Below, piece by piece: positions 1 through 64,000 of a stretch of DNA of 64,000 nucleotides. The translations under genes and the position numbers were made by a program. A model generated the notes under the pieces. That model saw nothing but the letters and a program-made list of their open reading frames with translations. It did no database searches and was not told the DNA's origin. Origin of the DNA: Thomasclavelia ramosa DSM 1402 (lineage in GTDB: Bacteria > Bacillota_I > Bacilli_A > Erysipelotrichales > Coprobacillaceae); contig NZ_CP036346.1 in the NCBI RefSeq assembly GCF_014131695.1, positions 1,116,001 to 1,180,000 on the forward strand, given 5' to 3'. The first letter of the stretch is position 1; every line of letters starts with the position of its first letter.

Positions 1-1
1 T

Positions 2-625
2 TTTAGATTTTTAGCTGAATCTGGAGCAGATTTTGTTAAGATTGGTATTGGTGGTGGATCAATCTGTATCACTCGTGAACAAAAAGGAATTGGTCGTGGG
101 CAAGCAACGGCTACAATTGAAGTTGCTAAAGCACGTGATGAATATTTTAAAGAAACAGGAATTTATATTCCAATCTGCTCTGACGGTGGGATCGTTCATG
201 ATTACCATATGACATTGGCTTTAGCTATGGGTTCTGATTTCATCATGTTAGGTAGATATTTCTCAAGATTTGATGAATCTCCAACTAATAAAGTTAGTAT
301 CAACGGTCAGTATATGAAGGAATACTGGGGTGAAGGTTCTGCTCGTGCTCGTAACTGGCAACGTTATGATATGGGTGGTGATTCTAAACTTTCTTTTGAA
401 GAAGGAGTTGACTCATATGTACCATATGCCGGTAGCTTAAAAGATAATGTTGGTTTAACTTTAAGTAAAATCAAGTCAACAATGTGTAACTGTGGAGCCT
501 TAACTATTCCAGAATTACAAGAGAAAGCAAAAATTACGCTTGTTTCCTCAACTAGTATTGTTGAAGGTGGCGCACATGATGTAGTTTTAAAAGATTCTAC
601 ATCTGGAAATGGACATCAAAACTAA
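2..625 (+). CDS. guaB: IMP dehydrogenase, C-terminal part (5' truncated by window)
   Basis: Converts IMP to XMP with NAD, the first committed step of GMP synthesis, in the cytosol. The frame is open from base 2 and gives about 207 residues of the TIM-barrel end of the enzyme. Visible motifs are the catalytic-cysteine loop [18 protein letters not shown] near residues 17-34, the phosphate-binding [23 protein letters not shown], and the flap region before [11 protein letters not shown]. An internal ATG at 209 could be mistaken for a start, but the catalytic Cys loop lies upstream of it in the same frame. The gene ends at a clear hairpin terminator. GMP reductase is the main alternative; the SICITR loop and the flap favour IMPDH. 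Confidence 0.9.
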
Positions 626-650
626 AACGCGATTAATTCGCGTTTTTTTG
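625..650 (+). terminator. Rho-independent terminator of guaB
   Basis: AAACGCGA (625-632) pairs with TCGCGTTT (638-645) over a 5-base loop and is followed by a T run. It overlaps the guaB stop codon. Confidence 0.85.
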
Positions 651-651
651 T

Positions 652-679
652 TCATTTTTTTTAATTTCCAACATATATT
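652..679 (+). promoter_or_regulatory. Candidate sigma-E-type (mother-cell) promoter of cotE
   Basis: TCATTTT (652-658), a 13-base spacer, then CATATATT (672-679). Compared with the Bacillus SigE consensus as I remember it (KMATATT, 13-15 bases, CATACAHT), each element differs at one position. B. subtilis cotE is transcribed by SigE, so the placement fits. There is no good SigA promoter in the same gap. AT-rich DNA gives such matches by chance, so this is a prediction. Confidence 0.45.
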
Positions 680-694
680 AAAATAGGTGAGAAC

Positions 695-1189
695 ATGGCA
701 AATAATATTCGTGAAATCATTACTCAGGCAGTAATTGCTAAAGGGAAAAAAAGAACCCTTAATAAATATCCGTTTTCGATTGAAGGATATGACAAAATTC
801 TAGGGTGTTGGATTACTAACCATCGTTATAACGCAGCTTTTAAAGATGGGAAACCTGTTGTTTTGGGAACTTTTGACGTTCATCTATGGTACAGTATCAA
901 TGATGATAGTAGTCTATTGAAGCAAACTGTAAGCTACTTAAACGAATTAGATTTAGTGAAAAAAGAAACCCGAAATTTTGATGAGGGTGATGAATTAATG
1001 GTTACCTGTAATCGTGAACCAAAATGTATTAGTGTAAATAAGTTGGAAGATAAAGTTGTCATTGAGATTGAAAAAGAAATCTCATTAAGTGTTGTTGGTA
1101 AAACAACAATGCGAGTAGAAACTAAAGCAGAGAATGAGACATGGGATGAATTAGAAAATTTAACAGTCGATGAAAATTTTATCAAATAA
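695..1189 (+). CDS. cotE: Outer spore coat morphogenetic protein CotE
   Basis: 164 residues, slightly shorter than B. subtilis CotE (about 180). CotE is the protein on which the outer spore coat is assembled in the mother cell. Recognised from the N-terminal block NIREIITQAVIAKGKK, then ILGCWITNHRYNA (about residues 35-47) and DVHLWYSI (about 61-68), which match CotE as I recall it, followed by an acidic C-terminal tail. The ATG at 695 is preceded by AGGTGAG. It lies directly upstream of mutS-mutL, the same order as in Bacillus, which independently supports the call. It has its own terminator, so it is probably transcribed separately, during sporulation. Confidence 0.85.
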   Translation: MANNIREIITQAVIAKGKKRTLNKYPFSIEGYDKILGCWITNHRYNAAFKDGKPVVLGTFDVHLWYSINDDSSLLKQTVSYLNELDLVKKETRNFDEGDELMVTCNREPKCISVNKLEDKVVIEIEKEISLSVVGKTTMRVETKAENETWDELENLTVDENFIK

Positions 1190-1210
1190 AGGCGGAAGCC
1201 TTTTTTCTTT
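1189..1210 (+). terminator. Terminator of cotE
   Basis: AAGGC, a GGAA loop, then GCCTT followed by a T-rich run. Short stem but strong tetraloop; separates cotE from the mutS operon. Confidence 0.7.
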
Positions 1211-1222
1211 TGAGGTTACTTG

Positions 1223-1231
1223 TGTTATAAT
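1223..1231 (+). promoter_or_regulatory. Extended -10 promoter of mutS operon
   Basis: TGTTATAAT (TGn plus perfect TATAAT) 34 bases before the mutS start, with no convincing -35. This is the normal arrangement for an extended -10 SigA promoter. Confidence 0.6.
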
Positions 1232-1264
1232 GTGATAGTAATTTTTTAGAAGTGAGGTTAATTG

Positions 1265-3775
1265 ATGAAACCAAAATATAGTCCAATGATGATGCAATAT
1301 TTATCAATAAAAGAAGAAAATCAAGATTCAATCGTTATGTTTAGATTAGGGGATTTCTATGAAATGTTCTTTGACGATGCCATAATGGTTTCTAAAGAAT
1401 TAGAAATTGCTTTAACAGGGAAAAATGCTGGAGCTCCTGAACGGGTTCCAATGTGTGGGGTACCTTTCCATTCGGCTAGTGGATATATTCAAAAATTAGT
1501 TGATAATGGACATCGGGTTGCGATTGTTGAACAGTTAACAGAACCTGGGAAACGAGGAATCGTAGAACGTGGGGTGGTACAGATCATTACTCCAGGAACT
1601 ATCTTTGATGAATCTCTGACAAATAATAAAAACAATTATATTGCTGCCTTAGAAGAATTTGATTTTACTTATACTTTAGCTTTTTGTGATATCACAACCG
1701 GCGAATTTAGTGTGGTCAATATTGAAAAGAAAGAGAAATTATTATTGAATCAGCTAGAAACAATGGCAGTTAAGGAAATTGTCACTTTACCAAATCAAAT
1801 ACGTGAATTTGATGATATTTTATCTTCACCATTTGCACACGATAATTATAATGAAAAGTATGATAAGATTTTTAGCAAAATCAATGATTTAAAACAAATT
1901 AAAACAGCGTCATTACTGCTTAATTATTTATTAGATACACAAAAAAGAGAATTGGAACATTTACAGATAATTGAAGAAATTAATAATGAAGATTATGTGA
2001 GAATGGATCTTTATACAAAAAAAGCTTTAGAACTGACGAGTAGTGCTAAAAGTAATGATAAATATGGAAGTCTATTTTGGCTTTTAGATCAAACTAAAAC
2101 AGCAATGGGATCACGGATGTTAAAACAATGGATCGAACGACCTCTAATTAATCAAGAACAAATAGAAGAACGTTTGGATATCGTAGAGATCTTTACTAAT
2201 CATTTTATTCAACGAGAAAGTATTAAAGAAATTCTGAAAGATATTTACGATCTTGAAAGACTATCTTCACGAATTGCTTTTGGAAATATTAATGCTCGTG
2301 ATCTAAAGTGGATTAGCAGTTCCTTAAAAGTAGTTCCAGAATTAAAAAATCAATTATTATCGTTAGATGAACCTTTAATTAGTGCCTTGGCAGATCATTT
2401 TACTGATTTAAGTCACATTACTAATTTGATTGATCAAGCAATTGTTGATAATCCGCCATTAACTGTAAAAGAAGGAAATTTAATCAAGGAAGGATTTAAT
2501 GAAGAACTTGATGAACTTCGTTATATCCGTGATCACGGTAAACAGTGGTTAGCTCAATTTGAGCAAAATGAGCGTGATAAAACAGGAATAAAAGGATTAA
2601 AAGTAGGATATAACCGTGTCTTTGGATATTATATTGAAGTGACTAAAGGAAATCTATCATTAGTTAAAGATGAATTTAATTATACTCGTAAACAAAGTTT
2701 ATCTAATGCTGAACGTTTTGTGACACCAGAATTAAAAGAGATGGAATCAAAATTACTTAGTGCACAAGATAAAATGATAAAACTAGAATATGCATTATTT
2801 ACAGAAATTAGAAATTACATAAAAAAAGATGTTCATGCTATTCAGGATGTTGCTAAAATTATTGCTAAAATTGATGTTTTTCAATCATTAGCAATGATTT
2901 CTAGTGAGAATAGTTATGTTCGGCCAACTTTCAATCATAATAAAGTGTTTAAAGTAGTTGATGGTCGTCATGGCGTAATTGAACGGGTTATGGCACAAGG
3001 AACATATGTTTCGAATGATGTAAATATTGATGCTGCTAATCCAGTGATGTTGATTACAGGACCTAATATGGGTGGTAAATCGACTTATATGCGAACGATT
3101 GCTTTAATTGCACTGATGGGACAAATAGGGTGTTTTGTTCCATGTAGCGAAGCTTGTATTCCAATTTTTGATCAAATTTTTACTCGAATCGGGGCTAGTG
3201 ATGATTTAATTTCCGGGCAGTCAACTTTTATGGTTGAAATGTTAGAAGCTAATAATGCTTTACGCTTTGCAACAGAAAATTCATTGATTATTTTTGATGA
3301 GATAGGTCGAGGGACTGCAACTTTTGATGGGATGGCAATTGCTCAAGCTATGATCGAGTATATCGCTGCAAAGATTAAGTGTATTACATTATTTTCAACT
3401 CATTATCATGAATTAACATTCTTAGAAGAAAAGAATCTTGGAATTAAAAATGTCCATGCTAGTGCTTCAATTGAAAATGATGATCTTGTCTTTTTATACC
3501 GTATCAAACCAGGACGGTCAAATAAATCTTATGGTGTCAATGTTGCTAAATTAGCTAAATTACCAGATGCAGTATTAAATCGTGCTAATGTACTATTAGA
3601 AGCTTTAGAGGAAAATAATATTGAGCATCATTTAAGCGATGATACTTTAAAAGAAGCTCCACCAGTAACCGTAAGTGTAGTGGAAAAATATTTAGAAGGT
3701 ATTGATCCAATGGCGCTTTCACCAATTGATGCTTTATCAACATTGATTGAATTAAAGAAATTAAATGAGAAGTAG
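1265..3775 (+). CDS. mutS: DNA mismatch repair protein MutS
   Basis: 836 residues, close to the usual 850-860. Recognises mismatches and small loops after replication and hands over to MutL. The mismatch-reading motif is at residues 31-33 (F-Y-E inside GDFYE). Connector, lever and clamp domains follow. The C-terminal ABC ATPase has Walker A GPNMGGKST near residue 600, Walker B LIIFDEIGRGT, and an STHYHEL switch. An in-frame TTG lies one codon upstream, but the ATG at 1265 sits 7 bases after GAGG and is the better start. First gene of a mutS-mutL-miaA operon; the mutL frame begins within 10 bases of the stop. Confidence 0.97.
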   Translation: MKPKYSPMMMQYLSIKEENQDSIVMFRLGDFYEMFFDDAIMVSKELEIALTGKNAGAPERVPMCGVPFHSASGYIQKLVDNGHRVAIVEQLTEPGKRGIVERGVVQIITPGTIFDESLTNNKNNYIAALEEFDFTYTLAFCDITTGEFSVVNIEKKEKLLLNQLETMAVKEIVTLPNQIREFDDILSSPFAHDNYNEKYDKIFSKINDLKQIKTASLLLNYLLDTQKRELEHLQIIEEINNEDYVRMDLYTKKALELTSSAKSNDKYGSLFWLLDQTKTAMGSRMLKQWIERPLINQEQIEERLDIVEIFTNHFIQRESIKEILKDIYDLERLSSRIAFGNINARDLKWISSSLKVVPELKNQLLSLDEPLISALADHFTDLSHITNLIDQAIVDNPPLTVKEGNLIKEGFNEELDELRYIRDHGKQWLAQFEQNERDKTGIKGLKVGYNRVFGYYIEVTKGNLSLVKDEFNYTRKQSLSNAERFVTPELKEMESKLLSAQDKMIKLEYALFTEIRNYIKKDVHAIQDVAKIIAKIDVFQSLAMISSENSYVRPTFNHNKVFKVVDGRHGVIERVMAQGTYVSNDVNIDAANPVMLITGPNMGGKSTYMRTIALIALMGQIGCFVPCSEACIPIFDQIFTRIGASDDLISGQSTFMVEMLEANNALRFATENSLIIFDEIGRGTATFDGMAIAQAMIEYIAAKIKCITLFSTHYHELTFLEEKNLGIKNVHASASIENDDLVFLYRIKPGRSNKSYGVNVAKLAKLPDAVLNRANVLLEALEENNIEHHLSDDTLKEAPPVTVSVVEKYLEGIDPMALSPIDALSTLIELKKLNEK

Positions 3776-3784
3776 GTGATATAT

Positions 3785-5617
3785 TTGCAAAAAATAAGAC
3801 AGCTAGATGATGTATTGGCTAATAAAATCGCTGCTGGTGAGGTGATTGAAAGACCGGCAAATGTAGTTAAAGAACTAGTCGAAAATAGTATTGATGCAAA
3901 CAGTACGAAGATAGATGTGATTATTGAAGAAGGTGGATTAAACTTGATTCAAATAATTGATAATGGTGAGGGAATGGTCAAAGAAGATGCCTTACTATGT
4001 TTTTCACGTCATGCTACTAGTAAAATCAAAGATGATCAAGATTTGTTTTGCATTCAAACTTTAGGGTTTAGAGGTGAAGCAATTCCTTCGATTGCTTCAA
4101 TTAGTAATTTTGAATTGAAAACGAGTACAGGAGGAACAGGGACAACTGTTACTTATGAATATGGACGCTTTGTTGAGTGTAATGAAAGTGATAGTAAAAA
4201 AGGGACTAATATCAAAGTTGAAAAATTATTTCAAAATGTCCCAGCTCGATTAAAATATATAAAATCGACTAATGCTGAGTTTGCTAATATTCAAACATAT
4301 TTGGAACGACTATCTTTATCTCATCCACACATTGCTTTTATGTTAGTTCATAATGGCAGAACAATTTATAAGACCAATGGAAATGGTAATTTGTTGGAAG
4401 TTATCTCGAACATTTATGGATTAAATGTTGCCAAAGCAATGATTCCAGTGGATTTTGAAGATGATGAATTTCATGTGACGGGTTATGTTTCAAAAATTGA
4501 TGTGAATCGTGCTAGTAAGAATCATATGGTGACAATGGTAAATTCACGGGTAGTTAAAAATAAAGTGAGTGTTGATAGTATTAATAATGCATATCGTCGA
4601 TATTTAGCTGATAAACGTTATCCAATTGCGATTGTTAATATTGAAATAGATCCTTATTTAGTAGATGTTAATGTGCATCCCTCAAAGCTGGAGGTACGTT
4701 TTTCTAAAGAAAGTCAATTACGTGAATTAATTTATCAAGGTGTTAGTGATGCTCTTGCAAAAGTTAATTTGACTTACGATGCGACCGCTGAATATAAAAA
4801 AACTAAGGCGCCTTTGAATTTGGAACAACCTAGTCTTGATTTAACTTATGAGTCAGTACCCATTAAAACAATAGAGCAACCACGATTTGAAGCTGATTTT
4901 CCTCAAAATGATCAAGAAGTTGTTTTTAAAGACGCATCTTTCGATGATTTTACTTTTGTTAAGGAAGAAACTAGTGAATACATTATCCCCGATCAACAAA
5001 TTATTGAGACAAAAGTTGAGCCACGTGAAAAATTAATGAAAAAGAAGTTATTTGTTAAAGGACAGGTTCATGGTACATATATAATTTGTGAAGATGAAAC
5101 AGGAATGTATATTGTTGATCAGCATGCTGGGCAAGAAAGAATCAATTATGAGTATTTTTTGGAAAAATATCAAAATCTTGATCTATCAATGCGGGATTTA
5201 TTAGTACCGATCACACTTGAATATCCTTTAAGTGAATTTTTGATTATTGAGGAAAGGAAAGACTTATTGACTAAAGTTGGAATTAATCTTGAGGTTTTTG
5301 GTAATAGCGGTTATGTAATAAAGCAATTACCGTTATGGATGCAAAATATTGATGAGCAAGTATTTATTGAAGATATGATGATGCAGTTATTAAATGATAA
5401 TAAAATCGATGTCATCAAATTACAAGATCATGCAATTGCTACGCTTAGTTGTAAAGCTTCATTAAAAGCAAATACACATTTATCAACCGAGGGGATGCAA
5501 AATATTATTGATAATTTAATGCGTTGTGATAATCCATACGTTTGTCCGCATGGAAGACCAACAATTATATATTATTCAACTTATGAAATTGAAAAGTTAT
5601 TTAAGAGGGTCGTGTAA
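3785..5617 (+). CDS. mutL: DNA mismatch repair endonuclease MutL
   Basis: 610 residues. GHKL ATPase at the N-terminus with NKIAAGEVIERP, the Glu-Asn region KELVENSIDA, DNGEGM and TLGFRGEA. The C-terminal dimer domain carries the endonuclease motif DQHA-x2-E-x4-E (about residues 445-456), SCKASLKAN, and CPHGRPT (about 587-593). It is therefore the nicking type used by bacteria without MutH. Start choice: a GTG at 3776 abuts the mutS stop, but AGGTGA (3774-3779) is correctly spaced for the TTG at 3785, and MQKIRQL then aligns with the usual MAKVIQL start. Overlaps miaA by one base (TAATG), so coupled translation is likely. Confidence 0.95.
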   Translation: MQKIRQLDDVLANKIAAGEVIERPANVVKELVENSIDANSTKIDVIIEEGGLNLIQIIDNGEGMVKEDALLCFSRHATSKIKDDQDLFCIQTLGFRGEAIPSIASISNFELKTSTGGTGTTVTYEYGRFVECNESDSKKGTNIKVEKLFQNVPARLKYIKSTNAEFANIQTYLERLSLSHPHIAFMLVHNGRTIYKTNGNGNLLEVISNIYGLNVAKAMIPVDFEDDEFHVTGYVSKIDVNRASKNHMVTMVNSRVVKNKVSVDSINNAYRRYLADKRYPIAIVNIEIDPYLVDVNVHPSKLEVRFSKESQLRELIYQGVSDALAKVNLTYDATAEYKKTKAPLNLEQPSLDLTYESVPIKTIEQPRFEADFPQNDQEVVFKDASFDDFTFVKEETSEYIIPDQQIIETKVEPREKLMKKKLFVKGQVHGTYIICEDETGMYIVDQHAGQERINYEYFLEKYQNLDLSMRDLLVPITLEYPLSEFLIIEERKDLLTKVGINLEVFGNSGYVIKQLPLWMQNIDEQVFIEDMMMQLLNDNKIDVIKLQDHAIATLSCKASLKANTHLSTEGMQNIIDNLMRCDNPYVCPHGRPTIIYYSTYEIEKLFKRVV

Positions 5618-6528
5618 TGGAGAAAGTTATTGTTGTAGTTGGTCCGACTGGGGTTGGAAAAACTAGGATGGGCGTTGCTCTAGCTAAGCATTTTAATGGC
5701 GAAGTGATTAGCGGTGATTCGATGCAAATATATAAAACAATGGATATTGGAACGGCTAAAGTAACAGATGATGAAATGGAAGGTATTGTTCATCATTTGA
5801 TTGATGTTAAGGAGCCAACTGAAAGCTATAGTGTAAAAGATTTTCAAGATGAAGTTCGTTTAAAAATAAAAGAAATAATATCACGTGGTAAATTGCCGAT
5901 TATTGTAGGTGGTACAGGATTATATATTAAAGCAGCACTTTATGATTATGAATTTAGTGAAAGTCAAACCAATCATCAAGAATATGTTGAGAAGTATCAA
6001 GATTATTCAAATGAAGAGTTATACAATTATTTAATTGAGATTGATAAAGCAAGTGCTAAAGAGCTTCATCCTAATAATCGTCAACGGGTCTTAAGAGCAA
6101 TTGCAATTTATGAAAGTACAGGGATAAAAAAAAGTGAAACACTTGCCAAACAAAATCATGAATTAATTTATAATGCTAAATTTATTGGGCTGACATTAGA
6201 ACGTGAAAGTTTATATCAGCGGATCGATCAACGTGTTGATTTGATGATGGAGCAGGGATTGCTTCAAGAAATAGATGGCTTAATGAAAAAGAATTATACC
6301 CGTGAAATGCAAAGCATGAAAGCAATCGGGTACAAGGAATGGTTTGCTTATTATCAGGGAACTCAAACACTTGATGAAACTTTGGAGTTGATAAAAAAGA
6401 ATTCTCGTAATTATGCAAAGCGTCAATATACTTGGTTTAATAATCAAGTTCCGGTTATTTGGTTTAATGTGAATCTAAATAATTTTAATGAGACGATTAA
6501 TGCAGTTATCAGTGAATTAGAAGGGTAA
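5617..6528 (+). CDS. miaA: tRNA dimethylallyltransferase
   Basis: Adds a dimethylallyl group to A37 of tRNAs that read UNN codons. 303 residues, normal length. P-loop GPTGVGKTR at residues 9-17, SGDSMQIYKTMDIGTAK (substrate and catalytic Asp region), HHLIDV, GGTGLYIKA, and the C-terminal QSMKAIGYKE and KRQYTWF blocks. The ATG overlaps the mutL stop by one base, with GAGGG upstream. In many Firmicutes miaA follows mutL, as here. Last gene of the operon, ending in a terminator that overlaps its own stop codon. Confidence 0.95.
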   Translation: MEKVIVVVGPTGVGKTRMGVALAKHFNGEVISGDSMQIYKTMDIGTAKVTDDEMEGIVHHLIDVKEPTESYSVKDFQDEVRLKIKEIISRGKLPIIVGGTGLYIKAALYDYEFSESQTNHQEYVEKYQDYSNEELYNYLIEIDKASAKELHPNNRQRVLRAIAIYESTGIKKSETLAKQNHELIYNAKFIGLTLERESLYQRIDQRVDLMMEQGLLQEIDGLMKKNYTREMQSMKAIGYKEWFAYYQGTQTLDETLELIKKNSRNYAKRQYTWFNNQVPVIWFNVNLNNFNETINAVISELEG

Positions 6529-6545
6529 TTATACCCTTTTATTGT
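6521..6545 (+). terminator. Terminator of the mutSL-miaA operon
   Basis: AAGGGTA (6521-6527) pairs with TACCCTT (6532-6538) around ATTA, then a T run. The stem includes the last sense codons of miaA. Confidence 0.85.
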
Positions 6546-6586
6546 TTATGCAACTGTTAGTTGACAGATTGCCTAGCCGTAGTTTA

Positions 6587-6614
6587 TTGTGATTTGGAAT
6601 AAAAAAACTATAAT
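6587..6614 (+). promoter_or_regulatory. Probable SigA promoter of the XRE-family gene
   Basis: TTGTGA (6587-6592), 16 bases, TATAAT (6609-6614); the gene's AGGAGG follows at 6625. A perfect TTGACA at 6561-6566 has no matching -10 at normal spacing. Confidence 0.5.
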
Positions 6615-6639
6615 CATGGTTGTCAGGAGGAAGAAATAA

Positions 6640-7368
6640 ATGATGTTTAATGACAACTTAAATAAATATCGAAAACAAAAGGGATTGTCGCAAGAGGAAT
6701 TAGCTTTTCGGTTAGGAGTATCGAGACAATCGGTAAGTAAGTGGGAATCAGGTCAATCTACACCTGAATTAGAACGAATAATTGAAATTGCTGATCTATT
6801 TGGTATATCTTTAGATGAATTAATTGGACATGAAAGTAATGATTATGTTACAGTTGACCGTGAAGAATTGAGAAGTGTAGTGCGTCATCTCTTTACTTAT
6901 GAATATAAGAGTAAATTTAAAATTGGAAATGTTCCATTAATTCATATTAATTTAGGTCGTGGTTTTAGAATTGCGAAAGGAATTATTGCAATTGGCAATA
7001 TTGCGGTAGGGCTTTTTAGTTTTGGGGCTTTAGCACTTGGTGTATTTAGTCTTGGCGGTCTGGCAATTGGTTTATTGACATTAGCAGGAATTGCTATAGG
7101 GGGAATTAGCTTAGGAGGGCTAAGTATTGGCTATTTTGCTGTAGGTGGAATGGCAATAGGAATCTATGCAATTGGAGGTATGGCAATTGCCTCCAAACTC
7201 GCAATTGGGGGTATGGCTCATGGTTATGTTGCAATTGGAAGTTCTGCAAATGGTGTCCATACATTAGTTAGCACTAATTGTTCACTAGAAATGATTAGTA
7301 ATTTTATCTTGCGACAGCATAATCTAAATGCTAAAATAGTTGAATTTTTATTACTCTTTATATATTAA
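6640..7368 (+). CDS. XRE-family DNA-binding protein with a hydrophobic pentad-repeat C-terminus
   Basis: 242 residues. The N-terminus (about 5-63) is a typical Cro/C1 helix-turn-helix (YRKQKGLSQEELAFRLGVSR, then WESGQSTPELERIIEIADLF). After a linker comes an array (about residues 117-205) of some 17 five-residue units of the form A/S-hydrophobic-Gly-x-hydrophobic, for example AIGNI, SLGGL, AIGGI, AVGGM, AIGGM. The array is rich in Gly and Ala with almost no charge, followed by a short tail with a Cys. It could be membrane-embedded or a stacked beta solenoid; I cannot tell which. The start is the ATG at 6640, 9 bases after AGGAGG. It stands alone and converges on thiC. Regulator targets are unknown. 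Confidence 0.75.
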   Translation: MMFNDNLNKYRKQKGLSQEELAFRLGVSRQSVSKWESGQSTPELERIIEIADLFGISLDELIGHESNDYVTVDREELRSVVRHLFTYEYKSKFKIGNVPLIHINLGRGFRIAKGIIAIGNIAVGLFSFGALALGVFSLGGLAIGLLTLAGIAIGGISLGGLSIGYFAVGGMAIGIYAIGGMAIASKLAIGGMAHGYVAIGSSANGVHTLVSTNCSLEMISNFILRQHNLNAKIVEFLLLFIY

Positions 7369-7371
7369 AAG

Positions 7372-7394
7372 CCGTCTGAAAACAGACGACTTTT
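7372..7394. terminator. Bidirectional terminator between the XRE gene and thiC
   Basis: CGTCTG (7373-7378), AAAA loop, CAGACG (7383-7388), with T-rich sequence on the plus side and A-rich sequence upstream, so it can serve both convergent genes. Confidence 0.8.
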
Positions 7395-8702
7395 TTATTC
7401 ATCATAAATATTAACAATTTCTCCATTTAAAATTCGATTCATATTTTTTATAGCACAGAAATTACCGCACATACTGCAAGTATCTTCTTTTTCAGGTTTT
7501 GCTTGTTGGCGGTATGTACGTGCTTTTTTAGGATCAATGGCTAATTCAAACATTTTTTCCCAGTCTAAATTTTTTCTGGCACAACTCATTTGGTAGTCCA
7601 AATCTTTTGCCCCTTTGATACCTTTCGCAATATCGGCAGCATGTGCTGCAATTTTAGATGCGATGATTCCTTCTTTAACATCATTTAGATCAGGGAGACG
7701 AAGATGTTCAGCAGGAGTTACATAACATAGAAAAGCAGCACCATTAGCGGCAGCCAATGCACCGCCAATTGCAGCTGTGATATGGTCATAACCTGGGGCA
7801 ATATCAGTAACTAGTGGACCAAGAACATAAAAAGGGGCTCCCTGGCAAATGGTTTGTTGAATTTTTATATTAGCTTCGATTTGATTTAAAGCCATGTGAC
7901 CTGGACCCTCAACAATTACTTGAACATCTTTTTGCCATGCACGTTTTGTAAGTTCTCCCAAAGTCACCAATTCTTCAATTTGACTTATATCGCCAGCATC
8001 TTCGATTGAACCAGGACGGCAAGCATCACCTAAACTCATTGTTACATCATATTTTTGACAAATATCAAGGATTTCATCATAGTATTCATAAAAAGGATTT
8101 TCTTGACCAGTCATTTCCATCCAAGCAAAAATAATTGAACCGCCTCGAGAAACGATATTAGTAAGACGCTTATTTTCTTTAAAACGTTGAGCTGTATTTT
8201 TATTAATTCCTACATGAATTGTCATAAAATCTACTCCGTCGCGAGCATGCATCTCAACAATATCGATCCATTGTCGAGCAGTAATTTCTTTTAAGGGCTT
8301 ATGATAATAAACTACAGCATCGTAGATTGGCACTGTTCCAATTATTGCGGGACATTCTTTGGTTAATTTGCGACGGAATTTTTGAGTATCGCCATATGAA
8401 CTTAAATCCATTATTGATTCAACTCCCATATTGACAGCATCATTAGCTTTTTTAAGTTCCATATCTAAATCTTTCCAGTCTCTAGAAGTTCCAAGATTTA
8501 CATTAATTTTTGTTTTAAGCATTGAACCAATCCCATTTACATTAATACAGGTATGATACTTATTGGCTGGGATAACAACTTTTCCTTGGGCTATTAGTGT
8601 CTTCAATTCTTCAATATTCATTTTCTCTTTAGCCGCAACAATTTTCATTTCAGGAGTAATGATTCCCTTTTTTGCTGCATTCATTTGTGTTGTGTAATTC
8701 AT
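7395..8702 (-). CDS. thiC: Phosphomethylpyrimidine synthase ThiC (short form)
   Basis: Radical-SAM-type enzyme that rearranges aminoimidazole ribotide into HMP-phosphate for thiamine synthesis. 435 residues, the shorter form common in clostridia. Conserved blocks include [47 protein letters not shown], and [21 protein letters not shown]. The C-terminal Fe-S cysteines are at 409, 412 and 416 (CSMCGNFC), a C-x2-C-x3-C spacing, one residue tighter than the C-x2-C-x4-C of longer bacterial ThiC. GGAG precedes the ATG. No other thiamine gene is nearby; expression is under the TPP riboswitch upstream. Confidence 0.96.
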
Positions 8703-8730
8703 TTTTTATCTCCATTCTTTTTTTGTATAG

Positions 8731-8761
8731 AAAAAGGTTTGGACCAAAATAGGTTCAAACC
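8731..8761 (-). terminator. Riboswitch-controlled terminator before thiC
   Basis: On the minus strand GGTTTG(A)ACC pairs with GGT(C)CAAACC and is followed directly by TTTTTC. It lies between the TPP aptamer and the thiC ribosome site, so TPP binding most likely ends transcription here. Confidence 0.8.
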
Positions 8762-8783
8762 GAACATAAACAAAAATAGTGGC

Positions 8784-8872
8784 TAGATCCCTACGTTGGC
8801 ATTACCCAAATCAGGTTATACAGGTCGAAGTTAGATTACTTCCTCTCAGCCCGCATACGAGCTCCCTTTCTA
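8784..8872 (-). promoter_or_regulatory. TPP riboswitch (THI element) controlling thiC
   Basis: Minus-strand sequence has the conserved blocks GGGAGC, GGGCTGAGAGG, GACCTG, TGATTTGGGTAATGCCA and CGTAGGGA. P1 can form from TAGA (8869-8872) with TCTA (8784-8787). Position between the promoter and thiC, with a terminator after it, fits the standard thiamine-pyrophosphate off-switch. Confidence 0.95.
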
Positions 8873-8880
8873 TATAAATA

Positions 8881-8909
8881 AGTCTACCTTTACTGCACGC
8901 AAATGTCAA
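8881..8909 (-). promoter_or_regulatory. SigA promoter of the thiC riboswitch transcript
   Basis: On the minus strand TTGACA (8904-8909), 17 bases, TAGACT (8881-8886); transcription would start just before the aptamer. Confidence 0.8.
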
Positions 8910-8915
8910 TTTTTA

Positions 8916-10181
8916 TTACTTATTTTGTTGATTTAGTTTTTTTATATCACTGGTACGCCCGTGTTTCAAAATTCTTCGATAATTCTCAGCTAAAGCTTTT
9001 TCATAATTACTGGTCATCCATGGTACATAGAACTGTGTATTTCCTAGTTCTTTTGGAAGATACTGAATATATTCCCACAATTCTGGCCGACTATAATCAT
9101 ACTTTTCATCATCTTCTAAACCAACCGGCGTAAGACGTAAGTAAGAAGGGGTTTTTAAAGAACGTTCATTTAGTGAAGTTAATGCAGCATCAATTGCATT
9201 TTCACTAGATTTTGATTTTGGTGATAAACATAAATCGATAATTGCACTAGCAATAGGAATTCGAGCTTCTGGAAAACCGATTGTTTTAGCGGCTTGCATA
9301 GCAATTACCGTACGCATACACGCATTTGGATTGGCTAAACCAATATCTTCATAAGCAGTTGTGATAAGTCGCCGTTCTAAAGATTCAATATCTTTTGATT
9401 CAATCAGTTTAGCAAAATAATACATAGCACCATTAGGATCACTACCACGGATTGATTTTTGCAAACCACTTAATGTATCGTAGTAATTATCTTCGTCTTT
9501 ATCATAGACAACATTAGTTTTAATAGCAGCAGTTTTCAAATCAGCTTGAGTAATATGATTATTTTCACAAACAATTGTACAAATTTCTAAACAGTTATAA
9601 CCATAGCGAATATCGCCACTACATAATTTTGCAATACTATGCAATGCTTCTTTTTCAATCGTATATTTGTTGTTTAAACCATTTGGTGAAGTCATTGCCT
9701 TATTTAAACCAGCTACAATTTCATCAACAGTTAAAGGTCTAACTTCGAGAATATGACAACGAGAACGAATCGCTGGATTAATTGAATGAAATGGGTTGGC
9801 TGTAGTACATCCAGCGACTATTAATAATCCACTTTCCATGTGTGAAAGAAGATCATCTTGGCGCGCTTTATTAAGTCGATGAACTTCATCAATGATTACA
9901 AAAAGACTACCACTTAACTTAGCTTCTTCAATAATTGCATCCATTTCTTTTTTATTTCCGGTTGAAGCGTTGAAGATGCGATATGGAATGTCAAGATCAT
10001 TTGCAAGGGCCATTGCAATTGTTGTTTTGCCACAGCCGGGGCTACCGTATAAAATAATTGAAAATGGATGACTTTTTTGAACAAATTTAGTTAAAATAGC
10101 ATTTGGTCCAACTAAATGTTGTTGCCCGATTATATCTTTTAAATTTTGAGGTCGCATTCTGTTGGCAAGGGTTGATGACAT
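8916..10181 (-). CDS. rarA: Replication-associated recombination protein A (AAA+ ATPase)
   Basis: 421 residues, normal for RarA/MgsA, a clamp-loader-like ATPase that acts at stalled replication forks. Walker A GSPGCGKTT at residues 46-53, Walker B FVIIDEVHRL, sensor 1 CTTANP, and arginine-finger region IRSRC. The C-terminal tetramerisation part has GSDPNGAMYYFA, RRLITTAYEDIGLANP, and a YDYSRPELWEYIQYLP motif. AAGGAAG lies before the ATG on the minus strand. Divergent from dtd. Confidence 0.93.
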   Translation of the reverse strand: MSSTLANRMRPQNLKDIIGQQHLVGPNAILTKFVQKSHPFSIILYGSPGCGKTTIAMALANDLDIPYRIFNASTGNKKEMDAIIEEAKLSGSLFVIIDEVHRLNKARQDDLLSHMESGLLIVAGCTTANPFHSINPAIRSRCHILEVRPLTVDEIVAGLNKAMTSPNGLNNKYTIEKEALHSIAKLCSGDIRYGYNCLEICTIVCENNHITQADLKTAAIKTNVVYDKDEDNYYDTLSGLQKSIRGSDPNGAMYYFAKLIESKDIESLERRLITTAYEDIGLANPNACMRTVIAMQAAKTIGFPEARIPIASAIIDLCLSPKSKSSENAIDAALTSLNERSLKTPSYLRLTPVGLEDDEKYDYSRPELWEYIQYLPKELGNTQFYVPWMTSNYEKALAENYRRILKHGRTSDIKKLNQQNK

Positions 10182-10257
10182 ATTATCTTCCTTTCGTTTT
10201 TAAAATCAGTTATAATAATTATAACATTTTTAAAGATTGAAAGATAGGTGGATTAAA

Positions 10258-10710
10258 ATGAGATTAGTTGTACAGAAAGTTAGTCAAAGTAGTGTTAAGA
10301 TTGAAGGAGAAATTGTAGGAGCTATTGATAAAGGATATATGGTTTTAGTTGGGATAACTAATGGCGATGACGAGTTATTAGTTGAAAAGATGGTTGATAA
10401 ATTAGTGAATTTGAGAATATTTGAAGATGAAAATGATAAATTAAATCTATCTTTATTAGATGTAGGAGGAAGTGTTTTATCAATTTCACAGTTCACATTA
10501 TATGCTAATTGTAAAAAAGGACGAAGACCAAGTTTTATCGATGCTGCTAAACCAGATATTTCTAGTCCGCTTTATGATTTTTTTAATAAAAAGTTAGAAG
10601 AAAAGGGAATTAATGTGGAACGAGGAGTATTTGGAGCAATGATGGAGGTATCATTGATTAATGATGGGCCAGTGACAATTATCTTAGATAGTAATGAGTT
10701 ATTTTATTAA
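10258..10710 (+). CDS. dtd: D-aminoacyl-tRNA deacylase
   Basis: Hydrolyses D-amino acids from wrongly charged tRNAs. 150 residues from the ATG at 10258, the normal length. The upstream TTG at 10237 is not used: AGGTGG (10246-10251) is spaced 6 bases from the ATG, and MRLVVQKV is the family start. Motifs are SQFTLYANCKKGRRPSF (catalytic Thr) and the cross-subunit NDGPVT near the end. Sits just upstream of the rRNA operon, with no obvious terminator between. Confidence 0.94.
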   Translation: MRLVVQKVSQSSVKIEGEIVGAIDKGYMVLVGITNGDDELLVEKMVDKLVNLRIFEDENDKLNLSLLDVGGSVLSISQFTLYANCKKGRRPSFIDAAKPDISSPLYDFFNKKLEEKGINVERGVFGAMMEVSLINDGPVTIILDSNELFY

Positions 10711-10766
10711 CAAATTGAGTAAACTTATTGATTTTATATTTTTTTACAAAAAAAGACAAAAAAGGC

Positions 10767-10795
10767 TTTACAAGACAAAAGGGATATGGTAAATT
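10767..10795 (+). promoter_or_regulatory. rRNA operon promoter P1
   Basis: TTTACA (10767-10772), 17 bases, TAAATT (10790-10795), with TG before the -10. The interval from the dtd stop to 16S (10711-11013) holds only promoters and leader. Confidence 0.6.
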
Positions 10796-10860
10796 AAATA
10801 GGCACTCGAGGAAAGGGACGTAAGGACCGGAGAGAAAAAGCAAAAAAGTTAAAAAAAAGA

Positions 10861-10889
10861 TTGACTAAAAAGCGAAAAGAGTGTAAGAT
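10861..10889 (+). promoter_or_regulatory. rRNA operon promoter P2
   Basis: TTGACT (10861-10866), 17 bases, TAAGAT (10884-10889). Tandem rRNA promoters about 95 bases apart are usual in Firmicutes. Confidence 0.75.
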
Positions 10890-10914
10890 ATTCAAGTCGG
10901 CAAAAGAAGCTGGA

Positions 10915-10930
10915 GAGATCATTGAAAACT
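10915..10930 (+). promoter_or_regulatory. boxA-like antitermination element in the 16S leader
   Basis: A 16-base sequence containing ATTGAAAACT, repeated exactly in the 16S-23S spacer at 12635-12650. CTTTGAAAACT-type boxA elements occupy these two places in Bacillus rRNA operons and are bound by NusB/NusE. Confidence 0.6.
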
Positions 10931-11013
10931 AAACAGAATTAAGAAACACACGTCAATATCCAGAAGGATAAAAAAGAAAAAAGAGCTAAACAAACGAAGA
11001 GTTGTTTAAATAA

Positions 11014-12542
<1,529 letters not shown>

Positions 12543-12830
12543 AAGGAGAAACGCATGATCGAAGATGATGCACAAGAGAAGTGATGTTTCGAAGATACTG
12601 TTTAGTTTTGAGTGATACTCAGGTATGACTCAGAGATCATTGAAAACTGGATAATAGAAAATAAATTGCGATAGAAATAGAAAATGAGATCGAAATAGTA
12701 ATTGTTATTATTGAGGTCTTTCTAGAAAAGTCGAAAACTAAGAATTTTCATCACTAAAAAACATAAATCGAAACGGATGGATGGATTTTAGTAAATAGTT
12801 GAAAATAGTAATCAAGCAAACACCAAAATA
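12543..12830 (+). other. 16S-23S internal transcribed spacer, no tRNA
   Basis: About 290 bases. No T-loop or other tRNA signature is present. It holds the second copy of the boxA-like 16-mer and TAGTTTTGAGTGATACTC, nearly repeated (TAGTTTTGAGTGATTCTC) in the 23S-5S spacer near 15818, probably part of the rRNA processing stems. Confidence 0.85.
12635..12650 (+). promoter_or_regulatory. boxA-like element in the spacer (second copy)
   Basis: Exact copy of the 16 bases at 10915-10930, placed ahead of 23S as expected for rRNA antitermination. Confidence 0.6.
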
Positions 12831-15742
<2,912 letters not shown>

Positions 15743-15860
15743 CTAGAGAAAAAGGGTTAAGGCTTGAAACTGAAAGAAGACAAAGTGGAAGACAAAAGAC
15801 GCAAGAAAACTATTATCTAGTTTTGAGTGATTCTCGAAAGGAATTGCTTAGAAAAGAAGA

Positions 15861-15969
15861 TCTGGTAGCGATAGCATGATGGACACACCTGTTCCCATAC
15901 CGAACACAGAAGTTAAGCATCATAACGGCGAAGATAGTACCAAGGTGCGACAATAGCAAGCTGCCGGTT
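15861..15969 (+). rRNA. rrf: 5S ribosomal RNA
   Basis: CTGGTAGC near the 5' end pairs with GCTGCCGG near the 3' end (helix I). The conserved CCGAACACAGAAGTTAAGC core lies between. About 109 bases. Confidence 0.95.
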
Positions 15970-15983
15970 CTTTTTTTATTTAC

Positions 15984-16010
15984 GGATACCTCTGCGTATC
16001 CTTTTTTTAT
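15984..16010 (+). terminator. Terminator of the rRNA operon
   Basis: GGATAC, CTCTGC loop, GTATCC, then seven T; a T run also follows 5S directly. Confidence 0.85.
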
Positions 16011-16053
16011 TTTATATCCGGCTTTAATAATGAATTCTAAGATGGGAATATTT

Positions 16054-16085
16054 AGAAAAAAAGAAGGTCACTTTATTTGACCTTC
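16054..16085 (-). terminator. Terminator of ptsI
   Basis: GAAGGTCA (16063-16070) pairs with TGACCTTC (16078-16085); the A run on the plus strand before it gives the minus-strand U tract. Confidence 0.85.
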
Positions 16086-16097
16086 GATTTTTATGTT

Positions 16098-17807
16098 TTA
16101 TATTTCAACTGCTTCTTTAACTAATGCAACTACTTCTTCCATAGTTCCACAGTTAATAGCTTTAGCAGCTAATTCATTCATTTCAGATTTTTTCATTGAT
16201 CTGATTAACTTTCTTTGAGAAAGAATAGATGTAGCAGACATAGAGAATTCATCTAGTCCTAAACCGATTAGTAGTGGTGCAGCAATTGCTTCTCCAGCCA
16301 TTTCTCCACACATACCTGTCCATTTACCTTCGGCATGGGCTGAATCAATTACATGTTTAACTAAACGTAAGATTGATGGGTGGAATGGTTGATATAAATA
16401 AGAAACCCCAGATGACATTCTATCAGCAGCAAATGTGTATTGAACTAAATCGTTTGTACCAATTGAGAAGAAATCAACTTCTTTGGCAAATTGATCAGCT
16501 AACACTGCTGCAGCTGGAATTTCAATCATGATACCTACTTGTAATGTATCAGATACTTCGATTCCTTCACTAATTAATTTTTCTTTTTCTTCCATTAAGA
16601 TTCCTTTAGCTTTTCTAAATTCATCTAAAGTAGCAATCATTGGGAACATAATTCTTAAATCACCATATACTGAAGCTCTAAGTAATGCTCTTAATTGAAC
16701 TCTAAAGATGTCTTCTCTTTGGAAACATAAACGAACCGCTCTAACTCCTAAGAATGGATTCATCTCTTTAGGTAAATCAATTGCTTCGATTTCTTTATCT
16801 CCACCAATATCTAAAGTACGAACAACAGCAGGTTTTCCTTCTAATCCTTCAAGAACCTCTTTATAAACATTGAATTGTTCTTCTTCAGTTGGTAATTGAG
16901 CAGATTCCATATATAAGAATTCAGTTCTGAATAACCCAACTCCTTCACCACCATTGTCTAGTACACCTTGGATGTCTTTTGGAGATCCAATATTAGCAAC
17001 TAGTTCGACGTGATGATCATCTAGAGTAACAGATTTTTCATTTTTCATTTTCTTTAATTCTTCCTTGTATGCGATGAATGCTTCACGTTTAGCTTGATAT
17101 TCTTTAATTTCATCATCACTAGGATTAATAATTACAATACCAGCTTCACCATCTAAAACAACCATATCAGCATCATTAGTTTCATCAGTTATTGTTTTAC
17201 AAGAAACAACCGCAGGAATTTCTAATGAACGCGCCATGATTGCTGAGTGAGAAGTTCTACCACCAATATTAGTAGCAAATCCTCTAACTAAGTTTTTATT
17301 TAATTGCGCAGTATCAGATGGAGTTAAGTCATCAGCAATAATAACAACTTCTTCATCGATTAAAGCAGGATTTGGCAATGACTTACCTAGTAAGTTAGCT
17401 AATAAACGACGAGATACGTCCTTGATATCAGCCGCTCTTTCTCTAAAATAATCATCATCCATACTTTCAAACATTGCAATAAAAGTATTAGCAACTTCAT
17501 CTAGAGCAGCATCAGCGTTAATCTTTTCATTTCTGATTTTATCCTCTACTTGAGTTTTTAATTCAGGATCTTGTAATACTAATGCATGAGCATCAAATAC
17601 AGCAGCTTCTTCTGCAGATAAATTTTTAGCAGCAGCTTCCTTAATTGATTCTAATTCTTTTGCAGTTTGTGACATTGCATCGTCAAATTTTTTGATTTCT
17701 GCCTCAGCATCTTCTACTGTTACTTTTGTCACTGTTAAATCCGGCATTACTAGTTTGTATGCTTTAGCAATCGCGATACCACTAGATGCCCCAATACCTT
17801 TTATCAT
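16098..17807 (-). CDS. ptsI: PTS enzyme I (phosphoenolpyruvate-protein phosphotransferase)
   Basis: Takes phosphate from PEP and passes it to HPr, starting sugar uptake by all PTS transporters. 569 residues, normal. The N-terminal HPr-binding and swivel domain has the phosphorylated His187 in [18 protein letters not shown]. The C-terminal PEP-binding barrel has [41 protein letters not shown], and CGEMAGE with the catalytic Cys. GGAGGTG precedes the ATG. HPr (ptsH), usually the upstream neighbour, is not in the window. Divergent from nagB across 250 bases and convergent with the rRNA operon. Confidence 0.97.
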
Positions 17808-18007
17808 ATTAAAAACACCTCCATATACATTCCTATTTTACCTTATTTTTAGCAAAAAATAAAGAAATATCGAACTGTGACTAGGTATTTTCGCGTTATG
17901 AAAAAAGGGCTTTCAAAAGGGACTTACAAATTAATAGACTTTGACAAAAAATACATGACTCGTTTTTTTCGAGTTTTGAAAAATGATTGATATTTCCGGC
18001 CTTTAAC

Positions 18008-18036
18008 TTGAAGTTTTAAGGTAAAAATAGTATCAT
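18008..18036 (+). promoter_or_regulatory. Promoter of nagB
   Basis: TTGAAG (18008-18013), 17 bases, TATCAT (18031-18036), close before GGAGGG. I saw no clear catabolite-repression site in the ptsI-nagB gap. A small dyad ACTCG/CGAGT lies near 17958-17974. Confidence 0.65.
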
Positions 18037-18055
18037 ATAAGTGGAGGGACACAAA

Positions 18056-18787
18056 ATGAAATTAATTATAGTTGAAAATTATGAAGAAGCAAGCATTGAA
18101 GCTGCAAAAGTTATGTTAGAAGTTGTTAAAAACAATCCAACTGCTAATTTGGGATTGGCTACGGGATCTACACCAATCAGAATGTATGAATTGATGATCG
18201 AAGATCACAAGAAGAACGGGACTTCTTATAAAGATATCAAATCATTTAACTTAGATGAATATTTTGGATTAGAAGCTACTCATCCACAAAGTTATCATTA
18301 TTTTATGAATAAACATTTATTCTCTGGAATTGACATTAATCCTGAAAATGTACATGTACCAAATGGTGCTGGAGATATTCAAGTAAGTTGTGATGATTAC
18401 AATAAATTATTAGCTGAAAATCCTATCGATATCCAATTGTTAGGAATTGGTTCAAATGGACATATTGGTTTTAATGAACCAGGAACTTCTTTTGATTCAG
18501 TAACTCATATGATTGAATTAAAAGAAAGTACACGTCAAGATAATGCCCGTTTATTCTTTGATGGGAAAATTGATGAAGTACCTACTCATGCGATTACTAT
18601 GGGAATTTTAAATATTTTACAAGCTAAAAAAGTATTATTAGTTGCGTGTGGTGAAAATAAAGCTCAACCAATCAAAGTATTGGTTGAAGGTGAAAAAACT
18701 ACAGACGTACCAGCAAGTGCACTTCAAGATCATAATGATGTTGTTGTAATTGTTGATAAAGCAGCTGCTAGTTTATTAACTAAATAA
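18056..18787 (+). CDS. nagB: Glucosamine-6-phosphate deaminase
   Basis: Turns glucosamine-6-phosphate into fructose-6-phosphate and ammonia. 243 residues. LGLATGSTP phosphate loop (32-40), FNLDEY with the catalytic Asp (about 64-69), and GIGSNGHIGFNEPG with the active-site His and Glu. An upstream GTG at 18041 is rejected because GGAGGG (18042-18047) positions the ATG at 18056. No nagA next to it. The secreted GH20 enzyme elsewhere in the window could supply its sugar. Confidence 0.95.
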   Translation: MKLIIVENYEEASIEAAKVMLEVVKNNPTANLGLATGSTPIRMYELMIEDHKKNGTSYKDIKSFNLDEYFGLEATHPQSYHYFMNKHLFSGIDINPENVHVPNGAGDIQVSCDDYNKLLAENPIDIQLLGIGSNGHIGFNEPGTSFDSVTHMIELKESTRQDNARLFFDGKIDEVPTHAITMGILNILQAKKVLLVACGENKAQPIKVLVEGEKTTDVPASALQDHNDVVVIVDKAAASLLTK

Positions 18788-18788
18788 T

Positions 18789-18822
18789 AAAAGGAAAGAT
18801 TTATAAATCTTTCCTTTTTTAA
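18789..18822 (+). terminator. Terminator of nagB
   Basis: AAAGGAAAGATTT pairs with AAATCTTTCCTTT around AT, followed by T. Confidence 0.85.
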
Positions 18823-18857
18823 AACCTTTTTTTTACCTTTAAAGAAATGTGTTTAAT

Positions 18858-18886
18858 TTGTTTACGTAAGATAAATAACGTATAAT
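18858..18886 (+). promoter_or_regulatory. Promoter of the dNTPase gene
   Basis: TTGTTT (18858-18863), 17 bases, TATAAT (18881-18886). The predicted start site falls at the upstream ATG (18893), which supports using the later ATG. Confidence 0.6.
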
Positions 18887-18907
18887 TATTATATGGGGGT
18901 ACTAAAT

Positions 18908-20152
18908 ATGACAAAAAATTTATTTAAAGAAGTAGCGATGAATGAAACAAATCCAAACTACTCAAAAGCAATATCAAGACTTGAACCATTGTATCAAAGA
19001 AGTAATGATCTACGTAGTGAGTTTGGTCGTGATTATACGAGAATTATCTTTTCTCAGGCATACCGACGTTTAAAACATAAGACACAGGTGTTTTTTGCAG
19101 TTAAGGATGATCATGTTTGTACACGTAGTGAACATGTTAACTTAGTTGAATCTGTAAGTTATACAATTGCAAATTACTTAGGTTTGAATACTGAATTAAC
19201 TAAAGCAATAGCAGTAGGCCATGATTTAGGACATGCCCCATTTGGTCATGGTGGTGAACGTATTATTAACGAGCTTGCTAAAATACATGGGCTCGATTCT
19301 TTTTGGCATGAGCGCAATAGTCTTCATCTCATTGATGAAATAGAAACATTAGAAGATAATGAACATCATCGCCATAATTTAAATTTGACATATGCTATTC
19401 GTGATGGAATTATTTCTCATTGTGGAGAAATGAATCAAATGAGTATTAAAAAGCGAGATGAGTATATTGATTTACAAAATTATACTAGCCCAGGACAATA
19501 CAGTCCTTATACTTGGGAAGGATGTGTTGTAAAAATGGCAGATAAGATTGCCTATTTAGCACGTGATATTGAAGACGCTTTACGTCTCAAGGTACTAAAA
19601 GAGAATAAAGTTGAAGTCTTGAAAGCTTCGCTCAATAATATTACTAGTGAATATCATTTTACAGCAATCAATAATGGAACTGTCGTTAATTATTTTATTC
19701 AAGATGTATGCAGTCATAGTAATCCAAGCGATGGAATTTCATTATCAAAAGAAGCTTTTGAAATAATGAAAACAATTATGAAGTTTAATTATCAAAATAT
19801 ATATTTAATTGATAGAGTACAAATTCATACTAATTATGTTAAATTGATTTTAAATTCTATTTTTGATTTCTTTATTAAATACGATTTAATGGCTCGAGAT
19901 AGTAATACTAATATTATTGATGAAATTTCTAAGGATAAAGATCAATTTCCCCATGCAATCAATGGATTTATCCATTGGCTTGAAAAATATAGTGTGATGA
20001 ATGGAGCAAAACGTGATTCGCTTTATCAAAATAAAGTTATTTATGATTTTATTAATGATGATAAAGCAATTATTAAAAGCATTTTAGATTATTTATCAGG
20101 AATGTCAGATGCCTATATTATTCAAATATTTAATGAGCTTATTTCATTTTAA
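18908..20152 (+). CDS. dgt: dGTPase-like HD-domain deoxynucleotide triphosphohydrolase
   Basis: 414 residues. Cleaves dNTPs to nucleoside and triphosphate; members of this family control dNTP pools. Metal ligands of the HD domain are visible: His76 in SEHVNLV, His105-Asp106 in VGHDLGHAPFGHGGE, and the distal Asp in KMADKIAYLARD. The N-terminal DYTRIIFSQAYRRLKHKTQVF block is typical of the family. Start: the ATG at 18893 overlaps the probable transcription start, while GGGGG (18895-18899) serves the ATG at 18908. Substrate preference (dGTP or others) cannot be told from sequence. Confidence 0.88.
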   Translation: MTKNLFKEVAMNETNPNYSKAISRLEPLYQRSNDLRSEFGRDYTRIIFSQAYRRLKHKTQVFFAVKDDHVCTRSEHVNLVESVSYTIANYLGLNTELTKAIAVGHDLGHAPFGHGGERIINELAKIHGLDSFWHERNSLHLIDEIETLEDNEHHRHNLNLTYAIRDGIISHCGEMNQMSIKKRDEYIDLQNYTSPGQYSPYTWEGCVVKMADKIAYLARDIEDALRLKVLKENKVEVLKASLNNITSEYHFTAINNGTVVNYFIQDVCSHSNPSDGISLSKEAFEIMKTIMKFNYQNIYLIDRVQIHTNYVKLILNSIFDFFIKYDLMARDSNTNIIDEISKDKDQFPHAINGFIHWLEKYSVMNGAKRDSLYQNKVIYDFINDDKAIIKSILDYLSGMSDAYIIQIFNELISF

Positions 20153-20188
20153 TCCATTGAAGAAATTCAATGGATTTATTATTTTTAC
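20153..20188 (+). terminator. Terminator of the dNTPase gene
   Basis: TCCATTGAA (20153-20161), GAAA loop, TTCAATGGA (20166-20174), then T-rich. Confidence 0.85.
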
Positions 20189-20241
20189 TTAAATTATTAG
20201 AATAGATGTGGTAAACTAATCATTATTAGGGAGGTTTAAAT

Positions 20242-21183
20242 ATGCCTATTAAAATACCAAATGATTTACCAGCAAGTAAAATATTAAAAGAAGAAAATAT
20301 CTTTGTGATGGATGAAAATCGTGCTTTAGCTCAACAAATTAGGCCATTGCAATTATTAATTTTAAATATTATGCCGACTAAAGTAGTAACTGAAACACAG
20401 CTTTTAAGGATGCTGTCGAATACACCACTTCAAATCGAGGTAGACTGGATTCATATGGCCAGTCATGAATCTAAAAACACACCTCAAGAACACTTATTAG
20501 CTTTTTATAAGACATTTGAGGAAATAAAAGATAATAAATATGATGGTTTGATTATTACTGGAGCACCGGTGGAAAAACTTAGGTTTGAAGATGTTGATTA
20601 CTGGTTAGAGATGGAAAAGATTTTAGAATGGTCAAAAACTCATGTATTTAGCTCATTTTTTATTTGTTGGGCTTCTCAAGCAGCATTGCATTATTTTTAT
20701 GGTATTGAGAAACATGAATTAAAAGAAAAACTGACAGGTGTTTATTTTCATCATACTAATGTTGATAAAATGAAGCGAAAGATACTTAGAGGCTTTGATT
20801 ATCAATTTTATGCTCCTCATTCACGTTATACAACAATTATGGCAGAAGATATAGCAACGATTTCTAGTCTTGATATTTTAGCTGCTAGCGATGAAGCAGG
20901 GGTTTATTTGATTGCAGAAAAAGATGGCTCACGTTTTTTTGTAACTGGTCATCCTGAGTATGATCCTGATACATTAGATAAAGAATATAATCGTGATCTG
21001 GCAATTTCTGATCAAGCTACTATGCCTAAAAATTATTATAAAAATGATGATATGCACAATGAAATTTTAGTAAAATGGCGTTCTCATGCTTATTTATTAT
21101 TTAGTAATTGGTTAAATTATTACGTTTATCAAGAAACTCCATATGATTTAAATGAGTTAGAAAGTTTAAAACTAGGTAAATAA
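20242..21183 (+). CDS. metA: Homoserine O-acetyltransferase (MetA family)
   Basis: 313 residues. Activates homoserine for methionine synthesis. Active-site Cys142 lies in FFICWASQAALHYFYGI, with the later YAPHSRYT and VTGHPEYDPDTL blocks of the family. Residue 111 is Glu (ITGAPVE). In characterised MetA enzymes Glu111 gives acetyl-CoA specificity and Gly111 succinyl-CoA specificity, so the product should be O-acetylhomoserine, despite the usual name homoserine O-succinyltransferase. That is the substrate of MetY encoded at 41.8 kb. The start follows GGGAGG. No SAM riboswitch or T-box is seen in the short upstream gap. Confidence 0.93.
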   Translation: MPIKIPNDLPASKILKEENIFVMDENRALAQQIRPLQLLILNIMPTKVVTETQLLRMLSNTPLQIEVDWIHMASHESKNTPQEHLLAFYKTFEEIKDNKYDGLIITGAPVEKLRFEDVDYWLEMEKILEWSKTHVFSSFFICWASQAALHYFYGIEKHELKEKLTGVYFHHTNVDKMKRKILRGFDYQFYAPHSRYTTIMAEDIATISSLDILAASDEAGVYLIAEKDGSRFFVTGHPEYDPDTLDKEYNRDLAISDQATMPKNYYKNDDMHNEILVKWRSHAYLLFSNWLNYYVYQETPYDLNELESLKLGK

Positions 21184-21233
21184 TGTAATATTGTATTTAC
21201 GATAAGTTTAAAAGTTGAAGAAATAAATCTTGC

Positions 21234-21335
21234 TCAAATTAAGTAAATCTTCTAAGTTGGACCAGCAAATGATATGTATCAAGAATTCTAGACACATATC
21301 ATTTTTGGTCCAATTTTTAGAATCGGTACAATTTG
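21234..21335. repeat. Nested inverted repeat after metA, containing a terminator-like hairpin
   Basis: Outer arms CTCAAATT (21234-21241) and AATTTGAG (21328-21335). Inside these, TTGGACCA plus AATGATATGT pair with ACATATCATT plus TGGTCCAA (21257-21313), followed by TTTTT. The inner hairpin would terminate metA; the outer dyad makes the whole 100 bases look like a small palindromic element. Confidence 0.6.
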
Positions 21336-21380
21336 AGTAATCAGTAAATTTATATATAATTTCTAAATAATGCAGTAGAA

Positions 21381-22142
21381 TTAAGTTTCTATTTCTTTTA
21401 AGAGTTTACTTTGAGTTTGTCTGTATCTTAGTGGTGTAAGGCCCATTGTTTTTTTGAATATTTTATCAAAATATTCAATATTATTAAAGCCACATTCAAA
21501 AGCTATATTTAGAATTGATAATTCAGTAGATAAAAGGAGTTCTATTGCCTTATCTATTTTTTTTATTTAAATATTGGCTAGGAGTCATATTTAAATATTC
21601 ATGAAATTTTTTAATTGTATATTGTTTAGAATATGGTGAGATGATAAAAATATCTTTTGTTTCTTTAATTTTATTTAAATCTTGTATTTCTAATAATAAT
21701 GATTTAAACCAATTTGGATATATATTCGTATCTTTTGATTGATGATAGATTAATTCTTTTATCATTTGATATAAGAACAATTCTATATCTTTATTTAACT
21801 CATAATAAGAATCGTTGAGATTGATATCATTATAGTAATTAATTAGTTTTCTAGATTTTTCATCAGATAAGTGTCCTATTACAGTATCATTAATTAAATG
21901 AAAACCTCCAAATATAGTCTGAACTCTATTCATAATTTTGTCAGAAAAAGCTAAATTGATATATTTTAAGGAAATATTTTCATTAATAGTAACAAGTTCA
22001 TGAAAAATATTTTTTTTCATTAAAATAATGTTATTTCATAATATGTCTGATAATGTTTTCCTACTTCAGATTTTTTTCTTTTTCGGTGTTGCCAGTGAAT
22101 ATCTTTGCTGTTATTGATGATTTCTAGACTTAGTTCTTGCAT
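21381..22142 (-). pseudogene. AraC-family regulator, broken twice
   Basis: Read on the minus strand. ATG at 22142 after AGGAGGT starts MQELSLEIINNSKDIHWQHR and runs to YYEITLF, then stops in a TAATG overlap. The next frame (start 22020) continues with FHELVTINENISLKYINLAF and the linker domain, but the cupin core that should lie between is missing, so an internal deletion is likely. It stops again at LNKKNR. Dropping one A from the run of eight A at that place restores KKIDKAIELLLSTELSI, IAFECGFNNIEYFDKIF and KKTMGLTPLRYRQ, the second helix-turn-helix, ending at 21381. The layout is ChbR-like. Divergent from the glycyl-radical gene. Confidence 0.8.
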
Positions 22143-22316
22143 AAAGCACCTCCATTATTTTTATTATATTATAATTTTGATTTAAATAAAATTAAAAATA
22201 AAGTTAGAAAAATAAGATAAAATGAATGCTTTGTTTAATAAAGTTTAAAAAGCGAATATATGTTAAGTATGATATACCTTGTTATGATACTCTTTATATG
22301 AAAAGGAGGTAGACAA

Positions 22317-23552
22317 ATGAATGAAATTCAATATTTAAAAGAGTTTACGAGATTGTATAAAGAAAATAGTCATGATAAATACAATCGGGAAGTAGAATGC
22401 CATTTCTTTATGCACAAGGAAAATCGTACAAAAATAACGAGCGATGATTATTTCTTATCATGTTTTCCTAGTGCAATTTGTGGTTTTGGATCAAGAAATA
22501 CTAACTTTATTTACAATTGCAAATTAGAACGATTAGCAAAATTAATCGAAGGTACACATGATGTTGAAAAAGAAGAATTAGAAGAATTGTATACGTTTTG
22601 GGCTGATGAGAATGATAAAGAACGTCTTAGAAGATATTATCCAAATGATATAAAAGAATTAATGCCATATGATGATTTTGAAAATGATTATTATACAGCG
22701 TATCCTTTATATAGATTAGGAGGAGCTTATCTTGATTTTGAAAAATTATTTGATTTAGGAATAGATGGATTGATTCATGAAATTGATTCTCAACCACTCA
22801 ATAGTTTTTTAAGAGCTTGTAAGAAATCGCTTATTTACTTAAAAGAATTAATAAAACTGTATCGTGATGATGCCATGGACATTAATCCTGAATTGGCTTA
22901 TACGTTAAATGAATTACTTGAACATAGACCACAAAATATGAAAGAAGCGATTCAATTAATGTGGATTTATGTAGGCGTTAGTGAAATTAGAAACTATGGA
23001 AGAATGGATAATCAATTAGCACGTTTTTTAGATGATGAACAAGATGCATATAAGAATATTGCAGAATATTTCAAGGTAATTAGACAACGAAATACGATTT
23101 ACAATGGTCGTATTATTTTAGGTGGAGAGGGTCGTCATGATCTTGAAAAAGCAAACAAGATATGCAGTATAGCTCTTAAAGTTATGAAAGATTTACATTT
23201 AACTGAACCACAATTAACACTTAGGTGGTCAAAAGATATGCCTGATAGTATTTTTGATAATGCGATTGATTGTATAGAAAGTGGTTGTAGTTATCCATTA
23301 TTATACAATGACACGGTTAATATTAAAAATGTCAAAGAATCAATGAATGTATCATATAAAGAAGCAGTTGATTATGTTCCTCTTGGTTGTGGTGAATATG
23401 TTTTGGATCATAAAAGCATTGGTTCACCTAATGGAATCATTAATTTAGCTAAGGTATTAGAGGGGCTGGTTAATGATGGAAAATGTATGAATTTAGTAGT
23501 TGGAGCAACTGGCAAAGACAGAAATAATACTATCGGAGGACATAAGGCATGA
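22317..23552 (+). pseudogene. Glycyl-radical enzyme (pyruvate formate-lyase-like), C-terminally truncated
   Basis: 411 residues against about 780-850 for the family. Well-formed start (AAAGGAGG then ATG). Family features are HRPQNMKEAIQLMWIY, EPQLTLRWSKDMP, and the active-site block VPLGCGEY, a Gly-Cys-x-Glu arrangement as in diol-dehydratase-type members rather than the double Cys of pyruvate formate-lyase. The protein leaves the family pattern after VVGATGKD and stops. The glycine-radical domain (RVSGY-type motif) is absent and no continuation is found downstream. No activase gene is seen. The paired AraC regulator is also broken, so the locus is dead. Substrate unknown. Confidence 0.75.
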
Positions 23553-23845
23553 GTGCTATTATTCATTTAAAGCATTATATTTCAAAAAAGCATCTACCTA
23601 CGTCTTTAGAGAAAAATGTTCAGTACAGTTTCCTTGTATATGAAAGTTAAAACGTAAAGAACTATTAAAATATGTGTGGTAATATTGAGTGGTGCTTTTA
23701 ATTCCCTACTTGCCACATATCCAACAAAATATTTAGGAATATCTATTGTGGAATGTGTTATTTCCAATACAATACTATTCGCTAAAATTGACATATCTTC
23801 GTCAATAATATGATATTTTAAAGAAATATCTGGTATGTTAAAATG

Positions 23846-23925
23846 TTATAAAATAATAGAAATATTTTTATACTCTGTTGGTGTCATTCCGTATGCTTTC
23901 TTGAAATTACGAGAAAATATTTCAT
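23846..23925 (-). pseudogene. Fragment of an AraC-family C-terminal helix-turn-helix
   Basis: Minus-strand reading gives FSRNFKKAYGMTPTEYKN followed shortly by a stop; this is the last helix and signature of an AraC/XylS domain. No upstream part is attached. It is a second AraC gene, distinct from the one at 21.4-22.1 kb, which ends GLTPLRYRQ. Confidence 0.6.
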
Positions 23926-24030
23926 GGTATCATCATAGAAAACGAGGAATACAGTATAACTGAAAACGCTAATGTTGTGTTGACGAATGAAAATATCAAG
24001 AAAATGCTGAAAAAAATATCAGTCAAATAA
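23923..24030 (+). pseudogene. C-terminal fragment of an unidentified protein
   Basis: In one frame HGIIIENEEYSITENANV, then VLTNENIKKMLKKISVK and a stop. It reads like a natural protein end with a basic helix but has no start. I do not recognise the family. Confidence 0.35.
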
Positions 24031-24264
24031 ATAAAGCAATATAAGCATAACGGTTGACTTATTCCAAACCAACAAAAAAAGTGAGTAGCGTATTAGATAT
24101 TTTTCTCATTAAATTTAGAGTTATTGGGAGTGAATAGATTTCTAGGTTTAGTGATCGTGTTTTAACGGTAAGACGGAAACCGTTAATACTATTAGAATTT
24201 CCAATATCAATATGTATACAATAGTATTCTATGCTATACTAAAAATGTGAGGAAGGTTAAAACA

Positions 24265-25128
24265 ATGAAAGAAAAGATTTTAAAGAATTGTAAAAAATAC
24301 TGGTATGTTATAGCATTTATCATTGTAGGCTTTATCGTTTTAAATAAAGAGCCAGATTATCTTGTATTGAAAAAAAATACTTTTAAAGTTGAACTTGGTA
24401 CACCATTCAATATAAAACCTGAAACATATTTAAATACAGAAAAATTAGATACCGATGTAAAAAAGGATGTATTGGAAAACGCAAAGGTAACTGTTGATAA
24501 AGATTTGAATAATATTGAAAATTTTTGTTTAGATGTTGGAAAATATAAAGTTACCGTTTCATATAAAAACGAAAAAGAAACTTTTACTTATAAAGTTGAA
24601 GATACTACCGCCCCAGTAATTACAGGTGCAGAAAGTATTGATATAGTACAAAGTACTGATTTAAGTACTTATGATTTTAAAGTTCTTTATACAATTGATG
24701 ATTTATCTCAAACAGATGTTAAGTATGATACTAGTGCAATTGATGTAAATACAATTGGTGCTTATACTTTAAAAATTATTTCAGAAGACAATTATGGAAA
24801 TAAATGTGATAAAGAAGTAGCTATAAATGTTGTTGCTCCATTGAGTGCTGATGAAGTAATTGTTGAGGAAACAGTATCAAACGCTGATGGTACAACAACT
24901 ACAAAGATTGTAACTAGAAAGAAAACCGAAGCACAGAGTGGTGATTTTCGCATAGTTACTTCGGGTGATACATCAAAATCAAGTAATAATAGTTCTTATT
25001 CATCTTCTAGTAGTTCATCTAACAGTATTTCAACTATTAAACCAAGTGGTAGTACATCATCAAATAGTTCATCTAATAATAATTCTAGTGCTGCTAAGCC
25101 TAATAATGGTAATTTAATAATTGATTAA
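24265..25128 (+). CDS. Membrane-anchored extracellular protein with Ig-like repeats and a Ser/Asn-rich tail
   Basis: 287 residues. A basic N-terminus and one membrane segment (about residues 15-30, VIAFIIVGFIVL) anchor the protein without a signal-peptidase site that I can see. Two small beta domains follow (about 40-115 and 118-195). The second begins DTTAPVITG, as in the bacterial Ig-like/DUF5011 family found on surface proteins. The last 60 or so residues are almost only Ser, Asn, Thr and Lys, a low-complexity wall-spanning or flexible tail. GAGGAAGG places the start at the ATG 24265, not the GTG at 24247. The only gene in the decayed island that looks intact. Function unknown. Confidence 0.7.
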   Translation: MKEKILKNCKKYWYVIAFIIVGFIVLNKEPDYLVLKKNTFKVELGTPFNIKPETYLNTEKLDTDVKKDVLENAKVTVDKDLNNIENFCLDVGKYKVTVSYKNEKETFTYKVEDTTAPVITGAESIDIVQSTDLSTYDFKVLYTIDDLSQTDVKYDTSAIDVNTIGAYTLKIISEDNYGNKCDKEVAINVVAPLSADEVIVEETVSNADGTTTTKIVTRKKTEAQSGDFRIVTSGDTSKSSNNSSYSSSSSSSNSISTIKPSGSTSSNSSSNNNSSAAKPNNGNLIID

Positions 25129-25136
25129 AATAAATT

Positions 25137-25162
25137 AAGCAATTTTTTACAGTTGCTTTTTT
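25137..25162 (+). terminator. Terminator of the surface-protein gene
   Basis: AAGCAA (25137-25142) pairs with TTGCTT (25153-25158) over a 10-base loop, followed by T. Confidence 0.65.
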
Positions 25163-25470
25163 TGTTGAATAAAAATGTAATTCAAAATATTTAGCTTTAT
25201 TTGATAGATCAGTAAAGTATCCCAATTACAGGAATGGAAAAGAAAAATGGTATTTGAAATTTGGGTATTGGAGAGTATTAGATGGTGCAAATTCTTGGAA
25301 CTATAGACTTTTTTATTGATTAGAACATTCAAAATAGTAAGTGGATTTGACGCTTTGGTGCCCGAATTTTCCATAGTGAAATAAAACGATATGGACAAAT
25401 ATAAAGAAATGATAGAGAAATTCGTATTGAGTGCTATAATTTTAGCAAACAAATTTGAAGTTGTGGTGGG
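25163..25470. other. Decayed sequence before the amidoligase remnant
   Basis: No intact gene. Short plus-strand readings such as WYLKFGYWRVLDGANSWNYR (near 25240-25310) look protein-like but run into stops. Just before 25471, the frame used by the amidoligase carries REIRIECYNFSKQI and then TGA, so the amidoligase N-terminus is probably broken here. An opposite-strand open frame at 25147-25452 is likely spurious. Confidence 0.4.
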
Positions 25471-26339
25471 ATGGGCAGTATGGGCGGATTTAAACCAACT
25501 ATTGGTAAATGGTATGATTATAAAAACTACGATATAGATGAGCCACAGTGGAGACGTCTTTTGAATACTGCTGAAAAGCTTGAAAATGAATTTGGAGACT
25601 TGTTTGTATATGAAAGAGATGGGTCGATTGGCTACGGTCTTGAGATTATTTCCAGTCCAATGACAAAAGGATATTATGAAAAAATATCAATAAGTTTAAA
25701 AACCTGTTAAATATTTTTAATGAGTTTCACTATGTTTCTACAAAAGGAAATAAATGTGGTTCACACATTTATTTCAATAGAAAAACACTAGGTTTTAATT
25801 CTAAAGAATACAGTTCTCTATTAAGTAATCTTAATAATAATATAAGAAAAGCAGAAGAAGTAGACCACAAAAGAGCAAATAAAACCATTGAAAATGTGGT
25901 TGCTGTTATGGAATTATATCGAGAAGAATTAATCAAAATCAGTGGACGAAATAAAAGCAGTTTACGCTGGTGTCAGTTTGAAACATCAAATGGATATGAT
26001 ATAGAAGTTATAAAAAAAGTTGCAAAAGATAAAATTAAAAGCGATAGAAATCGTCACAATAGATACAAGGTTGTTAATACTACAAATGAAAAAACTGTTG
26101 AGATTAGATTATGTCGAGGAACGCTGTTATGGGAATCTTTTAATACACGTATCAATTTAATGTATAATATTGTAAATGTATCTAGAAACTATCAAGGCTT
26201 GATTAATTTGGAAAAATTAATTGTATATAAAAATAATGATAAAACAATACAAATGATGAAAAATTATATTGAGAATAATGATATAGAAAATAGAAAAGTT
26301 GATATAAAGGAAGTGAAAAAAACTATCATTAATGCCTAA
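25471..26339 (+). pseudogene. Amidoligase-like enzyme (glutamine-synthetase-fold), frameshifted
   Basis: First frame (25471-25710) gives GSMGGFKPTIGKWYDY and DGSIGYGLEIISSPMTKGYYEK. A run of six A at 25680 shifts the frame. With one more A the reading continues as NINKFKNLLNIFNEF, then CGSHIYFNRKTLGF, and on to 26339 with HNRYKVVNTTNEKTVEIRLC. The order Gly-x-Glu-Ile-x-Ser, a His-bearing Cys-Gly-x-His-Ile strand, and a Glu-Ile-Arg near the end matches the Amidoligase_2 group, enzymes thought to form peptide-like bonds to amines. A TGA upstream suggests the N-terminus is also lost. Followed by a terminator and a class II amidotransferase remnant. Confidence 0.6.
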
Positions 26340-26398
26340 TAATAGTTTAAGACCATCAAGTTTTATGTTTGGCAAATAAATATAGATAGACGTTAATT

Positions 26399-26434
26399 AA
26401 AACAATTAATTCATTTTATTGTTTTGATTTTTTA
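26399..26434 (+). terminator. Terminator after the amidoligase remnant
   Basis: AAAACAAT (26399-26406) pairs with ATTGTTTT (26418-26425), then GA and a T run. Confidence 0.6.
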
Positions 26435-26487
26435 CATGAAATAGGTTCTAGATGTCTGGGAACATTGCTTACTCACCCGAAGAAAAT

Positions 26488-26503
26488 AAGGAATGCATTC
26501 CTT
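26488..26503. promoter_or_regulatory. Perfect 16-base palindrome upstream of the amidotransferase remnant
   Basis: AAGGAATGCATTCCTT is self-complementary. It lies 26 bases before the ATG at 26530; it could be an operator. No other copy noticed in the window. Confidence 0.35.
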
Positions 26504-26529
26504 AATTAAAGAAGAAAGAGGCAATGAAT

Positions 26530-26960
26530 ATGTGTATAATTATTGTAAAAAATAGCAGAATGGACTTACCGGATAAAGAGATTTTAAAAAGATGTTGGAA
26601 TAAAAATCCTCATGGTGCAGGGTTCATGTACAATTATAATGATGTAGTTATTATTAAAAAAGGTTTTATGTTTTTGATGATTTTTATGAAAATTTGCAAA
26701 TAAATGATAAGCTCTATAAATTGAAAAATCAAAGTGTTGTATTTCATTTTAGAATATCAACAAGTGGTAAAATTGATGAGGGAAATTGTCATCCATACCC
26801 GCTGACTGATGACAGTATATACCTTAGAAAAACAAATTTACGTTGTTCTATTGGAATTGCACACAATGGGATAATTCAAAAATATAACCGTAAAGATAGT
26901 GTGTTAAATGATACATAACTGTTTATAAAAAACATAATTTATGATTTGATTACAAATTAA
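26530..26960 (+). pseudogene. Class II glutamine amidotransferase, inactivated
   Basis: The ATG at 26530 gives MCIIIVK, placing Cys directly after the initiator Met as required for an N-terminal-nucleophile amidotransferase. NPHGAGFMYNY follows. A T run near 26670 is one base short (five T, where six restore FFDDFYENLQINDK). Reading then continues VVFHFRISTSGK, GNCHPYPL and SIGIAHNGIIQ, the usual His and Asn-Gly features. A TAA at 26916 interrupts LNDT-LFIKNIIYDLI, which ends at 26960. Two lesions in one gene mean it is dead. It pairs with the amidoligase remnant; such pairs are described for amidoligase operons and are common on phages and plasmids. Confidence 0.65.
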
Positions 26961-27132
26961 AAAGAAAATTGATGAAGAGAAAGTTACAGTTTCTAAATGC
27001 GAAGAGCAGCTGAAGAAATCAAAAATCAGCCTATCTAACTTTGAAAAGGATAAAAAGGCACTGCTGAGACTAAAGAAAAAAGTAGATGATTTTAATAGAA
27101 AAATCAGCGAAAGTCTATCGGAATTTGACTGA
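26953..27132 (+). pseudogene. Coiled-coil C-terminal fragment
   Basis: About 59 residues (QIKKKIDEEKVTVSKCEEQL through LSEFD, then stop), Lys/Glu-rich with a heptad pattern, and no start in frame (TGA at 26947). Family not recognised. Confidence 0.4.
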
Positions 27133-27273
27133 ATTTAATGTCTTTGAACATTTCAAAAAACACCCTCAACTTCTGATTATCATGCAACATATGAATTTTT
27201 TGTTATTTTGTTATAATGTTTTTATTAATCATATTATTGTGCTAAAATTGATAATAACTTGATACAATACAAA
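27133..27273. other. AT-rich stretch, no gene found
   Basis: A 26-codon hydrophobic open frame from the ATG at 27181 (MQHMNFLLFCYNVFINHIIV) has no ribosome site. It lies next to the candidate small RNA and is noted only because small hydrophobic toxins can face such RNAs. Confidence 0.3.
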
Positions 27274-27416
27274 CAAAAAAGAGTGTCTATTGACCATAGA
27301 TCACTCTAAGAGACCATCTAATTCTAAAAAGCAGTTAGAATCGATGAACAATATATATATACTATATATTGATTGATTTATATATGTTTTAAAAAATATA
27401 AGTTAAATAATAACTT
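27274..27416 (-). ncRNA. Candidate small RNA of about 140 bases
   Basis: Minus-strand transcript unit with its own promoter (27423-27450) and an intrinsic terminator. AGAGTG and TCTAT pair with ATAGA and CACTCT (27280-27307) and are followed by TTTTTT. Inside are a second stem (TTCTAA with TTAGAA, about 27320-27342) and an AT-rich tract, with no convincing reading frame. It sits between the decayed island and the tRNAs. Could be an antisense RNA of a lost type I toxin gene; that is inference. Confidence 0.5.
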
Positions 27417-27422
27417 GTATTT

Positions 27423-27450
27423 AGTATATCATATTAAAAAATCAATTCAA
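27423..27450 (-). promoter_or_regulatory. Promoter of the candidate small RNA
   Basis: On the minus strand TTGAAT (27445-27450), 16 bases, TATACT (27423-27428). Confidence 0.55.
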
Positions 27451-27556
27451 CTATAATAGCATCGTTTTTAAACTTCGCTTTAGCTAGATTAAATGGTTAT
27501 ATAGAAACATTTTTTGGAATAACCTTTTAACTAACTGTTGTTCGAAGTGAAAAAAA

Positions 27557-27630
27557 TGGTGCCGGAGCTAAGAATCGAACTTAAATTTCATGATTACCAT
27601 TCATGCGTTCTGCCATTGAACTACACCGGC
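27557..27630 (-). tRNA. tRNA-Thr (anticodon GGT)
   Basis: 74 bases including an encoded CCA. Acceptor GCCGGTG with CTCCGGC (one T-T mismatch at the sixth pair), D-arm GTTC/GAAC, anticodon stem CATGA/TCATG with loop ATGGTAA, T-arm TTAAG-TTCGATT-CTTAG. Followed by a run of T on the minus strand. Two bases separate it from tRNA-Leu, so the two are co-transcribed. Confidence 0.9.
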
Positions 27631-27632
27631 AT

Positions 27633-27719
27633 TGGTGCAGACAGCGAGATTTGAACTCGCACGAGCTATTGCTCACTACCCCCTCAAGATAGCGCGTATA
27701 CCAGTTTCGCCATGTCTGC
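27633..27719 (-). tRNA. tRNA-Leu (anticodon GAG)
   Basis: 87 bases with encoded CCA and a long class II variable arm (TGAGCAATAGCTCG). Acceptor GCAGACA/TGTCTGC, anticodon loop TTGAGGG, T-arm GCGAG-TTCAAAT-CTCGC. Confidence 0.95.
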
Positions 27720-27755
27720 AAGTATTAATAGTTTATCAAATTATTGCAGAAAAAT

Positions 27756-27785
27756 AAAGCCTAGAACGTAAAGTTCTAGACTTTT
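27756..27785 (-). terminator. Terminator of pepV
   Basis: CTAGAAC (27761-27767) pairs with GTTCTAG (27773-27779); minus-strand continuation is CTTTATTTTT. Confidence 0.75.
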
Positions 27786-27789
27786 TTCT

Positions 27790-29160
27790 TTAATCTGCCT
27801 TAATCAAGTTGTATAAAGCATGACAATAAATTTCTGTTGCTTTCAATAACGAATCGATTTTGATATTTTCATTATTACCATGAATTAAATTATCTTCACC
27901 CAAAAATTCAGCTCCAAAAGCAACACAGTTTGGCATTGACTTAGCATAAGTCCCGCCACCAATTGCTTGAGGTTTGTTAACTGTATCTCCAGTTACACTA
28001 ACATAAGCTTCATGCAAATTAGTAATTAACTTAGAATTAGGATCGATATATAGAGCCTTGCCCAAATCATGAGTTTCTCTGAATTCATAGTTTGCACAAG
28101 CATGTTTAAATTTTGTAACCATTGCATCAAAATCCATGTCATGAGGGCAACGTAAGTCGAGAACGATTTTAACTTCTTCTTTATAATAAGATATAACTCC
28201 TAAATTAAGAGTAAGAGGACCCATTAAACCGGTATGGTCAATTCCTAATTTTTTACCATGACAGTCATCTAAATATTCAAGAACAAAATCAACAACTTTG
28301 TTATCAACGACAGTTGCTAAATATTTGCATAAATATACAACAGCATTAATGCCCTCTTCAGGAGTACTTGCGTGTGCTGATTTCCCTTTAAGAATTAATT
28401 TAGTATGATTTCCTTCCTCTTCAATATCCCCAGTTAAATTATTAGTATTTAGGAATTTCTTATAAGATTCAGTATATTGTTTGTAATTCCCTTCAATTAC
28501 TGCTTCGCAAGTTTCTGGAACAATATTTGGACGACTTCCTGCACATAAATAGATTAATCCACCTTTTTCAACATGTCCTGTGATTTCAAAACCACAACCT
28601 GCTTTTTCACCATAAACAACAGGAAAAGCAGCATCAGGAGTAAATCCCATTTTAGGATAAGGCATCTTTGTGAAATAATATTTTACACAATTACTACCTA
28701 ATTCTTCATTGCATCCAAAGATAACCCTAGTTTTCATTTTTGTAGGAATATTTAAAGAATTAATGATCTTTGCAGCATAATAACCAGCCATTAATGGTCC
28801 TTTATCATCTGCGACTCCACGTCCGTAAAGCTTTCCTTCTTTAGTAATAACTTCAAATGGATCACTATCCCATCCAACCTTGTTTACAGGAACTACATCA
28901 AGATGGCCCAAAATTCCAAAAGTTTCATCACCAGTTCCAATATCAATATGTCCAGCATGTCCATCAACATCCTGCACTTCAAAGCCATCACGTCGACCAA
29001 TTTCTAACATTGCATCTAAAGCTCGGCGATTGGCTGCGCCATAGGGAGCAAACTCAGCAACGGTACTATCATCTTGAGTTGAAGGGATGGCACATAACAT
29101 TTTTATATCATCAATCATTTGATCTTTTATTTTTAAAACTTCCGCTTTAAAATCAATCAT
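27790..29160 (-). CDS. pepV: Dipeptidase PepV (M20 family)
   Basis: 456 residues. Zinc dipeptidase of the cytosol that splits dipeptides with little side-chain selectivity and has an N-terminal group clamp. Metal and catalytic motifs: GILGHLDVVP, GRGVADDKGP (bridging Asp), NEELGSNC (base Glu and ligand), FTPDAAFPVVYGEK, and IHGNNENI near the end. GAGGTGAT lies before the ATG. Divergent from a Nudix gene across a symmetrical promoter region. Confidence 0.93.
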   Translation of the reverse strand: MIDFKAEVLKIKDQMIDDIKMLCAIPSTQDDSTVAEFAPYGAANRRALDAMLEIGRRDGFEVQDVDGHAGHIDIGTGDETFGILGHLDVVPVNKVGWDSDPFEVITKEGKLYGRGVADDKGPLMAGYYAAKIINSLNIPTKMKTRVIFGCNEELGSNCVKYYFTKMPYPKMGFTPDAAFPVVYGEKAGCGFEITGHVEKGGLIYLCAGSRPNIVPETCEAVIEGNYKQYTESYKKFLNTNNLTGDIEEEGNHTKLILKGKSAHASTPEEGINAVVYLCKYLATVVDNKVVDFVLEYLDDCHGKKLGIDHTGLMGPLTLNLGVISYYKEEVKIVLDLRCPHDMDFDAMVTKFKHACANYEFRETHDLGKALYIDPNSKLITNLHEAYVSVTGDTVNKPQAIGGGTYAKSMPNCVAFGAEFLGEDNLIHGNNENIKIDSLLKATEIYCHALYNLIKAD

Positions 29161-29181
29161 ATTATCACCTCGTCATCAATT

Positions 29182-29232
29182 ATAACACTATTAGTTATAA
29201 TATTTAAACAATTTTAGTAATAATAGTGTTAT
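29182..29232. promoter_or_regulatory. 12-base inverted repeat spanning the pepV/Nudix divergent promoters
   Basis: ATAACACTATTA (29182-29193) and TAATAGTGTTAT (29221-29232) are perfect reverse complements 27 bases apart. Each arm runs into a -10: TATAAT on the minus strand (29179-29184) and TATGAT on the plus strand (29230-29235). Either a shared operator or two copies of one promoter motif facing outward. Confidence 0.6.
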
Positions 29233-29259
29233 GATATATATAATAATCGGAGGTATGAC

Positions 29260-29685
29260 ATGAATAATGTAAGATTTCACATAACAGTCAAAGGAATTGT
29301 CGTATTAAATAACCAGATTCTTTTAATGAAACGAATTCGACCATCAAGTGATGGTCTTGGTTATTGGGAGTTACCAGGTGGTGGGTTGGAATATGGTGAA
29401 ACACCTAATCAAGCATTAATCAGAGAATTACAAGAGGAAACCGGATTAGATATTATCATAATCAAACCAGCTTATACTTTCACTAAAATTAGAAAAGATT
29501 ATCAAACCGTAGGAATCGGATATTTGTGTATTCCCAAGAATGATCATGTCCGTTTATCGCATGAGCATAGTGATTATCGCTTTGTGAGTATACAAGAGGC
29601 AAAAGAACTGTTAAATCCAGAAATTTATAATGATATAATTTTTACAATTGAAGAATATTATCAGAACGTTCATGATATCCAGTGA
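29260..29685 (+). CDS. Nudix hydrolase
   Basis: 141 residues. A complete Nudix box (G-x5-E-x7-R-E-L-x-E-E-x-G-L) runs from [12 protein letters not shown] to [11 protein letters not shown], roughly residues 43-65. It binds metal and hydrolyses a nucleoside diphosphate linked to some other group; the substrate cannot be read from the sequence. GGAGG just upstream. Single-gene unit with its own terminator. Confidence 0.9.
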
Positions 29686-29721
29686 TAATATTTTAAATTT
29701 GATTATAGTCATCCAAAATAA

Positions 29722-29750
29722 CGGTCTTGAAATTCAAGACTTTTTCTTTT
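29722..29750 (+). terminator. Terminator of the Nudix gene
   Basis: GTCTTG (29724-29729) and CAAGAC (29735-29740) around AAATT, followed by TTTTTCTTTT. Confidence 0.8.
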
Positions 29751-29819
29751 ATCAGTTGATATTTTATTTATTTGAAGTAAAATAAGGTAGTTGAAAACAA
29801 ATAGAATTAAGGAGTTATT

Positions 29820-31961
29820 ATGAACGAAGAAATTATTGCAATAGCATCAAAAGAATTAGAAATAACTAAAAAACAAATCAATGCTGTTTTATCATTATTA
29901 GAACAGGGAAATACTGTGCCTTTTATTGCTCGTTATCGTAAAGAAGCAACAGGAGGGTTAGATGAAGATCAAATCAGAAATATTGATAAATATTATCAAT
30001 ATCAAGTTAGTTTATTAAAACGAAAAGAAGATGTAATTCGTTTAATTGAAGAAAAAGGGATGTTAACAGATCAACTAAGGGCTGATATTTTAAAAGCAAC
30101 AAAGTTAAATGAAGTAGAAGACCTTTATCGTCCTTATAAAGAAAAAAGAAAAACAAAGGCTACTGAGGCTAAAGCTAAAGGTTTAGAACCATTAAGTAAG
30201 TGGATTTTATCACTGCCAAGGGGAGAACTTAAAGAAGAAGCAAAAAAATATTTAAATGATAAAGTTGAGACTGTAGAAGAAGCAATTCAGGGAGCTTTAG
30301 ATATTATTGCAGAAGTAATTAGTGATGATATTAAATATCGTAAATTTGTTAAAGATATAATATATAAATCTGGTACGATTGAAACAAAAGTAAAAAAGAA
30401 GAATCCTGATGAAAATAAAGTATATGAAATGTACTATGATTATCACGAACGAGTTAATCGAATTGTATCACACCGTATTTTAGCGATTAATCGTGCCGAA
30501 AATGAAAAAGTTATTACTGTTAATATTGTTTTAGATAAAGAATTTTTAATTCAATATATTAATCGTGGAGTGACTAGAAATCGTAATAGCAGTGTTAATG
30601 AATATTTATTGAAAGCTGTAGAAGACAGTTTAAATCGTTTATTATTGCCATCGATTGAACGCGAAGTGCGCAATGAATTAACTGAAAAAGCCAGCGAGCA
30701 GGCCTTAAAAGTATTTTCAATCAATTTAGAAAAGTTATTAATGCAGGCACCTTTAAAAGATAAAATGGTTTTGGGTCTGGATCCTGCTTATCGGACAGGA
30801 TGTAAATTAGCTGTTGTTGATCAGACCGGAAAAGTATTGAAGATTGATAAAGTATTTATTACTATTCCAAAAGATAATTATGATAAAGAAAAAAGAATTT
30901 TATTAAATTTGATTAAAAAATATAAAATTGAAATTATTGCGATTGGTAATGGTACTGCAAGTCGTGAAAGTGAAGCTTTTATTTCTCAATTAATCAAAGA
31001 TAATAATTTAGATGTTGATTATGCAATTATTTCTGAAGCTGGAGCATCAGTATATTCAGCAAGTAAATTAGCTAAAGAGGAGTTTCCAGATTATCAGGTA
31101 GAAGAAAGATCAGCGGTTTCAATTGCACGACGTCTTCAAGATCCATTAGCAGAATTAGTAAAGATTGAGCCAAAAGCAATTAGTGTCGGACAATATCAAC
31201 ATGATATTGCTCAAAAACAATTAGAAGAACAATTAGATTTTGTTGTTGAAAAAGCGGTAAATAATGTTGGAGTTGATATCAATACTGCTTCAGTATCATT
31301 ATTACAATATGTTGCTGGGTTAAATAGCGGAGTGGCCAAAAATATTATTAAATATCGTGATGAAAATGGTAAATTTACAAATCGTAAAGAAATTATGAAT
31401 GTTAGTAAATTAGGTGCAAAAACATATCAGCAGGCAATCGGATTTTTGCGAATTCCTGGAGCTAATGATCCATTTGATGCAACAGCAATTCATCCGGAAA
31501 ACTATCAACAAGCAAAAAAATTACTTAAATTAATAGATGCTGATGCTAGTTTATTAGGAACAAATGAAATTGCTGATAAATTATCAAATATTAACAAAGA
31601 GGAAGTAATGAATGAACTAAATATCGACAATTATACGTTAGATGATATTATTGATAGTTTTATAAAGCCAAATCGCTCACCCCGTGATGCATATGCAACA
31701 CCATTATTAAAGAAAGATATTTTAAAAATTGAAGATTTAAAACCCGGTATGCAACTAGAAGGAACAGTTAGGAATGTTGTTGATTTTGGAGCTTTTGTCG
31801 ATATTGGGTTAAAAAATGATGGATTAGTCCATATTTCGAAGATTTCTCATGAAAGAATTAAGCATCCTTTGGATAAACTAAGTATAGGTGATATTGTTGA
31901 AGTCTATGTCATTGATGTAGATGTCAACAAACATCGTGTTGGATTAAGTATGATTAAATAA
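29820..31961 (+). CDS. tex: Tex-family RNA-binding transcription accessory protein
   Basis: 713 residues, standard size. N-terminal helical block with ILEQGNTVPFIARYRKEATGG-type sequence (here LLEQGNTVPFIARYRKEATG), YqgF-like central domain with LGLDPAYRTGCKLAVVDQTG, helix-hairpin-helix NVGVDINTAS and VAGLNSGVAKNII, and a C-terminal S1 domain (about 640-713, GMQLEGTVRNVVDFGAFVDI). The Bacillus relative is YdcI. AAGGAG precedes the ATG. The next gene follows after 11 bases and is likely co-transcribed. Confidence 0.95.
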   Translation: MNEEIIAIASKELEITKKQINAVLSLLEQGNTVPFIARYRKEATGGLDEDQIRNIDKYYQYQVSLLKRKEDVIRLIEEKGMLTDQLRADILKATKLNEVEDLYRPYKEKRKTKATEAKAKGLEPLSKWILSLPRGELKEEAKKYLNDKVETVEEAIQGALDIIAEVISDDIKYRKFVKDIIYKSGTIETKVKKKNPDENKVYEMYYDYHERVNRIVSHRILAINRAENEKVITVNIVLDKEFLIQYINRGVTRNRNSSVNEYLLKAVEDSLNRLLLPSIEREVRNELTEKASEQALKVFSINLEKLLMQAPLKDKMVLGLDPAYRTGCKLAVVDQTGKVLKIDKVFITIPKDNYDKEKRILLNLIKKYKIEIIAIGNGTASRESEAFISQLIKDNNLDVDYAIISEAGASVYSASKLAKEEFPDYQVEERSAVSIARRLQDPLAELVKIEPKAISVGQYQHDIAQKQLEEQLDFVVEKAVNNVGVDINTASVSLLQYVAGLNSGVAKNIIKYRDENGKFTNRKEIMNVSKLGAKTYQQAIGFLRIPGANDPFDATAIHPENYQQAKKLLKLIDADASLLGTNEIADKLSNINKEEVMNELNIDNYTLDDIIDSFIKPNRSPRDAYATPLLKKDILKIEDLKPGMQLEGTVRNVVDFGAFVDIGLKNDGLVHISKISHERIKHPLDKLSIGDIVEVYVIDVDVNKHRVGLSMIK

Positions 31962-31972
31962 AGGATGAGTTG

Positions 31973-32716
31973 ATGAAAAAGTTTCTAGTTGGAATAGTTA
32001 TTATAATAATTGCCAGTATTGGCTTTAATTTAAAACCTGATAAAAGAGATCAAGCTGTTGTGGTTCAAGAAGAGCCTGTAGTTAAAAAAGAAGAAGTTAT
32101 TACTTATAAAGAACTATTAGAATATCTTGATATTTTTAAAACAGGAGATATTATTAATATTGAAAATACTAATTATTTAAGTTCATATGCTATTCCAGGA
32201 AGATGGAAACATACTATTTTCTATCTAGGAACATATCAGCAGTTTAGTCAGGTTTTTACACCTGAAGATAAATATTATGAGGAAATTAATAAACATTATA
32301 AGAATCAAGATGAGGTTTTAGTACTCGACAGTAATTCTACGGGTGTTAAAATACGGACATTTGATCAAATGGCTAATCTTAAAGAAGAATCGTATTTAAA
32401 AGCACTTTCCGGCTATCGTTTTAATGAGGATGATAATTTTATTAAGACATATTTAAGTCGGGCGTTAGATTATTTGGGAACACCGTATGATTACAGCATG
32501 ACAACTTATGATGATAAAGCTTTATATTGTAGTGAATTAGTTTATTATGCACTACTAGCTAATAATATAGAAGTGACTAAAACGAGCAGTATTGTCGAAC
32601 ATGTTGTAATTACCCCAACAGATTTAAGTGATTTTTTAGAAACATTAGAAGATATTGACCATGTATATTTGCTTGAAAAAGAAGATAATTGGATAAATGA
32701 TGCGATAAATGACTAG
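31973..32716 (+). CDS. YiiX/YebB-like NlpC/P60-fold hydrolase, membrane-anchored
   Basis: 247 residues. An uncleaved signal anchor or signal peptide at 1-19 (FLVGIVIIIIASIGF) puts the rest outside the cell. The order of catalytic residues is that of the permuted papain-like group: His first, in PGRWKHTIFYLG, then Cys, in ALYCSELVYYAL, with LGTPYDY just before it. Family members act on amide or ester bonds of cell-wall or lipid substrates; the exact reaction here is unknown. AAGGA before the ATG at 31973 (a TTG one codon earlier is possible). Follows tex closely. Confidence 0.75.
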   Translation: MKKFLVGIVIIIIASIGFNLKPDKRDQAVVVQEEPVVKKEEVITYKELLEYLDIFKTGDIINIENTNYLSSYAIPGRWKHTIFYLGTYQQFSQVFTPEDKYYEEINKHYKNQDEVLVLDSNSTGVKIRTFDQMANLKEESYLKALSGYRFNEDDNFIKTYLSRALDYLGTPYDYSMTTYDDKALYCSELVYYALLANNIEVTKTSSIVEHVVITPTDLSDFLETLEDIDHVYLLEKEDNWINDAIND

Positions 32717-32733
32717 TTTTTGCTTTATTTTAC

Positions 32734-32762
32734 TTGTATTCCTACTTTAATACTAGTATTAT
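32734..32762 (+). promoter_or_regulatory. Promoter of the Rrf2 gene with an overlapping palindrome
   Basis: TTGTAT (32734-32739), 17 bases, TATTAT (32757-32762). TAATACTAGTATTA (32748-32761) is a perfect 14-base palindrome covering the -10, a likely site for autoregulation by the Rrf2 protein. Confidence 0.6.
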
Positions 32763-32780
32763 ATAAACGAGGTGAACATC

Positions 32781-33215
32781 ATGAAAATTTCAACCAAAGG
32801 GCGTTATGCAATTAGAGTTATCCTTGATATTGCGATGCACGATGATGGTAAATATATTCCACTGAAAGATATTGCTAAAAGACAAGATCTGACGGTTAAG
32901 TATTTAGAACAAATAATTTCATTACTAAATAAAGCGGGCTATTTACAAAGTCTTCGTGGTAATGCTGGAGGTTATCGCTTATCAAAAAAACCTGAAGAAT
33001 GTATAATTGGTGATATTCTAAGAATTACAGAAGGTGATTTAGCTCCAATTCCCTGCTTGAAAGATGAAATTAATAATTGCAGTCGTGCCAATGAATGTAT
33101 TACATTACCGTTTTGGCAAGGATTAGATAAAGTGATTAAAGACTATGTTGAAAGTGTAACTATTCAAGATTTAATCGATCATGCAAATATGCAAGTGAAT
33201 AATTATTCAATATAA
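32781..33215 (+). CDS. Rrf2-family regulator, CymR/IscR-like
   Basis: 144 residues from the ATG at 32781, which GAGGTGA (32769-32775) serves better than the GTG at 32772. Winged helix with STKGRYAIRVILDIA, DLTVKYLEQIISLLNKAGYL, and RGNAGGYRLSK. Three Cys (92, 100, 106) in PCLKDEINNCSRANEC could bind an Fe-S cluster as in IscR-like members. The gene directly downstream is cysK behind a strong promoter, the setting of CymR-type regulators that sense cysteine supply. The acting signal (Fe-S, CysK contact, or both) is not decided by sequence. Confidence 0.88.
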   Translation: MKISTKGRYAIRVILDIAMHDDGKYIPLKDIAKRQDLTVKYLEQIISLLNKAGYLQSLRGNAGGYRLSKKPEECIIGDILRITEGDLAPIPCLKDEINNCSRANECITLPFWQGLDKVIKDYVESVTIQDLIDHANMQVNNYSI

Positions 33216-33236
33216 AAAGCCGTAAGGCTTTTTTAT
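33216..33236 (+). terminator. Terminator of the Rrf2 gene
   Basis: AAAGCC, GTAA loop, GGCTTT then T-rich, so cysK depends on its own promoter. Confidence 0.85.
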
Positions 33237-33246
33237 TATATAACTA

Positions 33247-33275
33247 TTGACATAAATTTGCTCTCAAGGTATAAT
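33247..33275 (+). promoter_or_regulatory. Strong promoter of the cysK transcript
   Basis: Consensus TTGACA (33247-33252), 17 bases, consensus TATAAT (33270-33275). AATCCGATAGGAAA just downstream (about 33282-33295) has the imperfect symmetry of a repressor site. Confidence 0.85.
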
Positions 33276-33308
33276 CATATTAATCCGATAGGAAAAGAGG
33301 GAACTATA

Positions 33309-33350
33309 ATGAATGAGCTAATTTTTTATAAAAATAGAGGCTGTTGTTAA
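33309..33350 (+). CDS. Leader peptide ending in two cysteine codons (cysK leader)
   Basis: A 13-codon frame, MNELIFYKNRGCC, ending TGT TGT TAA. AGAGGG lies 7 bases before the ATG, a real ribosome site. It begins about 27 bases after the predicted transcription start, and its stop lies 40 bases before the cysK start. Tandem Cys codons right at the stop are the hallmark of a cysteine-sensing leader peptide. No terminator hairpin is evident between it and cysK, so control would be translational or through coupling. Not annotated by usual gene finders because of its size. Confidence 0.6.
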   Translation: MNELIFYKNRGCC

Positions 33351-33390
33351 TAATAGATTTGATTAGATAAAGAAAATGGAGGAAATAGTA

Positions 33391-34323
33391 ATGACTTATA
33401 ATAATCATATTAGTGAATTAGTAGGAAATACCCCAATTTTAAAATTAAACAATTATGTTACAAAAAATCAATTAAAAGCAAATATTTTTGCTAAACTAGA
33501 ATATTTTAATCCCGCAGGAAGTGTTAAGGATCGAATTGCTAAAGCCATGTTATTTAAAGCTAAAGAAGATGGAATTTTAAAACCGGATTCTGTAATCATT
33601 GAACCAACGAGCGGTAATACTGGAATTGGATTAGCTTCTCTAGGAACATCCTTAGGACACCAAGTAATTTTAACTATGCCAGAGACAATGTCGATTGAAC
33701 GGCGAAATTTATTAAAAGCCTATGGAGCTAAAGTAGTTTTAACTCCAGGAGGACTAGGCATGAAGGGAGCAATTGCCAAAGCAGAAGAATTGGCCAAAGA
33801 ATACAAAAATGCGTTTATTCCTAGTCAATTTGAAAATCAAGCAAATCCAAATGCACATTATCTAACAACAGGTCCTGAAATCTACCAGCAGCTAGAAGGT
33901 AAGATAGATATCTTTGTCGCTGGTGTTGGAACTGGAGGAACAATTAGTGGAATTGGAAAATATTTAAAAGAAAAAAATCCTAGTATTAAGGTTGTAGCAA
34001 TTGAACCTGCTGCCTCACCAGTTTTATCTAAAGGAACTCCAGGACCACATGCAATTCAAGGGATTGGTGCAGGTTTTGTTCCTAATACCTTAAATACTGA
34101 TATTTATGATGAAATTATTACAATTGAAAATGAAGCAGCCTTTGCTACTAGCCGTGCAATTGCTAGAGAAGAAGGAGTGTTAGTAGGTATTTCTTCTGGT
34201 GCAGCACTTTATGGAGCAACAGTATTAGCGAAAAGAATTGAAAATGCTGGCAAAAACATTGTTGTGTTGTTACCAGATACTGGTGAACGCTATTTATCAA
34301 CTGCATTAGTTGAACAAGATTAA
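33391..34323 (+). CDS. cysK: Cysteine synthase (O-acetylserine sulfhydrylase), copy 1
   Basis: 310 residues. PLP enzyme making cysteine from O-acetylserine and sulfide. PLP lysine K46 in NPAGSVKDR, substrate loop [13 protein letters not shown]-phosphate loop [10 protein letters not shown], and the C-terminal [12 protein letters not shown]. The ATG at 33376 overlaps the GGAGG and is rejected in favour of the ATG at 33391, 8 bases after it. Downstream of an Rrf2 regulator and the Cys leader peptide. About half identical by eye to the second copy at 35 kb. No serine acetyltransferase gene in the window. Confidence 0.96.
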
Positions 34324-34330
34324 TAATATG

Positions 34331-34361
34331 GATACTGTCTTTAGGGACAGTATCTTTTTCT
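34331..34361 (+). terminator. Terminator of cysK
   Basis: GATACTGTC (34331-34339) pairs with GACAGTATC (34346-34354), followed by TTTTTC. Confidence 0.9.
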
Positions 34362-34936
34362 AACTACAAAAATAATTTTTAATTATAATTATATTTTAAA
34401 AGTCTATCATAAAAATATGAGTGTTTGTTATGCAACTAGGATAAACAACTAATAATTTAAAGTTTAATAATGAGATTCACTATTTAAAAATATAAATAGA
34501 CGGGAAGAAGAGCAGAGAAAGATGATTAGTTGTAATGAGGTGATTGTAGTCAATATCAATATTAGCCAAAAAGATTGTCCAAAATATCTTTAAATTATGG
34601 ACAATCTTTTTTTTGTTATAGTATACAAAAAAGTACTTGGAATATTTGTAATTGATATCTTAATAAACAGAAATTATATCATTGAGGTGATATGATAAGT
34701 TGTCTTGTATGGACGAGCTTAAACAAAAAAGTTCAGTTAAAATCCTGTTGATTTGAAAAAGTAATTAGTACAGTTAAAAAGAATAAATCAAAATTAAAGT
34801 TATAGAGGATAATGTATTGGTTATTATAATAATAAGATATCATTCTACATTCTCACTGGACATTTAGGAAAATAAAAAACATAGTCTGAAGAGCATTGTG
34901 TAAAATACTTTTAATGCTACTCAATTGCTATGCCTT
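34362..34936. other. Intergenic region with an orphan terminator hairpin
   Basis: No clear gene in 575 bases. A very stable hairpin (AAAAAGATTGTCC at 34568-34580 with GGACAATCTTTTT at 34599-34611) has T runs on both sides, so something is terminated here. A 23-codon frame (34522-34593, MISCNEVIVVNINISQKDC) ends inside it but has a weak ribosome site. At 34683-34760 GAGGTGAT precedes short frames with no family resemblance. On the minus strand, nested dyads (GCATAG/CTATG and AGCATT/AATGCT, about 34879-34932) followed by TTTTTT probably terminate the second cysK. Confidence 0.5.
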
Positions 34937-35851
34937 TTATTCAAATAATGTTGTTGATAAGTAACGTTCTCCAGTATCTGGCAGTAGAACAACGATGTTT
35001 TTATTTTTATCTGTTATTTTAGTTGCTCCATGCAGGGCAGCTCCAGCAGTTATTCCAACTAGTAGGCCTTCTTTTTTTGCTAATATTCGTGCAGCCTCAT
35101 AAGCATCATCCGTAGAAACTGTTATCACTTCGTCGACTAGATCCAAATCGAGAATTTTAGGAATAAAATTTGCTCCAATTCCTTGCAAATCATGCGCTCC
35201 AGCTTTTCCTTTAGTGATTAATGGAGAATCTTTTGGTTCGATTCCAATAATTTTAATATCAGGATATTTCTTTTTTAATATCCGAGCAATTCCTGTAATT
35301 GTCCCTCCAGTACCAATTCCGGCAACAAAATAGTCAATATTATCATCAAAATCATCAATAATTTCTAATGCCGTTGTTTCTTCATGGGCTAAGGGATTAC
35401 TTGGATTAACAAATTGACCTGGAATATAGCTATTTTCAATCTTATTAGCAAGTTCGTTAGCTTTATCGACTGATCCTTGCATTCCTTTTTCTCCAGCCGT
35501 TAATACGATTTTAGCTCCGTAAGCTTTTAATAATTTTTGACGTTCTAATGACATAGTTTCAGGCATCGTCAAAATTAATTCATTACCATAGATAGCACAC
35601 GCAATTGCTAGACCAATGCCAGTATTACCACTAGTAGGTTCAATAATCGTAGTTTTTTTATTGATTAGTTGATCCTCATAAGCCTGTTCAATTAATTTAA
35701 GACCAACACGATCTTTAACACTGCCACCAGGATTAAAGAATTCTACTTTGGCAAATATTTTGTTGTTTACTTCACATGCTTTTTTAAAGCGGTCAATTTG
35801 AATTAATGGAGTTTTTCCAATTGTATCCAAAACACTTTTTTTAATAGTCAT
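34937..35851 (-). CDS. Cysteine synthase family protein, copy 2
   Basis: 304 residues. Same PLP enzyme family as the copy at 33.4 kb: K46 in [29 protein letters not shown], and [12 protein letters not shown]. It could be a second O-acetylserine sulfhydrylase or act on a related substrate such as O-phosphoserine or cystathionine; the substrate loops are CysK-like. Transcribed away from a MocR-type regulator that probably controls it, unlike copy 1, which sits under Rrf2. Confidence 0.9.
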   Translation of the reverse strand: MTIKKSVLDTIGKTPLIQIDRFKKACEVNNKIFAKVEFFNPGGSVKDRVGLKLIEQAYEDQLINKKTTIIEPTSGNTGIGLAIACAIYGNELILTMPETMSLERQKLLKAYGAKIVLTAGEKGMQGSVDKANELANKIENSYIPGQFVNPSNPLAHEETTALEIIDDFDDNIDYFVAGIGTGGTITGIARILKKKYPDIKIIGIEPKDSPLITKGKAGAHDLQGIGANFIPKILDLDLVDEVITVSTDDAYEAARILAKKEGLLVGITAGAALHGATKITDKNKNIVVLLPDTGERYLSTTLFE

Positions 35852-35876
35852 ATTAAATTCACATCCTTTTTCTTTT

Positions 35877-35906
35877 TATATCACATATTGAAGTGTAAGT
35901 GATATA
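35877..35906. promoter_or_regulatory. Candidate MocR operator between cysK copy 2 and its regulator
   Basis: TATATCAC (35877-35884) and GTGATATA (35899-35906) form a perfect 8-base dyad with a 14-base spacer. The spacer contains AAGTGT, and AAGTGA follows it, giving a short direct repeat too. MocR proteins often bind paired or repeated half-sites in such divergent gaps. Confidence 0.5.
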
Positions 35907-35926
35907 AAAATTATAATTTTATTTAG

Positions 35927-35955
35927 TTGTCTTTATTAAAATAGTAATTTATAAT
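35927..35955 (+). promoter_or_regulatory. Promoter of the MocR regulator
   Basis: TTGTCT (35927-35932), 17 bases, TATAAT (35950-35955), then AGGGGA before the start. Confidence 0.75.
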
Positions 35956-35975
35956 ACTTTTAAAGGGGACTGTTT

Positions 35976-37295
35976 ATGAAGGATTATAAATATTTAGAAG
36001 TTTATCAAACTATTGTTGATGATATTGAAAATGGTTATTTAAAATATAATGATAAAATACCATCAATTCGTAAAATGGCAAAACAATTAGATGTAAGCAG
36101 AACTACGGTTGAAAGTGCATATTTACAATTATTAGTCGAGGGTTATATTTACGCAAAAGAAAAAGTAGGATATTATGTGGATGTGCAATTTAGTAATCAA
36201 ATTAAAAATAAAAAGAATCCAAAAGTAATTACAAAAATTGATAGTCACCATTATCGATATGATTTTAGTGGACGTCTTGTTGATGTGGAAAGCTTTAATT
36301 TAGATACTTGGAAAAAGTATATTAAAAAAGCATTAAATCAAAGTGAAGATTTAATGAGTTATGGAGAACCATTAGGGGAAATGCCTTTAAGAGTAGCTTT
36401 GCAGGAATATAGCCATGAATACCGTGGAGTTCGGCATCCTGTAAATAATTATATTATTGGTGCGGGATTTCAAATTCTTCTTTATCATGTTTGTAGTCTT
36501 TTTGGTAAAGATAATATAGTCGGAATTGAGGAAGGAGGATTCAAACAGGCAGAGGCCGTTTTTCATGATTGTCATATGCAGGTAGTTAAGTTACCGGTTG
36601 ATGAAGAAGGCATTACTTTAGAGGGATTAAGACAAGCTAATTTAAAATTATTATATTTAAATAGTTCTTCTGGAGGGTATCATGGTCATCCTATCAAACA
36701 ACAGCGTCGTTTAGAAATCATTGAATATGCGAGAGCTAATCAAGTCTATATTATTGAAGATGATCATAATGGAGAATTGAAATTTAACACTAAACCAATC
36801 GATGCAATGTCAAAACTAGACAATGACCACATTATTTACATTGGTTCATTTTCAAAATTATTACTACCTTCAATAAGAATTAGTTATATGGCATTACCAA
36901 ACCAATTAGTTCAGTTATTTTATGAAAAGTCTCGAGATTATCATCAGACTGCATCAAAATTAGAACAGCTGGCTTTAGCTATGTATGTTGAAGATGGACA
37001 GTTAGCACGACATTTAAAGCGATTAAGAAAACATTACCGCAATAAAAGTACTCATTTGTTACAAAAGCTTCGAACTACTTTTCCTCAACATAAATTCGAA
37101 TTATATGAAACCTCATTAAAAATCACAATGGCAATTAAGGCTGATTTGGTTGATCAATATATTGCTTTAGCAAAACAAAATGATATTTTAGTTAATAAAA
37201 ATAGTAATAATCAGATTACTTTATCTTTTTCAGGAATCTTAGATCAAGATATTGATGAAGCAGTTGATAGATTAAAAGAAATTTGGATAAATTAA
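35976..37295 (+). CDS. MocR-family (GntR-aminotransferase fusion) transcription regulator
   Basis: 439 residues. GntR winged helix at 1-70 (IPSIRKMAKQLDVSRTTVESA, then YLQLLVEGYIYAKEKVGYYV) fused to a fold-type I aminotransferase-like domain (about 100-439). The PLP lysine is K294 in IGSFSKLLLPSIRI, and the PLP contacts NSSSGGYHGHP and IIEDDHNGEL are present. MocR regulators bind an amino acid or related effector through PLP. Divergent orientation to a cysK paralogue suggests control by a sulfur amino acid or its precursor; this is inference. Confidence 0.93.
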   Translation: MKDYKYLEVYQTIVDDIENGYLKYNDKIPSIRKMAKQLDVSRTTVESAYLQLLVEGYIYAKEKVGYYVDVQFSNQIKNKKNPKVITKIDSHHYRYDFSGRLVDVESFNLDTWKKYIKKALNQSEDLMSYGEPLGEMPLRVALQEYSHEYRGVRHPVNNYIIGAGFQILLYHVCSLFGKDNIVGIEEGGFKQAEAVFHDCHMQVVKLPVDEEGITLEGLRQANLKLLYLNSSSGGYHGHPIKQQRRLEIIEYARANQVYIIEDDHNGELKFNTKPIDAMSKLDNDHIIYIGSFSKLLLPSIRISYMALPNQLVQLFYEKSRDYHQTASKLEQLALAMYVEDGQLARHLKRLRKHYRNKSTHLLQKLRTTFPQHKFELYETSLKITMAIKADLVDQYIALAKQNDILVNKNSNNQITLSFSGILDQDIDEAVDRLKEIWIN

Positions 37296-37320
37296 AAACA
37301 GTGCATTGCACTGTTTATTT
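37294..37320. terminator. Bidirectional terminator between the MocR gene and the phosphofructokinase gene
   Basis: AAACAGTGC (37296-37304) and GCACTGTTT (37308-37316) with flanking A and T tracts; overlaps the stop codon of the minus-strand gene. Confidence 0.8.
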
Positions 37321-38553
37321 ATTAAGATGTTTACAGCTGTAATAAGCAGGAATACCGTTTAAATAATTAATATGTACTTCACCTTGAATTAACGGATACA
37401 AGTAATCATATAATTCTTGGGTAATATCATTTCCAGCTTCATTAATCCAGGCAGTTGGAATTTTTTGTTCTAAGTTAGCTACTTTTCTTACATCAGTTGA
37501 AATATAATCAATTTCATAAGGGGTATTTGAAATTCGTTTAAATCCCATTACTTGGCCGGATTTTCCAGTTAACGCAGTTTCTATTGCTTTTTGTCCAACT
37601 ACAAATGACTCATTTAAATCTGTTTTACTCCCAATATGCATAGCACATCGTTGTAAGACGTTTAATTCAATACTTCTAACTTTACATTGAAATTCTTTGA
37701 AAACTAATGATTCTAGCATTTTTCCAGTTCCTGAATGAAGTACATGACCAAAAGCGTCTTTTTTAGCATATTTAGAATCATCATCGAGGAAGTGACCATC
37801 TTTATCTTTGATACCTTCGCTTACAGCAATTACAACACAGCGTTTACGTTTAAATACTTCTCGAATATCTTCTAAGAATTTTTCTTTATCAAAAACTACT
37901 TCAGGTAGATAAATTAAATCAGGGGCTTCATTATATTCATTACGAGCCAGTGCAGCAGCTGCTGTGAGCCATCCGGCATTTCTTCCCATAATTTCAATAA
38001 TTGTTACTGATTGCAGCTGATAGATTAAACTATCATGAACTACTTCTAAGATTGAAGAAGCTACATATTTGGCAGCTGAACCAAAGCCTGGGGTATGATC
38101 AGTACCCATTAAATCATTGTCAATTGTTTTAGGAATACCGATAAATTGAATTTCACTATTGATTGATTTTGCGTAATCATCTAGTTTCATGACAGTATCC
38201 ATTGAATCATTACCACCAATATAATAAAAATCAGTAATTTCTAATTCAGTTAAAATTTCAAATAATTTTACATATGTTTCTTGGTTGTCAATATGTGTTG
38301 GTAATTTAAAACGGCATGAACCAAGATACATAGCTGGTGTTTGTTTTAAAGCATTAATTTTTTCACCTGTATCAAATTCCTCAAGCAGGTCCATATAACG
38401 ACCTTCTAATAAACCTTTAATCCCGTTGATCATTCCATAAACATTTTCATATTCTTCGCTATGTTTAGCTTTATGAATGATTCCAGCAAGACTTGCATTA
38501 ATTGCGATTGTGGGTCCTCCAGATTGTCCAATAATACAATTTCTTTTTTTCAT
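37315..38553 (-). CDS. pfp: 6-phosphofructokinase, probably pyrophosphate-dependent
   Basis: 412 residues from the ATG at 38553 (AGGAG upstream); 19 further codons upstream are open but lack a start signal. Phosphorylates fructose-6-phosphate. QSGGPTIAINASLAG at the N-terminus, YIGGNDSMDT at 111-120, IPKTIDNDL at 140-148, and IEIMGRNAGWL. Asp116 and Lys142 stand where ATP enzymes have the two glycines (Gly104 and Gly124 of E. coli PfkA); that pair marks PPi users. Asn115 replaces the usual Asp of the GGD motif. Single-gene unit after a lipoprotein gene. Confidence 0.85.
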   Translation of the reverse strand: MKKRNCIIGQSGGPTIAINASLAGIIHKAKHSEEYENVYGMINGIKGLLEGRYMDLLEEFDTGEKINALKQTPAMYLGSCRFKLPTHIDNQETYVKLFEILTELEITDFYYIGGNDSMDTVMKLDDYAKSINSEIQFIGIPKTIDNDLMGTDHTPGFGSAAKYVASSILEVVHDSLIYQLQSVTIIEIMGRNAGWLTAAAALARNEYNEAPDLIYLPEVVFDKEKFLEDIREVFKRKRCVVIAVSEGIKDKDGHFLDDDSKYAKKDAFGHVLHSGTGKMLESLVFKEFQCKVRSIELNVLQRCAMHIGSKTDLNESFVVGQKAIETALTGKSGQVMGFKRISNTPYEIDYISTDVRKVANLEQKIPTAWINEAGNDITQELYDYLYPLIQGEVHINYLNGIPAYYSCKHLNK

Positions 38554-38594
38554 CTTATTCTCCTTTTTCCTGCCTAATTCTATCATTTTTAGAC

Positions 38595-38632
38595 AGTAAA
38601 AAAAAGACATATTAAGTGATTAACGTCTTTTT
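38595..38632 (-). terminator. Terminator of the lipoprotein gene
   Basis: AAAGAC (38603-38608) and GTCTTT (38625-38630) pair across 16 bases; the minus-strand continuation is a T run. The stem overlaps the lipoprotein's last codons. Confidence 0.6.
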
Positions 38633-39279
38633 CTTAAAATAATGTAAAGAATTATAATTAGTGCAACAAAGATAAAAATATTTGCAGGCTGAGTCGTTTG
38701 ATGCCGATTACTAGAAATGATTGAAATTGACTTCGTTTCATCCTGAGTTAAAAAATCTAATAGATTAATCTTGACTTGATTATCCTGGATCTTTCCATAA
38801 CTAGTTTCGCTAATATTTCCCGGCATTTTAATATTTAAATTTAGCTCGAGTCCCATAGTCTTCAAATTTGTTAGAGAATAATTATTAATATCTTCAATTT
38901 CACTTGTATTAAAAATATTGTTAATAGTACTGTGATCAATCGTAACTTGATAAGTTCCTTCTTTTTTATTTGTAGTGAAGAAACTCAATAAGCTTTTATT
39001 AATATCTTTTGGTGCAATAAGCTGAAATCCTATATATTGGGTACCATTAATATCTTTTTTTAGTTCTTTATTTTCCCACGTACTCAACTCACTATTAGTT
39101 AATTTATGTTTTAAATCAGTAAGTGAGGTACCATAAGAATCTAATAAATCTTCTTGAATGAGTACTTCAATTGTTAAAGATGCATTACTTTCATCAATAA
39201 ATTCGATGTCAACATTTCCTTTTACGCAGCCTGTTAATGATAACAACATGATACCTACCAAAAATAATTTTTTTACCAT
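38620..39279 (-). CDS. LppM-like lipoprotein with a C-terminal membrane anchor
   Basis: 219 residues. Lipobox LLSLTGC with the lipidated Cys near residue 18, an extracellular beta-rich middle (DVDIEF-type start, VDIEFIDESNASLTIEV), and a C-terminal membrane helix (IFIFVALIIILYIIL) ending in Arg/Lys. The layout of lipobox plus beta domain plus terminal membrane helix resembles the LppM/DUF3153 group. AGGAGGT precedes two adjacent ATG codons; the second has better spacing. Function unknown. Confidence 0.7.
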   Translation of the reverse strand: MVKKLFLVGIMLLSLTGCVKGNVDIEFIDESNASLTIEVLIQEDLLDSYGTSLTDLKHKLTNSELSTWENKELKKDINGTQYIGFQLIAPKDINKSLLSFFTTNKKEGTYQVTIDHSTINNIFNTSEIEDINNYSLTNLKTMGLELNLNIKMPGNISETSYGKIQDNQVKINLLDFLTQDETKSISIISSNRHQTTQPANIFIFVALIIILYIILRKRR

Positions 39280-39419
39280 CATCTACCTCCTAATGTTAGT
39301 GTGCCACAATCTTCATTTTCTAAAATTAAAAAGTGGATTTAAAATTGTTAAATGATATAATTTAATCATGGTTAACATATAGTTCACAAAAACACTTTAA
39401 AATATAGAAGGTGATATAA

Positions 39420-39842
39420 ATGAGAGTAGAAATTCTATATACAAGTAAATCAAAACACATCAAGCCTGTTGCTGAAGCTATGGCAAGATGGGTTAAAACA
39501 TATGCAAAGACGATTGATCAATTTGATGCTCTTGCTCCAGTCGATTTATTAGTTATTGGCTTTGATGATTCGGCTTGGAAAGATCCGCAGTTAGAGACAT
39601 TTATTAAAAGTTTAAATAGACAAAAAGTACATAATATTGCTTTGTTTAATGCTTTCTACATTAATGATCATAAAATGAAAAATATGATTAAATTATGTCA
39701 AGAAACAGATTTACCACTTATGCGTGAGCAATATTCATTTAAGCTTACATTTAGGCAGTTAAAGGAAATTGATCAATGTGTAATAGATGCTGCTCGTTTA
39801 TATGTAGAAGATATGGTGAACTTGGTAAGGGATTATTATTAA
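39420..39842 (+). CDS. Flavodoxin-like domain protein
   Basis: 140 residues. Starts MRVEILYTSKSKHIKPVAEAMARW, where the loop after the first strand resembles a flavodoxin FMN-phosphate loop but lacks the usual Thr/Gly run. DLLVIGFDD and an alternating alpha/beta pattern follow. It may bind FMN or be a degenerate member. GAAGGTGAT before the ATG. Single gene with its own terminator. Confidence 0.6.
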   Translation: MRVEILYTSKSKHIKPVAEAMARWVKTYAKTIDQFDALAPVDLLVIGFDDSAWKDPQLETFIKSLNRQKVHNIALFNAFYINDHKMKNMIKLCQETDLPLMREQYSFKLTFRQLKEIDQCVIDAARLYVEDMVNLVRDYY

Positions 39843-39874
39843 ATTAGTAAATTTATACTAATAACAAATTATTA

Positions 39875-39903
39875 AAAGCTATCTTAGGATAGCTTTTTCT
39901 TTT
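39875..39903 (+). terminator. Terminator of the flavodoxin-like gene
   Basis: AAAGCTATC (39875-39883) and GATAGCTTT (39888-39896), then TTCTTTT. Confidence 0.85.
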
Positions 39904-40002
39904 TATTATAAAGAATTTAAGGAAATTTATTAATATTTTAATTAAATTATAATTTGTTAAAATCCTAAATTTAATAAAAATATATATTTATAAAAATATT
40001 AA

Positions 40003-40031
40003 TTGACAATAATTTATTATTCTGATAGTAT
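40003..40031 (+). promoter_or_regulatory. Promoter of glnK-amtB
   Basis: TTGACA (40003-40008), 17 bases, TAGTAT (40026-40031). Confidence 0.8.
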
Positions 40032-40039
40032 TTTTTTAA

Positions 40040-40065
40040 GATTTAAAGGCGATAAACTTTAAATC
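40040..40065 (+). promoter_or_regulatory. Perfect 9-base-pair hairpin at the start of the glnK mRNA
   Basis: GATTTAAAG (40040-40048), loop of 8, CTTTAAATC (40057-40065). The first stem base is within a few bases of the predicted transcription start. An A tract follows, so it is not a terminator on this strand. It could be an operator for a nitrogen regulator or a stabilising 5' stem. Confidence 0.55.
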
Positions 40066-40090
40066 AAAAAATAAAGGGGGAATTTTAAGT

Positions 40091-40429
40091 ATGAAAAAAC
40101 TAGAAATCATTATCAGACCTGAGAAGCTAGAAATTTTAAAAGATATTCTAACTGATTGTGGGATTACCGGAATGATGGTTTCAAATATTATGGGTTTTGG
40201 TAATCAAATGGGCTATACTCAACAATATCGGGGAACTAAATATTCGGTAAACTTAGTTTCTAAGTTACGGATTGAAACAGTTGTTAAAGATGAAGTAGTT
40301 GATCAAATGATTAAAGAAATTACAACCAAACTTTCATCTGGTAATGTGGGTGATGGTAAAGTATTTGTTTATCCAGTAGAACAGGCAGTACGAATTCGAA
40401 CTGGTGAAACAGGAGAAAATGCTCTGTAA
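40091..40429 (+). CDS. glnK: P-II nitrogen regulatory protein
   Basis: 112 residues, the P-II length. Trimeric sensor of ATP/ADP and 2-oxoglutarate that blocks the ammonium channel when nitrogen is plentiful. MKKLEIIIRPEKLE start, T-loop around residues 36-55 (MGFGNQMGYTQQYRGTKYSV), and GDGKVFVYPVEQAVRIRTGE with the B- and C-loop contacts. Linked to amtB 32 bases downstream, which identifies it as the GlnK type. AAAGGGGG ribosome site. Confidence 0.93.
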   Translation: MKKLEIIIRPEKLEILKDILTDCGITGMMVSNIMGFGNQMGYTQQYRGTKYSVNLVSKLRIETVVKDEVVDQMIKEITTKLSSGNVGDGKVFVYPVEQAVRIRTGETGENAL

Positions 40430-40461
40430 CAGATTTATAAAAATTAAAAGGGGGATCAAAT

Positions 40462-41703
40462 ATGGAACAATTAATTAATATTGTTTGGGTGTTTCTTGGT
40501 GCGGTAATGGTTATGCTGATGCAAGCTGGTTTTGCTATTTTGGAAGCTGGCTTAACTCGGCAAAAAAACTGCAACAATGTTTTAATGAAAAATATTATGG
40601 ATTTTGCAATTGGATCAATTATATTTTTAGTAGTAGGTTTTGGTTTGATGTTCGGCGAATCATTAGGGGGAATTGTAGGTATAACAGGATTCATTGATCC
40701 GACGACATTAAATTTATCACAGTTTGAGGCACTTTCACCAACAGTATTTATCTTTTTTCAAACAGTCTTTTGTGCTACGGCAGCAACAATTGTTTCTGGT
40801 GCGATGGCAGAAAGAACTAAATTTTCATCATATTTAATTTATACGTTAGTAATTAGTTTAGTAATTTACCCAATCTCTGGTCATTGGATCTGGGGTGGAG
40901 GTTTTTTATCAAAAATAGGATTTATTGATTATGCTGGTTCTACTGCTGTTCACTCAGTTGGTGGTTGGGCCGCATTAATGGGGGCAGTTGTTTTAGGTCC
41001 ACGAATGGGAAAATATAATAGGGATGGCAGTACTAATGCAATTCCTGGTCATAATATCATGATGGCCACTTTAGGCGTATTTATTTTATGGTTTTGCTGG
41101 TTTGGATTTAATCCAGGTTCTTCTTTAGAAGCAGCAGGTTATATAGGTCATATTGCGATGACAACAAACTTATCAGCATGTGCTGGTGCATTAGTAGCAA
41201 TGTTTCTTACTTGGAAAAAATATGGAAAACCAGATGTTTCAATGACTTTAAATGGTATTTTAGCTGGTTTAGTAGCGATTACGGCTGGTTGTCATATTGT
41301 TTCATTATATGGTGCAATTGCAATTGGAGCTGTTGGCGGGATTTTAGTAGTTTATGGCTGTGAAATCTTAGATCAAAAATTACATGTTGATGATCCTGTT
41401 GGGGCAGTTGGGGTACATTGTTTAAATGGTGTCTGGGGAACACTTGCAGTTGGATTATTTGCATGCAATACCCCAGCAAGTGAAGGAACTTTAGGCTTAT
41501 TCTTTGGGGGTGGAACTGCTTTACTGATTACGCAATTGATTGGTGTAATTATTGTAGCAGTTTGGGTATGTTCAATGTCCTTCATCATGTTTACTTTAAT
41601 TAAGAAAACGGTTGGGTTGCGAGTAACACCTCAGGAAGAACTTGCTGGTCTTGATTTAGGAGAACATGGTTCTGAGGCATATCCTGATTTTCTTAAAAAA
41701 TAA
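40462..41703 (+). CDS. amtB: Ammonium transporter
   Basis: 413 residues, about 11 membrane helices. The conserved FIDYAGSTAVHSVGG carries the pore Asp and first pore His, and GAVGVHCLNGVWG carries the second His of the twin pair. Also VVGFGLMFGES and GFNPGSS. The cytoplasmic tail ends at EAYPDFLKK. Second gene of the glnK-amtB operon with AAGGGGGAT before the ATG; expected to be held shut by GlnK. Confidence 0.96.
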   Translation: MEQLINIVWVFLGAVMVMLMQAGFAILEAGLTRQKNCNNVLMKNIMDFAIGSIIFLVVGFGLMFGESLGGIVGITGFIDPTTLNLSQFEALSPTVFIFFQTVFCATAATIVSGAMAERTKFSSYLIYTLVISLVIYPISGHWIWGGGFLSKIGFIDYAGSTAVHSVGGWAALMGAVVLGPRMGKYNRDGSTNAIPGHNIMMATLGVFILWFCWFGFNPGSSLEAAGYIGHIAMTTNLSACAGALVAMFLTWKKYGKPDVSMTLNGILAGLVAITAGCHIVSLYGAIAIGAVGGILVVYGCEILDQKLHVDDPVGAVGVHCLNGVWGTLAVGLFACNTPASEGTLGLFFGGGTALLITQLIGVIIVAVWVCSMSFIMFTLIKKTVGLRVTPQEELAGLDLGEHGSEAYPDFLKK

Positions 41704-41711
41704 TTTATCGT

Positions 41712-41735
41712 AAGGTTGGGAGACCAACCTTTTTA
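41712..41735 (+). terminator. Terminator of glnK-amtB
   Basis: AAGGTTGG (41712-41719), GAGA loop, CCAACCTT (41724-41731), then T. Confidence 0.9.
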
Positions 41736-41791
41736 TATGGAAAAAAAGCTCAAGGTGTGATACAATTTTATCAATTTTAGGAGGAGATACT

Positions 41792-43072
41792 ATGGATAAT
41801 AAAAACTATGGTTTTGAAACATTACAAATCCATGCTGGTCAAAAGCCAGATGTGACAACTAAGGCTACGGGGATGCCTTTATATTTATCAAATGCTTTTA
41901 CATTTGAAGATGCTGATCAAGCGGCGCGAATTTTTGCGTTAGAGGAAGGAGGATACTTCTATTCTCGATTATCTAATCCAACAGTTGATGCTCTACAACA
42001 AAGAATGGCGGCTTTAGATGGCGGATTCGGGGCTGTAGCATTTGCTTCTGGAACTGCAGCAATTATGGGATTGATTATGACTGTGTGTGAAACTGGAGAT
42101 GAAATTGTTGCTGCAAATAATTTGTATGGTGGTACGATTGGTTCTTTATCAGGAACGATGGCAGGAATGGGATTTAAGACACACTTTATTAATCCAACTG
42201 ATTTAGAGGCTTTAAAAGCGGCAATCAACGATAAAACAAAAATTATTTTTGTTGAATCGGTAGGAAATCCTAATGGAGATATGTTAGACTTTGAAGCAAT
42301 TAGTGCTATTGCTAAAGAATATCAAATTTTATTTGTTGTTGATAACACAACACCAACCCCTTATTTATTTAAACCAATTGAATATGGAGCTGACTTAGTA
42401 GTCTATTCAACTACTAAATATCTAGCTGGTCATGGTAATGTTATGGGTGGTGTGATCGTTGATAGTGGGAACTTTAAATGGAAAGATAATCCTCGCTATC
42501 CATTATTTAACATGCCTGACAAAGCTTATCATGATATAGTTTATGCTGATTTAGGAGCGGGTGCTTTTTGTACTAAAGCAGTAGCAAAGACATTACGTGA
42601 TTTAGGAGGGTGTATGTCACCGTTTAATGCGTATATGACTTTATTAGGATTAGAAACATTATCATTAAGAATGAAAAAACACGTTGAAAATGCCCGATTA
42701 TTAGCAAAATTTTTAAATGAGTGTGATGATGTTGAATGGGTTAGTTACGCGGAATTACCAGATAGTCCTAACTATGAACTAGCTAAAAAATATTTCCCCA
42801 ATGGTTTTGGTGGATTATATACTTTTGGAGTCAAAGGTGGTGTTGCTGGTGGTAAAACAGTAATTAATAATATTAAATTATTTATTCATGTTACTAATTT
42901 TGCTGATTCACGTTCATTGCTGACTCATCCTGCAAGTACGACACATGCTCAAATGTCAGAGGAAGAGAGAATAGCAGGTGGGGTAAAACAAGAAACAATT
43001 AGAATGTCTGTTGGTCTTGAAGATGTTGAAGATTTAATTGCGGATTTAAAACAAGCATTTGCTAAAATATAA
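41792..43072 (+). CDS. metY: O-acetylhomoserine sulfhydrylase
   Basis: 426 residues, typical for MetY. Makes homocysteine from O-acetylhomoserine and sulfide, with PLP on K209 (VVYSTTKYLAGHGN). Other blocks: FETLQIHAGQ, SRLSNPTVDALQQRMAALDGG, ASGTAAI, YGGT, and SLLTHPASTTHAQM near the end. Pairs functionally with the acetyl-type MetA at 20.2 kb, giving a direct sulfhydrylation route to methionine. AGGAGG before the ATG; the promoter is probably the extended -10 TGTGATACAAT. Confidence 0.95.
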   Translation: MDNKNYGFETLQIHAGQKPDVTTKATGMPLYLSNAFTFEDADQAARIFALEEGGYFYSRLSNPTVDALQQRMAALDGGFGAVAFASGTAAIMGLIMTVCETGDEIVAANNLYGGTIGSLSGTMAGMGFKTHFINPTDLEALKAAINDKTKIIFVESVGNPNGDMLDFEAISAIAKEYQILFVVDNTTPTPYLFKPIEYGADLVVYSTTKYLAGHGNVMGGVIVDSGNFKWKDNPRYPLFNMPDKAYHDIVYADLGAGAFCTKAVAKTLRDLGGCMSPFNAYMTLLGLETLSLRMKKHVENARLLAKFLNECDDVEWVSYAELPDSPNYELAKKYFPNGFGGLYTFGVKGGVAGGKTVINNIKLFIHVTNFADSRSLLTHPASTTHAQMSEEERIAGGVKQETIRMSVGLEDVEDLIADLKQAFAKI

Positions 43073-43080
43073 AATAATTA

Positions 43081-43118
43081 GGACTATTGTTTATTGTTCA
43101 AAACAATAGCCTTTTTTC
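43081..43118 (+). terminator. Terminator of metY
   Basis: CTATTGTTT (43084-43092) and AAACAATAG (43101-43109), extended by GG/CC, then TTTTTT. Confidence 0.85.
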
Positions 43119-43164
43119 TAGTTTTTTTATTAGTCCTCATGTATAATTTTAATGAGGTGATTAA

Positions 43165-43773
43165 ATGCAGAGTTTTTTAGCCATGCATATTAATAATATA
43201 GTTATGATCCTGCTGCTTTTTATCTATGTAGTCTGTTTAAATGGACTATTTTCAATGCGACGTCGTCTTATAAAATGGCGCCGTTTCTTTGCGTTCTTAT
43301 TTATTATTAGTACCGCGGGTTTAATGTTAGGAACCATTCGTAATGAGCTGATGGTTTATTGGTTTAATAATGCTAGTTTTAATATTGAGAGCAATTTTGA
43401 ATGGATGATTAAGATAGGTTATGATCTGATTAGTTTAATTATTATGATTTTAATGATTTTTTTGGTGAAAAATATTTTAGATTTTATTAAAAATAGTAGT
43501 CGTGATGCAATTCGTAAATTAGCTATTAATGCCGATATTATAGCTATCTTAATTATTATTAGAACTGTAATCGTTCCGCTGATTGTTAAACTAGCTAGAG
43601 TATTGGAATTATTTGGATTAAATAATCAAACTAGCAGCTCTAATGATATATTTCTTTATGCTTTGCCATACTTGGGATTACCGGAGGTTGCAATTATTGT
43701 TGTTACAATCTTTATCAATATACTAGGAATAAGTTATTGGAATCGAGATGCTGAAGATGTTATGGCAAAATAA
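43165..43773 (+). CDS. Integral membrane protein, family unknown (first of a pair)
   Basis: 202 residues with about five hydrophobic helices (for example IVMILLLFIYVVC, FFAFLFIISTAGLML, LIIMILMIFLV, IIAILIIIRTVIVPLIV, VAIIVVTIFINILG) separated by basic loops. GAGGTGATT before the ATG. Its end overlaps the next membrane gene by 26 bases, so the two are translated together and may form one complex. I do not recognise a family. Confidence 0.65.
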   Translation: MQSFLAMHINNIVMILLLFIYVVCLNGLFSMRRRLIKWRRFFAFLFIISTAGLMLGTIRNELMVYWFNNASFNIESNFEWMIKIGYDLISLIIMILMIFLVKNILDFIKNSSRDAIRKLAINADIIAILIIIRTVIVPLIVKLARVLELFGLNNQTSSSNDIFLYALPYLGLPEVAIIVVTIFINILGISYWNRDAEDVMAK

Positions 43774-44344
43774 AAGTTATGATCTAGTTAGTTATCTCGA
43801 AATAATAATAGGTATTATTGCCTTGATTTGTTTGCTATCATTACTTTATTTGTGGTACCAACCCAAATGTCAAAACAAGTTTAATAATATTGTTTTTTTA
43901 GGACACTTGATAATTTGTTTTGATCTTTATTTATTAGTAGATAAAGTTGCCCATTTATTAATGAGCTTTTATCAGGCTTATCTGCATCATCTAAAATACA
44001 ATATTTACGATTATGCATTATTAAGCAGTGATATTTTATTAACAGTGGTTTTAATTTTTAGTACTTTTTTGTTTATCAATAATCTAGAACATTTATTAAT
44101 AAAGAAAGATAGTAAAGAAGAGTATAATTTAATTTTAAATCGAGTTTTTAAGGCCTATAATTGTTTGATGGTAGTATTTATTTTTAAAGATGTTGTATTA
44201 AAAATTGTATATGATTTCTTGGTAGATGTTAGAGGAATTAGGTTACATTATCACCCTTATACGATTAATAATTTAATGGTTACAATCGTATTAATGTTGT
44301 TATTAGGCTTGGTAATAAATTTTTATAAGAAAAAAACGACTTGA
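43748..44344 (+). CDS. Integral membrane protein, family unknown (second of a pair)
   Basis: 198 residues, about five helices (IIIGIIALICLLSLLYLWY, IVFLGHLIICFDLYLLV, ILLTVVLIFSTFLF, LMVVFIFKDVVL, LMVTIVLMLLLGLVIN). Similar size and layout to the preceding gene, so possibly a diverged duplicate. The ATG at 43748 lies inside the previous gene; an ATG at 43757 is also possible. Function unknown. Confidence 0.6.
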   Translation: MLKMLWQNKSYDLVSYLEIIIGIIALICLLSLLYLWYQPKCQNKFNNIVFLGHLIICFDLYLLVDKVAHLLMSFYQAYLHHLKYNIYDYALLSSDILLTVVLIFSTFLFINNLEHLLIKKDSKEEYNLILNRVFKAYNCLMVVFIFKDVVLKIVYDFLVDVRGIRLHYHPYTINNLMVTIVLMLLLGLVINFYKKKTT

Positions 44345-44405
44345 TCTGCAGCACTTCTTAAAGTTAGAGTAACTTTTTGAAGACACTACAAATAGTCGTT
44401 TTTTT
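44333..44405. terminator. Branched bidirectional terminator between the membrane pair and def
   Basis: Outer AAACGACT and AGTCGTTT arms enclose a second hairpin in which CTTC plus AAAGTTA pair with TAACTTT plus GAAG around GAG. A tract on the left and T tract on the right serve both strands. More elaborate than the other terminators here. Confidence 0.7.
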
Positions 44406-44973
44406 AATCAATAACCATAGCATTAGGAATAGGTGCTAAAGGATTTTCTTTGTTGATACGGTCATAGAACAAAGTTCCCTCGAAGTGATCTAGTTCATGT
44501 TGTAAACAAATTGATAAGAATCCTCGAGCAACAATTTTCACTTCTTGATCAGTCAAAACATCATATCCTTTAACGGTCACCTTAGCGTAGCGTGGTACAT
44601 ATCCTTGAACTTCATCATTAACAGATAAACATCCTTCACCATCTTTTAAATAAGATTGTTTTTCGGTATGTGAAATGATTTTTGGGTTAACTAAAGCATA
44701 GTCATCAGCCCCAATAACATTTCCATCTTCATCAAAATCTAAAACATGAATAGCAGTCATTCGTTTAGGAATTCCTAATTGAATAGCCGCAATTCCTACA
44801 GCTGGGCGTAAATCATATTTTTCAGAAGTTTCAGGGTCTTGAGAGTTAACAAGAAACTCATGCATTTGTAATAAAAGTTCGCGTTCTTCATTTGTGATTG
44901 GTAATGCTACTTCTTTTGAGACCTCACGAATCTTTTCATTATGGTCATCAATTATATCTTTCATTGTTATCAT
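44404..44973 (-). CDS. def: Peptide deformylase
   Basis: 189 residues, the longer type 2 form usual in Firmicutes. Removes the formyl group from new proteins. Three motifs: AVGIAAIQLG (variant of GxGxAAxQ), EGCLSV with the metal Cys, and QHELDH with the two metal His and the catalytic Glu. GAGGTGA lies just before the ATG at 44973. Standalone gene; fmt is not adjacent. Confidence 0.95.
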   Translation of the reverse strand: MITMKDIIDDHNEKIREVSKEVALPITNEERELLLQMHEFLVNSQDPETSEKYDLRPAVGIAAIQLGIPKRMTAIHVLDFDEDGNVIGADDYALVNPKIISHTEKQSYLKDGEGCLSVNDEVQGYVPRYAKVTVKGYDVLTDQEVKIVARGFLSICLQHELDHFEGTLFYDRINKENPLAPIPNAMVID

Positions 44974-45033
44974 AGGTTCACCTCATTTTAATTCTGATAG
45001 TATTATATCATAAAATGAGGTGAAATAAAGACT

Positions 45034-45252
45034 TTATCCGACTCTAATTCTTGAATTTCCACAAATGATTAATAATAAGAATACAACTAAGACAATGGCA
45101 AACCAGTTTGAAGAACCGAAACCACCGCAACCACAACCGCATCCATTGCTTGAAATGTTACAGCTGTTGCATCCACCACATCCAAATGGATTAGTGATAA
45201 AAGGATTGTATGAATTACATCCACATCCAGAATAGTTAAATCCGCAGTTCAT
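45034..45252 (-). CDS. Small Cys/Gly-rich protein with a C-terminal hydrophobic segment (YjcZ-like)
   Basis: 72 residues. The first half is Cys, Gly and Asn-rich (about ten Cys, with CGCGCGG and CGGCNSC). The second half is one hydrophobic stretch (WFAIVLVVFLLLIIC) and a short basic end. The Gly-rich head plus FAIVLVVFLLLII tail resembles YjcZ/sporulation-type peptides of Bacilli, but the Cys content is unusual. GGAGGCGATAAT before the ATG. A spore coat or germination role is inferred from type only. Confidence 0.6.
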   Translation of the reverse strand: MNCGFNYSGCGCNSYNPFITNPFGCGGCNSCNISSNGCGCGCGGFGSSNWFAIVLVVFLLLIICGNSRIRVG

Positions 45253-45364
45253 ATTATCGCCTCCTTTAGTATATCCTATTCTAATATTTATCTTTTGTTT
45301 GGGTTATTGTAGATAATCGATAAATTTTAAGTTATAATATAAAGCAATTAAGGAGTGTGTTAGT

Positions 45365-45631
45365 ATGGATTACAATTATCCGTTAGACTATAGATGGTCA
45401 ACAGAAGAAATAATTGATGTAATGGCATTATATAATGCTGTTGAAAAAGCTTATGAAGAAGGTATTAGCAAAGAAGAATTTATGCAGGCATATCGTAAGT
45501 TTAAAGCAATTGTTGATAGTAAAAGTGAAGAAAAGCAATTGGACAAACAATTTTACGAAATTTCTCATTATTCTATATATCAAGTTGTTAAAGCAGCCAA
45601 AAATAATGATTTTATTCGAGTAGGTGAATAA
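45365..45631 (+). CDS. UPF0223 family protein (YktA-like)
   Basis: 88 residues. Starts with YNYPLDYRWSTEEIIDVMALYN and contains KSEEKQLDKQFYEISHYSIYQVVKAAK, both hallmarks of UPF0223. Function unknown. AAGGAG before the ATG. The ftsW start follows its stop by one base, so both are in one operon. Confidence 0.88.
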   Translation: MDYNYPLDYRWSTEEIIDVMALYNAVEKAYEEGISKEEFMQAYRKFKAIVDSKSEEKQLDKQFYEISHYSIYQVVKAAKNNDFIRVGE

Positions 45632-45632
45632 A

Positions 45633-46853
45633 TTGGCAGGAATAGAAAAGATTAAGCGATTATTTAAAAGTCGTGGGGTCGATAAAGGTATTTATGCTAG
45701 TGTTTTTGTTTTGGCAATTTTTGGAATAATTATGATTGGTTCAGCATCAGTTGGAAGTGTGACTTCTCATGGGGTTACTTATGCTTTAAAAAATATGATT
45801 ACTCAAAGTGTTTATGTAATTGCTGGGGCTGGGGTAATGATTTTTATTGCCAGAGTATTTAAAACTCGGTATATTACTTATAGTGCATCGATGAAATTAT
45901 ACTTATTAGGAATCTTTTTAATGATAATCTGTATATTTTTTGGTAGTACTAAAGGCTCTCATGCATGGATTAAATTTGGTTCTTTATTTAGTATTCAGCC
46001 AGCTGAGTTCATGAAAGTTGCAATGATACTGATAATGAGTTATTTTTTAACTGAAAGTGATAAAGCCTTTGTAGTAAAAGGTAGATTTAAAACACAACAG
46101 CTGAAATCTGCTTTTTATAAAGAAAAGTTTTTAAAATGTGTTTTCCTGCCAATGATGTTAGTAGCAATTGCTGCTGGAGTTGGGATCTTTGTGCAAAAAG
46201 ATTTTGGAACAACTGTTATTTTAGTAACTATTTGTTTTGTTTGTTTTATTGGGACACCGCGTCAATACTTTAAGAAATACAAGCGAATCGTATGGGTGTT
46301 CATTGGGGTTTGTGGAGTATTGTTTTTAATTATTGGGACTTCAGTATTAAAAGGTTACCAATTAGGGAGAATTTCTACATGGTTAGCACCATTAAGTGAT
46401 CCTTATGATACAAGTATGCAATTATCAAATGCTTTAATTGCTTTTAATAATGGTGGTCTTTTTGGTGTTGGTTTAGGAAATTCAACCCAAAAATTTGGAT
46501 ATATTCCAGAGTCACAAAACGATTTTATTGGTGCTATTATATATGAAGAATTAGGTATCATTGGTTTAGGCTTAATAATTATTCCAACATGTATCATTAT
46601 TTTTAAGTTATTAAAATATTCACAAGAAATTAAAGAAAATAAATCACGGATTATTTTGTTGGGAATTGCTTCATATTTCTTTTTACATTTATTGATTAAC
46701 CTTGGTGGAATATCTGGATTAATTCCTATGACCGGAGTACCATTACTGTTAATTTCTGCTGGTGGATCTTCATCAGTTACTGCATTTGTAGCAGTTGGTG
46801 TCGCACAAGCAATAATTGCAAAACATAATCGTCAAAAATTTGACACCGATTAG
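45633..46853 (+). CDS. ftsW: SEDS-family peptidoglycan glycosyltransferase (FtsW-type)
   Basis: 406 residues, about ten membrane helices. Polymerises lipid II at the septum with a partner PBP. GSHAWIKFGSLFSIQPAEFMKV, QKDFGTTVILV, GYQLGRISTWLAPLSDPYDT, and NGGLFGVGLGNSTQKFGYIPESQNDFI are SEDS hallmarks. A GTG at 45624 is inside the previous gene and overlaps AGGTGA (45622-45627), which instead serves the TTG at 45633. RodA or SpoVE are possible, but the position upstream of the ylbD-coaD cluster, as in Bacillus, favours FtsW. Confidence 0.88.
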   Translation: MAGIEKIKRLFKSRGVDKGIYASVFVLAIFGIIMIGSASVGSVTSHGVTYALKNMITQSVYVIAGAGVMIFIARVFKTRYITYSASMKLYLLGIFLMIICIFFGSTKGSHAWIKFGSLFSIQPAEFMKVAMILIMSYFLTESDKAFVVKGRFKTQQLKSAFYKEKFLKCVFLPMMLVAIAAGVGIFVQKDFGTTVILVTICFVCFIGTPRQYFKKYKRIVWVFIGVCGVLFLIIGTSVLKGYQLGRISTWLAPLSDPYDTSMQLSNALIAFNNGGLFGVGLGNSTQKFGYIPESQNDFIGAIIYEELGIIGLGLIIIPTCIIIFKLLKYSQEIKENKSRIILLGIASYFFLHLLINLGGISGLIPMTGVPLLLISAGGSSSVTAFVAVGVAQAIIAKHNRQKFDTD

Positions 46854-46885
46854 GCTAATATACATATAATATATTAGGTGATCTT

Positions 46886-47191
46886 ATGGATGAATTTAAA
46901 GAGTTCTTAAAAACAATCCCTAGTATAAAACAAGATGTTCTTAATGGACGTTATACTTGGCAACAGTTATATGAAATTTTTGTTATGTATGGTAAAGATG
47001 ATAAATTTTGGTTACCATATAAAACAGGTAATAGTGGTTTTGATTTAAATATGTTACTAGAAGTAATTAAGAATATTGATTTAAATGCTTTATCGAGTAG
47101 TTTAGGTTCAATTGAAAAAGTTTTAAATGTTGCTAGTACTTTTTTAGATAAAAAAGAGCCTGCTAAGGAAAGAAAATGGTATGATGAATGA
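46886..47191 (+). CDS. ylbD: YlbD-like putative spore coat protein
   Basis: 101 residues. The N-terminal half (DEFKEFLKTIP, VLNGRYTWQQLYEIFVMYGKDDKFW) matches the YlbD family. Order ylbD-ylbE-ylbF-rsmD-coaD is that of Bacillus (ylbG missing), which supports the call. Overlaps ylbE by about 11 bases. Confidence 0.8.
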   Translation: MDEFKEFLKTIPSIKQDVLNGRYTWQQLYEIFVMYGKDDKFWLPYKTGNSGFDLNMLLEVIKNIDLNALSSSLGSIEKVLNVASTFLDKKEPAKERKWYDE

Positions 47192-47363
47192 AGAAATTAG
47201 ATATTATCTTCGTTATCATCCTAATTGGTATATAGTTTTATCTCGGTATCCTCAAGAATACGAGCATTTAATTCAAGAATATAAAGATGGTAAAAATCAA
47301 CAATTTATTGACAAGATTGATCAAGTATCCATGTTAATTAATATGGTAGAAATGATGATGTAG
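47181..47363 (+). CDS. ylbE: YlbE-like protein
   Basis: 60 residues, small and acidic/aromatic: IRYYLRYHPNWYIVLSRYPQ matches the YlbE pattern of a WYR/LSR block near the N-terminus. Function unknown. Two adjacent ATGs (47181, 47184); either is plausible. Between ylbD and ylbF. Confidence 0.75.
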   Translation: MMNEEIRYYLRYHPNWYIVLSRYPQEYEHLIQEYKDGKNQQFIDKIDQVSMLINMVEMMM

Positions 47364-47368
47364 GTAAG

Positions 47369-47716
47369 ATGGAAGAGATATTAGATAAATTAATTACAGA
47401 AATAAAACTGGATCAGCGATATATTGATTATGTTGAAGCTGAAAAGAAACTTCATAATCAGGAGATTGATTCATTATTGCATGAATATCAAAATAAACTG
47501 AATCAATATGATGAATTAAAGAAATATAATCAATATATTGATAATCAGGAGATTAAAGATGAAATTCGTGATTTAAAGAAGAAAATTGCAAGTAATGAAG
47601 ATATTTTAGATTATTATTGTAAGTATCATCGTTTAAATGATTTTTTAGATGAAATAACTAAAGTAGTATTTGGGGGTATTTCTAATGAGTTAGATTTATC
47701 ACCATATCAATTATAA
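47369..47716 (+). CDS. ylbF: YlbF/RicF-family protein
   Basis: 115 residues, almost fully helical. In B. subtilis YlbF (RicF) joins YmcA and YaaT in the complex that helps RNase Y mature mRNAs and supports sporulation and competence. Matched by the helical pattern (IDYVEAEKKLHNQEIDSLL, then a long coiled segment) and by position. AGGTAAG before the ATG. Confidence 0.78.
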   Translation: MEEILDKLITEIKLDQRYIDYVEAEKKLHNQEIDSLLHEYQNKLNQYDELKKYNQYIDNQEIKDEIRDLKKKIASNEDILDYYCKYHRLNDFLDEITKVVFGGISNELDLSPYQL

Positions 47717-47724
47717 GAGGGCTT

Positions 47725-48276
47725 ATGAGAGTAATTGCAGGTAAGTATAAAAGTAGACAGTTAAAAAGTGTTAAATCAAATTTGACAAGACCGACAACAG
47801 ATCGTAATAAAGAAAATCTGTTTAATATCATTGGACCATACTTTGATGGTGGAGCAGTACTGGATTTATTTGCTGGTAGTGGTGGTCTAGGTATTGAAGC
47901 ATTATCAAGAGGGTATGAACATTTGTATAGTGTTGATAACCAGTATGCAGCATTTCAAGTAATTAAAGAAAATTTTACAATGTTGAAATTAGCTAATGCT
48001 CATGTATATAAATTAGATTATCGTAAAGCATTAAAACGATTTGCTAATGAAAAACTTAAATTTGATTTAATTTTATTAGATCCTCCTTATGGAAAAGGAT
48101 TAGTAGATGATATATTAGAATTTCTAATTGTAAATGAAATGTTAAATGATGAATGTATGATAGTAGTAGAAGAGTTAAAGGAAGTAGAATTTAAACCATT
48201 TAAAGAATTAGATTTGATCAAAAAAAATGATTATGGCATTACAGCTTTAAATGTATTTAAATTTATGGCAGGATAG
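47725..48276 (+). CDS. rsmD: 16S rRNA (guanine-966-N2)-methyltransferase
   Basis: 183 residues. Starts MRVIAGKYKSRQLKS, with RPTTDRNKENLFNII, the SAM loop VLDLFAGSGGLGIEALSRG, and the catalytic LLDPPYGKG. Methylates G966 in small-subunit assembly. Overlaps nothing; coaD follows its stop by 4 bases. Confidence 0.95.
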   Translation: MRVIAGKYKSRQLKSVKSNLTRPTTDRNKENLFNIIGPYFDGGAVLDLFAGSGGLGIEALSRGYEHLYSVDNQYAAFQVIKENFTMLKLANAHVYKLDYRKALKRFANEKLKFDLILLDPPYGKGLVDDILEFLIVNEMLNDECMIVVEELKEVEFKPFKELDLIKKNDYGITALNVFKFMAG

Positions 48277-48280
48277 GACG

Positions 48281-48769
48281 ATGAAGAAAAATATTGCGGT
48301 TTATGCAGGAACATTTGATCCTGTAACAAATGGACATTTAGATATTATTGAACGAGCAAGCAGAATGTTTGATACTTTATATGTAACGATTTGTATTAAT
48401 CCTAATAAACAAGGACTCTTTTCAATTGATGAAAGAAAAGAATTATTAAAGGCGGCATGTCAACAGTTTGATAATGTGATCATTGATTCTTCTGATAAAT
48501 TATCAGTTGAATATGCTAAAGATGTTGGTTCTCGAATTATTGTTCGAGGAATTAGAGCAACTATGGATTTTGAATACGAATTACAACTTGCTTTTTCTAA
48601 TCAATATTTAGATAAAGAAGTAGATATGGTCTTTTTAATGACAAAACCATCACATTCATTTATATCTTCTTCGGCAGTTAAAGAAATGGTGAGCCATAAC
48701 CGCAGTGTTGCAGGGCTAGTACCACCATGTGTTGAATCAGCTTTACGAAAGAAATATCAAGGGGAATAA
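48281..48769 (+). CDS. coaD: Phosphopantetheine adenylyltransferase
   Basis: 162 residues. Fourth step of coenzyme A synthesis. VYAGTFDPVTNGHLDIIERA (nucleotidyltransferase TxGH motif) near the start and SHSFISSSAVKEMV at the C-terminus. Frame is open further upstream, but AGGACG and the family start place it at the ATG 48281. rsmD-coaD pairing is very common in bacteria. Confidence 0.96.
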   Translation: MKKNIAVYAGTFDPVTNGHLDIIERASRMFDTLYVTICINPNKQGLFSIDERKELLKAACQQFDNVIIDSSDKLSVEYAKDVGSRIIVRGIRATMDFEYELQLAFSNQYLDKEVDMVFLMTKPSHSFISSSAVKEMVSHNRSVAGLVPPCVESALRKKYQGE

Positions 48770-48785
48770 ATATTTCCCTTTTTAT
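48759..48785 (+). terminator. Terminator of the ftsW-coaD cluster
   Basis: AAGGGGAATA and TATTTCCCTT (one G-T pair) separated by 2 bases, then T; includes the coaD stop. Confidence 0.75.
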
Positions 48786-48797
48786 ATGGTAAAATAA

Positions 48798-48826
48798 TTG
48801 TCAAAATAACCTATTTTTGTTATGAT
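48798..48826 (+). promoter_or_regulatory. Promoter of the pyr operon
   Basis: TTGTCA (48798-48803), 17 bases, TATGAT (48821-48826). Transcript begins in an A-rich segment about 48833. Confidence 0.75.
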
Positions 48827-48854
48827 GTAAAAAGAAAAAAAACTATGTCAACTG

Positions 48855-48904
48855 GGTATAATTAATATTATTTCCCAATTATACCTCGTTAGAGGTATTT
48901 TTTA
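48855..48904 (+). promoter_or_regulatory. Transcription attenuator of the pyr operon (competing hairpins)
   Basis: Antiterminator: GGTATAATT (48855-48863) pairs with AATTATACC (48877-48885). Terminator: ATACCTC (48881-48887) pairs with GAGGTAT (48892-48898), then a T run. They share 48881-48885, so only one can form. Terminator lies just ahead of the pyrB ribosome site. I cannot identify a classic PyrR-binding loop, so the sensor is open. Confidence 0.75.
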
Positions 48905-48916
48905 TGGAGGAAGATT

Positions 48917-49789
48917 ATGAACATATTTACATTAAAAGATTTTTCAACAGAAGAAATTAATCAGATTTTGGATGAAGCTGAAGAGTTTAAAAACGGTAAA
49001 AAAGTTGATTTCAAAGGACAAAAAGTAGTTGCAAACTTATTTTTTGAACCATCAACAAGAACGCATTATAGTTTCGATAAAGCTGCTTATAATTTAGGTT
49101 GTCGAACTCAAAATTTTGAAGCAGCAAATTCAAGCGTTCAAAAAGGAGAAACTTTATATGATACGGTTAAGTTTTTTGAATCAATTGGGTGTGATGCTGT
49201 CGTAATTCGCCATCCCAAGGAAAACTATTATGAGGATTTAATTGAAAGAATTAAGATTCCTGTTGTCAGTGGTGGTGATGGAACTGGGAATCATCCAAGT
49301 CAATCTCTTTTAGATTTAATGACAATTCGTGAAGAATTCGGTCATTTTGAAGGGTTGAAGATTGTAATCGTTGGGGATATCGTTCACTCTCGAGTCGCTC
49401 ATAGTAATTATGAGATAATGCAGCGTTTAGGAATGGAAGTATATACTAGTGGACCACGTGAATTTGAAGAAGCTGGATATAACTATGTTGATTTTGACAA
49501 AATTTTACCAGAAGTTGACATTGTGATGTTATTACGAGTACAACATGAACGTCATCATGATTTGATGCGATTAACGACTGATGAATATCATCAGATGTTT
49601 GGCTTGAATCAAAAACGTGTTGATAAAATGAAAGAAGGGGCGATTATAATGCATCCAGCACCATTTAACCGTAATGTTGAAATAGCTGATGAAATTGTTG
49701 AATGTGCACAAAGCCGTATTTTTAGACAAATGGAAAATGGTGTATTTGTAAGAATGGCATTATTAAATCGGGTGTTAACAAATGACTAA
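48917..49789 (+). CDS. pyrB: Aspartate carbamoyltransferase catalytic chain
   Basis: 290 residues. Joins carbamoyl phosphate and aspartate. FFEPSTRTHYSFDKAA (carbamoyl-phosphate loop), NSSVQKGETLYDT, VIRHP, GGDGTGNHPSQSLLDL, and MLLRVQHERH with HPAPFNRNVEI. GGAGGAAG before the ATG. First gene of pyrBCKD; its end overlaps pyrC by 8 bases. No regulatory chain PyrI, as usual in Firmicutes. Confidence 0.96.
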   Translation: MNIFTLKDFSTEEINQILDEAEEFKNGKKVDFKGQKVVANLFFEPSTRTHYSFDKAAYNLGCRTQNFEAANSSVQKGETLYDTVKFFESIGCDAVVIRHPKENYYEDLIERIKIPVVSGGDGTGNHPSQSLLDLMTIREEFGHFEGLKIVIVGDIVHSRVAHSNYEIMQRLGMEVYTSGPREFEEAGYNYVDFDKILPEVDIVMLLRVQHERHHDLMRLTTDEYHQMFGLNQKRVDKMKEGAIIMHPAPFNRNVEIADEIVECAQSRIFRQMENGVFVRMALLNRVLTND

Positions 49790-51050
49790 AATATTATTCA
49801 AAAATGGTAATGTATTTTATCATAATAAACTCCAAAAATTAGATGTTTTGATTGAAAATGATCGTATTGCAGCAATCGCTCAAGAATTAACGGATGCTGA
49901 TGAGATTATTGATTTAAAAGGTAACTTATTAACACCTGGATTTGTTGATATTCATGTTCATTTAAGAGAGCCTGGATTTGAACACAAAGAAACTATTGCA
50001 ACCGGGACTAATTCTGCTAAATACGGTGGTTATACTCATCTAGTTGCAATGGCTAATACAATCCCATGTATGGATGATGTAGCCACAATTAAAGATTTTG
50101 CTTTGCGGGTAGCAAAAGATGCGAAGGTACATACTTATACATATAGTGCAATTACGACTGAATTAAGAGGTCAAGAACTAGTAGATTTTGATGCTAATAG
50201 TAAAGAAGAAATTGTAGTTGGTTTTTCAGATGATGGTCGTGGAGTTCAATCATCTATGATGATGGAAACGGCAATGAAAGCTGCAAAAGCGAATAATAGT
50301 ATTATTGTAGCTCATTGTGAAGACGAAGCTGAATTACAGCCAGGTGCTTGTATCAACGATGGTAATTATGCAAAAGAACATAATTTAGTTGGAATAAATA
50401 ATGCATCTGAATTTAATCATGCTGTTCGTGATTTAAAGTTGGCAAGTGAAATCGGAAATCGTTATCATATTTGTCATATATCAACTAAAGAAACAGTAGC
50501 GGCATTAACCGAAGCTCGGAAAACAAATCCATTAGTTAGCGGTGAAGCATGTCCACACCATTTAATTTTAACTGATGATAATATTAAGGATATGAATCCC
50601 AATTATAAAATGAATCCACCGCTTCGAAGTAAAGAAGATTTAGCGGCATTGATTCAAGGAATCAATAATGGGGGTGTAACTGTAATTTCTACTGATCATG
50701 CACCACATGCGATTGAAGAAAAAAATAAACCAATCGACAAAGCTCCATTTGGAATTATTGGGAATCAACATGCATTTAGCTTAATGTATACATATTTAGT
50801 TAAAAAAGGACTTATTTCTTTAGAAAAAGTTTTGACATGTATGTCTATAAATCCAGCAAAGGTAATTGGAATCGAGCATGATCTAGAAGTTGGGTTAAAG
50901 GCAAATCTTGCTGTTTTTGATTTAGAAGAAGAATATGTAATTACAAAAGAAAGTATTAAATCAAAATCAATTAATACACCATTTCTTGAAACTAAGTGTT
51001 TTGGAGCATTAAAGTATCATGTTTTAGATGGTAAAGTTACAAAAATATAG
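49782..51050 (+). CDS. pyrC: Dihydroorotase
   Basis: 422 residues, type I dihydroorotase of the amidohydrolase superfamily. VDIHVHLREPGFEHKET with zinc His ligands, NTIPCMDD, VAHCEDEAEL, YHICHISTKET, and the catalytic Asp in STDHAPH. Closes carbamoyl-aspartate to dihydroorotate. Translationally coupled to pyrB by overlap; pyrK starts 8 bases after its stop. Confidence 0.95.
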   Translation: MTKILFKNGNVFYHNKLQKLDVLIENDRIAAIAQELTDADEIIDLKGNLLTPGFVDIHVHLREPGFEHKETIATGTNSAKYGGYTHLVAMANTIPCMDDVATIKDFALRVAKDAKVHTYTYSAITTELRGQELVDFDANSKEEIVVGFSDDGRGVQSSMMMETAMKAAKANNSIIVAHCEDEAELQPGACINDGNYAKEHNLVGINNASEFNHAVRDLKLASEIGNRYHICHISTKETVAALTEARKTNPLVSGEACPHHLILTDDNIKDMNPNYKMNPPLRSKEDLAALIQGINNGGVTVISTDHAPHAIEEKNKPIDKAPFGIIGNQHAFSLMYTYLVKKGLISLEKVLTCMSINPAKVIGIEHDLEVGLKANLAVFDLEEEYVITKESIKSKSINTPFLETKCFGALKYHVLDGKVTKI

Positions 51051-51058
51051 GAGGCATT

Positions 51059-52724
<1,666 letters not shown>

Positions 52725-52726
52725 TA

Positions 52727-52768
52727 AAAATACTAGAGTTTATTTTAATACAAACTCTAGTATTTTTA
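52727..52768 (+). terminator. Terminator of the pyr operon
   Basis: AATACTAGAGTTT pairs with AAACTCTAGTATT, followed by TTT; a 13-base-pair stem. Confidence 0.9.
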
Positions 52769-52876
52769 TTTATTGTATCGTTTTTCTTTTTTATCGAGTA
52801 TTACTAAACTAAATAAGGCAGTTTTTAGTAAATTTAAATATAATAAATTATTGCTATCTCTAATTTTAGCAGTTAT

Positions 52877-53048
52877 TTATTCCAAATCAAATGGTTTTAT
52901 AGTAGAAGTTTCATTTTTAGTATGAATATAGTTATTAGGGTCAACGTTTTCATAATTATAAATCAAATCATTAAGATTATTTAAATAATATTTTCTGATT
53001 AATATAATGGTTTGTTTATATATGCTTGCACTTAATTAAATTGTATAG
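52877..53048 (-). pseudogene. Remnant of a second hexosaminidase-like gene (promoter joined to an internal piece)
   Basis: Minus-strand frame RKYYLNNLNDLIYNYENV, then DPNNYIHTKNETSTIKP to a stop at 52877, matches DIINDLIYNYENVEYV inside the GH20 protein that follows. Directly upstream, 52995-53048 matches the GH20 upstream region at 56377-56430 (about 80 percent by eye, from CTGATTAATAT to TAAATTGTA). So a paralogue appears to have lost nearly everything between promoter and tail. The remaining bases 52769-52876 and 53049-53118 hold nothing I can assign. Confidence 0.6.
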
Positions 53049-53118
53049 CCTATTATTGAGGTTTACAAGATGATAAATTATATTCAATATTTGAAAAATG
53101 AGCCAAGTATTGAACATA

Positions 53119-53151
53119 GAAAAAACCTCACTAAACATAGTGAGATTTTTT
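53119..53151. terminator. Terminator of the GH20 gene (bidirectional)
   Basis: CTCACTA (53127-53133), AACA loop, TAGTGAG (53138-53144) with A tract on one side and T tract on the other. Confidence 0.85.
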
Positions 53152-53158
53152 GAGTGTT

Positions 53159-56100
53159 TTAGTTATGTCTTTTCTTTTTTAATACTAATGGTAATACTAA
53201 CGCACCCATAATAAATAATGAAGTGTATAGAGCGATATTTGTATTATCACTAGTTTTGACGTTACCTTGTTTAACATCGTCTTTTTTATTAGCATCTGGA
53301 GTGTTAGGTGTAGTTGGCTCTGCTGGAGTAACTTTAACTAAATTATTGATGGCATTTTGTAAGTTGTCATATGCGGTTTCAATTTCGGTAACAGTGGCAA
53401 CTTCATTGGCTGCAACAGCTTTTACATCAATAAGAATATTAGCTAATGCTGCCCAGCTTTCACTAGTGTATTCTGCACTATTCAATGATTCAGCTTTATT
53501 AATTAATTCGTTAAGGGCATCTTTATTTGGTTTTAGTCTTAGCTGTAAGAAGGCTCTTACTAATTTATCGTGCGCTTCTTGAACTTCTGGTTCTAAAGCA
53601 TTTTGATTATTAACAACAACTTTAGCTTCATCTAAAACAGGTAACATTGCATTCCAAGTGCTTGTTAGATAATCTTCAGCATTTAGTTTAGCAATTTTTT
53701 TAATTAAATTTTCTAAATTAGTTTTATCACCTTTTTTGAAAGATAATTTTTGCATTACGTCACTTAAACGGTCAAACGATGCATTTACTTCTTCTTGCGT
53801 AGCTAAAGAAGTTCCATTGATCTGTTGAGCTTCTGCTAGAGCGGCTTTAAATTCTGTAACTACAGCAGGAACAATAGTATTTAATTCTGCTTCAGTAACT
53901 TTAAGTGCTTCCTCAATTGCAATATTTAAAAGATTCTTTTTAACTACTACGTACTCAACATTTTCGTAATTATAAATCAAATCATTGATAATATCTGTGT
54001 AGAAACTATCTTTTTGATAATTAGCAGGGTTTGCTTTAACATCACTGATCATAGCATTTAAATTATCAATATTTTCTTGAACTGCAGTATTTGTTGTAGT
54101 TTTGTCAGCCAGAGCGGTTTCGATTTTATTTATTACTAGATCTAGATCAGTCTTGTTGTAGTTGATTTTTGATTGTGTAAATAAATCATCACGTGGTGAT
54201 CCAAGTGTATACATCAGTCTTTCAAAGCTTTCGTAATCCATTTCCTTTTGATATTCTGCTCCCCATGTTTTTAATGCAAATCCAGCATAACGTGGGAATA
54301 GTGTCCTAGTCAAAATATATTCTGGTACATACCCGTGGGCATCATCCCAAATTGGGAATACTTGTCCTAATGACTTGTCAAGATTTTCTGTTAATACTTC
54401 ATCATTTCCATAATGATATGATGATTTTGAATAATGATATCTTGTAAATTCTTCATATGTCCGTTTTGGTAATGGACGGTCTAGTTTGCTCTGTCCTTGT
54501 TGTGGCCATAAATCATGATAGTTTGATGAAGAACTTGACATGATTGTATATCCAGCATTAGCTGTAGTACTGGCTTTGATTGATCCGTACATTCCTCCAG
54601 CCCAGAAATCAACAATTAGACGGCTGTCTAATGGTACTATTCCTCCTAAATCAAAGATGTTGTCATTCCATACTAGTACTTTTAAGTTTTGTTTGATTAG
54701 TTCGTCTCCCGCTTCATTGAAGAAAAGTTTGATAGCATCATGGTCTGTCGCAGCTTCATTTCCTGTCACTTGACGTGCCCATTCCTGTAAAACTGTTTTA
54801 CCGGCAGTTGTATAACCACTTTGGAAATATTCATCACCACCGATATGAATCGTTTTAGCATGGAAGAAATCTGCTGCTTCTTTATAAACAGAGATCATAT
54901 ATTCACGAACTTCCTGTTTAGAAAAGTCTAATGCTTTGGTTGAACCAGGAATGCACCATCCGCTATGGAAATTTGCTTCTTGTTCAGCGTGACCTGGGAA
55001 GTCGATTTCAGGAATAACTTCGATATTGAATTTAGCTGCATAGCTGACTAATTCATCAACTTCTTCCTGAGTCCAAAATCCACCTTTACGGTCAACAAAA
55101 TCAGCAGCAATTTTCGAATCATAACGAATACCCTCGTTGTCTTTAAGTCTCAGCTGTAAGATATTCTGTTTGTAATATGCCATTTGTTCAATCTGATCTT
55201 TTAACCATTGAATTGAATAGTATCTTCTTCCAGAGTCGACCTGAAGCCCACGAACAACTTGATCACTGTAATCTTGAACAGAACCAGCAGGAAGGCTTTT
55301 TCTTTGAGCGAAGGCCTGCAATATAGTCATTGCACCATTTTGAATACCTTGAATGTAGTCAGAATGGATGACAGTTTTGTCTTGATCGATATCGATTTGA
55401 TAGGCATCGATTTTGCTTGCTGTTACAGCTGCAGGAAGTTCAAAAGTGATTGGCTGTTTAACTAAAACAATACCTTCACCTTGTGAGGCATCAGTAACAG
55501 TTTTGATCGTATAGTCTTTGATCAGCCCTTTTTTAACCATACTGTCGGCTAGATATTGGGTCTTAGCTTTACTGAATTCATCAGTTGAAAAAACTTGCTT
55601 AGCTGTATTTAATTTATAAATTTCATTTCCATTTTTTTCAAAATTCTGAACAGCTGGGACAGTTTCTGGGAATTCAGAGAAGTCTGCATCATAGTTGATA
55701 GAAGCTTTCTCTTCAACTGTTTTGTTTTCTACTTTTTCAATTTTGAAATCATCGATATAGAAAACTCCAGAACCTAAGTCATTACCAGTCCATTCCATAT
55801 AGGCAAAACCGTAAATTTCATTAGTTCTAGGACCAGTAGTGATAGTATGTTCATTAGTCTGCCACTCAGTGCTGACCTTTTGGTTAGTTTGGATATTAGA
55901 AGCAAGCTGCCAAGGAGACGTAGTATGCTTACCTTCAATATCAAGAACTCCGGTAGACATCTTTACTCCGGATTCATTCCAGTAATGGGTAGTAATCTTG
56001 TATGTAGTGTTAGGCTCAACGTTATGGAAAATAACATTAACACTACCTTTACCATAATTATAACGCCAGATAGGAACTTCAGAAGGATTTTCAGGTTTAG

Positions 56101-56311
56101 GATTCCCAACTTTGATAGAGTATTTTCCGTCAAAAGCTTTTTCGTCAGTTCTGACAGCTTTGTAGAGTTGAACTTCATTTTTATCAATTTCGTGTTCAAA
56201 AGACGGATTAGTAATTAGTGGAGCATCGGCAGCTTTAAGTGGACCGACGTTGATCGACATAGCCATAAGTGAGGCCATGACAATCGGTAATAATCTCTTT
56301 TTCTTTTTCAT
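53159..56311 (-). CDS. Secreted, wall-associated GH20 beta-N-acetylhexosaminidase
   Basis: 1050 residues. Signal peptide 1-28 (LLPIVMASLMAMSI, cut after LKA or AADA). A beta-sandwich, CBM-like domain at about 30-192 starts ITNPSFEHE and ends FYIDDFKIEKVE. GH20b-like domain about 200-350. Catalytic barrel about 352-720 with the Asp-Glu pair D493-E494 in KTIHIGGDEYF and FPGHAE upstream. Three FIVAR-type helical repeats at about 790-1005. The C-terminus is membrane helix plus KKKRHN after VKTSD, a sorting-signal shape without LPxTG. Releases terminal N-acetylhexosamine from glycans such as mucin; lacto-N-biosidase activity is an alternative. Divergent from an RpiR regulator. Confidence 0.9.
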   Translation of the reverse strand: MKKKKRLLPIVMASLMAMSINVGPLKAADAPLITNPSFEHEIDKNEVQLYKAVRTDEKAFDGKYSIKVGNPKPENPSEVPIWRYNYGKGSVNVIFHNVEPNTTYKITTHYWNESGVKMSTGVLDIEGKHTTSPWQLASNIQTNQKVSTEWQTNEHTITTGPRTNEIYGFAYMEWTGNDLGSGVFYIDDFKIEKVENKTVEEKASINYDADFSEFPETVPAVQNFEKNGNEIYKLNTAKQVFSTDEFSKAKTQYLADSMVKKGLIKDYTIKTVTDASQGEGIVLVKQPITFELPAAVTASKIDAYQIDIDQDKTVIHSDYIQGIQNGAMTILQAFAQRKSLPAGSVQDYSDQVVRGLQVDSGRRYYSIQWLKDQIEQMAYYKQNILQLRLKDNEGIRYDSKIAADFVDRKGGFWTQEEVDELVSYAAKFNIEVIPEIDFPGHAEQEANFHSGWCIPGSTKALDFSKQEVREYMISVYKEAADFFHAKTIHIGGDEYFQSGYTTAGKTVLQEWARQVTGNEAATDHDAIKLFFNEAGDELIKQNLKVLVWNDNIFDLGGIVPLDSRLIVDFWAGGMYGSIKASTTANAGYTIMSSSSSNYHDLWPQQGQSKLDRPLPKRTYEEFTRYHYSKSSYHYGNDEVLTENLDKSLGQVFPIWDDAHGYVPEYILTRTLFPRYAGFALKTWGAEYQKEMDYESFERLMYTLGSPRDDLFTQSKINYNKTDLDLVINKIETALADKTTTNTAVQENIDNLNAMISDVKANPANYQKDSFYTDIINDLIYNYENVEYVVVKKNLLNIAIEEALKVTEAELNTIVPAVVTEFKAALAEAQQINGTSLATQEEVNASFDRLSDVMQKLSFKKGDKTNLENLIKKIAKLNAEDYLTSTWNAMLPVLDEAKVVVNNQNALEPEVQEAHDKLVRAFLQLRLKPNKDALNELINKAESLNSAEYTSESWAALANILIDVKAVAANEVATVTEIETAYDNLQNAINNLVKVTPAEPTTPNTPDANKKDDVKQGNVKTSDNTNIALYTSLFIMGALVLPLVLKKKRHN

Positions 56312-56370
56312 ATATCTCTTTCCCTTTCATGATATGATAATAAATAAAATATAGCAGTTATTTGCGATAA

Positions 56371-56378
56371 CACCTCCT
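56371..56378 (-). promoter_or_regulatory. Orphan AGGAGGTG in the GH20 5' region
   Basis: A near-perfect Shine-Dalgarno sequence on the minus strand, 60 bases upstream of the GH20 start, with no usable start codon at normal distance. The gene's own ribosome site (AAAGGGAAAGAG) is next to the ATG. Could stabilise the mRNA 5' end as stab-SD elements do. An ATACA-GAAA-TGTAT dyad lies a little upstream (about 56399-56412). Confidence 0.4.
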
Positions 56379-56475
56379 GATTAATATGATGATTTGTCTA
56401 TACATTTCTGTATCTAACTAAATTGTAAAGGGCATGAGGAAATGTTACAATATAGAAAATTGCAAATGATTTTTA

Positions 56476-56537
56476 ATTTTTGAATAGATTTTCAAAAATA
56501 GAATATCTTTTCACTTCTTGAAAAGTAGTGTTATAAT
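56476..56537 (+). promoter_or_regulatory. rpiR-type gene promoter with two dyad operators
   Basis: TTTCAC (56509-56514), 17 bases, TATAAT (56532-56537). Dyad 1: ATTTTTGAA (56476-56484) and TTCAAAAAT (56491-56499). Dyad 2: CTTTTCA (56507-56513) and TGAAAAG (56519-56525), covering the -35. Both share a TGAAAA/TTTTCA-like core, as expected for two sites of one regulator. Confidence 0.6.
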
Positions 56538-56617
56538 AATGGCATGGGTTAGTGCTGTTATAGTTTTATGAATAAGAGGGGAACAATAAAAGCCAAAGAA
56601 TTTTGAAGTAGTACGGG

Positions 56618-56654
56618 AAAGGAGGATATCGAGGAGATTCCTCGATAACAGACA
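56618..56654 (+). promoter_or_regulatory. Ribosome site separated from its start codon by a perfect hairpin
   Basis: AAAGGAGG (56618-56625), then TATCGAGGA (56627-56635) pairing with TCCTCGATA (56639-56647), then seven bases and the ATG at 56655. Linear spacing is 29 bases, far too long. With the stem folded out it is 8, which is ideal. Confidence 0.6.
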
Positions 56655-57437
56655 ATGGCTGGTTTTATTTATAAACTGCAAAATATTGTAAACACATCAC
56701 CAGATAGCGATGATACAAATATAAATATCGCTAGATGCATTTTAAAAAATATTGATAAAATAAAAAAACGGACTTCATTGCAAGATTTTGCTGATATTTG
56801 TTATACATCACAATCAAGTATTAGTCGTTTTTCGCAGTATTTAGGTTATGCAAATTTTAATGATTTTAAAGCTGACTGTATTGGGATTCAAGAAGAAACA
56901 GATGAAATGATCATAGATACTCGAGCGACTAAAAAAATTAATTGTGTTGACTATGCCCAAGCAATTTCTGAAAGTTTAGTAAGAATGCAAGAAACATCAA
57001 TTGATCAAGAAATTGAACAGTTGTGTGAGTATATTCATAATGCTAAAAGAATTTTTATTTTTGCAACTCATATTCCTGGCGATCTTGCCTGCATTATGCA
57101 ACGTGCAATTTTAACAACGGGTAAGTTTATTGAATTTTATCCTCGTAAAGAGCATCAAATGGAGGTTGCTAAGCAAATCCGTCGAGATGATCTCTGTATT
57201 TTTTTATCATTAGAAGGGACATTATTAATGGAAAAAGCAATCACTATTCCAGCAATTATTTCATTAGCTAAAAATGTTCTGATAACTCAAAATGTTCATA
57301 TTAAATTTTCAGAACAATTTACACAAGTAATTGGATTAGGTGGGCATGATAGTGAAAGTATTGGAAAATATAAGTTATTGTTCTTTATTGATTGTTTGTT
57401 AAATCGTTATTATCATAAGTACATAGTAAATAATTAA
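56655..57437 (+). CDS. RpiR/MurR-family regulator with SIS domain
   Basis: 260 residues. N-terminal HTH_6 domain (about 1-80: ARCILKNIDKIKKRTSLQDF, YTSQSSISRFSQYLGYANFNDFKAD) and a C-terminal sugar-isomerase (SIS) domain (about 115-245, RIFIFATHIPGDLACIMQRA). SIS regulators sense phosphorylated amino sugars. Divergence from the GH20 gene points to N-acetylhexosamine-phosphate or a related sugar as the signal. The second half is less conserved than in textbook members. Translation appears to start through a hairpin-bridged ribosome site. Confidence 0.88.
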   Translation: MAGFIYKLQNIVNTSPDSDDTNINIARCILKNIDKIKKRTSLQDFADICYTSQSSISRFSQYLGYANFNDFKADCIGIQEETDEMIIDTRATKKINCVDYAQAISESLVRMQETSIDQEIEQLCEYIHNAKRIFIFATHIPGDLACIMQRAILTTGKFIEFYPRKEHQMEVAKQIRRDDLCIFLSLEGTLLMEKAITIPAIISLAKNVLITQNVHIKFSEQFTQVIGLGGHDSESIGKYKLLFFIDCLLNRYYHKYIVNN

Positions 57438-57442
57438 AGTAG

Positions 57443-57482
57443 AAGTACAGTTATTTGGACAAATAACTGTACTTTATTTTTA
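57443..57482 (+). terminator. Terminator of the RpiR gene
   Basis: AAGTACAGTTATTT pairs with AAATAACTGTACTT around GGAC, followed by TATTTTT. Confidence 0.85.
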
Positions 57483-57586
57483 AAGGATATTTTTAGGTGT
57501 TAAAGAAAAAATATCTTGAGAGAAATAATATTTTATATATCTTTTATATTTAATATCATATATAATATATCGGTGGTGGTGATTAG

Positions 57587-59731
57587 ATGGAATTAGATGA
57601 ATTATTAAATAAAAATCAAAAAGAAGCAGCAACATATCTTGATAGTCATTTGAGAATAATTGCTGGAGCAGGATCTGGAAAAACACGGGTGGTAACGTAT
57701 CGAATTGCTTATTTGATTGATGAAATCGGTGTTGACCCGCGAAAAATTCTAGCTATTACTTTTACTAATAAAGCGGCAAACGAGATGAAAGAACGAATTA
57801 CATCATTATTAGGACCTCATGCATTAGGTTCGTTAGTTTGCACAATTCATTCATTATGTGTCCGAATATTAAGACGACATATTAATGTGATTAATTATCC
57901 AAGTAATTTTATGATTATGGATGAAGAAGATCAAAAAGCATTAATTAAAAAAATTTATAATAATTTAGATATTGATGCAAAAACAATCAGTATTAAAAGT
58001 ATGATTGCATCCATTTCAAATTATAAAATGGCTAATATTGATCCTGAACGAGCAATGGAATTAGCAGGTCAGTTTCAAGGTGAAATAAAGAAAGCTAAAG
58101 TATATAAAGAATATCTTGAATATCAAGAAAATCATTTTATGCTTGATTTTGATGATCTTTTATTAAAAGCAGTATATATTTTTGAAAATTATCCAGATGT
58201 ATTAGAAAAATGGCAGCATAAATTTCAATACATCCATGTTGATGAATTTCAAGATGTTGGCAATATTGAATATCGTTTAGTTAAATTGATGTCACAAGAT
58301 GCAATTACTTGTGTTGTAGGCGATCCTGATCAAACCATCTATTCATTTAGAGGGGCTAATGTTAATTATATTCTTGATTTTGATAAAGATTTCAAACCTT
58401 GTAAAACAGTGATTTTAGACCAAAATTATCGCTCTACGGGAAACATTTTAAATATTTCCAATAGCTTAATTCGTAAAAATCGAAATCGATTAGAAAAAGA
58501 CCTTTATACTGAGGCTACTGGTGGTAGTGAAGTTATTCATTATATGGGAAAGAGTGAACAGGAAGAAGCAGATTATATTTGTAGCCAGATTGAAAAAATA
58601 ATTAGTGAAGTTGACGGAGTCAATTATCGCGATTTTGCAATTTTATATCGTGCTAATTATTTATCTCGAACAATTGAACAAAGTATGATTAGTCATGGAA
58701 TAGATTACCGGATTTTTGGTGGTTTGAAATTCTTTAGTCGAAAAGAGGTTAAAGATGCATTGAGCTATCTGCAGTTAGTATGTAATGATGAAGATCTTGC
58801 ATTCGAACGAATTATCAATGTTCCTGCTCGGGGAATTGGAAAAAAAACATTAGAAAATATTCAATTAGTAGCTTTGAATAATCAGGTTAGTTTGTATGAG
58901 GCGTTGACACTATTTAGTGATCAAATTAAGCTGTCATCAAAAGCCAAAAAAGAAATAATCACATTGGTTAAAGCTGTTGAAACAGCAAAACAGTCAAGTC
59001 TGCCGCTTCATGAAATGTTTGAAAATTTGATGAACGATGTTGGATATATTGATATGTTGAAAAAGGATTTAGAAGATAATCGAATTGATAATATTCATGA
59101 GTTACAACGGTCAATTTATGAATTTCAAAATCAAAATCCTGATATTGCAACAATTGAAAATTATTTACAAGAAATTTCATTATATACAGATAATGATAAT
59201 TTGGATGATGGACAATATGTCAGTCTGATGTCAATTCATATGGCTAAAGGTCTAGAGTTTGATTACGTTTTTGTTTTAGGTTTATCGGAAGGGATTTTCC
59301 CAAGTTTCAGAGCATTAAGCGAATCAGATGAAGGATTAGAGGAAGAGCGGCGTTTGGCTTATGTTGCTTTTACTCGAGCAAGAAAACAATTGTTTTTGAC
59401 AGATAGTGAAGGCTTTAGTTTTGTAACAGATTCTCCTAAAATTTCAAGTCGCTTTATTGATGAAATCGGGAGTGAGGGGATTAAGCATGTAGGAACAAAG
59501 CCACGATTTAAAACAGCAAACTTTATTAATACAGCTCCAACTAAAGAAGAATTAGTAGGGAATAATGAAGTGACTGACTGGTCAAATGGGGACTTTGTTT
59601 TACATGATACTTTTGGTAAAGGTGTTGTTGTTAAAGTCAATGGTAATACTTTAGATATAGCTTTTGAATTGCCTGCTGGTTTAAAGACTTTGATGGCAAA
59701 TCACAAAGCATTAAAGAAACTAACAAATTAA
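57587..59731 (+). CDS. pcrA: ATP-dependent DNA helicase PcrA/UvrD
   Basis: 714 residues, SF1A 3'-5' helicase for repair and for clearing replication forks. Walker A AGAGSGKTR at 26-34, ITFTNKAANEMKER, Walker B HVDEFQDVG, GDPDQTIYSFRGA, QNYRST, SLMSIHMAKGLEFDYVFV, and RRLAYVAFTRA. The C-terminal basic tail includes the Tudor-like VLHDTFGKGVV that contacts RNA polymerase. Position before ligA is the standard Firmicute order; pcrB is absent. GGTGGTGAT before the ATG. Confidence 0.95.
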   Translation: MELDELLNKNQKEAATYLDSHLRIIAGAGSGKTRVVTYRIAYLIDEIGVDPRKILAITFTNKAANEMKERITSLLGPHALGSLVCTIHSLCVRILRRHINVINYPSNFMIMDEEDQKALIKKIYNNLDIDAKTISIKSMIASISNYKMANIDPERAMELAGQFQGEIKKAKVYKEYLEYQENHFMLDFDDLLLKAVYIFENYPDVLEKWQHKFQYIHVDEFQDVGNIEYRLVKLMSQDAITCVVGDPDQTIYSFRGANVNYILDFDKDFKPCKTVILDQNYRSTGNILNISNSLIRKNRNRLEKDLYTEATGGSEVIHYMGKSEQEEADYICSQIEKIISEVDGVNYRDFAILYRANYLSRTIEQSMISHGIDYRIFGGLKFFSRKEVKDALSYLQLVCNDEDLAFERIINVPARGIGKKTLENIQLVALNNQVSLYEALTLFSDQIKLSSKAKKEIITLVKAVETAKQSSLPLHEMFENLMNDVGYIDMLKKDLEDNRIDNIHELQRSIYEFQNQNPDIATIENYLQEISLYTDNDNLDDGQYVSLMSIHMAKGLEFDYVFVLGLSEGIFPSFRALSESDEGLEEERRLAYVAFTRARKQLFLTDSEGFSFVTDSPKISSRFIDEIGSEGIKHVGTKPRFKTANFINTAPTKEELVGNNEVTDWSNGDFVLHDTFGKGVVVKVNGNTLDIAFELPAGLKTLMANHKALKKLTN

Positions 59732-59753
59732 TGTGCTAAACGCACATTTTTTG
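59730..59753 (+). terminator. Terminator of pcrA
   Basis: AATGTGC (59730-59736), TAAAC loop, GCACATT (59742-59748), then T. An extended -10 TGGTATAAT (about 59774-59782) restarts transcription for ligA. Confidence 0.8.
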
Positions 59754-59794
59754 TTTTATAGTTATACGTATTTTGGTATAATAGTTAAGATTAA

Positions 59795-61804
<2,010 letters not shown>

Positions 61805-61848
61805 CTAAAATAGTGTTATAATGCACTGTATAAAGGAGGAACACTAGA

Positions 61849-62922
61849 ATGAAAAAAATAGTGGCTTTATTAGCGATAGCATTGGTGCTGAGCGGTTGTA
61901 GTGATGCTAAAGAGACCGTTGAAAATCAAACAGCAAATGATGTATCCACTACCGATAGTTTAGATGATTCATTTTATCGAGTAGTTAATTTTAATACGAA
62001 TTTAAGTCGAGAAGATTATTATACTGCTTTTGGAAATACTATGGATTTTCAAACAATTGGACGAGAATTACAGATTTTATCTACTGATCATTTCTCAACT
62101 AATGATTATTATATGTCTGAAGGGCAATATCTTAAAACGGATGATATGAATCAATTATTAAAACGCTCTGAGGATACTAGTAAATATCCTTATACCTTAC
62201 AAGCACAGCGGGGAACTACTATTGGCGGAGTTGCAAATCCAATCATGGTAAGTACAGTGCATGAACAAGATTATTATGAAAAAAACGGATCTGAATATGT
62301 CTTAAAGGGTCTATCATTAGCAATCGTACTAGATCCTCGTGATGAAAAAAATGAACGTTTAGACACCTCATTAGATGAATCGTTAGTTGTTGATTTTGGG
62401 CGTGAAGCAATTAGTAAATTATACAAATATTTACAGAGTAAAAAAGACTTAAAAGATATTCCTGCTAATATTTGTGTTTATTATGCGACTAATACTAACG
62501 AAAGTGATATTAATGGTCGTTATATTTTAAAAAGTTATTGTGATGGCAGTGTGGGAAATATTGAAACATTAGATTACAAAAATTATATGTTTACAAGTAC
62601 AGAAGCAACTGCTGCTGATGAAGATACAGCATCACAATTTGAAATTTTTAAAAGTAATATGAAAAAAGCTGCAACTGAGGCAGTTGGTGTAATTGGCTAT
62701 GGTCGTTATAAAAATGGTCAGATTCAGTCAATGAAAATAAATTTAAAAGTAAATATTAAAACATATACTGAATTGCTTTATTTGATTTCTACTGCAGCTG
62801 ATGAATTAAATACTCAATTTAGTGGTTTTGATATTAAAGTATTAGTTAGTTCACAAGATCAACTAGAGGCATTGATTGTTAAAGATAAAGGTGAAGATGC
62901 GAAGAGTATCTTGTTGTATTAG
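61849..62922 (+). CDS. camS: CamS-family sex-pheromone lipoprotein
   Basis: 357 residues. Lipobox LVLSGC with the lipidated Cys at 17. The family (YerH in Bacillus; its signal peptide is the source of the cAM373 pheromone in enterococci) always follows pcrA-ligA, as here. VKGLSLAIVLDP-like and GRYKNGQIQSMKINLKVN blocks are visible in the extracellular part. The role of the mature protein is unknown. GGAGGA before the ATG. Here the mature signal tail would be MKKIVALLAIALVLSGC, too different to predict a pheromone. Confidence 0.85.
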   Translation: MKKIVALLAIALVLSGCSDAKETVENQTANDVSTTDSLDDSFYRVVNFNTNLSREDYYTAFGNTMDFQTIGRELQILSTDHFSTNDYYMSEGQYLKTDDMNQLLKRSEDTSKYPYTLQAQRGTTIGGVANPIMVSTVHEQDYYEKNGSEYVLKGLSLAIVLDPRDEKNERLDTSLDESLVVDFGREAISKLYKYLQSKKDLKDIPANICVYYATNTNESDINGRYILKSYCDGSVGNIETLDYKNYMFTSTEATAADEDTASQFEIFKSNMKKAATEAVGVIGYGRYKNGQIQSMKINLKVNIKTYTELLYLISTAADELNTQFSGFDIKVLVSSQDQLEALIVKDKGEDAKSILLY

Positions 62923-62932
62923 GAGGTAATTT

Positions 62933-63223
62933 ATGGAAAATAAAGAAGAAATGTTAAAAAAGCTTGGATTGAAAACAATGTTTAATATTACTGATGCAGA
63001 AATGCCAGAGTTAGTAGAAGAATATGAGATTTTTATGAATCACGTTGCCGTATTAGAGAAAATAGACACTGATGGTAAGGCACCATTAGCATATCCTTAT
63101 GAAATTGAGACATGCTTTTTACGTGATGATGAACCGATTGATGTAATAAGCCGAGAAGATGTTTTAAAAAATGCTAAGAGTGTTCAAGATAATCAAATTA
63201 AAGTACCAAAGGTGGTGGGATAA
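62933..63223 (+). CDS. gatC: Asp/Glu-tRNA amidotransferase subunit C
   Basis: 96 residues. Small subunit that holds GatA and GatB together. Ends with PYEIETCFLRDDEPIDVISREDVLKNAKSVQDNQIKVPKVVG, the typical LRxD-x-(6-8)-L-x-NAP-style tail. GGAGG before the ATG and 10 bases after camS. Overlaps gatA by one base. Confidence 0.88.
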   Translation: MENKEEMLKKLGLKTMFNITDAEMPELVEEYEIFMNHVAVLEKIDTDGKAPLAYPYEIETCFLRDDEPIDVISREDVLKNAKSVQDNQIKVPKVVG

Positions 63224-64000
63224 TGAAAGTTTATTCAATTGAAGAATTGCATAATTTAATCGTTAATCAAGAAATAGATTTAAATGAATATTATTATGAT
63301 TTATTTAAAGAAGTGGAATTTCAACAAAATCGCTTAAATGCATTTGTTACAATCACTAAAACTCAAGCAATGGATAATATTAAAGAACTTAAAATATCTG
63401 ATGAAGAAATATTGAAAGGGATTCCTGGAGTATTTAAAGATAATTACAATACTAAAGGAATTAAAACGACAGCTTCAAGTAAAATGCTAGAGGATTATGT
63501 ACCAGTTTACGATGCTGCGGTTGTTGAAAAATTATATAATGAAGGTGTTAGTTTAATTGGTAAATCAAGTATGGATGAGTTAGCAATGGGTGGTACTAAC
63601 AAATCCGCTCTAACTGGGCCTGTATATAATCCGTGGGATTCATCAAGGATAGCGGGAGGATCATCAGGTGGCAGTGCAGCACTTGTTGGTAGTGGGGTTG
63701 TTCCATTTGCCTTAGGTAGTGATACCGGAGATTCAATTCGTAAACCGGCTGGATTCTGTGGTGTAGTTGGTTTCAAGCCAACTTGGGGAAGAATTTCAAG
63801 ATTTGGTGTTATTCCTTATGCTTCAAGTTTAGATCACGTAGGTGCTTTTACTCGAAATGTTCGTGATATGGCAATTGTAACTGAAGCATTAGCTGGTCGT
63901 GATGAAAGAGATATGACTTCAAGCACACGGCCAGTACCACATTATTTAAAAGAATTGAATAGTGATATTAGGAATATGAAAATTGCTGTTTTAAAAACAG
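63223..64000 (+). CDS. gatA: Asp/Glu-tRNA amidotransferase subunit A, N-terminal part (3' cut by window)
   Basis: 259 residues visible of about 480. Glutaminase subunit that makes ammonia for converting Glu-tRNA-Gln and Asp-tRNA-Asn. The Ser-cis-Ser-Lys set is present: Lys in GIPGVFKDNYNTKG, cis-Ser in RIAGGSSGGSAALV, and nucleophile Ser in ALGSDTGDSIRKPAGFCG. The nucleophile motif reads TGDS-IRKP instead of the common TGGS-IRQP; I believe this variant also occurs in relatives of this lineage. TAATG overlap with gatC shows coupled translation. Confidence 0.94.
   Translation, partial: MKVYSIEELHNLIVNQEIDLNEYYYDLFKEVEFQQNRLNAFVTITKTQAMDNIKELKISDEEILKGIPGVFKDNYNTKGIKTTASSKMLEDYVPVYDAAVVEKLYNEGVSLIGKSSMDELAMGGTNKSALTGPVYNPWDSSRIAGGSSGGSAALVGSGVVPFALGSDTGDSIRKPAGFCGVVGFKPTWGRISRFGVIPYASSLDHVGAFTRNVRDMAIVTEALAGRDERDMTSSTRPVPHYLKELNSDIRNMKIAVLKT

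Follow-up and report, generated by a model that had tools for sequence, protein, structure and literature searches.

A hairpin as a probable structural bridge inside the split ribosome binding site of a chromosomal regulator gene in Thomasclavelia ramosa

The regulator gene, its neighbours and its leader

The window, a 64,000-nt stretch of the single 3.25-Mb contig of Thomasclavelia ramosa DSM 1402, carries on its forward strand a gene for a MurR/RpiR-family regulator of 260 aa with HTH_6 and SIS domains (56655–57437). In the Pfam search, HTH_6 (rpiR) scored above the cut-off and SIS below it. The N-terminus MAGFIYKLQN was shared with close orthologs, and distant ones began with MAGFIF or MSGFIF. 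Divergent from the regulator, on the reverse strand, lies a gene for a GH20 beta-N-acetylhexosaminidase with a FIVAR domain (53159–56311), which was also the neighbour in most orthologs. In genome G196 the regulator adjoined GH20, PTS transporter and GH1 genes, in G192 it adjoined PTS and GH1 genes, and in G036 GH20 was not adjacent. Because of these GH20, PTS and GH1 neighbours, we infer a role of the regulator in amino-sugar use.

A putative regulator promoter was recognized by consensus match at 56508–56537 (+), with a −35-like TTTTCA and a −10 TATAAT preceded by TG. Over the −35, a pattern match to TTTTCA-N5-TGAA (56509–56523, +), which is separate from the hairpin described below, marks a candidate DNA operator. 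Orthologs also had the palindrome TTCA-N5-TGAA upstream, once each in L035 and L038 and twice in L036, and in the divergent intergenic region it may be the operator of both the RpiR regulator and the GH20 gene. A 12-codon ORF (ATGAATAAGAGG...TTTTGA, 56569–56607) had no SD of its own and ended 10 nt before AAAGGAGG; it is probably a chance ORF, because its stretch was missing from the shorter L035 leader. No intrinsic terminator or attenuator (GC-rich stem followed by a T run) was found in 56300–56700.

The Shine-Dalgarno sequence (SD) of the regulator, AAAGGAGG, was read at 56618–56625 (+) and the start codon ATG at 56655–56657, which leaves a gap of 29 nt. Between them, a 21-nt hairpin (56627–56647, +) has a perfect stem of 9 bp closed by a loop of 3 nt and consists of the left arm TATCGAGGA (56627–56635), the loop GAT (56636–56638) and the right arm TCCTCGATA (56639–56647). 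When the hairpin is folded, the distance from SD to ATG shrinks to 1 + 7 = 8 unpaired nt. This layout had been described in a first-pass annotation made from the letters alone, and all of its coordinates proved correct. No ATG, GTG or TTG occurs between AAAGGAGG and ATG 56655, and a TAA at 56646–56648 (+) is in frame with that ATG, so starts farther upstream are unusable; the use of an upstream start, which the annotation had listed among the findings that would refute its reading, is thus excluded.

The 3′ end of 16S rRNA, GGATCACCTCCTTTCTA, was found in six copies in the genome, and AAAGGAGG is a near-perfect complement of its anti-SD, with which GGGAAAGGAGG is able to pair further. The computed duplex energy was −16.4 kcal/mol for this SD versus −8.7 kcal/mol for a GAGGAG within the left arm (56631–56636), which lies 18 nt from the ATG and is locked in the stem. 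No SD-like word was present 3–14 nt before ATG 56655. The annotation had correctly noticed the GAGGAG and had proposed it as a competing site, but the motif was in no other ortholog's stem and is therefore incidental.

Orthologous leaders and covariation of the stem

Orthologs were searched in 315 genomes of the order (E ≤ 1e-40), and eight were obtained including the 56655 gene, in genomes labelled Thomasclavelia and Erysipelatoclostridium; the covariation set is limited because only these eight were found. No relatives turned up in the viral contigs searched. Six of the orthologs, the 56655 gene included, belong to the same family, and in four of them (the 56655 gene and three others) a hairpin stood at the same place. 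Each of these four leaders has AAAGGAG(G) followed by the hairpin, and after it either ATGGCTGG or an ATG in frame shortly 5′ of ATGGCTGG. The three additional stems were ACTAGT-TTT-ACTAGT in L035 (G005), GCTAGT-TAATTT-ACTAGC in L037 (G002) and GTAAAGTT-GATAA-AACTTTAC in L040 (G036, another genus). The hairpin was absent from L036/L039 (G017, another genus), where the ordinary short spacer AGAGGATAGGTTTT-ATG precedes the gene and the L036 ortholog is intact, and from L038 (G007), which has an 18-nt gap and a gene broken after codon 115. It was also absent from the distant orthologs L041 and L042 (41–43% identity), in which a canonical TAAGGAGGT and a short spacer stand before the same N-terminus.

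In L037 the regulator was frameshifted by 1 nt (CCCC to CCC) after codon 14, around position 3999, and two relatives thus carried a frameshifted regulator (L037, and L038 at 4348), which suggests that the regulator is dispensable or that the assemblies contain errors. L040 has an in-frame TTG within the loop, about 9 nt from the SD, and this could be used as a start instead of the ATG. In the tree, the 56655 gene grouped with L040 (95/95) and the other same-family rows were not separated, so a single gain with later losses and several gains fit it alike.

Base pairs were counted manually, with the leaders placed in register by SD and loop, because MAFFT did not align the four leaders in this way. 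In each hairpin-bearing gene the loop started 10 nt past the SD octamer, and the gaps between SD and ATG were 29, 29, 30 and 29 nt, the last measured to the upstream in-frame ATG. All 24 inner pairs (six in each gene) were Watson-Crick, and double changes were seen at every one of the six positions; when arms were swapped among the 56655-gene, L040 and L035/L037 versions, pairing was retained at only 1–2 of 6 positions. The arms of the 56655 gene shared 3 of 18 nt with L035 and 7 of 18 with L040. The L035 and L037 stems were alike at 14 of 18 nt, so the distinct stem versions number three among the four genes. With outer pairs counted past one or two mismatches, the folded distance from SD to AUG was 8 nt for the 56655 gene, 6 nt for L035, 6 nt for L037 and 8 nt for L040 (to the first in-frame ATG); uninterrupted stems alone gave 8, 14, 12 and 8 nt, respectively. 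The conservation of pairing in relatives, which had been suggested as a check on the bridging idea, was therefore positive, with compensatory changes at all six inner pairs among the four hairpin-bearing genes.

Covariation at a fixed geometry is what selection for a bridge would predict, and a DNA operator would be expected to keep its letters. RpiR-type proteins bind inverted repeats, and the palindrome sits in the regulator's own leader, so it might be the operator of an autoregulated RpiR gene whose RNA folding is incidental. But the arms are almost wholly different between orthologs and most of the HTH stretch is preserved (CYTSQSSISRFSQYLGY / CYTSPSSISRFCQKLGY / CYTSQSSISRFAQKIGY), and a conserved recognition helix together with an unconserved palindrome argues against a DNA operator. 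The position is fixed to the SD and not to the promoter, where the other shared palindrome, TTCA-N5-TGAA, is found. Moreover, the palindrome is unique in the genome; the search gave a single match elsewhere, with three mismatches, fewer than a control pattern gave, and no second copy. We rejected this candidate operator and consider such a role highly improbable.

The same double changes bear on whether the hairpin matters for initiation at all. Some genes start without a proper SD, and L036, whose spacer is short and normal, manages without a hairpin; weak SD-like letters or an SD-independent start could likewise serve ATG 56655, leaving the stem neutral or with a role in mRNA stability. However, the interval 3–14 nt before the ATG holds no SD-like word and the GAGGAG, 18 nt away, is paired in the stem, and double changes at six inner pairs with a fixed SD distance would be unexpected for a stem that is neutral or serves stability only. 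An initiation-independent hairpin thus seems very hard to sustain.

Folding of the hairpin and the proposed mechanism

When the 29-nt gap was shuffled, stems of at least 9 bp arose with a frequency of 5e-5 (mononucleotide) to 3e-4 (dinucleotide). The corresponding per-gene chance was 0.002–0.003 for L040 and 0.06–0.13 for L035 and L037 each, and with the loop position fixed the values for the 56655 gene, L040, L035 and L037 were 1e-4, 4e-4, 0.004 and 0.005. The MFE z-score of the wider 91-nt stretch was only −1.85, so the signal rests on the perfect stem and not on overall folding energy. The predicted pair probability of the stem was about 0.96, with SD and AUG predicted free. Across the orthologs, stem stability ranged from −3.5 to −11 kcal/mol, L035 (−3.5) and L037 (−6.6) being the weaker ones; the SD strength in hairpin-bearing genes was −12.7 to −16.4, and the SDs of L035 and L037 were partly paired in silico.

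A bridge of this kind is in principle open to control, and tight control is frequent for regulator genes, so the hairpin might be a switch in which temperature, a protein, a small molecule or an sRNA opens or closes the bridge and tunes translation of the regulator. Temperature dependence in particular had been raised in the first-pass annotation, but it is unlikely, because the SD lies outside the stem and in silico the stem stayed about 95–97% formed between 30 and 42 °C, nearly unchanged. The stem-opening protein that the annotation had also suggested found no support. An RNA thermometer was rejected, as the SD was not paired at low temperature (unpaired probability 0.85 at 30 °C, 0.89 at 42 °C). 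Neither the stem sequence nor the loop is conserved, and a sequence-specific ligand site is therefore not apparent; stabilities spread over the above range are unlike those of a tuned sensor. Rfam covariance models gave no match in the leader, the only hit being a sub-threshold miRNA match 0.8 kb away. A regulated switch is accordingly an unlikely reading, and the fold is most likely constitutive; we favour this because the prediction keeps it stable across 30–42 °C and leaves both SD and AUG free.

From comparison of the leaders, we therefore consider it likely that this chromosomal regulator gene has a split ribosome binding site in which the hairpin serves as a structural bridge. The bridging proposed in the earlier annotation is strongly supported by the covariation and the conserved geometry. 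The parts expected of such a site are present: an SD spaced far from the start with no nearer SD or start codon, a hairpin that restores the distance, and conservation in close relatives. In the proposed mechanism, the 30S subunit would pair with AAAGGAGG and the 21-nt hairpin would remain folded and looped out, so that only about 8 nt, not 29, would separate AUG 56655 from the SD. Initiation would then proceed via the bridge, and the hairpin would be needed for normal expression of the regulator and would not act as a switch. It would have been maintained in the regulator mRNA across two genera, uncompensated mutations being lost because without the pairing the start codon could no longer be reached. 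Several points count against this reading: hairpin-bearing orthologs number only four, with three stem versions; L036 does without a hairpin; L037 carries the frameshift and L040 the TTG in its loop; and the L035 and L037 stems are weaker, with partly paired SDs.

Rarity, possible recurrence and comparison with known systems

The rarity of the arrangement was assessed by a whole-genome pattern search and in sampled genome stretches. The former gave 72 matches of AAAGGAGG 22–40 nt before an ATG, at 66 distinct SD sites. Nearly all of these matches had a closer start codon, and only the 56618 site both lacked one and had a stem of at least 6 bp. In a strict survey of the sampled stretches (0.86 Mb, 710 ORFs), two genes had a distal strong SD alone, and a hairpin was found only in the 56655 gene; a stricter survey, in which a normal SD was defined loosely, yielded no further convincing case. 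The arrangement had been called unusual for a chromosomal regulator gene, and under strict criteria it is indeed rare in the T. ramosa genome, with a sister species, G008, adding two uncertain cases.

In G008, two genes that we judged from their sequences to be rimM and a GNAT acetyltransferase had no ordinary SD at the likely start and showed AAAGGAG, an 8-bp hairpin and ATG instead. The rimM leader (L097 14554–15063, −; also L106) reads AAAGGAG-CTAA-ATGAAAAT-TTATAG-ATTTTCAT-AGTGAA-ATG, and the GNAT leader (L086 11045–11548, +; also L136) reads AAAGGAG-A-AGTATATT-AAT-AATATACT-AGGTAAAAATA-ATG. Their relatives had ordinary SDs in most cases, so the arrangements are species-specific, and the GNAT hairpin was absent from the relatives. 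Whether the two leaders are hairpin bridges is uncertain: the rimM gap contains a 7-codon ORF, with translational coupling as the alternative, and a weak AGGT lies close to the start of the GNAT gene. A third bridge-like site in G008, L086:9986, was rejected; its SD-like word appears to be the end of the upstream CDS, presumably serS, and its hairpin looks like the terminator of that CDS.

In the rimM leaders of relatives, an ordinary SD came after a hairpin that resembles a terminator. This hairpin (e.g. AGATGTGCNNNGCACATCT, then a T run) was conserved between the preceding gene and rimM in L107–L111 and L113–L130, that is, in most genomes of the family, and is possibly an attenuator in that operon.

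We raise tentatively, as a rather doubtful extension, that hairpin-bridged SDs are a recurrent and overlooked mode of initiation in chromosomal genes of this family, arising from small palindromes inserted into spacers between SD and AUG and kept by compensatory evolution, with the G008 rimM and GNAT leaders as younger instances. Start-site prediction that assumes a fixed SD spacer misses genes of the bridged type. The three stem versions and the hairpin-free relatives also form a natural series for testing what length of folded RNA the 30S subunit can skip.

In the open-access literature, which includes few of the older papers and is weak evidence on this point, we found no chromosomal counterpart of the T4-type bridge. 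The hairpin bridging that we did find there concerns two T4 genes, and a chromosomal case with covariation shows the structure kept in a cell's own gene. RNA thermometers and other SD-sequestering hairpins (ROSE, fourU) also have a hairpin in the translation initiation region, but in those elements the stem itself contains the SD, whereas in T. ramosa SD and AUG lie outside it and are predicted free. The leader of E. coli thrS has also been termed a split ribosome binding site, in a different sense (Sacerdot et al., cited in PMC3936740). Like the T. ramosa regulator, thrS is a bacterial chromosomal gene whose ribosome-binding elements are parted by RNA structure. In thrS, however, the SD lies near the AUG and what is set apart is a single-stranded site farther upstream; in T. 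ramosa, the SD and AUG themselves are separated.

The closest comparison is with phage T4, in which a hairpin is described as reducing the spacing between SD and AUG from 22 to 5 nt in gene 38 and from 27 to 11 nt in gene 25 (PMC3014915). According to the same review, bridging in these genes was supported by mutational and DMS evidence and was confined to close T-even relatives (Nivinskas 1999, Malys and Nivinskas 2009, as reviewed in PMC3014915). The T4 and T. ramosa bridges have no sequence homology. As in genes 38 and 25, a strong SD in T. ramosa is too distant, a hairpin shortens the working distance and the arrangement is confined to close relatives; but the T4 cases are phage genes and experimentally proven, whereas the T. 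ramosa case, known from sequence, is a chromosomal regulator gene in which the distance would fall from 29 to 8 nt and in which the stem covaries across genera.
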